Of a stretch of DNA of 64,000 nt, positions 1 to 64,000 are shown piece by piece. Below the pieces are notes generated by a model, which had not been told where the DNA came from, did no database searches, and saw only the letters and a list, made by a program, of their open reading frames with translations. Origin of the DNA: Phorcus lineatus (taxonomy: Eukaryota > Mollusca > Gastropoda > Trochida > Trochidae). The stretch is taken from positions 41,898,630-41,962,629 of the forward strand of contig OV121087.1 in assembly GCA_921293015.1 (NCBI GenBank), written 5' to 3'. Position numbers and translations under genes: made by a program. Numbering within the stretch: the first letter of the stretch is position 1; each line of letters begins with the position of its first letter.

Positions 1-1189
1 AAACGAAGATACCTTTAGCAACCAAATATGTGCTTCTTTCATTAGGGATGACATGACACCCACGCTTCATGATTATATCTTCTTGATACATTCAAATTGA
101 TTCTGTTTACTGCATCGATACAGTTCTTGACATCAGATTAGAAGTGACATCAACGTAATTACATCTTTGCATAAACAAATGTGTCGACACATCGTAGTAA
201 CTTCTCTTAAACAATAATTTAGAAGGGATATGAAGTAATATGAACTTGAGTTAAAGAGATATGAAATGACATTAAGTTGAATATTATTACATTTTATGGC
301 ATACATGTATCGGCTGACCTTTGGCGTATACATATAACAATCTCTATTTCTGAAAATTATTGCCTTTGTTTTAATTTATCTGGTTACCGTAAAAAGTGTT
401 AAAATATAACCATTCAACGTTTCCTTTCATTCATATTACATAATTGACTGTCCGAGTAGCATTAACTTTGATGCTCAACGCTTCTATTAACTTAACCTTA
501 TACCATGACACTAATCACTAATCATAGGGATGGATCAAAGACAAAAACTTTTCTCGTCTTTCACAGGAAATGCGTAGCTTTTCGAAATTTGATAACGATG
601 ATTGTTCAGAAAAACCAAAGAGACGTTGTACTTATACTGATCTTTAAAATCCTCACAATCTATGTATGCAACTTCGGATTGCTACATGTGCTGTATATAT
701 CGTAAATAAGTTGTGTAGTCGACAGATAGGTCAGTCGTAAAGAACTCTCCTTTTTGTCATAAACAGAAAAAAAGTACAGATGTATAAAAATAAATAAACA
801 AAATCGGAAAAGTTTCAAAATAAATAATTTCAATGATCAATGTTTTTTTGCAATGGCATATAACCTCAAGTGAAAATGTTACCATTACGGCCTTTTGATA
901 TGATCATTTGACCGTCGTGTATAGACAAACGACTTACAACAACTTGCCAAACATTGTATATACATGTATAACAGAAAGTGGGACAATTAAGGTGACATCC
1001 AATGTTGATATTGGAGAGATATGTTTGAAACTTATCATTAATTGTATATTTGATACGTTGTAAAACCATTGACTAAAAATCCTATTTGTTACGAATATAT
1101 CTTTCTTACCTGTAGAGATGCACTTTATGTTGGCAATTTAAAAGCAATGAAAATGCAGTTTTTTTAAATTTCTATTTTTACAATACTTG
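1..1189. other. AT-rich DNA without a recognisable gene
   Basis: Only scattered open frames under 70 codons occur here, none with a family motif, and stop codons are dense in all six frames. No tRNA-like, transposase-like or tandem-repeat signal was seen. The stretch is probably intergenic or intronic. Confidence 0.6.
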
Positions 1190-1648
1190 TACAGCTGCAT
1201 ACCAAAGGTTTGTTCTCATACCACTGTATCGTAGTGCAAATATCATGTTATTTGTTATTTGTTTGGACGTCAATAACATAACATAAAGTGATGATAAATC
1301 ACCTATTGTCCATGTATTAAAAAGTTATTCTTTGACTTATTTTGGAATCATGTTCTCTCTCATGTCATAATTCGAATTTTGGCATGATGAAATACACAAA
1401 AGGGTCTCATTTTCAAAATTTCAGTTCTTAAAATTTTGACCCCTGGTCAATTTAATGATCTGCCATAACTGATATGGTTAACTGTTGGGTATGATATACG
1501 ATTGCGTTAAAGAACAATGGAAGTTCATCTCTGTATTGAAAATTCAAAATTATGTATTTCTTGTTCGTAATGCTATGATGCTTCAAAGAAATCCCATGAT
1601 ATTTGCACTAGAATACGCAAGTCCGTGAACTTTCGGTATGCAGCTGTA
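1190..1648. mobile_element. Inverted-repeat (MITE-like) element, about 460 bp
   Basis: The left arm (1190-1247) and right arm (1595-1648) are inverted copies. The outer 14 bases, TACAGCTGCATACC, match exactly once the right arm is reverse-complemented. The inner 16, TAGTGCAAATATCATG, are also shared, while the middle of the arms has diverged. The interior of about 345 bp has no open frame of note. If the flanking TA is the target duplication, the element would start CAGCTGCATACC, which fits a non-autonomous Tc1/mariner-type element. That classification is inference; the inverted repeat is seen directly. Confidence 0.6.
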
Positions 1649-2679
1649 TTTCAAACTTCAGAAACTTGTTTATGCAATATTTAAATATCATGTTCCAACT
1701 TTGATTGATCTTTAACATACGTACCATCAAAAACGTCAAAATCAACCATGAATATAAAACAAATTCTTGAAAACAATATATTCAATAAGTATTGTAGTGT
1801 ATAGCACAGGAAGAAGTTTATTTTGATAAATTATAGACGTTATTCGTGCAGACTAAAACTACACCCAGATATTGAAGAACCTTCCACTTCATATAAACGA
1901 AAGAAGCTTCTTTGAGTGACACTGCCTATCATTATTAATGTGATTGCATCAAATGGATTTTAATATTTTTATAATTGCTTTAAGTTTCTGAACCATGATA
2001 GCAATGGTTCACACGCAATACTGAATGGTAACTATGATTTGTGATTTTAAGGATTGTTTGTATCCTCTATCGATGTATAACAACAAACAATTGTGTATTA
2101 AATAGCTACGCTACAAGATAATAGAGAGACAATTTCAATTTCAAATATAACGCATGGTAAGATGGCGATATATTTGTGAAGTAAATACAGTTAGTAAGTT
2201 ACTTAGTTAAATGACATGAGTTTAATGTATTCTTTCAAAGAATACTGCAGCATGTCATGTTGAAGAACGCTTATTCTATGTTTATCGAGAACATAAACTA
2301 CTTAGTGTATAAAGATTAAGGAATTTTACATAAAAACACACAAAAGGGTAAGAAGGTAGAAAGAACAGCTTCAAACGTGAAATGACTCCTTTCAAATCGG
2401 ACAAATCTAAAAATCAAAATCGCGTTTTAAGCACTGTCATGGTATAATTAGGCTTTAAAAAATGGCAAATGGCAATGACCAGCGATATTCCAGACATTGT
2501 TAACAAGGGACTCTGTTACGTCCACTGACAGTCTAATAATAACAAACGATTTAGTTAAATGACGTTTTGCTTTGAAGAAAGCTGCTTTATATGAGATTAT
2601 TCCATGTACTTGAATGTTGTACTTGATGTTTTGAAGATTAGCATCTGTTTGTCCAGTATTGATGTTCATTTATGTTCAG
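1649..2679. other. AT-rich DNA, nothing recognised
   Basis: No ORF with a family motif, no obvious repeat and no RNA gene was seen between the inverted-repeat element and the Tc1 remnant. Confidence 0.5.
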
Positions 2680-3340
2680 GGATGAAGAACTTATCGCCCC
2701 AGTCTGTGACCAGCAGACTGTGGAACCGATACCAGCAAATACACAATGTTGATAATAGACCTCGTTCAGGTCGTCTTAAAGTTATATGAATTCACTGAAA
2801 TTCGAGTTACTCCGCAGACGATTAGAAATCGGTTACACGCAGTGGTTTAATTATAATGTGTGCAGATAAGTCCACATTTATTCTGGATGTCACTAATGGG
2901 CGCGTTCGCGTTTGGAGGCGTGTAAATGAGCGTCAAGCTAACGTTAACCTCAGACAACATGACAAGTTCGGGCGTTGGTATGTCATGCTGTGGGGAGAAA
3001 TCACCATGACTGGCAGAACAGATTTGCATATTGATCAAGGAAGGGTCACTGGTGTGTACTACCGTGACCACATCCTGGCATCAATAGTTCTGCCCTTTTT
3101 ATTAACGTGCAGTTCGACGTTTCATCTTTTAAGATGATAATGCCATTGCCCATTGCGCTCGTTTCGTGAAAGACGACTTCCAGCTTCACATATTGTCCAT
3201 ATGCCTTGGCCAGCCATGAGTCAGTTCCCCTAGAGGATGTTTGGCAGAGCATATTTACATCAACATACAACACTGCAAAAATTGGCCGTGGCGCCCCAAA
3301 TCGTGATCAGGAATGTCTGAGGATTGGTGGAGTAATTACT
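2680..3340 (+). pseudogene. Degenerate Tc1-family transposase
   Basis: This is a broken Tc1/mariner-superfamily DDE transposase, a nuclear cut-and-paste enzyme acting at TA sites. A frame around 2697-2787 reads SVTSRLWNRYQQIHNVDNRP, then RSGR, the end of the N-terminal helix-turn-helix and its GRPR-like linker. TIRNRLHA follows at about 2818. The next open frame (2856-3137) holds the start of the catalytic core: CADKSTF (family SDESRF, first Asp), then GRVRVWRRVNER and a VMLWGEIT block like VMVWGGIS. A frame change at about 3131 leads to DDNAIAHCARFV (second Asp). Another leads to PLEDVW at about 3227 (family PIEHVW, catalytic Glu), then GRGAPNRDQ. Roughly 60 residues between the helix-turn-helix and the first Asp are missing. 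All three catalytic acids survive, but stops and frameshifts make the copy inactive. Terminal repeats were not found. Confidence 0.85.
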
Positions 3341-4603
3341 CATTAATAATACAACGGTTTCGTCAGATAAGTCGCCCATTTGAACTGTCGTAGTGTAGGC
3401 AATTGGCCTGTTATTAACCAACACTGGTTACCTTTTATCCAAAAAAAATACTTTTATTAAGAGTAAAGGTTCAGACACAAAGTCACCGTTCAATTATCAA
3501 AACCTGTGAACTGATAATTTCAGGCGTGAAGTTCAGTCGTGATTTCAGGAAACACCATGGCGAAAGCAATCTCTTTGAATAGCAGCTACCAGCATTAAGT
3601 TCGATTGTAAATAATAACAAACTTAGGCATATAAATCAAATCATCATTAAAACCTTTGTTTAAATCACGTTGATGTTCATGATTTGTAGGAAAATCATCG
3701 TGTTTGATGATCTTTTGTTTCTCATTTTTATAAACGTTTGGGTCTATGGAAACGTAATATTTGAAGCCAAAAAAACAGCATATTAATATGTCATTGTGAA
3801 TTAGCTATAGTTGAACAAAATTATGTGCATAAAGCATTATGTTTGGAACCAGGCCCCATGTGTCTCTATAAAATAGCAATACACTTTTTCTAATTTGATT
3901 GAATAGAGTTGTGGTTACTTTATTTAAGGAACTCTCTACAAAATTTCAAACTCTAAACACTGATTGCAACTATCTCACTATTCAGTAGTTTGTAATCCAA
4001 AAAAAGTGTTCAGTTATGATTGTTTTCAATGGATTGTTATTCTTGAGTAAAATATGTTCAATAAATTAAATGCAAAACGTTAAACAAACGTTCTGCAGGA
4101 AGAGGAAATGCATTTGTATGACTGACGCAAGCAATTATCAAATTATATTATTAAATTGCAATGATTTGGCAAATAAACATCCATAATATCATTATTTTAA
4201 TTTTCATTGTGATGTTATAATGTCATATGGGTGTGTTTGTCCCTTTGACGAAGCAATATCTCCTAATTTTAGGGATTGGATAGATGAAATAACTGTATAT
4301 ACCATGGTAACTTTTGTTAAAACCTTTTTTAATTTTACATTGATTTAACTGTGTTGATTGGTCTACAAAATGAGATTAGCTGCCAATTTTAGACTCTGCA
4401 TTACAACAACATGAACTGAATCTAAAATGTTGTGTTTAAGAAATGAACTTCACTGGATATCTCAGGAGGCCTTATTTCTCGCTTTCACATGCTAACCCTG
4501 ACCCCTAGAGTGATAAACCCTAACAAAATGCAATTGATTACAACACGAAGATATTACATACATATTTGGTGAAGACAATTTTAAAAATTCAAAAATGGAC
4601 TGG
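3341..4603. other. AT-rich DNA, nothing recognised
   Basis: Downstream of the Tc1 remnant I see no coding signal and no repeat structure. The undetected 3' terminal repeat of the Tc1 copy would be expected near the start of this stretch. Confidence 0.5.
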
Positions 4604-4708
4604 CTGCTTCTCTACTTATTCCTTTCTATTCTGTCCCTTATCTTTTCCACTTTTTCTTTATCCTTCTTATTTGAACCCTCACTTCTCATCTCTTTATTTT
4701 TTTATCAG
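4604..4708 (+). repeat. Long polypyrimidine tract ending in TTTTTTTATCAG
   Basis: About 100 bases are overwhelmingly C and T on the + strand, with only scattered purines, and the tract closes with TTTTTTTATCAG before GTAATGG. The end looks like a very strong 3' splice acceptor. Reading on from the AG gives no open frame of useful length, so I do not call an exon. It may equally be a simple pyrimidine-rich repeat able to form unusual DNA structures. Confidence 0.5.
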
Positions 4709-7700
4709 GTAATGGTTTTACACATACTACATTTTATTATTGATAAGAATACTACACGACTCTTCAAAATGTAAAGTCGAAATCAATGTAAAATCGTGGT
4801 TACTTCTGTGTAATAAAAAATCAAATATAGATAATTTCAATTCTTATATAATATCTCAAATAACATAAATGTATACTGTCATGAAACATGTAGAACAATT
4901 TCCGTTCTGTGTCTCAAAATTCAACACTTATTTACAGTGTCACGGTGTTTGTTCACAAAGGATACTACTAATACTAATTTCCATCTTTTTAAAAGTGTGG
5001 AATGTGATTTTTGTTGGAAACTATAGACACATCTTAATTAAAATCTACATTTCAGAATGAACATTATCATTGATGATTAAGTGCAGCTTTCATTAATAGG
5101 TTTATTTGGTCCTTCTACCAGAGAAGAGATAGGGCTTGTTCCAAATTTGTATGTAATAGATAGTTTAGTTGTATAAACGAATATTGAATAAATTATTATA
5201 TTACGCGATTACTTTTGAAGTCATAACCAGACTGCACCGATACCATGATAATGAACATCCTATGTAAGTAGATGACTCATTAGAAGAAACTGTCTTGACA
5301 CATCTTGTCAACTTAGTGTAAATGAGGATGCCCAGCAACGTAGTATCATCTTGTGTCAATGGGTCAATTTATCATTTCATATGGTCAAGGGAACCAGTTT
5401 GTTACTAAAGATACTAGAGCATTATTGAGAAATGGATCAGTTGAAGATTGACTAGATCACATTTTGTTATTTTTGAACACTTTATATCAAATTTACTCTT
5501 TCTATAAACATTTGAGAAGTGTGTATTTTTTACCCTTTAGTGGATGCAATCGAGAGGATGGAACCTAAAGTAGATATCCTTTATTAGTCAGGAAGTCTCA
5601 ATAAAACGTTTCACCATTTTTATCCCTTTAGTTCTAGAGAAGATGACACATAGTTTTAAGGTTCTTGCTCCTGTGTTTTTTCGTCGACATGGAGTCACCG
5701 AATCTACAATCATTAACACTATGAATTGTGTGTAGATGGTGTAACTTTTGTGGAAGACATCAAACTATTAGTTATGAACGTTGCTTTTAATCTGTTATGT
5801 ATAATCTAGTTTAGCATACCATATTGCATAGAATGCGTTGAAAAAATTTCAGGAAATGTGCTGAAACAATATAGTATATACTTCATGAAAATTGGTTCAA
5901 TAGTGCAAGGCCTAATATAATTTGTTGATGTTGAAGAGACCATGAATCCAACACATCTTGACCTCTCTAAATCCAATTATTTTATCCCAGAAGTACCACG
6001 TTTCATATACCCGCAATCTCTTAACTGCCAAGATCAATTGACCAAACACAACTTAATTCAAAAACATTTTTCAAACTCTATAAAGACTATCTTCAGAAAA
6101 AGCCAAATGTGAAATTTTGCTAACTGTAACAGTGTCATAGATTATAAGAAAACATGTCCAAATTGGAGCATATGACATGCTATTTGCATTAAGTTCTAAC
6201 AATCTTTGGACGTTACTCCATCTAAAATAACACTTCAAAAGCGGCTTTCGCAGTCGCTTATGAGCATCACGGGGTGTACCAACATAGAAATTTGTACTCA
6301 TTTAAATTTAATAATTTCCATGAAAACTTATCTTTATTATTATTTAGGGAATAGATGAACGTTGTTCAAACAATGTATCACTTTGATGATAACGGTGTAA
6401 GTTTTTATGGGATTATGTATTCATACGTAAATAAGATGAATTATTTTATTTAGATAACATTGAACACCTCTCCGAACTAATATGCCATTCTGACACTGAC
6501 ACTCTTTTATGGCCACAGGCTTTTGCCAACCGCTTACGGAAAAAAACTCAATAAGATATAGGGAAAAATGTCATTTTGTCAATGCTCCTTTGAATATCAT
6601 AGACTGCATCCCCCTCGTGTTATCAAACATACAGATGTGTCCCTTCTTCACGAAATAAAAAGAATTATACAAGGAGAGAACCTTAGATAACAGCTAGCCT
6701 GAAAGTTCATCGAAGAACAACTTTCACATTGGCATTTTGAAGAATAACTTATTCTCTTGTTGATGTAATCATGCACCAATTGGATGCAGTTTTACCTGTC
6801 TTCTTTGAATTTTGTTGATTAAAGTCATGTCCGAATTTACTTCCTAGTGCTTTGATTAAATATCACAGGGTTTGGAAATCTAATTCGAATGAGCGTTACG
6901 TTATATTAAAACCAGAAACTCAATTTCAGTTCGCACGAGCCACAGGTTTAGTGTCATAATTTTACAATGTTGGGGGTTTTGAGGTGTAATTTAACTGTTA
7001 TCTTATTTTTTCGATCAAAATTGACATGTACACTACATACTCGTGTCCCAATGCGCATGCGAATCAGGAGAGATGTATAGGAACAAGACATCAGTATTTT
7101 GGGTTTAACTCGGTCAAAATCGGGAGAAATCGCCCCTGCACGTGCATTCTACTATGCGAGACACGAGACATCTTCGAGGTGTATTTTAATGTGAATGGTA
7201 TTTCGCTATTTAATATTGACGTGTATCCACAACATTGTAGTGTCGTAATTTGCATGCAAATAAGAAAAGTTAAATATTGTTAATGACAATGTTTGGTTTA
7301 ACAATAAACTCATTCAACAGTTGAAATGTTGATTTCAATCTAATCTTTGAATCGTCTTCAGGGGATCAGATATCTCATTTCTGATCATCCGCAGTTGTAA
7401 TCGAAATTATCAATTACCTGCAAAAAGCACTGGCTGCTATTTTTGTGTGAACTAATTTAATCCCTTGAGGTGACCAAATGTGTTTACGTAGCTTGTCCGA
7501 TCATGGTACGTACGTCAAATATTTGTATTTGATTAAAACACATTCTCCTACAATTAGAAATATTTTCATTGTTTCCTTGAGATCGATTTTCTTACTTTTA
7601 GAAACGTGCTACTGCCCCTTTATGTTTTTCTCAACTTAATCAAGTATTTCATTTTGCAAGTTGAATTATTTTGTTTCTTAGATAGTAATACACCATGAAC

Positions 7701-9652
7701 CATAAGGTCTTTTATTGCGTACTCGGATATCGATCACCTCAAACTCCCTCTTAAAATGTACGTCGATTTTCATGTTTCACTTTTCATTAATCTAAGCACT
7801 AGTAGATAAATAATCTTATTGTCAGAGCTACAAAATGAGTTTATTGATGGTAGGATGGCTTAGTTCGAACAGAGAATCTCTTCGTTTTTTCCCATTTTCT
7901 GTCAACAGTAGTTCCGCAAATTTCTATCAACCTCTGACCGCACAGAAGCGTTTCTCTGTCTCCAAATGTAGCAAGCTGGTTGTATAGGAATCATTGAAGG
8001 AACAAATCTATGAGAAGTGAATGGGTCGTTTCCTTTTTTTACATATCCATCATTTTAAATGTATATTGACAGGCCAATGATATAAGCATGATCAATCACT
8101 GACTTCAAAGCTTCCCTACATGGATCGTGCTTTTAGTAAAACTAAATGTAAACACTTTTGACAAAAACTTTGATTATACTTTTAACGTTTTCAAATTGTC
8201 TTAGTAGTTGAGCTTTTTGATGAAAGAAATTATTTCATTCCATTCAGAATCCATTATAAAAGATAGATGAATATAAATTGTTAAGTGGTTAATATTATTA
8301 ATGACTGACAATGCTTAAATGAGTTTGCCCATTCAATCCCAAATGTGGCACATTGTTGAAGAGAATAGTGAAAGGAGATTATTTTCTTTCAGCGATGTTC
8401 TGTACATGTTTGAAGATGCTTTCTTTCCAATTTCCCAGATGAAAGTTCGTATGTTAACGGTGCCAAGTTTTTGACAAATGGTTGGTTATGGAATTATCAA
8501 GTTGTCCTGCCTTTCAAACGGCAGGTAAACGACCTATGTAACGTATCCCACATCAACTATTACAATAAATATTATATTGCTTTGCCATGTGAATTCTTTT
8601 TTCAACTAAAGAAACTATAGAAAGTGGTTACTCATTCAGATTTAACTAATTCTTTGCCAGTATCTTTGAAAAGGCTGTAGAGACCGTACATACATATAGG
8701 TAAAAGGTCATGAAAACAATTATTTTTAATTGTAGAACAACATATAAACCAAACATTAGAAACTTAATTTATAACAATTTGCACGCTATAAAAGTCAGTA
8801 CACGTATCTTCCCACGTTTGTAATCGAAGCACAAATATGAAAAAAAAGATTATATTCTGAAGAACACGATGATGATGATACGAAAATATAAGATGATGGT
8901 ACAATGTACATGAAAACAAGTATTTTTGTTTTCATAATTTCACGATGAATAATCTTTGCAGAAAATCAAATTAATAACATTTTTAAAAATATTCGAAACA
9001 TAATTCATATATTTTTCCGATAAAACTTAACGCAGATTCCTAGCATAACTTGTGATGAATGCCCCATTGTAACATTTCCATATATATTTGAATAAGCTTT
9101 CCTAACTCACCATATCATTTATTGTGGATACCCCTACTCAGAAGACCAAGGATTTCTCATCAAAGATCAGATGACCACGTGGGTCAAACAGTACAAAACA
9201 ACAGCGCTCAACTATTCTATCTGATTGCTGGTAATTGACCTAAAAGGAAGCTATAATCATTGATTAGCTTAACTTGATGGTAGTATTTAACGTTACTCAG
9301 TGTGATTAACGAATAATTGAACAAGAATAGTAGGTTTACAAAATAAGTACTTTACTGTGGATCTAATTGTTTAAAAACATCACAATAGATTCCAATATCA
9401 ACCGTTTCTGGGTACTCTGAAAATTTGAAAGTAACTTTCTCATAATTGAACCAAGACCGTGGAAGAGGTTTTCAGATGTGGAATATGTTTGCATATTGAC
9501 ACTCATTAAAAATAAGAGGGCATACAATTTAGAGCGATCAGTTTGCACTCATCACTGGTAAACTCTTGTCTTGTCTAACTCAAAATATCAAAAAGAAATT
9601 ATAACTTATGAGCATAAAATTGTGTGACAAAAATTACTTGCATCTTGATTGG
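4709..9652. other. Long AT-rich stretch without a recognised gene
   Basis: Nearly 5 kb carries only short unrecognised open frames. The longest, 85 codons at 7026-7283 (+), lies in a slightly GC-richer patch containing GCGCATGCGAATCAGGAGAG and could be an eroded repeat or a chance frame. No transposase motif, tRNA or tandem array was seen, apart from a short GATGATGATGAT run near 8867. Confidence 0.5.
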
Positions 9653-9802
9653 TTAATATATGCAATATATCACTCTAGTGTCTTCTGATATAACAAAAAT
9701 ATCAAGAGGAGTTCCAAGCTTGTTTAGCTGTCTAGTGGATCTGGTAATTGATTTCCTGTGAACAACCTTCCTCTGACCATACTTCTTCTTCTTTGGAGGC
9801 AT
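9653..9802 (-). CDS. Small basic ORF (49 aa), possible first exon; function unknown
   Basis: On the minus strand an ATG at 9802 opens a 49-residue frame that starts MPPKKKKYGQRKVVHRKS and continues ITRSTRQLNKLGTPLDIF to a TAA at 9653-9655. The N-terminus is strongly basic: PPKKKK followed by QRK and HRK looks like a nuclear localisation or nucleic-acid-binding start. The sequence before the ATG is AACATC, an acceptable eukaryotic start context. Upstream in the reading direction lies the unusual field of CGTTC-type motifs (9803-10190), which could be a promoter or subterminal region. I do not recognise the family. It could be the first exon of a transposon-encoded nuclear protein or of a host gene, or a chance frame. 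No convincing next exon was identified. Confidence 0.35.
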   Translation of the reverse strand: MPPKKKKYGQRKVVHRKSITRSTRQLNKLGTPLDIFVISEDTRVIYCIY

Positions 9803-10190
9803 GATGTTATCACCTTGAAATTTAGAACGATAATGAGAACGGGCAAGGACGTGCTGGGTATTTTTAGAAAACGGGCAAGAACTGGATGATTTTACAAATA
9901 AGACACACTGAGAACGGAATCAGGACATAGTGAAAACGGAAAGAACTGTCTTAAAACGTGTTGTTCGAAGCTAGGACGGAATTGTGCGTATCAAGAACGA
10001 GATTGGTCTAGTTTAGAACGTATATGAACTGGTTGAAGACTAGATGAACGTGCTGAGAACTGTACTGTGTATGAACGAACTAGCGTCATATTTGGATAAA
10101 ATAAAAACAATCGTTACTCATTTCCATCCCGTCGGAGGCCGTTTTGCTTTTAATTTTGGACGGAGTAGGACGTAGTGAGAACGACCTTGG
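9803..10190. repeat. Field of degenerate GAACG / GGACG motifs
   Basis: Over about 390 bases the + strand repeats short words of the form GAACG, GGACG, AAACGG or GAACT, mostly 10-20 bases apart (for example GAGAACGGGCAAGGACGTGC, then AAAACGGGCAAGAACTGG, AGAACGGAATCAGGACATAG, and later GGACGTAGTGAGAACGACC). On the minus strand these read CGTTC and CGTCC. The motifs are too degenerate for a true tandem repeat, but the base skew is clearly unlike the flanks. The field sits directly upstream of the minus-strand basic ORF. Arrays of short subterminal motifs are typical of the ends of some DNA transposons, where transposase binds; that reading is inference. Confidence 0.55.
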
Positions 10191-12149
10191 TGTAAATCAG
10201 GCATTAGTCGTATCATCAGTTTTATGACATCAAAGCAATGTCATGCCATAATTGTGAAAATGTGATGTCATTTGTTTTACGATGACGGTGTGTTGTAAAA
10301 CAGCTAATGTTGGAGCGATATCCCTTCCACATGTATGATATCTCCTGTTGAAAATTTTGGATGATAACCTGTTTTACATCTATCTATAAGTTGCCTAGAT
10401 CTTTTGATGAGAGACCTTGATGTACCTCAATGTACCTTGCACATAAAAACTAAACTGAATCTTCGAATGGGCATTAACATTTTTTGTAAGATTATTCGTA
10501 CGAATTTTCCCCAATAAACATATGTTTATGCAAACATATTATCAGCATAGGGTAAAGAAATCGTATTACTCAACCCTATCATCCGTAATGGTAGAGAGAA
10601 TAGAAATAAACATCAAGGAAAAAAACCTTTCGGCCAGTTTCTACGAATACCTTTTGATTATTTTAGGTAGGGAAATGGACTCGCACAGCTAAACCGATCA
10701 TTTTCAAACTGCTTATTTAAATATTGATTTAAGGACATTGCCTTTCAATCGGACTCATTTATTTTACTTTTTAGAATATCAATATACTCATCTTAGCGAC
10801 GTGTCACGACCCATTTTATGCGACGCAATCGCAGCTGAATTGCCAGCTGAGGTGTCGCTGAGCCGTGGCTTTACTCGAATCCTTCCGTCATATTACTCCA
10901 ATCGTGGATTGACTTATGTAGTGAAATATCTCGATATGTCCTTGTTTATTCTGAAATAAATGAGTATTTGTAAACCAAAAATAATAGTTAGGACAACTTG
11001 TCTCTAAGAAAATCCTTTTGTTACAAATATCTTTCAGAAAATGAGTTGAAGAAGTTAAAAGATTCGCACCTTAAGAAGTCTGATGATTTATGAATGGTAA
11101 TGCGTGTACATTGTAACATATCGTCTCAATTTCGAATTCTAATTTTCTCCAATTGTAGTATATAAATGATCCGTGAAAGAATTAAAATAACTTATTCTCG
11201 TGATTTATTGTGTGTATCAATAAAGGTCAATAATTCCTCGCAACTCGTTAAATATTAATACATTTATTACTTTCTGTCTAAAATGATTGAGAAACCTTCC
11301 AAATGGAATTGTAAGTTATATACATTCGCAACTGTTAAATAATTTTTTAAAGAGTTTTTAATTAAAATAATACATTTCAGCATATCAGCTTGCTTAAAAT
11401 TTGACAAATTAAAATATTATTTAATATTTGACTCGGAATCTGGGAAAGTCATGCGTATATGTAACTTATTGATTTTTTTTCTAATCCATATATCTAAATT
11501 AACAGTGCGTATTGTACGCAGATAGTACGCAGATAAGCATCTTATCTGCAGTCCTGCTTATGCGACTAGCTTAAATTTACCTTTCATTTATTGAGAAACG
11601 AGCGCAGCCAATATAAATCTGCGTTTTGAATAACCTTAACACTGATACAGTGAAAACAGTTGTTCATATTGAATACTAAAAAGATCAAGCACCGACATAT
11701 TGAGTGTAAACCCCTTACTTAAATCGATATACCAATCTCACGCCTTCACAAAATGATTAATGAGTGCACGTAATGCTTTGCAATCCAATACTGTGATAAG
11801 CTTTGAAAATGACTTTGGTGAAGGCAGTTGATGCTCTTGATCGTTCCGAATCAAAAATCTGAATTTCACAAACGCCAAAATGCTGATAATATCTATAATA
11901 GTGATAATATATTTATTCAAAGATTGATTAAATATGATTAGGAAATAGGCGACATATTACACAATCAGTCTGTCACACTAAAGTATTTATACATGTATTT
12001 TAGACCTTGGCACATCTTTGCCCTATGTTCTTAAATATTTATCAAGTGCCTTACCAACTATTTTCTAAAAAGCAAGGAATGACTATTTCATAATATCGTT
12101 AATGACCTCTATTGACAAATAAAACAATACCCACGCTTTGCAATCGTCT
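10191..12149. other. AT-rich DNA with a GC-richer patch; no gene recognised
   Basis: A 73-codon frame at 10738-10959 (+) covers a GC-richer patch that includes CGCAGCTGAATTGCCAGCTG, but its translation matches nothing I know and it may be an old repeat. At 11510-11549 the word GTACGCAGATA occurs twice in tandem. It is followed by a perfect small palindrome, GCAGATAAG-CAT-CTTATCTGC (11529-11549), which also contains inverted GATA sites. Confidence 0.45.
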
Positions 12150-12720
12150 TCATCACGAATGCGATTCTTTGCATTTATAAATAGAGTATAGCAGCATCAT
12201 TTTCTGGAAAAGGGTGGCCAGTAACATAAACGTACTCGAGCAAAAGTGACAAGTCAATCAAAAACAACGTCTGGAAATATCCAACTTTCAAGAATCCATT
12301 CCTGAAAAACCTTTCACATCCTTTGTGGTTAAATTGCAATTGCAATTGTGTAAGGATAACAGAATTTCTTCTTGTGGTGAAATATTGAATGATTGGTGTT
12401 GAACAACAATAAACGGAAATAACACGGACGATGCGTATTTTGTGAATGAACTTACGCAATTAAATCCGTACTGCAAAAGTTGTGTGACCTTTAATCGGAG
12501 GAAATATGCAAATGGTTACATAAGTTCGGTTTTTTATGAGTGATAAAAAAACAACATTCTGTGTCGAACATCTGTATTTATAAGAAAGATGAAAATATTG
12601 CGAGAAAATATTTACAAAAGTAAGATAAATAAACTGTTTTCGGTAAATCTTGATGAATGTCTCAGCTATTCTTGTAAATATATAATATTGTTTGATAGAT
12701 ATTGTTGCATATGACAGTTC
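12150..12720. repeat. Duplicated block L, copy 1
   Basis: This block is alignable with 32080-32600 and, more weakly, with 20600-21140. Shared landmarks are TGCGATTCTTTG near its start, ACGGACGATGC and then AAATCCGT near 12425-12469, an ATATGCAAATGGTTA-like stretch, and TATTCTTGTAAATATATA near 12669. Open frames inside it (94 and 62 codons, minus strand) are not conserved between the copies, so I treat it as non-coding duplicated DNA. Confidence 0.6.
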
Positions 12721-13857
12721 GTTCCATAACCATATGCTTGATGTTGTATAAACAACGAATGTCTAGATATTCTGAAGGTCCACGAATAAATGCGTTTACA
12801 AATCACCTATTATTTGACGTAAAGTAATAACGTAATTATACATTCAAGATTCATATGAGAATGTTTTAAGGAGTTGTTATGTAATCATCCGTAATAACTT
12901 ATGTTAACAATACGTTATCTGTCCAGGAACGGACTTCTCCGTAACACATATTTTTCCCAGCCAGGAGCTATTTCCAGATAATATTTGACCTTGCTTTTAG
13001 TATTTCCGTGTAAGCAGATTTTTCGTGATTCACCGTACATTGACTTTCATTACTTTTAACTCTAATAAGATTCACCTCTCACAGAGGTAGCTCAAGTCAG
13101 ACAATCCTGGGGGCGCTGGATACAGCAACTTAACACTAAGGCTTACCTTATTGCCATTCCTTATTATTGTACTAAGGCTATCTTCGTGATTTAAGGTGAC
13201 CTATGCAACCTCACTTCCGGATGCAAGCACTCCTCGGGATTCCAGCAGATTACCCTAGCTGCAAAAAATAGCATTACAAAGGCGAAATATCAACCAATCA
13301 AACCGGTTCTTGCATAGAAAGCTTGCTAGCAGCGAGACATATATCAGCATTCAGTAAGTTCACAGTCGAATAAAATTTAGTTTTCCCGTAGCATCCAGAT
13401 ATGACTGAGGCTTTTCAAAATATTGAACGGTAGCGCTGATTGCACAAGTAACTGTGTTTGCCTCAATTTAGTATTCTCCAGTTATATCAGAAGAAATTAT
13501 CATATACAAACTGAGGTCAGGTCAGGATTTTACAGACATTTCGGTACCTCTGTTGAGATAGAAAGCTATATTGGATAAATTCACAAATAAGTATTCTCTA
13601 TTTCTGATTGAATTACCTTTAGGGTTAGACTGTACACATCAATAGAGTTACAATGACAATGAATTGGCAAAAGCTGCAACAATTACGTGATTCATGCTTA
13701 AAACAGGTGAATGTGAACAGAATTAGATCATTTAATATTACTTGTGTGAATTAAAAAGAAAATAATATTGCAGCTTCCGAGGTGAGTATGAAAATAGATC
13801 AGAAATATAGGCAAAGGGACTATCTATTATACGGGACCTACTGTGCAGCCTATCTAC
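12721..13857. other. AT-rich DNA with a modest GC rise near 13.05-13.32 kb
   Basis: The patch around 13050-13320 (for example CCTGGGGGCGCTGGATACAG and CACTTCCGGATGCAAGCACT) is GC-richer than its flanks but gives no recognisable protein, tRNA-like fold or inverted repeat. It may be an old mobile-element fragment. Confidence 0.4.
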
Positions 13858-14512
13858 GAGGGTAAATCAAAAAGTTCGTAGAATGACAAAGAAAACAAGA
13901 CCAAATTATAATTTTTTACCTTTTATTTTTCAACATAGTCGGCACTAACATCAGCACATTTTGACGAGCGATGTTCAAGCTTCATTATGCGATTATTGAA
14001 GAACTTCGCTTTCTAGGTCTCAAGAAATCATTCCACGGCAGCAATCAGGCTGTTGTTATCAGCTAAAACACATCCACATATATGTTTCATCACATAAGGG
14101 AGAAGATGAAGAGGTGCGATGGTGCCAAATTTGGGAGTAGGATGGATGTGGAGGAGTTTTCAAATCACATTCACTAGCAGCAGTGAAATTGTTATTTTGA
14201 CAGGAGCATTATTCTTAAGTAGCAGCACGCCAGCGTTGATGTTGTCTCGAAGCCTTGATGGCTGCCCTGTATTCCCTAAATCCATTAGCATAATATGCCC
14301 CGTTGATAGCTTCGCCCTTCTCTAAGTAACTTATGAAGATACCCAGGATATCCAAAAAGCCGAGGCCACCTTTCCAATTGGAACTTGCTTGAACCTTTTG
14401 GGGTGTGGAATTGACATGCTTCCACTGTTTGCTTGGGTTTTTGTTTCAGAGTGAAAGTAGGTTCGGGTCTAAGGATAAGAATGTTTTCTGACTCAAGAGA
14501 AGGTTTAACCAT
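13858..14512 (-). pseudogene. Degenerate mariner transposase with one terminal repeat
   Basis: The minus strand encodes the eroded C-terminal two thirds of a mariner transposase. In order come a PEPTFTLKQKPKQTVEA stretch with FHTPKG (family DPETKQQSxQW...SPRPKK), then NAGVLLLKNNAPV (family LRAGVLLLQDNAPVH; the second catalytic Asp is now Asn), then APLHLLPYVMKH (family APSDYHLFPxMKxHL; the third Asp is also lost), LIAAVE, and finally MKLEHRSSKCADVSADYVEK with a stop near 13934. Stops and frame changes interrupt it, and the N-terminus with the first catalytic Asp is missing. Beyond the stop, minus-strand CGAACTTTTTGATTTACCCT, then CG and TA, resembles a mariner terminal repeat next to a TA target, placing that end near 13858. 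The other end was not found. The copy cannot be active. Confidence 0.85.
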
Positions 14513-14515
14513 TCT

Positions 14516-14880
14516 AAAAGCAATCTTTTTAATATGAGTTTCATAGGTAAATGTTAATCCTTGAATTTCATTTGATGAGTCATATGAAACGATATAATTC
14601 TCCTTAACTAAATCATATCTCTGGTCAGATTATCGCAATAGACAGAACAAATCCAAGAGATGAATGCATTATAAGTCCTTCTCCAACAAACGTTTTAGAG
14701 TACAGCCTCCTGTGCAAGGTTCTGGGCATTTCAGGTGAACATGGTTGTGTTTCTATCAGTTTCAACAGCAGACGAGTGAAAAGAACCGAGTAAAAATGCT
14801 TCATATTACAACTGTATATTTCCTAAAGAATATACTAAGCAAGTGTGAAATGGTAATCATATTGGTGTGAATTACGGAAA
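14516..14880. repeat. Duplicated block M, partial copy 1
   Basis: It aligns with 29145-29500 and more weakly with 36440-36720. Shared words include TTAATATGAGTTTCA (TCAATATGAGTTTATCA at 29158), GTTAATCCTTGAAT, GAGTCATATGAAA, and ACAAATCCAAGAGATGAA (ACCAAATCCATTGAGATGAA at 29275). The mariner remnant abuts its left edge, so that insertion probably displaced or truncated this copy. Confidence 0.55.
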
Positions 14881-14928
14881 GTTGCTTAGGCAATCCCATG
14901 ACTTAGAGATTCTGGATTAGCCATAAAA

Positions 14929-15187
14929 ATGACATCCTGCTACATCGCGTATTTGTCTCCAGATCCATCATATACCCTGATATCCGTCGGCCTTACGGCT
15001 AGTAAGGCTATCTATAGCCTACATTGACGTTTGTTTGAACTCTCATCCGGGTGGTGCCGCTATTGTAAAATGCGAATCATTTCATTGGCTTGCTAAATTT
15101 AGCGATATGAGCGTTTTAGGCCGGAGGATATCAGGGTATATGATGGAGCTGGGCGGAGACAAATACGCTGGTGTAGCAGGATGTCAT
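14929..15187. mobile_element. Foldback MITE with terminal repeats of about 65 bp
   Basis: The left arm (14929-14992) begins ATGACATCCTGCTACA and ends near TATCCGTCGGCC. The right arm (15119-15187) is its reverse complement with small differences (GCGTATTTGTCTCC, CCATCATATACCCTGATATC and CCGGCC are present in both). The spacer of about 126 bp is unrelated to the arms. Long inverted repeats around a short non-coding core are the usual structure of a foldback MITE. A 63-codon open frame across the right arm is a by-product. No clear target-site duplication was identified, so the superfamily is unknown. The element lies between duplicated blocks M and N. Confidence 0.8.
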
Positions 15188-15289
15188 CCTCTACTCTACT
15201 ACATAATTCACCTGTATCAACTATAAGATCCTTCCTTAAATTCATTTGACTTGCCACAAACACTTTGTCAAATTGGAAAAAAGATCAAT

Positions 15290-17260
15290 GTGTAAAGCTT
15301 TTCGGTGACAAACGTTATTATAATGAAATACATTAATAACCTACATGTCTTGTCTCGTGTCTTTTTTTCTAAGATATCGGACATTGAAATAAATACACTC
15401 TTGGATCATGCGATAATGACATTAAAGTCTAAATGATGAAAGAGCAATCGGTAGTTTAAACATGTTGATAACAAACATTTTGTCTCATGATTGATAATTC
15501 CAGTGCGTTATTTGAAGGTCAGTCACGTAAGAAGTAATTCGTTATATCAAGTAATGACAATGTTAACATAAAGCTATTGCATTTGCTATTATTATTACCA
15601 AGGAAATGATTATTCATTACTGATTTAATTACCTTATGGATCAGACAGTACAAGTCCATAAAGCATTTGTGATTTATATGACATTAGTAATTTAATTCTG
15701 AAGATGTTATATTCACTATTGAGCACAATAACTCAAAGTTAGAGATTAATGACCAAGAGACAAAACGAGGTCAGAAAGTGTATGTCAATATGGTTTAAAA
15801 TTTTCATTATTAACACTCAACTTCCTGTCATAAGTTGTGTCACAGAAAGCTTGATGCCGTAAAGCGTTTGAACATGATTGTATTTAACACAAAACTGACT
15901 TTTTTGTTACTTTCAATTTTGAGAGCATAACACTTAATCTTAACACAAGTTTAAAAAATATCATGATGACAACATTGTCCTATGTCATTACAACACATTT
16001 AAATACCATATAAACAGTATAAACATCGTAATCTTACATCCAATAATAACATTCGTATTGTTCCATCGAAGATAAACGTCACGTTTGTATTTACTTAACA
16101 AACCATTTTAAGAAAAAAAACATAACATTTTACTAAACAATTATTTACACATACGGATTTGCTTTCTTAGTTATTGAATGTCACATGCAGAGACTACCCA
16201 CTTTCAAGTTTCATTACTTTTTGTCATGTAAGATTACATTCTACGTGTTCAAAATGTGACAAAGTTATGAAAGTAAATACCCAGGTTATACTACAGCAGC
16301 ATAATTGTTTCAAAACGCCTTTAAAGATGGAGCAATAAAGACCCTGCATGAACGATGCACTCACATATATATATGTGTGTACCCAATGTTTCAGCACATT
16401 TACTCCTCATAAAATATGCACTTGTTTCACAAAGTCAGATTATGAAAGAAGATTTAAGGATTATCTAAAAAAAACAATAATCACATGTTAAAACTTATCT
16501 GACTAGTGCTTTAACTGAGGAAAACATATTAATACAAAACGTCAATATGATGATAAATAATTTCAAAGCATTTTTCCTCAAGAATCGGAATTATTTGTGA
16601 AGGTGTCAGTTAGTTTTGATATGATGAACAGTTGGTGATATATTGTTACATAAGTAGAGAACCATTTGATTGATGCTCAATACACAGCAATAGTTCTCTT
16701 GATAGGCAGATAGCCGTCGATATATCATCTATTATCCGTCCTTGGCAGAACTTTCTAAATCGATTTGATTCTTATCAGTTTGAGTCATGTTGCAAAGCAG
16801 TTTGCAGGATACAGCAATCCAATGTGGATCTAACTTTACCATCAGTCTAAGTACAGACATATTTGTAACACGATTTAAGTTTCACCCAGCTTTGCTTTCA
16901 TCCCAGCTAGTATGAATAATTAGTTTAATTAAACGTGTGTATTGTACATGCAGTGTTTGTATTGTGTATTAAAATGTAGCTAAAATGACCCCAGTTGCAA
17001 TAATGCTTCTCTAATGTGTGTTACATCTGATCTTTACGTCAAATGATTGATTATTGTGACAAACATGTGATTCATACAGAAAGGACATCATTTTAGAAAA
17101 ATTCTTTTCTTTCGCGAGTGCAAAATGTTGGTAATTGTTTAAACATGTGTAAAATGTTAATTTGCATACAAAATAGAACAGATGATGAAAGTCCACACAT
17201 TAATATCATTCGACTGTTGACATGTGATTGAATGATATATAGAGGTTAGCTTGCATGCGT
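15290..17260. repeat. Duplicated block N, copy 1
   Basis: This is the best-preserved member of a three-copy block (23560-26050 and 38960-41110 are the others). Landmarks are GAAAGAGCAATCGGTAGTTT at 15438 (identical at 23706), ACAAACATTTTGTCTCA, AGTACAAGTCCATAAAGCAT, AACACATTTAAATACC near 15991, TCCTCATAAAATATGCACT near 16405, ACCATTTGATTGATG at 16661, TTGCAAAGCAGTTTGCAGGA near 16791, and a tail reading TCGACTGTTGACATGTGATTGAA. Indels break any common reading frame, so the block is probably non-coding. Confidence 0.75.
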
Positions 17261-18107
17261 TTATGTTTTGGGAAGGTAAATATACTGCATTAGTAATAAA
17301 CATTGTATATTGCGAGCCATTGCAAATTGATCCCCGTTCCTTTGGCTTTGAGGTAACATAGCTCTTGTTTTACTATGATTTAAATAGTTTAGTTATTTTC
17401 AAAATATGTTTCTGAATACGATAATGTGAGATGTAAACGAAAATAAATATTAGTTCGATGGTATATCAACCTCGCATACTTTCGCCTTTGCGTTCACGCG
17501 TATTCAGATTGCAATCCTAACTCCTTAGAAGGAGAGTTGCTTTTTTTTTCAAATGTCAGCTTGCGTTACGGATAGATAAACTAAAACGTATTCTACTTAT
17601 TTTTTAAAAAAACATCAAAAAGCAACATGTATGATAGTTGGAAGTTCAATCTGCATCAGGTTCCCGTGAGAAAAATATGAATCACTTAGTAAATTCATTA
17701 AAATGACTTTTTGATAGATTTAAATTAAGTATTTTGCACTGTTTGATAATGAACTTCACAAAACAGTTTCATAAAGTCCGTTTGACATTTCTTCATTTTT
17801 CTTCTTATGCATTAGATCTTGCATAATTGATGAAGTTATCCGTTTGTGCAGGCATTTGAAATAATAAAGTGTGTGACGTCATTGTAATTTTCAGAAATTT
17901 TCCGGTGCTTGACCTCTGTAATTTGCATCGGTATGCAGATGTGACCCAAGCGGATATCTAGGGTATCCGTTGAATTTAATTTGACAAGAACACTATCCAT
18001 TGGGTGATGAATAAACTTCTCCCTGCTTTGCCTTCATCTAAGGCTAGTATGTAACGTGTTGAAGCAATGTTGTAATCTAGAGTATCTAGCTACATTGTCC
18101 TATGAGT
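17261..18107. other. AT-rich DNA between block N and the SINE
   Basis: No gene, RNA or repeat structure was recognised. A short GC-richer patch near 17870-17970 contains TGACGTCATTG, a CRE-like motif that may be chance. Confidence 0.4.
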
Positions 18108-18439
18108 GACCTTACAAAAGTGAGTGAGTGAATTGGGGTTTAACGCCGCTTTCAAGATTATTTCACTTATATCGCGGCTGCTAGTATTATTGCAGGGAGA
18201 AAGCCCGCAACACCATTGTGGCTATGCACTGCGGGGAAACCTGCGAGCATCGGCTGTAACTAGCGAACCATGGGCGCTGAAATTCAGTGTAGCATTGCAC
18301 CCCAACCTGACTGCGTGTAGAACAGTTATCTACTGCAGACAAAGTTGCCGAGCCCCTGGCGGGATTCAAACCACAGACCTCCTGATCTGAAGCCGAACGC
18401 GCTAACCACTGCGCTATCCCGCCCCCGACCTTACAAGAG
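18108..18439 (-). mobile_element. Full-length tRNA-derived SINE with target-site duplications
   Basis: The element body is 18121-18426 on the minus strand. Its head reads GGCGGGATAGCGCAGTGGTT, then AGCGCG (A-box region of a tRNA), CTTCAGATCAGGAGG, and GGTTTGAATCCCGCC (B box and acceptor stem), so RNA polymerase III could start here. The anticodon arm compares best with tRNA-Trp. The body of about 230 bp ends with TTAAACCCCAATTCACTCAC, a simple CACT-type tail instead of poly(A). The element is flanked by GACCTTACAAAAG (18108-18120) and GACCTTACAAGAG (18427-18439), a 13-bp target-site duplication with one mismatch. That shows insertion by target-primed reverse transcription using a LINE machinery in trans. 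Open frames on both strands across it are by-products. Confidence 0.92.
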
Positions 18440-19619
18440 CCATGCCTTTTAAAAATATATGTTGAAGAAATGAATTAACATTTATTAAACTCAAGTAAGG
18501 GGAATTATGGTAAAACAAAGGGGAAGTTTTAAATTCATAAAACAAGGGTGTACAATAGTACGTATCCCTATGTCAGTATCATATGATAATCTGAAAAGGT
18601 TAGCATATCAAAAGGACCTCAACAAATCAAGTGAGGCTTTATTCTCAATACAACATTAAGTTCAGTTGCAATTGCTTGCAGCGGCTGCACCAGTTGTGCA
18701 CAATATCAAGACATGAACATCCGTTTGAGAGAGAAGTTCCCTCCCAAGGGAAAGGTTTTGCGCCAGACTCCATTCCTGACAAATTTTAACCTTAAATTTT
18801 GCACTAATTAACATTATTTTAGAGCAGCGCCTTTTTCGGCCATCAGTTACAATCTTCACTAGATTTCTTATTAGAATATCAAGTTAAGCCGCCATGGGAA
18901 GCTGGCACAAAAAAAGTTGATAGTGCAAGGTATCACAACCAAGTCTATTAAACCCAGTAGCGCAGGCTGGTGTGCGGGAAAAGCATGCAGCACGTGCGGA
19001 AAGTCTATCTAGCGTAGAGTCGGCGATAGTTTCAGTGCACAGCAATTTTAGAGCGTTACCACTTCGGATGAGTTCCTTTTAGGCTCATATTTGGTCGTCT
19101 GGACGTACTCATCTTGCCTTGAGTTTCATTACATAATGTAATACATTTTGTAGGATAGTTTTTGCTCATAATTTATCTGTATAATAGTTGTTGAATTTGT
19201 CTTCATCTGCCGCTGGAATCTTTCTGGTTCGGATGTGTAAATTACATTATATACAGAGAGCGTGAGAATGAATTGAGACTTTGTGTATGAATTTGTGATT
19301 GAAATATGTGTGCTATGTAGTCAGTTGAATTTACTGTATCTTTATGAATATCTGATTGATAGGGGTTTGAGATGTGCGACTTATGACATGCAGGGTAATG
19401 TTTTGTTTTCGTTAATTAAAGAAAATTTAATCTGCGTTAGTAATTACTGCGCACATGCTTTGAAGTGGCTCAGTATTATTATTATATTAACATTAGTCGA
19501 AGTATTTATAATATATCTATATATTTATTCGATGTATTAATGATAGTAACATGTATAGCATTTACGATTGCTTAAAAAGAAGCAATATTGTATGAAGTAT
19601 TTATCAGTCACTCCATTTT
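18440..19619. other. Mixed-composition DNA, no gene recognised
   Basis: A 65-codon minus frame (18662-18859) and an 85-codon plus frame (19283-19540) occur, neither with a known motif. Composition rises in GC around 18890-19080 (AGTAGCGCAGGCTGGTGTGC), perhaps from an old insertion. No repeat arms or RNA genes were seen. Confidence 0.4.
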
Positions 19620-20470
19620 ACAACAATGGTGTGATGACGTAGGCAGCGCTTTCTGTGTGTGAAGACGTCGTACAGAGAACGGTACCAAAGGAGTTACGTC
19701 GTGACGACGCCGTGTGTAGTCTGCAGTGTCGGGACTGATTGATGGTATCCTGGGAGTGATCTTGGCCAGGTCGGTGTTGACGGAAGTCCGACGTGTGTGT
19801 ATCCCGTGGATGACCCGAGCCAGTCGCCGCCTGTGACGTGTAAGGAGTGTGTACTCCGTGTGTTGTACACTAGTGTGTGTGTGTACCAGGACAGGGAGGA
19901 TCCAGGGGTGTCCGATTCAAGGGTGGCGACGTATTCTTGACTCTCTATGACCCCCATGTGTACGACATGGATGTGTCCCTTTAAGACCATGAACTGAACA
20001 TTTCACTCAGTTAACCATTCCTATCGATCATTGCTTTATTACTAGTGTGGTTGTACGAATCATTAATGTTTTGTTTGCTTTGTCGAGATAGTTGAGTGTG
20101 AATTTGACACCTGGTATTTTGAACCTGTAATCAGTAACAAGAAATATTAGTCATTAATTAAGTAAACGATGGGTAGTGTTAGTTAGCATTGGTATTGTAT
20201 TTATTGGGTGAGATGGAGATGGTGTGAGTTACTTGTACGTGTAGGATGAATCTGTCGTGTTGTGAAGTCTGTTGGGAATAGGTAGTGTGAACTTGAAAGA
20301 TGAATGAGGGTGTGGAGAGGTTGAATGTAATGGGAGTAAAATTGGACGTGTGTATTAAGTGTGAAGGCGAGTGCATTTGGTGTTGAATAAGGGTGTTTTG
20401 CTACTTTTTTTAATTCGTGAATAAATTTATATTTGTATCTTCCCTATGCGTTGTGTTGTGGTGTTGATGT
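19620..20470 (+). other. GC- and TG-rich island, possible solo LTR
   Basis: The + strand here is strikingly rich in G and T, with CG-containing words at the start (GACGTCGTACAGAGAACGG, GTTACGTCGTGACGACGCC) and TG-rich words later (GTGTGTGTGTACCAGG). It ends with an AATAAA at about 20420, then TTTATATTTGTATC and a TGTTGTGGTGTTGATGTTGA run. A GC-rich 5' half with a polyadenylation signal near the 3' end fits a solo long terminal repeat, but I could not fix TG...CA ends, a target duplication or a primer-binding site. Minus-strand open frames of 98 and 65 codons read as low-complexity T/S/H-rich translations and are probably not genes. A promoter or untranslated first exon is an alternative. Confidence 0.3.
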
Positions 20471-20599
20471 TGACACACTAGGGCTATTCCGTGACACAAG
20501 GTTTACCTCAGCCAGTGTTTCATGAACTTGTGTGTGGTTTAGATAATAGCCCCAAAACATTACACCCTGAATTAATTCCAAATATCCTCCCTAGACATG

Positions 20600-21140
20600 C
20601 ATCCGTATCTCTAAATTGCCAAAATTAGGATATGTTCCTGTTTTCAATGATTGTACAAAAATCTGCCCTATAGATGTTTATATATAAGTTTGCCAAATTT
20701 GACTCCATTAAAATACTGTGTGACTAAGATTATTTTTCTGCTCACAAAATAATTAGATAATCTGGCTATATACATTCATCTACCTATACATTTTTCGTAT
20801 CATTGCCATAATTGCAATCGAAATATAGGAGTGAATGTTTGTTTGAATGAACGATGGCAGTCGAAAAATAGCACTCTGCCTGTTTGTAATTGAACAAAAA
20901 TCCGCGATTAAATCCGTACAGAATTATTTGTATTACCTCAACACTACAGAGCATATGTACATGCTTACATTAGTTGCGTTTTGCAAAATTATATAAGGAG
21001 TGGCAAAACACAACATCATATGCCAAACTTTTGTAAGAATATATTAGACGAAAATATCTAGAAAATGACAAAAGTAAGATTAATAACTTGTTATAGTTTA
21101 ATCTCGTAGCTATTTTTGTAAATATATATATAACGACATT
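20600..21140. repeat. Duplicated block L, copy 2 (weak)
   Basis: It shares GCGATTAAATCCGTACAG (about 20902) with GCAATTAAATCCGTACTG at 12457. Following landmarks such as CATATGTACATGCTTACAT, AAAAGTAAGATTAATAA and GCTATTTTTGTAAATATATA also match. It is diverged and partly lost relative to copy 1. Confidence 0.5.
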
Positions 21141-21699
21141 ATATCGACTTCATTTCGACGTCACGACGTGTAGCTCATTCACGTTGGGTTAGCTTTGTTT
21201 AGTTATAATCTTTCATGCAACGCATCATCTGTGAGGCTATGCTCTTATCTGCAGCTATTTCATAAATCTTCATGCATGATTTAAGTGGTTGCTCATGTGT
21301 GATTTTCCATGTATTGGAAAATAATTTGGCAGGGAGGGCATTCATGTTTATATGACACTGCAACAATTTAAATCAAAGTGTAACCAAACAAATGTTTGTT
21401 ACAAATGCGCAATTACCGGTGTGTAAGAACTACTAACTTTATTCAAATCGAAAATTTATGTTGTCAGTTGTGAACCTGACTGAAAAAATAAAACCTGTTG
21501 AAAAATACCATATACCTTGTTAACTCGAATTAAAATAGTTACCTCCCTAAATTGTGAAATTAAAAGAAATAGACTTTTTCTTATCTTAATCCAACTTTAA
21601 TAACACTTTTAAATGCCAATGATAGCTTTTCGGTTTTGCATTTTTTATTTCTTTCTTCAAAACAATCCATAACTTATTTGATGTTATTAATAATAATGA

Positions 21700-21870
21700 A
21701 GTCTTATAAAAGTAATCAATTGTCAGTTGTTGTTCTGAGTTGTTCGACACAAAATTGCTGACGGTTTCAATCTACTCTCTTTATGATGGCACATACACGT
21801 GTTAAGTAGCTGAAATACAGCTGCCAGCATGTCAAACCCTACTTACTTACGCATTCCATTTATAACATGA
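21700..21870. repeat. Duplicated block R, copy 1
   Basis: It aligns with 30480-30610: GACGGTTTCAATCT versus AATGGTTTCAATCTTG, then CGTGTTAAGTAGC in both, then CAAACCCTACTTACTTACGC versus CAACCCTACTAACTCACGCA. The function is unknown. Confidence 0.5.
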
Positions 21871-22329
21871 TAAAAAGGAAGTGTATATCAATATTTTTCA
21901 TATTTTGTCACATTTTGGAAACAATGTAAAGATGACTTTTGGAAAGCTATTTAAGTTAAGTCAGTTAGGTGGTAAACCATTTGATTGATGTTGAATACTA
22001 CTTTACTTTTTTCGATAGTCTGATAGTTTACTTGTGAACCAATTAACCAAATATTTGTTTTGTAGCTGTTGTTGGTATTTATATATGAACAATATATATG
22101 ATCCATTTCATAATTAAGCAGATTGCACAAACATGTCAAATGTGAATACATAAGTTGTGACAACTGTCACCATAATAATATACATGCACTCTCAGTTTCA
22201 AAATCTATTTCCCAATCGCTGAAATTTCAATGATTCATGTGAAAGAAAAACAAATATAAAAATGTTTTAAATACTTTGCAGAACAGTAAAAGGTTTACAA
22301 AACATTTCATATTGTTTTCTTTGTAAACG

Positions 22330-22720
22330 TTGATGTCCAAGCCGTTCTGTATCTACAACTACTCTATCTTAATTGTAAACCCATTCCCTCCTTTGACATT
22401 CAATCAGTTATCACTTTTGAGCAAATTTAAGAATTCTTGCTGTGTTTCTCGCACAAGATTCAGAGTTCTTTGTTTAAGAAAACTATGGGGAGCATTCACC
22501 CTTGGAAGTGACTTTTTAAACCACTTCTAAAACATTCTAAATCTTAATTACTTGACACTTTTCATTTAAGTGAGTGATGAGACCACACGATGCTTTTGTC
22601 AGACCAATATTTTAAATGGGGTTTTAAATAGAGTTTAGTGAAGGAGACGCAGTCTTAACAATGCATTTAAAGAGATCTGCTGGTGGATCATTTAAAGATG
22701 GCATCCTGAATTTCAATAAG
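22330..22720. repeat. Duplicated block S, copy 1
   Basis: It is alignable with 38455-38765, 31690-31910, 33930-34160 and, weakly, 43980-44110. Landmarks are GCCGTTCTGT, CTGTGTTTCTC, AGTTCTTTGTTT, GTGACTTTTTAAACC, GTGATGAGACCACACGATGC and CAGACCAATATT. The core GATGAG...ACACxATGCxTTT...CAGACCAATACT is kept in the first four copies. Reading frames are not conserved. A partial copy of the block N word ACCATTTGATTGATG lies just upstream at 21976. Confidence 0.65.
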
Positions 22721-24336
22721 GCTTCGACTTCAGACCAACAATCCACCATAAGGGTTTTTGATTGAAATTTTGAAAGAAATATCCAGAAGAAGTTGCCGTC
22801 AATAAAGACACATAGAAGTTAATGCACTTTTTTCAAATTTGAGTTTTCAGCGATCAATGAAGAAGTCAAGATTATTACAACTACTTATTTATGGAAGGGA
22901 CGTTTCAAGATGGAAGGGTATATTCTCTTTGCTGGGAAATTACTACAAAGATTCGTCAGTATAAAAATGCTTCAAATACTATTAAATTTCAAGATTAATG
23001 TTTTCTGCCAGTGACATACCGTCTATTGTTTTCACTCAATGAAAACGATCCACACCCCTCTTATGACAAAAAGGTATGGATTACATCAGCCGTTATACTA
23101 TAGTCCGATGTAAAGTGTACCATAGAAACTATATCATCAAACATTCTTTAGTTTACCACTTGAGAATATCATGTATAAAGTTTTAACATGTCGATGAACT
23201 CTTTTTGTGTATCATTTTTCATTTCAATTGTCACAAATATATATATGGCTATCCTATCACTTTTTATAACTTTTTCTTTGTTTTGAGCCAGAATAATAAT
23301 TCTCAGTCATCGAAAGATGGAAAGTTTGTTTTCATATGACTTGGTATCATGTGTCATTTATTCTTTGTTTAAGCATAACACTATTACTCTAGTCATACCA
23401 CTTTTCATGTTATGTGTCAACAAATTGATAGTCTCCAGCATTCAAGTTGTTTGGTTTGAAACTCTTCTATGTATAGGATCTTTATTAACAATAAAATCCG
23501 TCCTAAACCCATTTGATTTCACACAAATATTTTTTTCAAATTGAACAAAGGATCAATTTATTAAGTGTTTCTACGACAAATCTTAATGTTGTTAAACAAA
23601 TAAGTAACCTACATATTTGTCCTGTTTCTTTTTTTCTGTGGTATCCGACATTGAAATAAATACACTATTGAATCACGAGAGATTACCATTAAAATCTGAA
23701 TGATGAAAGAGCAATCGGTAGTTTAGACATATTGATAACAAACATTTTGTCTCACGATTGATAGTTCTCGTTAATAATTTTAAGCTTAGTCGCTTAGGAA
23801 GTAATTCATTATATTAGTCGTTGACAATATAACATAAAGCTATTGCATTTACTGATATTATTACCAAGCAATGATTATTCACTACTGATTGAATTTTCTA
23901 AGGGATCAGGCAGTACAAGTCCATAAAGCATTAGTGATTTATGTGGCATTAGTAAGTTACCTCTGAAGACGTAATTCCACTGTTGAGTTCAGTAAGCTGC
24001 GTTAAAGCACAGTAACTCAAAGTGATTAACAGATGAATGACCGAGTCGTTCTTGCCACAAATTCGAGGTCGGAATGTCTACATCATTATGGTCTGCGTAA
24101 CCCTCTATCCCCTTCCATATATAGTAAAAATACGGATTCAGCACACAAAAAAAGCACATTAATAAAGACATTAAAAAGACAATTTTGGCAACAATACCAA
24201 ACAATCTTGAGCGGAAAAAACGAAGTAAAATGTGTCAACATGATCAGAACAGATTGAAAATCACTATATAGAATGTTTTAAGTATGCAAGTTTCTTTATG
24301 AATACAAGTAAGGTTGCCGTCCACGTATATGCGTCT

Positions 24337-24454
24337 GGGCCTCCTTTCACAAAGCCCTAAGGTGATCGTAAGTCCTTAAGTTAACCTTAGTGCAATGTTA
24401 AAGTATGGGAGTTAAGGTTAACCTTAGTTAAGGTAGCTTTGTGAAAGCAGGCCC
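24337..24454. mobile_element. Short MITE with 19-bp terminal inverted repeats
   Basis: The left end, GGGCCTCCTTTCACAAAGC (24337-24355), is the reverse complement of the right end (24436-24454) except for one base. The 80-bp interior is itself partly self-complementary, with TTAAGTTAACCTTA opposite TAAGGTTAACCTTAG. The whole folds into one hairpin. The CTTTCACAAAGC ends resemble a type of small MITE I associate with marine invertebrate genomes; that is recollection, not a database match. Confidence 0.8.
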
Positions 24455-25389
24455 TGATCTACAAAAGCTATTAGTAATGAGCGATTATGTCATTGATGAT
24501 TATTTCTCTTTTTTTATGTTCTTAAATTATTCATACATAATACACATCGCGGAAGGACTAGTCACCCAAAATATTATCGTTATCATCTCTGGTATATATT
24601 TTATATGGGAATCGACACTTTATGATTCCACTGACATATTGCTGTTTAATAATTAGGATGTTTTATATTTGTTCATGATGTACACGTCAATATTACAATA
24701 CATTTAAGTACTGTATAAGTCGTGTATACAACAAAATCTTACTCGTATTTATATTTACATGCTTGTATTTACTTACGAGATTATTTCCAGATACAATAAT
24801 TACGACAATATGACAGAACATTTATCTGTAATCTCAACCTACATGTATAAATGTGCTTACTCATTTTTCTAAAGTCATGTTCAGAGATTACTAACTTTCA
24901 AAACACAAGTGTTCAAAATGTGAGAAAATTATGAAAAAATTATATACCCAGGTTATTCTAAATTAACATTAAGTATCGTCGTGTCATTGCATACAAAATG
25001 TTTTGAAAGATTGAATTTGTTGTTTGCTTTCGCGCAATTAAGACTTTATCATGCACATGAATATATTGTATGCGTACGTTATATTTTTCAGCATATCTTC
25101 TCCTCATCAAATATACACTGCTTTCATTTTTCGAAAAGATTTTCACAAAACGATACCTATATGTCAAAACTTTTACGTCCTTGAACTGAAGAATTCAAAT
25201 ATAATTATCACGATAGGTAAGTTCAAACTATTGTTTCACAGGTATGGATAAGCTTATTTGACAGTTGGAGATATATTGTTTCATAACTTCATAACCATTT
25301 GATTGATGTTCAATATAGAGCAATAGTTGTCTTGACAGACTGAAAGCAGTGGAGAAATACTTTATTAACCGTCGTGGGCAGAACATTTT

Positions 25390-25531
25390 AAAGCGATTTG
25401 ATTCATATCAGGTCGAATCAAGTTGCAAAGCAGTTTTCAGGATACATCAATTAGCTTTTTAAAGCGATATGAATCATATCTGGACGAACCATGTTGCAAA
25501 GCATTTTTCAGGATACAAGAATTATCTTCCC
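25390..25531. repeat. Tandem duplication, 71-bp unit, two copies
   Basis: AAAGCGATTTGATTCATATC starts at 25390 and AAAGCGATATGAATCATATC at 25461. Both are followed by TTGCAAAGCA and TTTTCAGGATACA. Copies 1 and 3 of block N each have only one unit, so this duplication is local to copy 2. Confidence 0.85.
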
Positions 25532-26200
25532 TATCAGTCTAAGTACAGGCATATTGAAAACACAATCTAAGTCCCTCCCTGCTATACTTTCATTCTAGCT
25601 AGTACATTGTATGTAACACCTGGTTGATTTCTTCATAAATCAGATGATCATGCAGTGCCTGTATTGTGTATAAATAATGCAGCTGAAATATCAGCAGCTG
25701 CAAACATGCTTTATTCATGCTTTTAAATCCTTTTACATTGGATAATTAGAACAATTGATTGATTATAGTGACAGACATGTGGTTTACATAGAACATGATA
25801 TTATTTTGGCAAATATACTTTACTTTGTGATTCAAGTAATACATTTCAGTAATGATTTATATGTGTGAATTCTGTTGAATATTTGTGCAGGTAAACGAAA
25901 ACAGATGATGAACGCCTACACAGCATTATCACTCGACTATTAACATGTGATAGGTAGGACATTTTCTGCCTACAGACATGTTGATAAACCTACTTTGAGT
26001 CTATAGATCCTGCGGTAAGTCATGTCGAGGCCAATGTTATTTACAAGATTTCATCTTAAGTTTTTATGGGAGGAAGTTTAAGGTTTTTTTGAATATTTTT
26101 AACGAATATGTTAGGCCAAGTAAAAGCATCCTAAATACATGGATGTAGATACATTTGACCTTTCCATATATCAACACATTCCTTTCATGAATGTTTTACT

Positions 26201-26236
26201 TTACTTGGCGGTATAACTTTACTTGGCGGTATAACT
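26201..26236. repeat. Two-copy 18-bp tandem repeat
   Basis: The unit ACTTGGCGGTATAACTTT occurs twice in direct succession. A few hundred bases on, at about 26425-26443, lies a short ATTC microsatellite. Confidence 0.8.
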
Positions 26237-26532
26237 TAAATAATAGACAGCATTGGACTTGATGAATAGGCAACAATGATAAGCATTATAGCCAGGAATA
26301 TAAGTTCCTGGAACCTGAAATATGTGTTGTATTTGTAGCATACATATCTACAATACTCTGCGCATAAATATCAATTTGAAAATGTTTGAAATGTATGTCT
26401 AAAATGTATGGAGGAAATAAAAACAATTCATTCATTCATTCATAAATTGCAGCAAATAGGATTAAATACGTTTTCAAACAAATTCAAAATGTTCAATGAC
26501 TCGCTTTAAAAAGAGATATAGTTTAAGGTATT

Positions 26533-26892
26533 TTATCCAAAGTAATGTCTTAATGTCCACAATTTATCAGTTTTCTGACTCCTGAGCATTTTCTCGAATT
26601 CGACCTTACAAAGTTTTGTTTTATTCTCATGCCGTTTGGTATATATGTTGGACTGTAGAATGTGTACATGCCGAATCACTGCATATTTGTTGCATACAAG
26701 CCAATTGAAATGGTAAAAGATGCAAAAATAGTTGTTTAAAGTTTGTAACAATGATATATGAACATAATTTGATCGATTAACATAACACAAGTGTGAACCA
26801 GTACTGAAAGGTAAATTCCAGGCTGCGTCAGAAACCAAATGTAAACTAGGAACATCATCGTAAGACTTTAAGTCAAATATTGTCGTTAGCAT
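26533..26892 (-). CDS. Unrecognised 119-codon ORF, longest in the window
   Basis: The frame runs from MLTTIFDLKSYDDVPS to a stop after LWTLRHYFG. The middle is hydrophobic and aromatic (LLQTLNNYFCIFYHFNWLV) and the end is basic (KRHENKTKLCKVEFEKMLRS). No family motif, signal peptide or zinc-binding pattern is evident, and there are no splice-site or promoter clues. In AT-rich DNA of this length a frame of 119 codons is only mildly unexpected, so this may be chance. It lies just upstream of the second Tc1 remnant but on the other strand, and it does not resemble transposase. Confidence 0.2.
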   Translation of the reverse strand: MLTTIFDLKSYDDVPSLHLVSDAAWNLPFSTGSHLCYVNRSNYVHISLLQTLNNYFCIFYHFNWLVCNKYAVIRHVHILQSNIYTKRHENKTKLCKVEFEKMLRSQKTDKLWTLRHYFG

Positions 26893-26949
26893 TAACGTAG
26901 GTGAGTAGAGTGGTTGATAAAAGGAAATATTGGCATTATCTCATTATTA

Positions 26950-27460
26950 TGGGTCGGGTCAAGTGACGATTTGTTGCAGACGACTTCCCAGTTGCCAATG
27001 TGATGTGGAAAACCGAGGCAAAATATGGGCTTTTCTTTAGTGATGAATCGTGGAAATTAATTTTGAACTTATTAAAACTAAAGGTGTTACCTAGGAGAGG
27101 CTAAAACCAACTTATTGTCCGATTTCAAGTTGCAGGTAGTTTGCTGTGCAAGCAGGGGGCTAATTAATGTCTCCTCGTTTGACATGGTCTGGCGTGTACT
27201 CGGATAATAGCCGCTCTTTTAAATTGCAGATTGCATTGATTAAGGAAAGACGCTGTGCTTGTATGTCAGGGGCTTTATGATTAAGATATTGCACAAAGTG
27301 TATTTTAATTTTGTTATGCAACAGGAAAATGCCTGAATTGAGACATTCTCCTATGCAAATAAATCACGTTCAGGTTATGTATTTCATTTTGTTTCACCAG
27401 ACCAAGAGACAATTAACAATGTTTTGAGAATTATAACACATATATCTGCAACGTTTGAGC
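26950..27460 (+). pseudogene. Degenerate Tc1-family transposase, catalytic core
   Basis: One frame reads ANVMWKTEAKYGLFFSDESW (family WTEAKW...VLFSDESRF), keeping the first catalytic Asp. A frameshift then gives ERLKPTYCPISS (family GERLxPxYxxPTV) and, further on, FVMQQENA (family FxQQDNA; the second Asp is now Glu). HVQVM follows, and after another frameshift SPDQETINNVLRI (family SPDLNPIENVWRIL), where the catalytic Glu has become Asn. The order and spacing match a Tc1 core. The N-terminal DNA-binding part was not recognised and terminal repeats were not found. Confidence 0.7.
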
Positions 27461-27745
27461 AAACCGATTTCATTGTTTAAAAACATGGGGTTCATGTAAC
27501 GTGCTGCAAGTTTTTTTACCCAATAGACAAGCTTAAAAATGAATGTCTCGGTTGATTGCAGAGCATATAGCGTGCCCTAGTAGACTGAATGGCTTATCTA
27601 CATTTGTTCCAATTTTCATAGAGTTATGTCAGATATTAAATGTATACTTTGAAACTAATATTGTCTCATTGTTTTTGCTCGGAGGTATATGTAACAAATA
27701 CAGGATAAGTCCATTAAGGCTAAAACCTTACCCTGCATTTCTATG

Positions 27746-27768
27746 ATATATATATATATATATATATT
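27746..27768. repeat. AT dinucleotide microsatellite
   Basis: About 11 AT units lie at the left edge of block M copy 2. A longer AT run occupies the matching place at 35024-35060 in copy 3, so the microsatellite was probably present before the duplication. Confidence 0.9.
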
Positions 27769-29500
27769 CCACGTAAATAAGGATAGATAAGAAGACGTCA
27801 GTTCTGACATAAATCAAGTACAAAGATACTTTAGCAATTGAAGTTAATAGAGGTTTGTCAGGATCTCCGGCATTAGCAATTTAAATGATAAAGTACTCTT
27901 ATCCGATAGCTAAGGTAAGCAAGTATTACTTTCCTAATCTATCTTTCTTAGCTTAACCTGTTTTAATTGGATTATATACATTATTGATGATAATATATAA
28001 TGGCAAACTAAAGTTAATATTTTGAAACGAATGATAAAACACTTGTAGGTGAGAATACATTATAGACACTTCAAGTTGATTAATGTTATCATTGTTACCT
28101 TTTATATTAAATTAGTTTATGTTAACAACGATTCAAACAGGAACAAACGGGAACAACGAGATGTGATTGCGAGGTTCAAAATGATTTAACTATCAAACTT
28201 CAGGTCACAAACATCAATTGAATGTACACATTCAATTCATACTACTCCTCTAAATCTTTAAAGGTATATCAATTAACACTTTTGATGACCAGTATATAGA
28301 ATTATTCAAGTCGTGAAATAAGGTGTACAGTGTTTTGAAACTAAATTAACAGATTTTGTTAAATTCAAGATATCCTTCAGTCCTTTCGCGATAGTCTTTG
28401 ATATGATTTGAAATATTCTGGACATAAAAGTATCTAAGGATCTACAGACAAATCTTCTTAATTGAATGAACGATGAAACATCAGAATTTATATTAATATT
28501 TATGTATCCAGTTTTTAACAAAGAGAAATCCTCTTACATCCTAGTTTAGCCTTTCACATGATCTAATTTATTTATACCTTTTAAGTTTAATTGTACAGAA
28601 GAAATCATATGAATATAAAATAAAATCTCGTCACCAGTATGCAACAACGTAAGCAGGAATGTTTTCTGAATTTAAAGAAATATTTTCAAAACTTACAACT
28701 TAACATAAGAGGGGATGATTTCATTAATTTCTATATAATAATCTCTCAAATGGTTTTCAACTAAAACAGCAAATGCATTCTCTATGAAACATCCAACAAT
28801 TTCAAAATAATGAATTCATTATCAATTCATCCAGTCTAAAGAGTTTTGCATGTTGGGTACAGTGAATTATTTCACTTGAAAAACAGCTTAACGAGTCTCT
28901 TCCGGTAAAAATAATACAGATCGTCGTTTGTAAAAAAACATATACGTTTTTATACAAATAATTTAGAGTACGCTTAACCGATGAGTAACCAATTCGAACT
29001 ATTACAACCGAAATGACTATTAAAAGTGATCAAAACTATCATACTCGAGGGTTCTTATACGATAATGTCATCCGTGTGAAGATTCAGATCTAAGGATAAA
29101 TCTGTCTAACTATTGACAGTCCAAAAGCAAGTCTGGACAAATCCAAATGCAGTCTCTTCAATATGAGTTTATCAGGTTATTGTTAATCCTTGAATCGCAT
29201 TCGGAGAGTCATATGAAAGACTACTAATGCCCTTTAACTTAGTTTATTCCTGGAGAGATTATCATGCTAGACGGACCAAATCCATTGAGATGAACTCATC
29301 ATGATGACAAAGTCATTCTCAAACCAAAGTTTTCGAGTCCAGCCTAAACAAGCCCATGAACGTTTCAGATGGACGGGGTTATATTTCCTTCACAAAGTCC
29401 ACAGTAGACGACTGAGAAGAAGAAATGATTCACATTAAAATTCTTTATTTCGTTAAATATCTGTCAAACAGTGTAAAATGATGATTTATTGTGTGAATCA
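27769..29500. repeat. Duplicated block M, copy 2
   Basis: It aligns with 35061-36720: ACGTCAGTTCTGACATAAAT versus ACGTCAGCTCTGACGTAAAT, then AGATACTTTAGCAA versus AGGTACTTTGGCAA, CTTATCCGATAGCTA versus CTTATCCGATGGATA, TTTAATTGGATT in both, and GATGAACTCATCATGATGA versus GATCAACTCATCATGATGA near the right end. The right third also matches 14516-14880. A 71-codon minus frame inside is not conserved. Confidence 0.65.
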
Positions 29501-30028
29501 AGACGAGTATCTAAGATGATCTGTTAAGGCAGAGAGTCAGGATGAACAACATTCCAGAGCAAAGTTCATAAATATTCTACATGTTTTTTATCAATTGTAA
29601 TTGATTCGAAATCGATTCTATTTTATACGTTAGATAGTCCCAACCACAGATCAGCAAACAATCTATCATAGATCCGACAAAGACAACAAGTAACAGATCC
29701 GAAGCAGGTATAGGACCGACTTACGAAATAAGGAAAGTAATAAATAGCCTAATATATATGCATCATATACATGTATCTATGTTGCTACGACTGACTGTAA
29801 TTTGGAATATAGGTAGTTTAAAACAGAATAAGGGTAAGGATAAAAGCTTAGTCTAATTTTATCACTATGTAATTGCAAATCTCTTTTTTAATTAATTATC
29901 CACTCAAATATTTCATTGGTACTATTTTCATAGCATGAAAGTGTATATCCTCAACAGCTTTCAAAATAAATAATTATTATATTATAATCGTGTTCATGGC
30001 ATAGTTATTTCGATTCCCGCCGAATATC
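29501..30028. other. AT-rich DNA, nothing recognised
   Basis: No coding, RNA or repeat signal was seen between block M copy 2 and the short SINE. Confidence 0.4.
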
Positions 30029-30158
30029 AACATAAGAGGTGAGGTGAGTGTGTTTAATGCCGCTTTCAAGATTATTTCACTTATATCGCGGCTGCTAGTA
30101 TTATTGCAGGGAGAAAGCCACTAACCACTGCGCTATCCCGCCCCCCTTAAACATAAGA
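30029..30158 (-). mobile_element. SINE copy with large internal deletion
   Basis: The body (30038-30149) matches both ends of the full SINE at 18121-18426. The tail side (GCCGCTTTCAAGATTATTTC, then ACTTATATCGCGGCTGCTAG) is nearly identical. After GAGAAAGCC it jumps to ACTAACCACTGCGCTATCCC, then GCC, the tRNA-like A-box end, skipping roughly 200 bp including the B box. It is flanked by AACATAAGA at 30029-30037 and 30150-30158, a 9-bp target-site duplication. With no B box it should not be transcribed by RNA polymerase III. Confidence 0.88.
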
Positions 30159-30479
30159 TCTAACCCTGTTGTACATTATAATAACGTTATGTGAAGCTTC
30201 ACGAATTACATGAGAAAAATTACTAAATGTAAATTGAATGCTGATATGTCTTTCGCTCATCGCAATTCGTTATGATTATTTTCACTTTATACAAAATTAT
30301 TTTAGAGGTTAACATAACAGATATAATTAAATATTATAATTGTTTATTTTTGGCTCTCTTAAACTTATCATCTCAAAACCCGAAGATAATTTACATTTGC
30401 GTTTAAGTTAAATGACTATTTTTCAGGAGTTTCTACATATTTTCACATTTAAGCTCAACTTAATCACCTTTATGATAAG

Positions 30480-30610
30480 ATTTTCAAAACAGATAATGGT
30501 TTCAATCTTGTTAAGAAGGTCTTAATCGTGTTAAGTAGCCGACAGCATATTCAACCCTACTAACTCACGCATTACGTTCCATACTTCGGAATAATATTTT
30601 TCCTAACGGA
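30480..30610. repeat. Duplicated block R, copy 2
   Basis: It pairs with 21700-21870, sharing GGTTTCAATCT, CGTGTTAAGTAGC and CAACCCTACTAACTCACGCA. The function is unknown. Confidence 0.5.
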
Positions 30611-30959
30611 TGTCTCCTCTCAAAATAAAATATTAAAATGAGTTATGATCAAAACGTAGATATGTAAAGATTTGGGGTTTTTTTTAAAGTATTTACCTCT
30701 CGAAAGAAAATTTCATACATTGTTGATATTTTTAGTCTTACGATCAACCTATTTTCAGACGGGTTCAATTGGTATTTTAGTCACATCGGCTATTGAACGT
30801 CAGCTGTTTTGATATTAAAAATCGTCTATGGACTCGGTATAATAAACGATTATAACAAATTAAACTTATGCATTACATAACATTCGTTAAAGCCCAATAA
30901 ATATATTGTACTAATTACATGTTAAACATGGAAATGACTCAAGTTATTTAAAATCATTA

Positions 30960-31050
30960 GGTATGAATTTGGAACTTGAAGGAGATTTACATAATATGGT
31001 TTAGGGTATGAATTTTGAACTTAAAGGAGATTTAAAATGATATTCCCTCA
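30960..31050. repeat. Two-copy tandem repeat, 45-bp period
   Basis: GGTATGAATTTGGAACTTGA (30960) recurs as GGTATGAATTTTGAACTTAA (31005), each followed by AGGAGATTTA. Confidence 0.8.
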
Positions 31051-31689
31051 AAAGGAAAGACAAGTTCTCTAGGACATCGAGGATGTTCAACCTGCCCTGT
31101 CTTTCAAAATTAAGTTCAATGTTCTCAGCGAATTTTTTAACAGCTTACATAAAACCAAACAAATTGTTTGCCTTGTCCTGACGAGAAGAAGGTCATTGTT
31201 AAACTCTATAAAGGACTTTGTCATAGCATTATGATCTCACAAATTATTTAGCTCCATTGCACCATGTGTGAAGAGCTTGAGGATTTAAAGTCATCTTGAT
31301 TTAATGTCAATTTTGGTTGAAAGAAATAAACCTAATAATTGTAAAACACTTGAAATTTTTATATAATTCAAACTACTTTCTAACATACTTCGCAAATTTC
31401 GCACTAAAAGACAACGATTTTATGACTAACATTAGATAAGAAACTATCAGGACACGTGAAAACGTCATTGATGTATATCATAGACGTGTTATACTAGAGA
31501 TTTCTGTAACGTTCTCATATATTTTATTCCTGACAATGAATAATCTAAGCAATATTCATGCACTTTTGACATTTTCTGATCTCGCATTTTGAAGTTAAAA
31601 AACTCTTTGTGTTTATATAAGGAACCACAAATGACAAATCAATGTAAATCCTCTTGAATAAAATATTTTTAAAACATTGTTATACCAAT

Positions 31690-31910
31690 AACAGTTCTCT
31701 TTGTTTGCGTACTCCAAATCTCAATCTAAACCACTTTCCTAAAAACCCTCAACCGATCTCATCATCTTGACAAAATGATTGATGAGGTCACATCATGCCT
31801 TTTTCAGACCAATACTCTTTAAAAAAGAATTAAGCAAAGACGGTTTGCTTTAACATATTTAAAGAGAATCCTTTGATGGTTTAAAGATGACAATTTGGCC
31901 TCTATTAACT
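31690..31910. repeat. Duplicated block S, copy 2
   Basis: Landmarks are AGTTCTCTTTGTTT, TAAACCACTTTCCTAAAAACC, TTGATGAGGTCACATCATGC, CAGACCAATACT (31805) and GATGGTTTAAAGATGAC. The last compares with GATCATTTAAAGATGGC at 22685. Confidence 0.6.
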
Positions 31911-32079
31911 GCTGAGTACTAATATTGTGATAACAATGATGATACGGCTATTACTAGTCAAATAAGGAACGGAAAATTCAGCAATTTTGACATGTTGATT
32001 TCCTTACCCACTATTTCGAATTAAAAGAAATAATAACTATTTCTCAAAACACTGATTGTCCTCTAATATCAAATAAAGT

Positions 32080-32600
32080 CTTACGTTCACTATGCAGTCT
32101 TTATCCCACTACATTGCGATTCTTTGGAATTATGTATAGATTACAGCAGTACCATTTTCATCTAGAGGGCGATCAGTAATGTGAACTTACCTGTCTAAAT
32201 ATTATAAATCAATCAAACGTTACGTCCGGGGATTTTCAACTGCCAAGAAACCATTCAGGAAAATACATTTAAATAAATCTAAATAAATTCCTTATGTGGT
32301 TTATATGCATTATATATAATTTGCAATTAAGTGACGATAAATAATTTTGCGAGACTCTGGAAATACATTGCCGAAATCGGTATTTACAAAATATTGCTTT
32401 TACAACTGAAATGTCTCGATAGAGTGAATGTTTATGTTTGGTATTGAAGAATTACATACACAAAAGGCACGGACGATGCCAGCTTTGCGAAGCAAATTAA
32501 ATACGCAATAAAATCCGTGCTGAACTCACTTTATCACCTTGCATTCAGAGAAAATATGGACATGGTTATATGTTTGGTACACGAACTGGTTATCCCTTCA
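32080..32600. repeat. Duplicated block L, copy 3
   Basis: It aligns with 12150-12720 through TTGCGATTCTTTG, ATTACAGCAGTACCATTTTC (ATAGCAGCATCATTTTC in copy 1), CACGGACGATGCCAGC, ACGCAATAAAATCCGTGCTG and ATATGGACATGGTTATAT. A repeated AAATAAATCTAAATAAAT run interrupts it. Confidence 0.6.
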
Positions 32601-32811
32601 GAGTAGTAATTCCTCTAGTTAGGTAAAATGTCCAAACAAATCATTTACAGATGCACACTCTGCAACCACAACTCAAGGCAATTGGGCCTTATTGCATCAT
32701 GTTTGGTGTCAAAGCCCTGCCTCAAATTTTGTTCTAAAATAGCTTTGGATTCAAAATCGCCGTATGAGTTACAAAACTGTAAGCAACACCGTCACCTTGT
32801 TGAACATTAAT

Positions 32812-32948
32812 GTGGTAATGCATTGTGGTGAACCGGCAAGCATCGACTGGAATTAGCGAACCAAGGGTGGTAATGCGCTAAAATTTAAAGCATTACACCC
32901 AAACCTCTACTCTACTGCAGACAATATCTCCGAGCTCCTGGTGGGAAG
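32812..32948 (-). mobile_element. Eroded partial SINE copy
   Basis: It matches the middle of the full SINE (about 18218-18362): TGTGGTAATGCATTGTGGTG versus TGTGGCTATGCACTGCGGGG, then AGCATCGACTGGAATTAGCG versus AGCATCGGCTGTAACTAGCG, AACCAAGGG versus AACCATGGG, and CTACTGCAGACAATATCTCC versus CTACTGCAGACAAAGTTGCC. Both ends, including the tRNA-like head and the CACT tail, are missing. It is the oldest of the three copies by divergence. Confidence 0.75.
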
Positions 32949-33929
32949 AGTTGCTTTTCAATTTAAGTTTGCCTCAGCTGTCCAGAACTGCAGATTTCGC
33001 TATATTGTACCGGTGTTACATTGTGCTTTATTTCTGAGGGTATAAATTTGGACGATATACCAATACAGCAACAGAACAACAATTACCCTATTTAGCCTCG
33101 CATTGCTATGAATGAAATTACCGTTCAGAAATCGAAACCAGCCAGGAATGTTGAAACTTCGTTTTCAGTTAAGAGATGAAAGTATGTTGACAAAAAGTTG
33201 CACACATCCGTACCTAAGCGGTTTTCAACAATTAACCTTTTAGTCAACAGTTCTGATTTCATTAACGTGATTAAACATTATTGATCAGTTAACGATTTCT
33301 TTTTTTCCTGTTTCAAAGTTTAAAAGACATTTTGGATGTTAAATTGCCTTTGCTCTGTTTTCAATTTGTGGTTTTTTTTAAAGTCATGTATCAAAACTAG
33401 GCATTTTTATTTAATTTCACACCGCTAATGGTTTGAATATTGCCCGACCGTCACTCAGTAATAACTCATTCACTAAAAAACTGACCATAGATTTTGTCAT
33501 ATACCTCAGTCACTTTTGCCGTCTTACCGTATTCTTGATTACAGTCAATTGTGGAGAAGGAAAAGTATTTCACAGCGTCGATAGAAATTTAAAGTCAGTG
33601 CCAAAGAGAGCGCATTTGATTGCGATAAGGATTTTTTTAGTGGCTTTAGCTATATGATATTCCCTTCTATATTAAATAGCCACAGTAAGTTTTCAGCAAG
33701 TTTAATTTGCACTTTAGATACGTTTAAATCTCTGATATAAATGCTGATTAATTATCATTGTAATGTCTCGGTAATTAGTTATCCCCTTATGTGTTAAACG
33801 CAGTTCTTTCTTATTCTCCCAACTAAAATCTTACATTTGAACACAATCAATAATAATATTAAATCATTTTATTTCTTTAAAACCGTTGCGCTCAATTCTC
33901 AACTTTTCTCTACGTTTTCTTACTTTTAT

Positions 33930-34160
33930 TAACAATCACCCAAGCCACTCCCATTGATAACCACTTCTGAAATCACTTACCGAAAACCTCTCAACTGATC
34001 TTATCTACTTGACAACATGAATGAGGACACAAAATGCTTTTTACTCAGATCAATACTGAAATCAGCTTTCAAAAAAGAGTTAAATGAAGTCGGTTCATCT
34101 TGAACAGATTCTTAACTGGGATTTTCTTGATCGTTTCAAGATGACAATCTATAACTCAGG
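33930..34160. repeat. Duplicated block S, copy 3
   Basis: It carries CCAAGCCACTCCCATTGATA, AAACCTCTCAACTGATCTTA (AACCCTCAACCGATCTCATC in copy 2), ATGAATGAGGACACAAAATGC, CAGATCAATACT and GATCGTTTCAAGATGACAATC. It lies only 2.2 kb from copy 2, so the array is not a simple regular tandem repeat. Confidence 0.55.
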
Positions 34161-35020
34161 TAGGTGTTAAGTAGGGAAGCTGTTGGCTACAAGGAATACT
34201 AGTTAACGAATATTTCGACAAACCAATTGCAACCAATCTCCAATCAAATGAAATAAAAACGTTAACAAGTTGTGTTATGTCATTGAAAAGATAAAGATTC
34301 TCAACTATACTCGAGAAGTTTTAATTAAATCATAAACGTGAATATGTATTTTAGCTCCCTAATTAATTGTTTTTCCCTGTTTATGTAATCGTAGAAGTAT
34401 TAATGTTTATACATTTTGGCACAATGTTACGAAGTCAATGGAACGCATGTAAAAATGCAATTGGTTTGTCAAAATATTCATTAACTAGTATTCTATGTAT
34501 CCAACAGCAACATCCTTCCCTACTAGGAGATTCAGTCTATTGTCGAAACTGTTCAAAAATGACTTGGGAGGATAACAAAGTTCTTACCCTTACGTATTCT
34601 GATATCAGATACGTGTAACAACAATCGTTGATTGAAGTAATTTTTTTATATTTCTGATTTTAATCAACAAGGGTTCATATAATTGATATCAGAAAAGACT
34701 TTCCAGATTATAGTTTAATTGATTTCCTCGACATGTCCGTCGCTGACAATCTGCTCTTGCTATACGTCATCTGAAGTTGAGAAAGATGCAAATATGCTTG
34801 TTTTATGCTTGTAGCTTTCAAGTGTAACGACATTGTGAATTTAAAAGTACAGAACATTCCAATCAAAGAAAAAGATTGTTAACCAGCAACATAAGCTAAA
34901 TGTCTGCAGATGAGATTAAGATTAAGATACATAAATAAAATTTAACACTAAAGAAGTTTATGAGAGTAGTTAGTAGAATGATATAAATTACGAATACAGC
35001 TTATGACCAGTTTAAATAAC

Positions 35021-35023
<3 letters not shown>
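34161..35023. other. AT-rich DNA, nothing recognised
   Basis: An 83-codon frame at 34367-34618 (+) includes IQQQHPSLLGDSVYCRNCSK but matches no family I know. No other structure was seen. Confidence 0.4.

Positions 35024-35060
<37 letters not shown>
35024..35060. repeat. AT dinucleotide microsatellite
   Basis: About 18 AT units form the longest simple repeat in the window. It sits where the shorter AT run lies in block M copy 2. Confidence 0.92.
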
Positions 35061-35066
<6 letters not shown>

Positions 35067-36720
35067 CATTTTTATATTCTCATACGTCAGCTCTGACGTA
35101 AATAAAATACCAAGGTACTTTGGCAAGTGGATTAAGGAGAGGTCTTTCATTATCTCCTGTGTTAAGAGTTTCAGTGATAAATTACTTATCCGATGGATAG
35201 GAAGTGTAATGTTACTTTTTTAATCTGTATTTCTAAGCTTCATAAATTATTTCTATTTAATTGGATTCAAATATGATTGATACTTATTCATAATAATAAC
35301 CAGAATAAACATTTAAGGTCTCATTTTAAAATGATTGCAACAAAGTAAGACAATGAGAATCCAATACACATAGGAAACACAATTCAATTCAAACAGAAAG
35401 GTGACCAAGGGACGCAACGATTTATGAACGCAGGGTTCACATGATATACATCCAAACTTCAAATAAAACACATCTAATGAAAGTACATTTTCAGTTCAAA
35501 GAAGTCCTTGAAAACTTGGAATATTTGTCATTTAACATATTTGATTTTCTTAAAATACAATTATTAAAGTCTTGATATAACGTGTACTACATTTCGTAAC
35601 CTGCAAGTTTATTGACACGTTTCGGAAAAAAATTATAATATTTTATTCCTAATGTCAAATTCTAGCTTCAAAATAAGCCTTTGCATTGGCTTTTTGTAAG
35701 GTATCACATTTTCTTGACACAACAAAACATATATGGCAAACCTACTGAACTTGGACAATTCAAATTATCTGTTTTAGATCTCTCGTTTTATCAAGGTCTT
35801 TTCAGGTTTTATTTTGTTTTGCCTTTGACAATTTGATTTTCTTTAGATTTCCTGATTTTAAATGTAGTTAAGAAATTGTAAAACATATAAACTCTCGTCA
35901 CTGTGAAGCCTGTAAGTAACAGTTTAAGTAAGAAAGGTATCTGCATTTATTACGTCCAGGAACTTAACGTAATCGGAGATAACTTAATGAAAAATGTCTC
36001 TAATGCTCTCTTATGGTGACTGACTAAACAGGTACATGCAGGGCACTCTCAGTTATCAAAACATCTCAAAGTAAATCAATCGTCATCAATCGAAAGCATT
36101 TAGATAGTTTTTCATGTTCGATGATGTTGTTCATTTTAGCATTTTGGACTCATTCACAAATAAAATACAGCTAAATGACTGCCTACCAGTACCTTTAGCT
36201 TAATTTGTAATAAGTACATACAATCCACTGCAAGTAATTTTTAAAAAATGAGTTTCATTTTGTTTTAACTGATGATCATCCACGCGACCAATCGTAACGA
36301 AAACAGATTAAAAAGTTATCTTAAATAGGATATCTCACGTCTCTGCCTTCTTATACGAGTATAGTACAAGTTTGTAGGCTCAGATCTAAGGAAAGTAAGT
36401 CTGTATCACTCAAGAGCAAAGTAAAGTCATTCCAAAAGAAATTTCCTCATTCTGATTTAAACAGGTTAATATTATACCTTGATTTTATTAGAGTTCCAAA
36501 TGAGACACTAAAGATAGAATCCCCTTAAAGCTGATGTCATCATCGGGCAGATTATCAGACTAGCCAGAACAAATCCACAGAGATCAACTCATCATGATGA
36601 ACAAGGCCTTCTTGTGCAGATTAAAAGGATTATGTAAGCAACATAATCTTTCCTCAACAGACGATGGAAAATGAAAGAGTCCATAATTTTATATCACAAG
36701 TGGTGCTTATTTCTTGAATT
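35061..36720. repeat. Duplicated block M, copy 3
   Basis: It is collinear with 27769-29500. Landmarks are ACGTCAGCTCTGACGTAAAT, AGGTACTTTGGCAAGTGG, CTTATCCGATGGATAGG, CCAGAACAAATCCACAGAGA and CTCATCATGATGAACAAGG. The open frames are not conserved between copies. Confidence 0.65.
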
Positions 36721-38454
36721 TTCTTACAGGTAAGTGTTGGTGTGAAGCTTAAGTTCCTCACCATTGTTCGTGTTCGTCTACAATTGTCAGATGTGAAGGC
36801 TTATACTTCTGTGTACGGTTTTCAATGACGATGTTTTCCCATCCCTGTTCAATTATTCGTAATATAAATGATTTTACTATGATTTTGTATATTTTCATTT
36901 GTTGTATTAGACAATTTGAAACACAAGATATTAACAAATAATGAAAAGGAATGAGTTTTCCAAATGAAATTGTTATCTACCATTGTTTCCAACAGCAGAT
37001 GTATATATCTTTAAGAATCAATTCCAAATTTAACCTGGGTAAGTATGTATTTTAATTGTTTTATGTAGCTGGATAATATTTTTCATCAATAATGAATTTT
37101 CCTTTCAAAAGTTAAAATTCAAAATTTGGTAAAAGAAGATAAGTTTGGCATTTTTTATTTTCTTCATCCCTTGCCTTCATTCTGTTTAAATAGTTTTAAC
37201 AATTCATTGTCATCAAATATAAATTCAGAATCAAGGTTTAAATTTTCTTTTCAAAGAGGCTGTGTAGAAATTGCTTACATGTACTCTTTAAATTCACTTC
37301 CATTTCCGTAACGTTTGAAATAACCTACAATGATAATATTCATGTTTCCACAATACTATCACATGCATTTACTGTTCTTGACTCTCTATAGTTATTCTTT
37401 CATAAACGAATATTAATAATACCTGCTAAGAGACAAACATCAAGAGAAGTTGATGTTTAATGCTACAGGACTGACTATCGACAAACATATTTTTTCTGTT
37501 TTACTGAATTACTCTTCTTGATTTATATTTCAGCAGAAAACTTGGCAACATCCAAGTGTTAAATAATCGAAATACTGCTGACAGCACTATGAAACGTATT
37601 CACTCACTCATTCAAATCTATACTTCAGAATACAAATAATTCTGAAATATAAACCCATTCAAACACATTGAGTGATAAGCTCGATAGGCAAGTATCAGAT
37701 ACTTTCATATATATTTCATTGATACTTTGGGTTAAGATTTCTTTGCAAATAAAGAAAATGTCTTTTAATAAATGTGAGATTAAGACCGTTTCAACATTAA
37801 ATTTCAAGTCAACGAAAAGAGTGAATTGTCACATAACGTTTGAACACTTGAAATCTATTCCATATCACAATAAAGGTTAAAGTTCTAAATTCTTAATTTG
37901 ATTGAATTGCAAGTTGACACAAAATATCACATTTACCGAGTACAATTATACTTACCTTGCAATGTCATTCCACATTTGGTCTCGATAGAGAATCATACTT
38001 TCCTGAAAACGTGATTGCCATCATTGCAGTCAGGCGAGACCACCACGGCAGCGGTATTTTAGTTACTAAAAAAGCATATTATAAAAGCATTCTGATGACA
38101 TAAGGTTCATATATGCAATATTTTCTGGGCCTCATATCTTGATAGATTCCCATTGACGTGTGGTTGTAGTCTTTGAGTCGATCTTCGAAATATTAATGAT
38201 ATTTAAATGATGCAGAATTCTACTTAATCAGTTTTATTACTTATTATTCATTACGTTTTATGCTAACAATCATAATCAAAAGTATGAATAATTTGCACAT
38301 CTAAGGGGCCCATTACATACCATTCTCTTTAAACTCCTATTTATAAGAAAATATTTCTCATCATTTATCTATTGTAAAGCCTTTAACTTTAACCCAACTT
38401 TTCAGAATATGTTTCGCAACCTGAAATCTGTGTTTTACTGTTATTATTGTTTTC
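36721..38454. other. AT-rich DNA, nothing recognised
   Basis: Several frames of 60-70 codons occur, none conserved or recognisable. A CACTCACTCATTC run at about 37603 could be a remnant of a SINE tail but is too short to call. Confidence 0.4.
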
Positions 38455-38765
38455 TTCGTTAACTCTAATGTCCCAGCTGTTCTGTCACTACAAATCCTTT
38501 ATCTTTGTTATACACTGATTCCATTTTTGACATACAATCATTTACTTTTGGGCATCACTAATATATGAATCCTAGCTGTGTTTCTCTCACGAGATAGACA
38601 GTTCTTTGTTTCTGCAATCTCTGGTACTCTTTCAACCTTGTCCGTGACTTTTTAAACCCTTACTCAAAACACTTTTTTATCTGAAGTTCAAGACACTTCT
38701 CATTCCGCTAAGTGATGAGATTACACAATGCTTGTGTCAGACCAATACTTTATAAATTTTCTTAT
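38455..38765. repeat. Duplicated block S, copy 4
   Basis: This is the closest partner of 22330-22720: CAGCTGTTCTGTCACTACAA versus AGCCGTTCTGTATCTACAAC, then TTTTTGACATACAATCA, AGCTGTGTTTCTCTCACGAG, CAGTTCTTTGTTT, GTGACTTTTTAAACCC, AGTGATGAGATTACACAATG and CAGACCAATACT. Confidence 0.65.
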
Positions 38766-38959
38766 ACTCTTCTAAATATCATGCAATATATCAACGAGTA
38801 TGTCTCGAAACGGCAATGGATTAAATGTATTATCATTCACTTCTATTCTTTCTTTTCGTAAATGTTCAATAAGTTTGTTAGGTTTGAAGAGGTCCTAAAA
38901 AGATTAAAATGTGTTTATTAATATAAATAAATATAAAATTCGAAACTAATGAACTAAAC

Positions 38960-41110
38960 GTGCTGCAAAGAAAATGACAGATGATTTATTTGGCAGTTTG
39001 CAATATCAAAATGTGGGGAAATTCGATTTGGAAATAGAAATAATTACTGCATGTCATGCTGTATGCTGCTATTAATCAAAGTAACTCGGAGCGATTAACA
39101 GAAGTGACCAGTGCCAACAGAGGTCATAAAGTCTGTGTGAGTATGGTTTAAATTCTCCAGGTTATCCTATACTTTGGTTCTGCTGTGCATAGAGGGTTAT
39201 ATTAAACTTTTCAATTTCACAACACATTTAAGTAGTGTCTATATAAAAAACGAACATCTTCTCATAATATTCGTAACGATTATATATATGACTAGTCAAA
39301 ATCATTATACAAAGTTTCCACATCCACAGAGGTAACTCTTATACCTACCTCTGTTCTAATACGAACTCTTCTTGGGGTCTCGGTACGTTCCGTAGCGGGA
39401 AAGTATTGCTTCATAAAGTATCCTGCAATATTTCAGCCAATGAAAAAGCTCGCTCATAACATACTTGTCACGGAGGCCTGTGAAATGATGCAGTCGCTTA
39501 ATAAGGTGACTTTGTTCTGTTAATAAAGGTAAAGTGCAAAGTATCTTTCTCAAAGCAAACATAAATAACTAAGACTTTTTGTTTGAACGTGTGAAATGAC
39601 ATCGTCAGTTGCAAAACTAACATCCAAACAGTCTTCTATCTTTCTTGTTTGGGATACACTCGCATTAGAATAGAGGTTATAGTGTCGCATTATGACGTAG
39701 GCATCTCTTGAGGAAATATTATTTGGTGCAATATTATTTTGAAAACTCCAAAATAATGTTTTTTCGTGAGAACAAATTTATCAGTTATCCGCAAAATGAT
39801 ATCTAAGCTACACTTATCTGTTTTCACAATCCACACATTAAATCCCAGACGAATTTACATACAACAAAAGGTCCTAATTTTCTCTTAAAAGATAATGTTT
39901 TCTTATATCAAATTTTACACGTTAGTAATTCCTTACCGAAAACGCATTACACTGTTCAACACAAATATCTGTAATCTCACTGAGATTTTTAAAGTTTTCT
40001 GGTGATAATAGATAATAAAAACGCCCATGCGTTCTGACAAGATTATGACAACATTAATATCCGTGGTTATCCTATGGAGATATCAGCACATACAAACTGT
40101 TACAATATCTTGAATCTTGAAAAATATGGAATTTGATGTTAGGTTTGGATGCTTGAAAAGTCCGATCTTTACCCGTCCTCACCAAATATGCGCTCGGAAG
40201 AAGGATAAAGCATTGTTTAATGAGAAAATGTCAAACTTTTCTCACGAATCTGTGAACTGTAGAAAATATAAGAATACATTTATCGTGATATGATAATTTC
40301 AAAGTGTTGTTTCTCAGGTATCAGAAAGGAATCTTTCACGGAGGTGTTGGTTTTTATGGTTAACTGTCAACCGTTAGAGAGAATGAAACATAATTAGAAA
40401 ACAATTTGATTGATGTTAAACATACAACGATAATTGTCTAGATAGATCTATTAAGGATATATTAATTGTCGTGGGCCGAACATTGTGAAGCGATTAGATA
40501 AATATCAAGGCGAATAATGTTGCAAGACAGTATGTAGGTTACATCAATCAAATGTGAATAGATCTTCACTTTTAGCCGAAATGCTCCAATATTCTAACAC
40601 CATGTAAAAATCTCTTAGCTAAAATTGATTTCCAGCTCTCGTTTGATTATCTTCACGCAATGTGTGGTGTACATGCTGTGTTTCTATTATGTAGTAATAA
40701 AGTCAACTCTAGATTGGTGAATCGTGACAGACATGTGTCTTACATAGTGAGGAATAACAACTCACGATCTTATTTAGACAAGACCTGTTAAGAAATAATA
40801 TCAGAACATGTATTTTTCTGTGATTGATTAGTTAATGATTTTGTTAATCATGTGCATGTAAAAGAGAACAGGCAACGAACGCCTACACAATAAAAGCATT
40901 CGACTACTGGCACGTGATTGAAAGATATGTGTGACAATAACAGCCTACAGATATTTGGACTTAAATTCTTAACCTACTTTGAGGTAATAGATCCTACTGT
41001 AAGTCAAATCGAGACGAATGCTTTAAGCATTACTTTATGTAGAGTTTTTGATATTGAGACATTTAAAGGGTTTTTCAATATCTTTCTAATGACCAAGGCC
41101 AAATGCAAGT
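38960..41110. repeat. Duplicated block N, copy 3
   Basis: It shares GTAACTCGGAGCGATTAACA, GGTCATAAAGTCTGTGTGAG, ACAACACATTTAAGTAGTG, TCCTCACCAAATATGCGCTC, ACAATTTGATTGATGTTAAA (40401) and GAACGCCTACACAATAAAAG, then TTCGACTACTGGCACGTGAT, CAGCCTACAGATAT and ACCTACTTTGAG with copies 1 and 2. It is longer in the middle: about 39330-39600 is a GC-richer patch without counterpart, perhaps an insertion. A 69-codon frame (40918-41127) is not shared. Confidence 0.65.
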
Positions 41111-42761
41111 TAAATCGTACAGATTAATATATTCCAGGTTCTCATATATTAGCATATTCTTATAGAACACATATAGAGGAGGTGAGGCAACATAGACATA
41201 GAATTTTGACATAAGCTGTGTTATAAACTACCTTAACATATGAGTGGTCTTATACGAGCCTTGACTTCTGGAGATAGGTCGCAAATAAAAGGACAGACCT
41301 ATCGGGGCATTTTTGTGGAAACTAAATTCAAGTGGACATTTCTGTTCATACAAATATGTCATCAGTACATGATTGTAACATAACCCGGGGTACTGAGGGT
41401 AACGGTTTTTTAAATTTAGATAATATAACTTGATAAATGAGAGCGCACACTCGGTAAAACAAAATAAGAATGAGAAGTTGAAGCGTGAAAAGCCTTGCCA
41501 CGACATTACAAGGCAATGTTAATTAGTCATAACAGAATTCATTTTGTTGATATGCTATCCATACATATACTTTATTTTTTAAATGTTGTAAACTTTGTAA
41601 AAGTACAGCGCCTTTTTTCATCCTTTTATCCTCTAAGCAACATGGCGGACCGTAGCTGATAGATAAGCCTCTCAAAGTCTTTCAGCATGCCACTTTAGCA
41701 GAAGTCGGTGGGGCGAATATTCAATACCTACAATCTAGAGCATTGGGTAATCAAACGTAAAATATCTTCTGTAATTATTCAAGAACCAGAACATTTTAAA
41801 TAAAATAAATCTAGATATTGTTGAATAAGTTAATTATTTTCATTTATTGAATTCAGAAGGGAATTTTCGACACATAAAACTAAATTTGTTTCAAAGTAAT
41901 ATTAGTTTAATTTCAATAACTTAATAGTCTATAAAGGATAATGTACATGTCAAAATGACTTCAAAAGCGCAAAGGCGGCTTTATAGTTAACCCAATATAG
42001 AAAGTCCGCGTGCGACTACTGGCAGTGATTTCAGCAGTTATGCTAATATGAAGATCAGTAAAAGCCATTTGAAAGGGTGGTCTCTTATGACATCAGTTTC
42101 GCCAGTCTCAGTGTAATTGAACATAGAAGTTTTCCGAACATCACCAGTAGTAAAACTATTACCAATATTCGCCGTCGGCAATATGCCATCACTCCACTTA
42201 TTCAACGGCACAAATTTTATCTCCATTACAAGGGATTTGGTTTAATTTGATGTTTTGGAGATTGTATCCTTGACTTGCTATGAGAAGTTTTTCTGTAGTG
42301 CAATGGCACCAGGCTGTAGCGTTAGATTATTTCTCCGTTGCCCTCGGTTTTTAAAAGTGGCATAATAATTTTAAAAGAAATATTTCTGGTAACATTTCTG
42401 GACACTATATACATCATTTGCATTTTTAACAACAGTTAACATTGAAAAGAAAGTTCAAGGGCTTTTCACTGAAGACTCCAACTGCTTTGCATGAACGAAA
42501 CTTTATCTCTTTTCCGACATCCATCACTGGATTATTTGCAAGTCTGTATAACGATGTTTCAAGCATTGTCATAACATTGTTGCTTTGGTGTTAATATAGG
42601 TGCATAGGTACTCTCACACCCAAACTTCTTCATTTGTACAGCTTGTGTGGGCTTTTTCAGTGGACTCTCAAATGAAACCTTTTGATTAAAAGTGCATGGT
42701 TATCAGAAAAAGTGTTAGTTAATCGGATAAGTTTAGTGATGGCTGGATCTACTTTCTTTTA
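41111..42761. other. AT-rich DNA; one CAACATGGCGGAC motif
   Basis: A 92-codon minus frame (41228-41506) is unrecognised. At 41639 the + strand reads GCAACATGGCGGACC, a good YY1-type motif of the kind found in promoters or first exons. The ATG within it reads only MADRS before a stop, so no gene is called. Confidence 0.35.
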
Positions 42762-42835
42762 GGATGCTTATCATCCAAGTGTTTAAATGAAATATTGTTC
42801 ATATTATGTTGAACCCCCCAACTCACTCACTCACT
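42762..42835 (+). mobile_element. Mini-SINE copy (74-bp family)
   Basis: It reads GATGCTTATCATCCAAGTG, then TTTAAATGAAATATTGTTC and ACCCCCCAACTCACTCACTC. Start, length and tail match the element at 63343-63416. The tail resembles that of the full SINE. A target-site duplication is not clear here. Confidence 0.65.
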
Positions 42836-42949
42836 TTAACGTCAATACTTTCCAGTCAGAGTTTGACATTAAAGCACTGGACTGTCGTTTAAGTAACTAC
42901 ATTTTCCCATACTTTCTAAACAATCAGCTTGTTATTTTCTCTATGAGTT

Positions 42950-43183
42950 TTGGATAATTTATTAAAAATAAGTAGTTGTATTAAACGTGCTGTCAACAAC
43001 ATTTCAGTCATTCAATTTGCGGATGAAGATAAGACAGATCAGGGAGAAAAGGGATCGAAAGGGTATGGTAGGAGACTTAAAGAAAGACAACGTGTGCTGA
43101 ATAAAATACATCATGCTGTAGAACGACTAAACTTTGGTCTGGCTTCTATCCGTGAATCTGTACAGCTTGAGTGTTCCTACTAA
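42950..43183 (+). CDS. Unrecognised 77-codon ORF, possible coiled-coil exon
   Basis: The second half reads GYGRRLKERQRVLNKIHHAV, then ERLNFGLASIRESVQ: charged and heptad-like, as in long coiled-coil proteins. The middle is acidic and polar (ADEDKTDQGEKGSKG). This is more protein-like than other short frames in the window, and GC content rises slightly from about 43020 to 43300. No clear splice sites or partner exons were found, and I cannot name a family. Chance or a pseudo-exon remain possible. Confidence 0.3.
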   Translation: MDNLLKISSCIKRAVNNISVIQFADEDKTDQGEKGSKGYGRRLKERQRVLNKIHHAVERLNFGLASIRESVQLECSY

Positions 43184-45059
43184 AAGCATGTACGCTTACA
43201 TAGGTATGTGTCACGGGGGATGCTGAAGCCAGCGGTGTGTACAACCATACCACTGTAAGGTGTTGAGTTAGGCCGTGGTGATAAACATAACTGGTTACTC
43301 AAAAGCTCAATCTTTCAACTGCAATATGGTACGATCTGCGCGGCTCTTCCTGATAACAATGACGCACCCTTACTACATGTAGAAATATTGTCCTTCTGTG
43401 AACAAATGTCATTTTAGTATCATACTTTCCAAACATATTTACAACATTAACCTTGCAATTTAACATAATTACCAGATTGACGATAATTTTACTGCTATAA
43501 TATAAATACTTCGTATTCATTGTTCATTCACAACTTAAGACAAGGTACACATTTTTTAAGATGACATTCGAGATTAACTTCTGAAAAGTTCTAAACTCTT
43601 ATTATTGCCATGTTATCTCATATATTTGATATCAGATATTCATATTTGCACATACTGGACTTTAAAAATCTCACTGTTATCGTTTAAGTCATTGTGATGA
43701 TAGTCTTTTTTACGATTCAATGCATTTTTCACATCAGAACTTTAAAGCATGATAATTGATTTCATAGGTGCAAAAGCTCTCAACTGTTTGCTCTAAGCTG
43801 AAACACTGTAATAATAAGCACAACTTTACACACCTACTCAATCAGTTGCTTGAAACGAAAAAATCCTTTAAAGCATTAAAACTAATTTGAATAACATCGC
43901 GTGTTGAATGGCACTGTTTCCTTTTAATCATAATTTTTCTCATCCGGCAATGTTTTGTGTAATTGAAATCCCCAGGTTAATGCCACAAATCTGTTACTTT
44001 TGGACAAAGTCTTCTCAAATCATTTTGTTTCAAGGGAGCTGTTTTCTTTTGATGGATGAATGAACTAACACAATGCTTTATCAAACAGTTATTGTGAAAA
44101 GTTTTCAATATATGATTCTTATCGAGTTATGATCTGTTACGTTTTACGTGATATATCAAACATCTACAATTTGTAACTCCATTATAATCAATACACCAAC
44201 ACAATATGATTAATTAACCTATTCTAATAGAAGTTTATATCTTATAAAAGTATGCATATAACAGTAGACATCCAAGATTTACTTCATCATGTGACATATC
44301 TTGATTGATCCACTTATTTTTCAACAATACATCAAAGCATTTAACATCAGTGATCAATTCCTGTTTCAATCACAGGAGATTGAATAGAATTATATCAATA
44401 TATTTGAATTATATCTCGAATCTATACATACATCGCTAGCTTTGATAACGATGACCCTTTCTCCCAATACAATTTACCTACTATGATATTGTCTACAATG
44501 GAAAGCTTTCATAATTTATACTTTCATCTCAGCGCAAGATAATGTTTTTGAGACGTTGGTGCAACAACCCCCTTGTTATAATTATCTCGCAAAAACACTT
44601 TTCATAATTTCTTTGTTGGAGCTGTAATCACATAAGCCTATAGCTTGTTTACCAATCCAATTCTTCACGGAAATTAATATGTTTCAACCAATTGCTTTGT
44701 CATAGAAAGAGCCTTACTACTACTTCTTATACTTAAGGTAAATTTATGATATCGTTTATTTCTGTTCATTGACATATTCAAAACACTATTAGTAGTGAAA
44801 ATGCTGGTTTTGACTCCTTCAATGTGAGGAATTTGACTGTGAAATTGACTGTGAATGCACGTGCAAACACTTAATCATGAGGTCAATCGATGCATGTTTG
44901 CATGAACTGTGTAAAAAATTGAAGCTCATTTGGAAAAATAAATTGAAAGTTTAATTTTGATGACCTTTTGGCAATGCCGAGTTCATCCTGTCTCAGGGTA
45001 AGACATATAGCTGACGCTCCACTCTTATTACCCTGGGTGTAAACCCCAGCAAAAACTTT
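43184..45059. other. AT-rich DNA with weak block S remnant
   Basis: At about 43980-44110 a diverged S-like segment (ATGAATGAACTAACACAATG, then CTTTATCAAACAG) can be aligned with difficulty. Nothing else was recognised. Confidence 0.35.
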
Positions 45060-45366
45060 GCGTCATGCTGTCCAGTACAAAGATGTAACCTGTTGTCCTT
45101 CCTTTCATGCAGAGACGCGACCTCGGACTAACGTTTCAGCAAGACAACGCTAGGCTCCATACCGCAGTTCTGACGCAGAATTTTCTCACAATGCTGGTGT
45201 TCAAGTCTGTGACGAACTGCGTCGACGTGTTCGTCAACAATTTAAGCCACCATAGATGTTGCAAGATCTTTCACGTCGCCTTGTTGAACAATGGCGACGT
45301 CTTCCTCGGGCAGTGTTCACTATCGTTCTAAGATCCATGAGGAAACGTTGTGTGGCTGTACGATAG
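45060..45366 (+). pseudogene. Tc1-family transposase, C-terminal half, internally deleted
   Basis: HAVQYKDV (45063-45086) corresponds to family YRDxVL. After a frame change MQRRDLGLTFQQDNARLHTA, then VLTQNFL (45107-45187), carries the second catalytic Asp. The next frame continues NAGVQV, then jumps directly to CDELRRRVRQQF and, past an in-frame TAG at 45252, LQDLSRRLVEQWRRLPRAVF with SMRKRCVAVR and a stop at 45364-45366. Family proteins have about 17 residues (MPWPAxSPDLNPIEHLW, with the catalytic Glu) between VQV and DEL. Their absence means the catalytic triad was cut out. The C-terminal end is otherwise well preserved. Confidence 0.88.
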
Positions 45367-45480
45367 AAGAAATCTCTGATCATGAGGTTAACAATCTTAA
45401 ACAAAGCTCTAATTATATAATAATTTGATAAAAGGAAAGAATTCATTTTGTTAATATCAGTATGTTTTCACTGTAATATA

Positions 45481-45534
45481 ACTAATATGCTCGATACGAG
45501 TAATACAACTAATATACTCGATACGATGGATACT
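45481..45534. repeat. Two-copy tandem repeat, 27-bp period
   Basis: ACTAATATGCTCGATACGA (45481) recurs as ACTAATATACTCGATACGA (45508), followed by further GATACTCGAT words. Confidence 0.8.
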
Positions 45535-46839
45535 CGATTTCTCGCTACCTTAATTTGATAATTACAGTTGTTGATCAGTAATTATCATCTGCGAATATTA
45601 AAAGCTTTCCATGTACCATCCGATTTTGGATTTCAATTTCACCTGGTTTTAAATTGAGATTAGGAACATTGGGCTATCTCAAAATAACTGATACGACAAA
45701 TTACAGAGTTAATTATTATCTTTAAAATATAACATTTCAACATTTGTTTAGCAACTTTAAAAACAACGAACTGGAATGTGAGAATGAACATTTCTTTTGA
45801 GGCTACGGCAGATTTTTCTAAACTTTTAAACAATAGCTGCTGTCCCCTCCTTGATTTATTGCATATATAACAGGATATGTGTATGGCTACTTTAACCCAT
45901 TACACTCACTGTCAGTGCCGATAGAGACAGATAGAAAATCAATACAGGCGGCTAACATATGCATTGGCTACACTTTCATTTGGTGCAAGTGAAAGCTTGC
46001 GATTTCATAAAATAATTTTCTGAAAAAGCTGAAAGAAGACCTCACAAATTATTACTTGTAAATCGATGCTTGAAATAGTAAAGAATAATCAGCGTCACAT
46101 TGAAGACAGGTAATCAACGATGACGTAGTTAACAATAAAAAATCTACAAATTCGTATTAGTTTAGTAAAGTAAGAGGTCAAATTCAGGCCCCGACCTTTG
46201 AAATGACATTCCAGCTTATATCAAATTCACAATTAGAAATACTTGTAGCGTTATGAATGTGTGGTTCTTAGCGAATCTGTCAATATTATCAACTAACTTG
46301 TAAAACAATGCCTAAACATTGGTAGCTTATCTGTCATTACACAACTATTTATTTGAAGATTGTTAAGTTAGGATCGATAGATATTCGGTAATAACTGACG
46401 CTTTAAGCAATTCTTTGTACAAAATCTTAATTTTTAAACGATTCTGTAAGGAGAATACTTAATGTTGTTGATTTGAAACACATTATAACTTGTAGAAATA
46501 CTTTGTTTTGTTTTTCAAGTAAGGCATATGTCAAATGTCATTGTGAGATATGTACATTGATGGAAAAGTTACTGCTGCATGTAAAATAAAAAAACATAGC
46601 CGTATAACCGATGTTGAATCTACAATAATAACTGCCTATATAGCCTGACAGTTCACATTTAAATACGTCATCAAATAATTTGGTGTTGCAGAACAATATA
46701 TCAAGATCATTTGAGAATGGTAAAGGTTTGAAAGCCGTTTTTTATTGTAAATTCTCAACATATCAAAATTATGTATTGTTATATGACCGATTGCTAAATC
46801 TAATCAATTGAAATATGAAGACATGATGATCTCATTCAA
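45535..46839. other. AT-rich DNA, nothing recognised
   Basis: No open frame of note, RNA gene or repeat was identified. Confidence 0.4.
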
Positions 46840-47013
46840 GCCAAATCCCTCGTTATGCTAGCTACCTTACCAGCCAATGAGACGACTCGTATTCTGCAGA
46901 GCGGCACAACCCGGGTGGAAAAATCGTTAAATTGGAGCTAGTAGCTGAACGAAAAACAGGTGAGCATAGCCAAGAATAACAAGTCACCAGCCGTGCGAGG
47001 GATTTAGCTCGAA
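46840..47013. mobile_element. Possible small element with 14-bp inverted ends
   Basis: AGCCAAATCCCTCG near 46840 and CGAGGGATTTAGCT near 46998-47011 are inverted copies with one mismatch. They bracket about 170 bp of clearly GC-richer DNA (GAGCGGCACAACCCGGGTGG). No target-site duplication was found, and the GC-rich composition continues to about 47180, so the borders are uncertain. Confidence 0.35.
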
Positions 47014-47642
47014 AGCTATCAGGTTATTAGGAAGGAGCAAGAGCGGATTCATGTACGCTAATGTAGCAGGGTGATATGAGGACCTTTCATTCGGTGGTCA
47101 AGTGATCCCACGTTCTTCCCAAATACCAAGCGAAGTTGCGAATAGTTTCTGCAGTTAGTATGAAGTAAACGTCTTGGCCGCGTGACATAATAAAACCTGT
47201 ATCTAATATTTGAAACATGCTTCACTGTATTGACTTCAAATGTTTTCAAATATATCTTCTAAAAGTAAATATTATTTTACGGATTTATTCAGAATAGGTG
47301 TATTAATTGTTAATTAATCAATGGTTTGTACGTAAGCATTGTGACTAGAGAGTCTGCTGTTTCGTTTCTTAATTAGAAGAAATGACTGGAATAGTTTGAA
47401 TGTGAAATTTCAACCTACATCACAGGAAAGAAAGTAATTATACCAGCAAACGATACACATTTTACAGGGATAGGTTCCAGCGTTTTGAAATTAAAAGTTT
47501 CATAGCTGCAGATTATGATAACAATGTATCACATACATGAAGTAAGAAAGACAGATTACTAGAAGGATTTGCAATGAACTAAATGACCTAAGTTTAGTTG
47601 ATCTTGTAATTTGACTACATCAACTTGTCATTTTAATACTTA

Positions 47643-48114
47643 AAGAGCCACTTCGTGAGTTGGTGCAGCCATACCTGCCAAACTTAATCAATGGTGTCTT
47701 TTGATCGCGAAGTATCGACTGTTATCAAAAAGACACATTTTAAAGCTTATAGCTCTTTTACAGTGACAATATGAAGGTAGAACTTCGCAATTATGATCGA
47801 AAACCGGACAGTGACGCTCGTCAAATAGTCAAACGTAATTTTGGGGACTTATCTAAAACAGCCAGGAGGGCAGTTATGAGTTGATAGTGTTTGTTAGGTC
47901 ATATAAATAGTATCCATGTATATTGGACGTGATATTTACACATCTGTGCATTTATTTAGACTGTTTTTAGATGTTCATGGAAAACCAGTATTTGTCATAT
48001 ATATGTCTTTTGGACATGAACAGTTAAGATGTTTTGATTTTATATCACTGCATATGACATTTAGATTCGTATCAAAGGTACATAATATCTTATGAAAATC
48101 ACGGAGTGGCTCTG
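47643..48114 (+). mobile_element. MITE family A, intact copy (472 bp)
   Basis: The ends are inverted: AGAGCCACTTCGTGAG on the left and, reverse-complemented, AGAGCCACTCCGTGAT on the right. TTAA precedes the left end (47640-47643) and GTAA follows the right end (48114-48117), suggesting a TTAA (or TTA/TAA) target duplication with one change. The interior contains AAAACCGGACAGTGACGC and ACAGCCAGGAGGGCAGTTAT and has no open frame. A second copy, inverted, spans 60424-61766. A TTAA target fits piggyBac-like or related elements; the superfamily is inference. Confidence 0.88.
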
Positions 48115-48249
48115 TAATTGGCTATATGCTTTGTTGGGTTCATTAGGTTCAAGAAAATCAATAGAGATCATTGGATGTGTCCATTTGCTTCTGTTACTTT
48201 TAATAAGGCTCAATTCCTCAAGCACGTTCCCCTTTGTTTACATCAGGTC

Positions 48250-48570
48250 ATGGACATAAGCTATCCATTACTCCTATTCAATTCCGGATCAGATCAATGA
48301 GAGAAACACGTACGCTTCTATTTCAGGATAAACACAAATCTGCAAGGTGATTCTGTATTCGTCTATTAGTATCAACCATGTTAATCTCTCATAATCAAGC
48401 TCCTATTTCTCCCTACCTGACGTTGAGCATTAAATAGACCCTATGGCAAATAGGGTGTAATAGAGACTTAATGGTTATAGTAGGAATTCTGATCTTGTTT
48501 TACGTAATCAGATAACCACCCTATAGTGTCATATATTTTATGCAACCAATGACAATGTATGTTATATAGA
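48250..48570. repeat. Second duplication array, copy 1, left block
   Basis: It aligns with 59570-59830: AATGAGAGAAACACGTACGC versus AATGAGAGAAACATGTACAC, then TTCTATTTCAGGATAAACAC versus ATCTATTTCAGGATGCACAC, and AATCAAGCTCCTATTTCTCC versus GATCAAGCTCCTATTTTTCC. Within it ACCCTATGGCAAATAGGGT (48439-48457) forms a small stem-loop that the other copy lacks. Confidence 0.65.
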
Positions 48571-51500
48571 TTTTTACCAATGGTCGGAACAATGACAACC
48601 TTTCACATTGTAGACAATTGAAAACAAATTAAATTTTTAAGATCATTATACTTTCATATTGTCGTTCAAATTACATTAAAATACATATAGTAAATTATAC
48701 AATAAGACTCGGTTAATTAAACCTGATATTTAACAAGCTCTGTAAGTATCCCCTCTTTGTTATAAAGATACTATCATAAATATGAAGATCAAAAATCGAT
48801 TATACCTTTACTACACATATTTAGCAACAGTGTTATATTTATTTCTGACGTTTTGTTAAATGTAACAATTTGGAATGGAATGATATGTGACTTATTTGCT
48901 TAAGGTAAACATGACCATAAGATGTAAAATAAATTTACTGAACCATTTTATCAAATCATAATATAAAAAGCTATCCTTTAGTATGTGTCTCAAGCGCTTA
49001 TAATTATTATAGTAATTGATTAAGTTAATATGTTACTTCGCAAACTATAATTCTTTTTAATTGTTAGTCACGATTCCAGTTTACATACATATGTTACATT
49101 ATCATAAACAGTTTTAAAAAATGAGTGTTTGGATTTAAACAATTCTTAAAATACAAGAGTTTTTAGACTGACAACACCTGAAGTATGTCTCATGATTTCG
49201 ATAGTAACAGTTCGTTATCAACTCGAGCTGTCATTGCAATCAATACTGTAACGACAAGGAGCATGTGACATTTATTCATCTGAGACTAAGAGGCTTAGCT
49301 TGAGATTATAAACTACAACAGTTAAAAAGGGTCAATTGGTCATGTTGTCAACGTCAGATCAATATCAGTATCTATCATCTATCAAATGAAACTATTTCTT
49401 CTTTCAAAGTTACTATTATTCTGTTGAAAACAAACAAGTGAGTGACAAGCAGCTGACGTGGTCGGGCTATATCCTCTCAACTGTATTTTGGTTTAGGTGA
49501 TATATATTTTATCAGCTTAATAACTTCTATGACTGTATTAGAATTAATAATTCACCGCAATGTAATAAACACACTTGATGGATTGATATATCTTGGTAAT
49601 GACAGCAACTGCAGTAATCATAAGCAAAGTTAGTATAAAAACTTAATATAATACATATAGGTAATACAATATCCATCGAGTGGCAATAGGCTAGCTAAAA
49701 TATATAAAAAGTCCTTAAACCTCAAAACAAACGAGTGTGGCCTATTGAAAAGTGCAACAATGTTACACAATGTTTAACTGGTAAACAATAACATTCTCAT
49801 GGTATATGCCAATGTTGTATGAAAAAAAACAAAGTAAAAGATTTATGGGACAGTCTTTTTTGTACAAGATTTCTACCAATAATAAAGTCTGAAGAAAACC
49901 ATCCATTGAGAATTAACTTAACTTCGGTACAGAACAAGAACATGACGACGTGACAACCTTTTAAGACATAAACCATTAACATTGTCATGATTCCTTTGAG
50001 TTTTGTGTGAGTATATCAAAGACATAAAAGCCGATACTGATAATTGTCAAATATGACTTGACCTATTGGACATAAGTGTCTTGAGTACAAAAGGCTACAA
50101 GAGGCAAAAGCTTCTCTTCTAGAATATGTCCAGCTGGTGCCAAATTAAACCTACAGCAGTACAACAGGGTCACACTCCTAAGTGAAGTTGATGTCTTGGA
50201 TGTCTATCAAGATTATGACGATCTTTATTCTATACCATTTCTGTTAAGTAGCCTTTCAGTTGGTGATCCAATAGCTTGAGTACAGCGCTAATGACACATA
50301 ATTGACTGGTGACTTTTATTTTTACTTTAAATTTCAAATGCAGACCAAAAAAACCATTTAGATTTAGAGGGATAACTAGAATTGTCATTTCATTCACTTA
50401 CAAATGTGGATGGCACTGAATATCAATGCAACAGCTTCCATTTGCCCTGGAATTCCTCTCTGAAAGAAAGGAATATGTTACTGCAATAGAATGATATCAC
50501 AATTGTGCCTTTCAAAACCTTCGTAGTGAATTAAAAATGCATGGGATTGTTGATACCACAATGATGCACCACTACGCTACATCATTTATATAGTAAGATT
50601 GAATAAAGATTGATTAAAGTATAAAAATATTTTGTTGTAAGCAAAGGAATGAGCTTCATGGCGTAAACATTAACTTATGTGATATTCGAACAGTGCGTTG
50701 GTAGAACATAACTATTGTATCTGTGACATCACCTATCACCATTCTAGATAGTCACAGTTTAAATGCCTTCTCAGGTAAGCTGTTGCGCCACGTAAATGGC
50801 TTAGTTGAGTTCTAAAGGAACACATACAACCAAAACCCGGGAGAGGAGGAACAGAATTTAAAATGGAAGAAGAGCCTCTTTTATCGAGTGCATTCATAGC
50901 AAAATGTGCTTGTTCAATCCATGAAGATAAAGCAGGCCTAACAAGCAGCCAGAATCCCGTGTGGTGTCTGATAGCGTCCTTGCCAGTTCCGTTGTGGATT
51001 TTCATTGGCTCATTGACAAGATGTAGGCTTGGTTAATGATCCAATGACAGTTTGTTTGAACTTTTGTCTCTTTCATGTTGTTAAGCGTTAGAGTGAAAGA
51101 GAGATTCTTTATTTCCTCCAGTTTGAACCGAATATCAATAACATATATACAAATACATCAAACTATACAAACACAATGATACAATTATTTATAAAAATAC
51201 ATTAATTAGCAAAATCAAAACGCATGTAAACACATAAAGTTAATACTGGGATTTATGTTAAGTAAATGGACATTTCCACAATGCAAGTATTATAGGATAG
51301 TAAACAATGTAGTTATTTATTAATATATTTGGAACATGTACTTTAATGTTCAACATTGTAATAGATGACATTTCAAATAATATACATGAAGTGAACATTG
51401 CAAAATACTGGTTTCCCAGGTGCTTTGTTCAAGTCACTAACTCCTCCAAATAAAAAGGCTAGCATGTCAATTTCAAATTGTAATTCAATTGCCATATCAG

Positions 51501-52789
51501 CATCAAGCTCAAGATCTGTTTAAAAGAAATAAAATGCATTTCTGTCAGGATTGAAGTGTTCACAATGTAGCAGTATATAAAAATCATAGTCGTGAGTATA
51601 ATTATGCATTCGTTAGAACTTTCTCAATATGATGAGATTTTAAGAGAATGTTTAAAGCAGATTTATAATTAGGATGCAAGTAAGATAATTGCCAATGAAT
51701 GTGACTATTTTTTTAACATGTGTTTACAGGCTAATTTTTGCATTTCCATAACTCTTTTCATAATGTAGAAGGATGTATGTTCAATTTTACGCCATGCAAA
51801 TTTCAAAGGAAATATACCATCTGTAATATATTTTTCCATTTGTACATTTAAATTATATTTAGAGACAGTAGATCATCACAGATTGAGGATTTGGAAGATG
51901 GTGTTATTGTTGCACAAAATATGTTTTATGCAAAATTGTTACAGGATAGTGTGCATAGACGTCCAAAAGATATGAGCATACATTTATCAATGTATCCAAC
52001 AAGTGACCATAATCCTCAATGTTCATAGTAAAAACTAAAAAATCACCTCACCTTGTCCAATATCTAATATAAATACAATGAAATAAGCTATAGAATAATG
52101 TTCAATTAGACATACATGAAGGGTTTGTAACACTTTTTTTAAAATGTTAAACAATACAGAAATTTGCTTAAAATTACATATCAATATCCTTAACATTATT
52201 GATTTGGCATGCCTTTGAACGTTTTCCATGTATTTCGTTGAGACAGTCTTTAATTAGTGTAATAATACAAAATTTCTGAATTCTTAATTTTTATTAAATT
52301 TCAGGTAATGTTATTGATAAGGAATTAATCAAACGACCAAGTGCTGAGTTATTGCAATGAATACAGAACCAAAAAGTATTTAGAATTTCGCTGTAAATCT
52401 ATGAATCCTCAGATTATACTATGTTGTCATCATCAGCAAAAATGAATCTCATTAACATATTGATATTTACATCAATGTTTAAATCTGGTGACAGTTTATT
52501 AACCCAAATATTCATATTGACAATATGTCATTAATCATAAGCCTTAATGTTATGTAGAGATAAATAGATGGCCGTGTAGATGACTTACGTGTGCTCGTGT
52601 ATAAACAAAATCTCATATATGTCATTAACCAGGATTTCATTAATAACTAATAAATTTGTGATATTGTACTCAAGAGTAGATAAGTTTATAGGTGCAGCTA
52701 AGTGCAATGGTCATACCCATTTCAAGATCATAAACAGGTTTGTGATATAAGTGGTAAAAATGTTTCACAGCCATCTCCTTGACAAAATA
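48571..52789. other. AT-rich DNA; one GC-richer patch at 50.73-51.06 kb
   Basis: The patch 50730-51060 carries an 89-codon minus frame (50736-51005, ending YLRRHLNCDYLEW). It also holds a 57-codon plus frame starting MEEEPLLSSAFIAKCACS. Neither is recognised. The patch may be an old insertion or an exon. The rest is AT-rich without signals. Confidence 0.35.
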
Positions 52790-53260
52790 AGAGTTCATTC
52801 CACGACTGACTCATGAAAATGAAACAATAACAAAACTCACATTCGTCACTGTCATGTAGCTATGTTTGTAAAATTAGATCCAGAAAAAATACAATCTCCA
52901 AAAATGTTTTACACCCCCATGGTTTCTGTCACTGTAAAGCATTTCAAAGACGCATTATGTTTAAAAAAACAACAGACATCTATATAAAAGAAATTTAAAG
53001 TAAAAGCATTGACCGTTTCTTTCGTTACATAAGTGATGTTTATTTAAAGAAACGTTAGCAACACGAGCCACACGAAAACAAAATCTATTTTTCCTATGTG
53101 TATAGTAAGAAACAGCCATGGTAAGTAAGACCAAGGTAGAAACATCTTGAATGGATCTAGTCAGTGAGAAACGAGAAACCGTCACAAACGTGTGCTGACA
53201 CAAGGTGCAAGATGACTGTCGTTTTTTCGGTTTCTGCACAACTAACAAAAGCCCCTTAAC
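52790..53260. repeat. Second duplication array, copy 1, right block
   Basis: It aligns with 62670-63130: ATCTCCTTGACAAAAT versus ATCTCCCTGACAAAAT, then GACTCATGAAAATGAAAC versus GACTCATGAAAATAGAAAC, ACATTCGTCACTGTC versus ACATTCGTCAATGTC, CCCCCATGGTTTCTGTCA versus CCCCCATGGTTTATGTCA, and GTGTATAGTAAGAAACAG versus GTGTATGGTAAGAAACAG. Frames are not conserved. Confidence 0.7.
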
Positions 53261-56200
53261 TTTTTCTAAGTTGATATGCTGCTCCTAAAAAGGTTTTGTA
53301 GGGGAGAATTTCTTCCATCAACAGTCCTACGTACGTGCCTTTTTGCATTTGCATTTAACAAGGAAATGATATGAATCCATCTCTAATTACCATACAGTAT
53401 TTTGACTTATTGAGATACTGAACATGTTAAGAAACACAACCGTTTCTTTTGAAATGTATCTAAAAAGATCAACTATAATTATCCAGTTAATGCCTATTAT
53501 TTTCTTTCTTCTTAAGAATTTGGTTTTTTTCAGACACTGGAACCTGTTTTTCTCGTTTGTCTATACTTAATTCCTTTAAAAATATCATTCGATTTCTTTT
53601 AGACTATAATAAATGGCTGCCAATCAACCAAATTTTGAAATATTGCAATTTTAAGTGATATCAATGGAGTTAAAAATGATTAATTAATTTCAGCTCTATG
53701 GTAGCGATTGTTCGTCCCAATTAAGAAAATTATGTATGATAAGTCTTCACTTTAGCTGACTGTTGAAAGGGATGCATGCCAATTTCAATTTCCATGTGTT
53801 TTAGATAGAATTGAATCGTTAATTTAGAAATAATTACATCAAGAATAATGTCGTATGATTAATTACTTGCGAATCTGTGTGCAACCCTCGCTCTCGCTCG
53901 GGTACTTCATATGACACTTCAATTTATACTTTGTTTCATGGTCACGTTTATGAGGAGCATTATTAGAATGCAGTTAAGTGAATTGGAGTTTGAGGTGTTT
54001 TAAACAATATTTAAGTTATTAAACACGTGGGAGTTAGTTACATTTTGAGTAGTATGAGTATAGGAAATTTCTGTTTTAAAAGAAGCTGGTATTGTGTAAT
54101 TGCGTCTTGCTATTTTCATCATACTTTTATACAAACATTATCTTGTCCGTCTGATCTCGTTTATTTCGTCATCTCTTTGTTTCCATCTTTTAAATCTACC
54201 CAAGTTGTGCCTTTTACCATTTTCTAATTGTTATGGTAGAAAATATTTTGATCTAGACTCCGTAGCAGAACTCCAAAATCATTACATATTTCAAAACTAT
54301 CGAAGATGTTATTTTTTATTTTCAGGTTTTGTCTTGGGAAAAAAAGTTCAACTTTGATTCTGTACAGCTATGGATTTGTTTGCAGAACATAAATTTAAAA
54401 ACGTTCGTTAAAACATGCTGAAAGGCTGAACTTGTATATGCTTACTGCTGAAGTGGTTGATATTTGACTGTTGAAAATGATATCTTAATATTATATTTAA
54501 TGGAAAGTTTTAAAAGTTGAATTCTATGCACGTTTCAGATTTTTTCTTGAATGCATGGAATATCTTAACAGCACTCAATGGTTGCATTTATAATTTTATA
54601 ATGGGTTATGTAAGGATTATTCTCGTCATATATTTATTGTGTTTCACTCTCAGATCACATATTATCGATTGCCAAGGGCAGTTTGTGATGAAGATAAATA
54701 ACTGATTAATGCAAATGCAATAACAACTATAATTTCTTATCAAATTTATGTAAATACACATTCCAAATAATACATCATTCAGAATGGCCTTTTGAGCAGC
54801 AATCGTTGGCTTTCAATCTTTTTCAGTAATCATTTTTTAATAAGGCATAAAAAAAAAATTTCCCTCTCCATTAAATACCATCTGATGAATAACACGTGTT
54901 TGTTCTGAGAAATAATATGTCTCTATTTTCTGTTAGGCAAAACTTCCTTACGCGACTTTTTATTCTTGATTGATGTATTGCATGTTTCTGATGTTTTCAT
55001 CGACACTAACAACTCTTAATTTAATATAATATACAACAAATTATATATAAATGTGAAAACCACACATTATTGAAACAACTTTCTTGGTTTGCTCCAAATA
55101 AACAAACCTCTATATTTTCAATTCCGACTTCGGATAGCAAAATACAGAGATTTTACTTTTTGTCAAATTAAAAACATAAAACAGCCAGCAGCTCACAGTT
55201 TGCGAGTTAAATATCAAAGTACATTTGTGATATCTTTAATCTTGATAAGCAATGTCTGGATACAAAGAGAAACATAAATACTAACATGGAATTCATTTAG
55301 CACTAGTTCAACTACTTACTTCATTTATTTCGATTATAAATGTCATTTAGTTAATAGAATAGAATTAACATATTGAAATTAATTTCATTTATAACTATCC
55401 ATTTTGCTGCCCAATTTCTAGGAATTTGTAAAAAAAGGGGAAATGACAGTTTCACAGTTTAATCCGCACATAAAATATTTAAAAATTCAACAGAATCACC
55501 TAGAATAGAATAGACGTTGGCGCATGGCCTTATCATTCTGCCGTTTAGAGTATCAGACTTTCGCAATAGGACATCAATCAAAATTTGACATTTTTCACAC
55601 TAACGGATGTTCAGAACTCGATGGACTCATTTCATGTCAATTACAAGACATATGGTGAGTTATATGTGTGATTAAATGGTATCCTTGACTGTAGAGTCAA
55701 AATATTTCACACCATTGATGTTAGATTTTTTTTAAATGTGCTTTTAAATAGGGTACTTTTTACTTTGTTTCGTTCCAGTATCGGCAATTCCACATAGATT
55801 GCATTTATAAAATTTGAATTGCAGATTGAAACTTGATCATGTACTCAAATATACGTCATTTTTAAAAAACCGATAAAATGACCCATAGCTAATTTAAAGT
55901 CAAAATTGCTGTTGCCATGTCCTGGAGGAGGGACATTCAAATTGACAATACAGGGCAAGATATATATATCATTGTGACGTCAGAACATTATGATATTATA
56001 AACTTGCATAATGACCCATGAACGTGGTTATAACAGAACTTTGTATGATGTCATGCCTTTGCAGAAACATTACTGTTAATATGTCCACCGATATCGTACA
56101 CTCATCACCTCCAAACACTAAGAACGTATTTAGTGATACATGTATGTCACACTAAGCCAAAGTATATAAAAAAAATTGAAACATAAATGAATATCCAGAA

Positions 56201-57031
56201 ATGCTTTTTTTTACAGGAGACAAACATTATTAGAGAAGTAATCTGCCTAAAAATAAATGTTTAATAGGAAAGACACCTATGGTATGCCCTTTTAAATAAT
56301 TAAAATATGTTTTGAATAATTGTTGAATCTCGTTAGATTTTCTATATGAAGAACTGTCTACAAATTCCTGTTTAAACAACTTGATTGATCACGAAAACCT
56401 TCAATCAGACAAAAGAGAACATCGCTAAATTATTCATTAGACAACGAGACAGTAATAGTTTCAAGGACAATGGATGAAAATATATGAAACAAACACAATT
56501 TAATGAGAAGTTGTAAGGTCAGAAAATACATTCTAGTTTCCCAAAGCTAAGTGGTTATCTAATTATAAATGTACAAAAACCTTCCTGAAGTCACCTTACG
56601 ATGTATATACTGAATGAAAAGTATTTACAAACTATTTGAATATTTTGTGTTCCAAAGAGAAACGATTTCCTCAATATCTGAATTGAAACCTTTTCAGAAT
56701 GAATAGAAAAGCTCAATTACATTTGATAGCTTTTGGAATAAAGTTTGTTACTTTCAAATATGCTTAAAAAATATTTGTATTTCCAAAAAAATTGAAACAA
56801 AGATTGGCGAACAAGCTATACTAGCTTATTTGAACGCCGCTCTTTTACATAATACATAAAGCTGGAAACAAACACAAGAAAATATGAAACTTCAAAAGGT
56901 AAAAAACAATGTGTAATGTTAACATGTAGGTACGTAATAAAATATTGCTTGGTATGCCTAATATTGAAGTTTGCTGCAGCCTCAGATGAAACAAATTAAA
57001 GTGAAAATAGTTAAAAGATAGTTGCAGAATG
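53261..57031. other. AT-rich DNA; short match to the window end at 54.19-54.36 kb
   Basis: CTACCCAAGTTGTGCCTTTT (54196) pairs with CCTACTGAAGTTGTGCCTTT (about 63893), and CTGTACAGC follows in both, extending the second duplication. Open frames of 60-85 codons here (for example 54100-54357) are unrecognised. Nothing else was seen up to the LINE fragment; its 3' untranslated region probably occupies the last hundred bases or so before 57031. Confidence 0.4.
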
Positions 57032-57360
57032 TCAAGAAAATATATTACTCGTGTTGATAAAATGGTGTAATGATTCAAGAATATTGCTTTTTTCCAGGAT
57101 AGTCAGATTGCCGTCGCCGTATTAAATTGCCATTACGTCGAATGCATAAATATAAGAATACATATTGATTCTTTAATTTTGATATTTACGACAAATAAAC
57201 AGATAGTGAATCACGTCCTCATAGGAGTGGCCACATGAGCACCCGGGTTTTTCGGATATATGTCTAAGATATCTATGCGCATTTAAATCACTACAGCCAA
57301 GCTTGAGGCGGCAATGGATTACTTGACAGAATCTAGACCCTGAACTTAAATTGTAATTAT
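57032..57360 (-). pseudogene. LINE ORF2 C-terminal fragment
   Basis: The minus strand encodes the end of a non-LTR retrotransposon reverse-transcriptase polyprotein. HCRLKLGCSDLNAHRYLRHI corresponds to the family HxRLRLGCSxLNxHLFxRHL. SEKPGCSCGHSYEDVIHYLF, then IC, is the C-terminal zinc-binding pattern (CxC...HxxxxC) seen after the thumb in many CR1/L2-like elements. YGDGNLTILEKSNIL, then ESLHHFI, matches the usual final LLYGDxNLSYEENxxIFxxVxxFI. The protein ends at a stop at 57032-57034. Two in-frame TAA codons lie between the zinc motif and YGDG, so the copy is dead. It is 5'-truncated near 57360, typical of LINE insertions. The clade is not resolved. Confidence 0.85.
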
Positions 57361-59569
57361 ACTTTCAAATATCAAGTGCTGTATCTCATATAACTCTTCA
57401 GTGAAAAAGTATTTCAACATCATGTATATGTTGTTTTTTGTTGTTTTCTAATTAATGATCGCAAATCTTCACAATGCATGACAATGTCAATTAATGCTTT
57501 AACACCAAAAGTCAAGCATCGTATTAAAGTATTAAAAAATCAGATTTTCTGTACGATCGTACCCCATCAGTTTTGAAATGGTTCTTCATTTCATACATAT
57601 TTTGTCCATTGTATCCTTTGTAAATATTCATTTCTTTACGTCCTTACAATATAGCACATATAGCACGTAAAAAGTTGAAAATGAGCAATAATACATGTAT
57701 AAGTTTTATAAAGACTTATCGAGGTAACTCCAAAAAAAACCAACTCAATTCCACAGTTACATAGAGCTCAGATTTGTGCACAAAATGATTTTATCTTTGA
57801 GATGCTACATCCGACAGAATACATCTGATAGTGATAATTAATCGACTCACTATCAGAAATATCACTACCAGATATCTTATTGGTATATCATCATTGAACT
57901 GATAGAAATGATAAGTTAGGAAAAGAAAGTATTGAATGTCAAAGTGATCTGACATTTTTCTCAAAAAATTCAGCAGTATATCGGAACCATCATCCATAAA
58001 ACACAATGTGATACCATCACATATCTTATTTTTGTTACTTGACAATAAACACATAAAGATTTCATTGACTTCAAGACCAATTTAAACTAAAGTTTTCGAC
58101 GATATGAATTTGAAAAAGCATAGAAATATGTCATGGTAGTTAGATATTTACAAACTTCGTCTTTCACAAGAACGTAACAGATTATGAAAAGGTCCATACC
58201 GTTTTGTCTTCATTACATTATAATTTTAGGTGCTGTAAAGGTTATTCACTATACTGAAATTACTAACAAAGATCATCCTGAATATATTTAGGAAACACTT
58301 AGTTCACACTCACACAATACTTAAATCTTATTTTCATACAGATTGCAGGTGAAGATCCTAATAAATGTCCCACAGAATCTATAACATCGATTGATTTATG
58401 GCTTTGAAGAAATCATTTCAAATCTTGGTGCAACGGGTCCCTTGAGTATCATTTACACATGTAAATTTATTGTTGCTATTGAAATGTACAGTATCATAGA
58501 CAGTATTTGTCAGAATTGAAGTAACGTTAGTGCACGCTCCTTACGATAATCCTGTTTGTTTAATAGTTGTCTGAAACGACTGTCCAGACGCTATACACAG
58601 TATACCGAATATAATTCTTGGTTTTATGTTTAGGGCTTGAACCACGAAAATAAGCATACAAAGACAATTTTCCAACAATTTTCCAACAAATTGGATTGAG
58701 AAATACTTTCACCGATTTAATGGTCCATAAGGACATGTGTAGAATATTGCTCACTTCAGTGCACTGCTTCTTCCAACAGTTTACATCAGTCTTACAGATT
58801 TTTTAATATTAATTAAGACCCTTTGTCACATTACAATACATGCAGGTGTTAATCTGCCATTAAGTTCACTACTGTTGACAATAGTGGGTTTGGCTAATAA
58901 ACAAAATTAATGCATCCGGTCTTAATAAGATTTCCATATTTGACTGAGCGTGTTAGATTAATGCTGGATAGACAAAGTATCTTTCTATATTTGAACAATT
59001 TGATTAAACATATTTATTTCAGGCACTAATATCGTATCTAAAATAAGAGTTGTTTTTGGACAGTGTCAACAATGAAAAACGCAATTAATTGCGAAAGTTC
59101 TTTAACAAAAAAACCCAAATAATTTAACGAATAAACATATTAAATTACCAGATAAACAGGTGTAAATCCACTTGTTTCTTTTTACAAGTGACCAGGAACT
59201 GGTCGGAATAGACATTTAACGTGTGAATGTCAATGATTTATGTCCATGAAGTAACATTAAAAGAAAGTTTAGAAATAGCCCCATTTGATTTACTTGACCT
59301 AAACTGACCCTGCCTCTCAGACAAGAGGTTAATTCAGTTGCAGGCAAAATTCCATTTAGGTACATTTGATTAAAATCTATCTAAGATCTATAGATAAATT
59401 CATAAAGAAGGTCGAAGTTAATTCAAATAGACAAATGATGAATAGATCATATACGTTTAATTGGGGTCTTAAGATTCAAACAAACCACGAGAGCTCAATT
59501 GATCTGTTAAAATGCCATTGCATGAGTAAATGATTTAGGTTCAATTGCTTAAGCAGGTTCTGGTTCACA
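57361..59569. other. AT-rich DNA, nothing recognised
   Basis: An 87-codon minus frame (57791-58054) and a 64-codon minus frame (58560-58754) are unrecognised. CAATTTTCCAACA occurs twice in tandem near 58666-58688. No other structure was seen. Confidence 0.4.
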
Positions 59570-59830
59570 TCGGGTCAAGATCAGAACATGATGTGTTTAA
59601 TGAGAGAAACATGTACACATCTATTTCAGGATGCACACGTAAAACTGTTTGTATTCAGCTTCATCGCTTTTGATCAAGCTCCTATTTTTCCCTATCAGAC
59701 TTTTGCTTTTTTATAAACCTCTCAAAAATCAATCTGCTAAGCTACAGTGATGATATCTAATATTTATATGTGACCAGTGAGACGACATATTCTTTGTACT
59801 GAATCCAATTTAGATTTTTTCACATACACA
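59570..59830. repeat. Second duplication array, copy 2, left block
   Basis: This is the partner of 48250-48570, with the same order of GAGAGAAACA, CTATTTCAGGAT and ATCAAGCTCCTATTT words. MITE family A, present just upstream of copy 1, is absent from the matching position here, so that insertion postdates the duplication or was lost. Confidence 0.65.
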
Positions 59831-60423
59831 ATGCATTATTGGTATAGGTCCCCGAAACTAAACTACTTGCTATCAACCCATTTCTTTTTTTTATGATTTC
59901 TTGAATTTTCAAAAGCAAATGTTCATTACAAACGTCATCAGACTCCCCTATACGAAGGTCACCCATAATGAATACAAGTCTGCATAATATGAAAATATTT
60001 AAGAAGATGTGGAAGTGTCCTGAGTGTGGATTAAGTCATTGATGGTGGCTTCTTTTCTTATTTACTGATAGTGTGTTACGGTGGTGGATTATCTTATTTT
60101 GATTAGTGGTAAACCTGAATCATAATTGCATGTGGATGGAATGTCATGATTATATTCCCTTTTCCAAGTTAAGGGCGATGTGTTCCTCTATATCAGATAT
60201 CAATGCCCTCCCAGTACATCAATTGAAAAGTATGCTGTACCAGATTTGCACGTGTATGATGACCATGGCCTTTTATTTCTATAACAGTTCTAAAGTGGAA
60301 TAAATTTTTCATTTAGAATTCAAAGTCGAAATATGAACGTTTTCTCTAGATGATGCGAGCAATGTGCAATAGTTGAATGCAACGACTGTTGCTTGAGATT
60401 TTCATTGTTTTTAACGTGCGTTA
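59831..60423. other. AT-rich DNA, nothing recognised
   Basis: A 65-codon plus frame (60106-60303) has no recognisable motif. No repeat or RNA signal was seen before the MITE. Confidence 0.4.
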
Positions 60424-60475
60424 AAGAGCCATTCAGTGATTTTCATAACATATTATTTACCTTTGACATGAACCT

Positions 60476-60633
60476 TATAGACAATAACTAACGAGTGACG
60501 GGGAATGATAGATTATCTTTCCCGAGTTATATTAATTTCGTAATTCTCGAGCCTTGGCGAGAGAATTACACAATTAATATAACGAGGGAAAGATAATCTG
60601 TCATTTCCCGTCACGAGTTGGTTATTGTTTATA
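60476..60633. repeat. Near-perfect 158-bp palindrome
   Basis: The left arm (from TATAGACAATAAC) and right arm (to GTTATTGTTTATA) are about 78 bp each and pair almost completely, with only around ten mismatches and essentially no spacer: the centre is GAGCC-TT-GGCGAG. Each arm contains AGATTATCTTTCCC, TTATATTAATT and GTAATTCTC. The mismatches include a GAG/CTC swap in the CGAGTGACGGG segment. Such a structure can extrude as a cruciform and is hard to clone or assemble. It may be a foldback transposon by itself or the left end of the adjoining segment. Confidence 0.92.
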
Positions 60634-61355
60634 TTACCTATATGTTTCTTAAAAGATTAAAACGCGAATATGATAGAAATAATCGTTCCTCTATAAAGAT
60701 TCAGGGTTGCGAATTTCCAAATTCATACGCGTGTGCTATGGCGTTACTTGACACTTACCTACGCACGGCTTAATATTGTGTAATTTGTGAAAAAGTTTTA
60801 AAAGAACTTTGTAGTTGTTGAAAGTTTATTTCTTTTTCATAACCGTCATTCAAACTAATTACATTTAACAGTTTTGTGTTAATTTGAAGAGGTCAGCAAC
60901 GCCCTATAGTAATACTACAAGATGGCTGAACTTGTGACGTAACTGATAGCAGTGTGACGTCATAACCGCTCGTGTCTACGACGTCATTACGATAGAACGG
61001 AACCAGGCGCTTCTTCGCGACTGTTAGCTTTAACGTGATAAAGAACTAATTCAATAATCGCTAATTTCTATGCTGTTGTGCAATGTGGCAGGCTTATTTC
61101 ACGTTGTTTGTTGCGGCACATCTGAGAAATGACGACTGGCAACTACATGGAATAAATAAACATTGTTAAAATTCAGTCTAAGATGAAACAAATTACCAGT
61201 CGGGACAAGTTTGAAAGATGAATGAAATAGTCCCGGCACTGCGATCTTTTTCATTGGTTCACAACAACCAATCAAATGCCAATAAAATGTGTAACTCCCG
61301 TGTGACTTACAGGAAAAATATTACCCTGTGTCCATCTTCCCATATGGGTAATATA
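60630..61355. mobile_element. Non-autonomous element with promoter-like motifs
   Basis: The left end TATATTACCTATATG (60630-60644) and right end CATATGGGTAATATA (61341-61355) are inverted repeats with one mismatch. The interior is GC-richer than the flanks and non-coding. It contains CAAGATGGC (60918, YY1-like), TGACGTAA (60935), TGACGTCA (60955) and GACGTCATT (60980; three CRE/ATF-like sites within about 50 bases), an inverted pair of CCAAT boxes (ATTGG 61253, CCAAT 61268) and another CCAAT at 61279. GGGAC and GTCCC also form an inverted pair near 61202-61235. It sits inside MITE A together with the palindrome. Whether the two inserted as one element is unresolved. Confidence 0.65.
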
Positions 61356-61770
61356 ATGTCATATGCAGTGATATAAAATCAAAACATATTAACTTTTTAT
61401 GTCCAAAAGAAACATATATGACAAATATTGATTTTCCCATGAAAATCTAAAAACAGTCTTAGAAATGCACAGTGGTGTAGTTATTACGTCCAATATAAAC
61501 GGATACTAGTTATGTAACCTAACAAACACTATCAACTCATAACTGCCCTCCTGGCTGTTTTACATAAGTCTCCAAAATTACGTTTGAGTATTTGATGTGC
61601 GCCACTGTCCGCTTTTCGATCATAATTGCGACGTTCTACTTTCATATTGTCACTGTAAAAAGAAAAAATAATGTGTCTTTTTGGTAAAAGTCGATACTTT
61701 GCGATCAAACGACACCAATGATTAAGTTTGGGATATATGACTCCAACAACTCACGAAGTGGCTCTTTTAA

Positions 61771-62669
61771 CAATATCTCAGTCATTCAACTATTAACTGT
61801 AGGCAGCTCAAGTCAACATAACGTTCAAATGCGCTCGTAAAATTCAGAAATCTAGAGGTTTACACTTTTCACAACCATTCGAAAAAGTCTGCCTGCATTC
61901 AACTTCATGTACTTGAATTGAATGCCATACCAAACACTCTAAGAATGTTTGAAGATCCCAATATTGTGCACTAATTACTCTCCAGCCGATAGTTTAATCA
62001 ATTTCAATTTTGTGTAAGGGACAATAAGAAATCTATTTTATATGAAACCAACGCTTATTTAAAAACGAATATTTGTTTTTTTATCAATCACGGGGTCGCT
62101 AAGATCTGTTTAGTTTTAGGTTTCTATTGTCGTTGTTGTCTAGTAGTGTATTTTCAGAATAACATTTGGTTTCACGACGACGACTTAATTACGGGTTATC
62201 AATATTTCTACGTGGCATTGCATGTCGACATTATTACATGGATTTATCAATGGGTGACCTTCTCTTTCCTTAATTTAGTATAGAAATTTTAACTCATGAG
62301 TTGTTTTGAACAAAGTCATCTTAACAGTTCAATTGTTTTCATTCTTTAAGTTTATACAAAAGTAAGTTTTCTTTTACACGTTTACACTTGCCATTTAAAT
62401 TGTATATGCTCAATGCACCAAATTGCTCTGAACGAAACGAAATTTAAACAAAGCTAAATACATGATTGGACCCGAATTGCTAATTACTATTAAGCCACTA
62501 AATTTTACAGTATAGAACTAGTACAATGTATTCTATACTGACTTACTGACAGTTCAATATCATGCTAAAGAATATTATTTGTAGAGCTCTTTAGTTTGTT
62601 TGTTTGTCAAGTACTATCCAAGTTTGTGAATTTGAAGTAAACTGTTTAACAAACAACCGTCTATCATTT
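61771..62669. other. AT-rich DNA, nothing recognised
   Basis: No open frame above 60 codons and no repeat or RNA signal were seen. Confidence 0.4.
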
Positions 62670-63130
62670 ATCTCCCTGACAAAATTAGACTTTCATTTGG
62701 AAAGTGACTCATGAAAATAGAAACACAAAAACAAACCTTACATTCGTCAATGTCTTGTAAACTAAATGTTTAATACTTTGATCCCAAAAGAAATATATTC
62801 TGTAAACACGTTAAACGCCCCCATGGTTTATGTCATGGTACTGAATATCAAAAACGCATTACTGCATTTTCATGAAATGAATATTCTAAAAAAAAGACCA
62901 TTGACAGTTTTTTTTTCGTTTCATAAGTAATAATTATCTCTAGAATCCCATGAAACACAAAAACAATATATTTTACCAAATCAAATATCCATTAGTGTAT
63001 GGTAAGAAACAGAAACAGCTCTGGACTTAGAAAGTGTCTTAGAAAGGAGCAAACGTGCTGACACAATATGCCTGGGTGACTGCCACTTTTTGTAGGAGCA
63101 CACCCCACATAAGACTCCCTCACTTAATGT
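62670..63130. repeat. Second duplication array, copy 2, right block
   Basis: This is the partner of 52790-53260. The offset is about 9.9 kb, against about 11.3 kb for the left blocks, so the intervening DNA has changed in length since duplication. Confidence 0.7.
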
Positions 63131-63330
63131 TAGTACGACTCATCAGGTTATTTAAATGCCATGACGTTTGACTATATGAGTTTTGTTGGGAGGATTTCTT
63201 CTAACAAGACAATCGGCAAAATTGGTCCCAGCTAGACATGCTCAATGGAGTTTGAATCAGGGGATTCTCAGGGGTTAATATACTGTAGGTAAAATATGAA
63301 ACATCAAAGTGAAAGTAATATTTAAGTATT

Positions 63331-63428
63331 TCAATCTTAAGTAATGCTTGTCATCCATGTGTTTAATAACTGAAATATTGTTCAAAGCATGTTAAACCCC
63401 AACTCACTCACTCACCTCAATCTTAAGT
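63331..63428 (+). mobile_element. Mini-SINE with perfect 12-bp target-site duplication
   Basis: The body, 63343-63416 (74 bp), runs from AATGCTTGTCATCCATGTG through TGAAATATTGTTCAAAGCA to GTTAAACCCCAACTCACTCA, then CTCACC. TCAATCTTAAGT occurs immediately before (63331-63342) and after (63417-63428) it, an exact 12-bp target-site duplication. The last 50 bases resemble the 3' end of the full SINE (minus strand of 18121-18170), including the CACT-type tail. It has no tRNA-like head. The copy at 42762-42835 begins at the same place, so this is a short family and not a random truncation. Confidence 0.88.
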
Positions 63429-64000
63429 GGATGTTATGGACTACGTTATTGCTTAAAACAGTTCTGCTATATCGCGGTATTCAATTAAAAGCGATTAATT
63501 GTTAAAAATAGTAATAGATAATTAATCTATGTGCGGCATGACTTCAAATCATAAGTACATTGTCTCATGTCTTTTCGCACTTTTTCGTCCGGGTAGAGTT
63601 TCAGATACATTAAAAGTAGCATGAGCATAGAAATGTTGCATTTGTATAAGCATTCATAAGAAACTGATATTTTGTTTTTTTGTCTGTTTTTTTTTTATCA
63701 TACATTTATGTTATAATTTTTATAACTGTCTATCATCATTTAGTTTCCAGAGCAGAATTCAGATATATCTTTTAAATCCACAGAAATTGTGTTTTTGGTT
63801 AGTTTTAAGTTTTCAAGGTAGTAAATTATTCAATTTTGACTCTGGAGATGTAATGTTTTCCTAGCCGAACTGTAAATTCCTCATATCTAAAACCTACTGA
63901 AGTTGTGCCTTTTGATAATTTCGATTTGATGCTGTACAGCGAAAGATTCGTTTCAATAGTATAAATTAACACACGTTCATTTTATCTTGCTGAGAGTTTG
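63429..64000. other. AT-rich DNA with the end of the second duplication
   Basis: The segment near 63885-63945 pairs with 54190-54370 (AAGTTGTGCCTTTT, then CTGTACAGC). No gene was recognised up to the end of the window. Confidence 0.4.

Follow-up and report, generated by a model that had tools for sequence, protein, structure and literature searches.

An 878-bp transposon of Phorcus lineatus with an about 150-nt 3' hairpin, probably a Helitron2-like rolling-circle element

Within the 64,000-nucleotide stretch of the Phorcus lineatus genome analyzed here (the window), a MITE is interrupted by about 0.88 kb of sequence that combines a long palindrome with a segment bounded by a second inverted repeat, raising the question of whether two elements landed side by side or a single element carries a palindrome at one end. 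The original prediction took the MITE at 47643-48114 as the pre-insertion sequence, an assignment borne out by the uninterrupted site there, where the copy lies in the opposite orientation, and by stretches of the MITE in three further loci (L036, L057, and L061). The insert could be delimited directly, as had been proposed, with its bounds corrected from 60476-61355 to 60477-61354 (878 bp). The 158-bp palindrome is real, but because its arms (60476-60553 and 60556-60633; 78 nt, 2 nt apart) are 85% complementary, its description as near-perfect was slightly strong. The second inverted repeat does start where the palindrome ends, matching positions 60629-60644 with 61341-61356 (16 nt, 94%).

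The interrupted MITE has imperfect inverted ends of its own (60423-60442 and 61748-61767, 80%). Both window copies (47643-48114 and 60424-61766) end near AGAGCCA...TGGCTCT, beside TTAA-like flanks, which suggests that the host MITE belongs to a TTAA-target family. Elsewhere in the window, a minus-strand tRNA-like match at 18357-18423 (RF00005, 31.9 bits) overlaps a repeat at 18133-18423 that is also present in L085 (80% over 256 bp). ARAGORN called no tRNA in the window, and the repeat looks like a tRNA-derived SINE.

To judge between one element and two, the original prediction had proposed asking whether genomic copies of the palindrome and of the body always occur together. The palindrome-only search scored the best 40 of 839 candidates, and the body-only search the best 40 of 841, with 30 of the scored loci examined in each case. 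At the same junction, the body was present in all 30 palindrome-selected loci (L041 having body positions 1-417 only), and the palindrome was present in all 30 body-selected loci (L057 having a partial palindrome). These counts cover the best-scoring copies, and solo parts are possible among the roughly 800 unscored candidates. The 80 loci represent 49 distinct copies, 46 of which have both ends readable and three of which (L020, L041, and L057) were left out, one end being unreadable; with scoring confined to the top 40 candidates of each search, the copies form a high-identity, non-random sample.

This association supports the single-element alternative that had been offered, a foldback at one end: the palindrome and the adjoining segment are one element. 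The nest of two elements is rejected by the same co-occurrence in the best-scoring loci. That scenario would place an independent palindromic element at the TATA border of a TIR element, and the palindrome and the 726-bp part do each have inverted ends starting TATA, but the shared junction in both sets of 30 loci, the T^RT flanks at the outer ends of the combined pair, and the repetition of the layout with other sequence in a second family make this reading extremely improbable. The single element does not have the proposed architecture of a giant foldback plus a conventional inverted repeat. Its inverted repeat is of the asymmetric kind, with the inner copy followed directly by the palindrome, which forms a hairpin at the 3' terminus; this is the layout given for Helitron2 in the available text of PMC3627910.

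On the minus strand, the element (Table 1) reads 5'-ATATTACCCATATGGG...body...CATATAGGTAATATA-153-nt hairpin-3', with GTCTAT as its last bases. It starts with ATATTACCCATATGGGAAGATGGACACAGGGTAATAT, continues through a body of ~700 bp to the inner repeat, and closes with a hairpin whose first letters are AACAATAACCAAC and whose last letters are GTTATTGTCTAT. Of the two asymmetric terminal inverted repeats (ATIRs), the 5'-ATIR begins at base 1 of the element, and the 3'-ATIR lies directly upstream of the 3' hairpin in this family (family 1) and in family 2 alike, at a distance from the 3' end of 153 bp in family 1 and about 150 bp in family 2. A 9-bp complement of the 5'-ATIR is present as a possible partner in a 5' hairpin, although 42 of 200 shuffles fold as well (z -0.90). 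No complete stop-to-stop frame of 150 codons is listed in the window, and the element is therefore taken as non-coding.

Table 1. Positions in the window of the element, its parts, and the host MITE.
Feature	Position	Strand	Basis
Host MITE, left part	60424..60476	+	Inverted-repeat search, empty sites
Host MITE, right part	61355..61766	+	Inverted-repeat search, empty sites
Host MITE, uninterrupted copy (empty site for the insertion)	47643..48114	-	Insertion point lies within 47944-48117
Whole element, 878 bp, non-coding	60477..61354	-	46 distinct copies with both ends readable, window-copy length, empty sites
3'-terminal hairpin H1, 153 nt	60477..60629	-	Fold z -13.1, conservation, pair counts
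3'-ATIR, inner inverted-repeat copy, directly before hairpin	60630..60644	-	Inverted-repeat search
5'-ATIR, outer inverted-repeat copy, at 5' end	61341..61354	-	Inverted-repeat search; first 40 bp among most conserved
Possible 5'-ATIR partner in 9-bp 5' hairpin, GGGTAATAT on minus strand	61318..61326	-	Sequence; fold z -0.90, unexceptional
Hairpin tip GCCAAGGC, common to both families	60551..60558	-	Comparison of the two hairpins
TC.TC internal loop 1, 5' side (partner 60493-60494)	60615..60616	-	Unpaired in both hairpin families
TC.TC internal loop 2, 5' side (partner 60524-60525)	60584..60585	-	Unpaired in both hairpin families
TC.TC internal loop 3, 5' side (partner 60549-60550)	60559..60560	-	Unpaired in both hairpin families

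The flanks of the 46 copies define the insertion site. The base before ATATTACCC is T in 42 copies and A in 4; the first base after GTCTAT is A in 37 or G in 9, and so R in 46 of 46, and the second is T in 45 and A in 1. Left and right flanks of these copies show no likeness beyond chance at any length tried between 1 and 10 bases, the observed match being reached in 94 to 868 of 1000 shuffles. A match spanning the site was present in the sequence examined for 7 of the 46 copies, cleanly for L001, L002, and L036, as one weak match for L003, and with gaps for L019, L048, and L062. In the three clean cases, where the original prediction would look for a target duplication, the empty site has the length of the joined flanks and no duplication is detectable, a 1-bp T being indistinguishable. 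L036 is another insertion in the MITE, and L002 lies in a tandem repeat with many uninterrupted units, mostly ...ACT|GTCTGT..., indicating that the G after the element belongs to the target and not to the element. The joined flanks of the window copy also match the empty-site length, with an A where the homologues have T at that position. Insertion is at T^RT without duplication, or with an indistinguishable 1-bp duplication of T. A TA or TATA target duplication, plausible at the window copy, is ruled out by the 46 copies and the empty sites, and the border TATA that had been proposed as the landing site is mostly element sequence.

These flanks also bear on whether the insert might be a cut-and-paste TIR transposon with a hairpin close to one of its ends, either Tc1/mariner-like with a TA duplication or a MITE. 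Its TA-rich borders, inverted repeats, and small non-coding size would suit such an origin, which is nonetheless quite improbable: no inverted-repeat relationship links ATATTACCC and GTCTAT at the outer ends, and the right flank is R-T rather than TA, with G in 9 of the 46 copies; in the L002 empty sites, this G is part of the target. The two marks of a Tc1/mariner-type MITE, matching outer TIRs and a TA duplication, were not found.

Sequence divergence is distributed unevenly along the element. Pairwise comparison of 29 body-selected copies gives mean differences of 0.013 for the hairpin and 0.010 for the first 40 bp, as opposed to 0.049 for everything before the hairpin. Nearest neighbors are 99.7% identical at the median and at least 99% identical in 35 of 46 copies, and the window copy has five relatives at 99.2-99.5%. 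Family 1 probably moved recently, judging from this nearest-neighbor identity, to which segmental duplicates could contribute some of the near-identical pairs. Variants of the 5' end following GGGA occur at six places in the genome.

A second family repeats the layout with different sequence. At 85 occurrences of the 5' end TATATTACCCATATGGG, the next base is not A, and in 75 of these it is C. The family-2 copy in L085, about 1.44 kb in length, has the same 5' repeat as family 1, a different body, and the inner repeat CATATGGGTAATA. The family-2 hairpin measures 148 nt and ends in TTATTCTCTAA; its tip is shared with family 1 and its stem is different, and in L087 it folds more strongly than H1 (-61.5 kcal/mol, z -18.6). 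Of 398 candidates for this hairpin, the best 40 were scored. For 17 of them, the exact 18-base 5' end lies no more than 10 kb upstream and on the same strand, at a distance of 1268-1290 bp in 15 cases; the exact end was absent upstream of the other 23, and, as a control, none of the 40 had the 5' end in the wrong order or on the wrong strand. Two copies (C13:7175306-7171137 and C41:1157743-1160416) have end-to-hairpin spacings of 4.0 and 2.5 kb, as opposed to about 1.28 kb, and are either longer relatives or copies with insertions. A 3.5-kb pair at C16, considered as a longer element, turned out to consist of two elements in succession, the first of family 2 and the second a 5'-truncated copy of family 1. 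The last bases of family 2 (L085-L090), CTAA, conform to the CTRR terminus of canonical Helitrons, whereas those of family 1 are CTAT.

The hairpin is a stable and conserved structure. As single-stranded DNA, H1 (folded as 60470-60645) has an energy of -48.3 kcal/mol, compared with -12.5 +/- 2.7 for 200 shuffles, none of which folded as well (z -13.1), and standard pairs occupy 2831 of 2851 hairpin pair cells across the 46 copies. When 10 family-1 and 4 family-2 hairpins, hand-picked and comprising 12 distinct rows, are aligned, 96.0% of 720 cells are paired. Of the 62 pairs, both bases changed in 18, a single side varies in 3, and 14 depart by unpaired cells only, whereas sliding the partner by 1-3 columns leaves 38-51% of cells paired and 2-5 double-changed pairs. 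The number of double-changed pairs was reached by 0 of 500 shuffles, and that of further pair types, one of five pair-count measures, by 27 of 500. RNAalifold, unaided, returned 58 pairs, 20 of them with double changes. Common to both families are the tip, the outer foot AATAACCAA / GTTATT, and three symmetric TC.TC internal loops (columns 14-15/136-137, 45-46/105-106, and 70-71/80-81), with changes in the loops confined to single copies.

Matched changes on both sides of a stem would likewise result from arm-to-arm copying (template switching) in place of selection on a working hairpin, and because the double changes nearly all separate family 1 from family 2, and so lie on one branch, the two processes are not fully separable. 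The three TC.TC mismatches, kept unpaired in both families, argue against copying, which should have erased them, and the hairpin, together with the 5' end, is the slowest-changing part of the element; we consider copying unlikely. Another reading has the hairpin acting as RNA. A long stem is in principle a good substrate for a Dicer-type enzyme, and the hairpin might work as a small-RNA source or a structured transcript, with transposition needing only a short piece of it. This too is improbable, and more so than copying: no Rfam family matches the hairpin (in 60000-62400, a search up to E = 1 gave one match, located outside the element, and nothing there reaches threshold), and the hairpin sits flush with the 3' terminus after the ATIR, the position of a transposition signal.

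Some copies are joined to one another or to parts of themselves. In L084, GTCTAT runs directly into the ATATTACCC that opens a second copy, head-to-tail, and this exact junction occurs at 3 places in the genome. In L083 (C12:21336300-21337400), the 3' end of an element is followed, within bases 229-998, by about 14 head-to-tail copies of a 54-bp unit that is the outer hairpin arm, and all 7 occurrences of the exact junction pattern are at this locus. The head-to-tail joins and the array fit rolling-circle elements, and the joins could also be second insertions at the same T^RT. The arm array suggests a route from a transposon end to a small satellite array. Two regular series were noted as well. 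On C5, four 3' ends lie 3397 bp apart, and the one place examined (L081) holds one element; we read the series as a probable larger tandem duplication. On C1, four inner-repeat/hairpin junctions on one strand (31451781, 31456862, 31461965, and 31467321) are about 5.1-5.4 kb apart and are perhaps a tandem array of a larger unit.

The element is probably a non-autonomous rolling-circle transposon, Helitron2-like and dependent for its mobilization on a Rep-helicase supplied in trans from another genomic locus, with its Helitron2-like membership assigned by anatomy because no RepHel-encoding partner is linked to it. Comparisons with published elements follow the available portions of the cited papers. 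In Helitron2 (Bao and Jurka 2013, PMC3627910), the terminal inverted repeats are asymmetric and the inner one lies directly before the 3' hairpin; here, likewise, the 5'-ATIR is at the very 5' end and the 3'-ATIR directly precedes the 3' hairpin. Two non-autonomous Chlamydomonas Helitron2 families are short (657 and 673 bp), with very rare target duplications (PMC3627910), and the present element is also short, with no detectable duplication. It differs from the Helitron2 group in the distance of the 3'-ATIR from the 3' end (153 bp, as opposed to about 20-30 there) and in its target (T^RT, as opposed to between TTTT and T/C there; PMC3627910), as well as in its hairpin of about 150 nt, its weak 5' hairpin (z -0.90), and the lack of a linked RepHel partner.

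With HINE and DINE-1 (Thomas et al. 2014, PMC4067079) and the oyster Cg_HINE (PMC7492417), the element shares subterminal inverted repeats, a 3' palindrome, T adjoining the ends, no duplication, a non-coding body, and many copies. In contrast, the palindrome of mite HINEs is 5-10 bp and their 3' subTIR is 38-60 bp from the end (PMC4067079), compared with about 150 nt and 153 bp here, and in Cg_HINE both palindrome and subTIR fall in a 60-bp right part (PMC7492417). The central repeat array of HINE/DINE-1 is also lacking, and Helentrons and HINEs, as published, insert in TT, whereas here insertion is at T^RT, with R after the element in all 46 copies. Shared with Helraiser, a canonical Helitron1 (PMC4778049), are a 3' hairpin that would act as terminator, a kept tip with a free stem, and head-to-tail joins. 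Unlike Helitron1, the element has neither a 5'-TC nor an A^T target but ATATTACC...GTCTAT at T^RT, and family 1 ends in CTAT and not CTRR. The hairpin of canonical Helitrons is short (PMC5148889), and those of the published relatives compared here span tens of bases, as opposed to about 150 nt here. Given that the element agrees in layout, in the T adjoining its ends, and in lacking a duplication, but departs in hairpin size, in the 153-bp distance, and in T^RT, we regard it as functioning in the manner of Helitron2 elements without assigning it to the Helentrons or HINEs. What is new relative to known Helitron2-like elements is the about 150-nt hairpin; no title or abstract opening reported a 3' hairpin of at least 100 nt in this group, within literature coverage that lies mostly outside the subscription journals.

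The genome contains 53 matches to PF14214 (Helitron_like_N), 20 of them on contig C25. Many lie in long open frames, several of about 2,450-2,660 codons, and these are probably intact rolling-circle transposase genes, one of which may be the source of the Rep-helicase. No RepHel gene was found between family-1 or family-2 ends when the 53 matches were compared with the listed ends: the shortest distance from a Rep match is 33 kb to the listed family-2 5' ends and hairpins and 181 kb to the listed family-1 sites (100 of 223, 100 of 206, and, for a third pattern, 90 of 90 being listed). One 4-kb stretch near a Rep match (L082) held no open frame of 80 codons and no related end.

For an element of this anatomy, Rep would nick the 5' end (T^ATATTACCC), and one strand would be peeled off. 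Once the 3' end became single-stranded, the ~150-nt hairpin would halt the helicase and position the second nick after GTCTAT. The two asymmetric repeats would pair in the displaced strand and draw the 5' end up to the hairpin foot, allowing the ends to be joined into a circle that would insert at another T^RT. In the available account of Helraiser, an active bat Helitron, the hairpin serves as terminator: activity fell to the level of a hairpin deletion when either the whole hairpin or its loop was replaced, and ~90% of activity was retained when the stem was swapped and the loop kept (PMC4778049). By comparison, the fixed tip and the free but paired stem of the Phorcus element appear to match the Helraiser pattern.

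Tentatively, and with low confidence, we suggest that in this rolling-circle branch what was a small terminator hairpin at the 3' end may have become a structured DNA module of ~150 nt, with a fixed tip, three TC.TC loops in constant positions, and covarying stems, that does more than stop the helicase. By analogy with the hairpin-primed replication of some single-stranded DNA viruses, it might allow fold-back priming of the second strand from the 3' end at the stem foot, beside the paired ATIRs, or it might offer Rep a landing place with multiple sites.

The single-element reading explains palindromes that would otherwise pass for misassemblies or for foldback elements in their own right. To our knowledge, the way in which the 3' end is marked in Helitron2-like elements has hardly been put to the test. 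With their oversized, covarying hairpin, the two recently active families constitute a natural mutational series, one that points to the parts that matter (the foot, the tip, and the TC.TC loops), as opposed to the part that is free (the letters of the stem).
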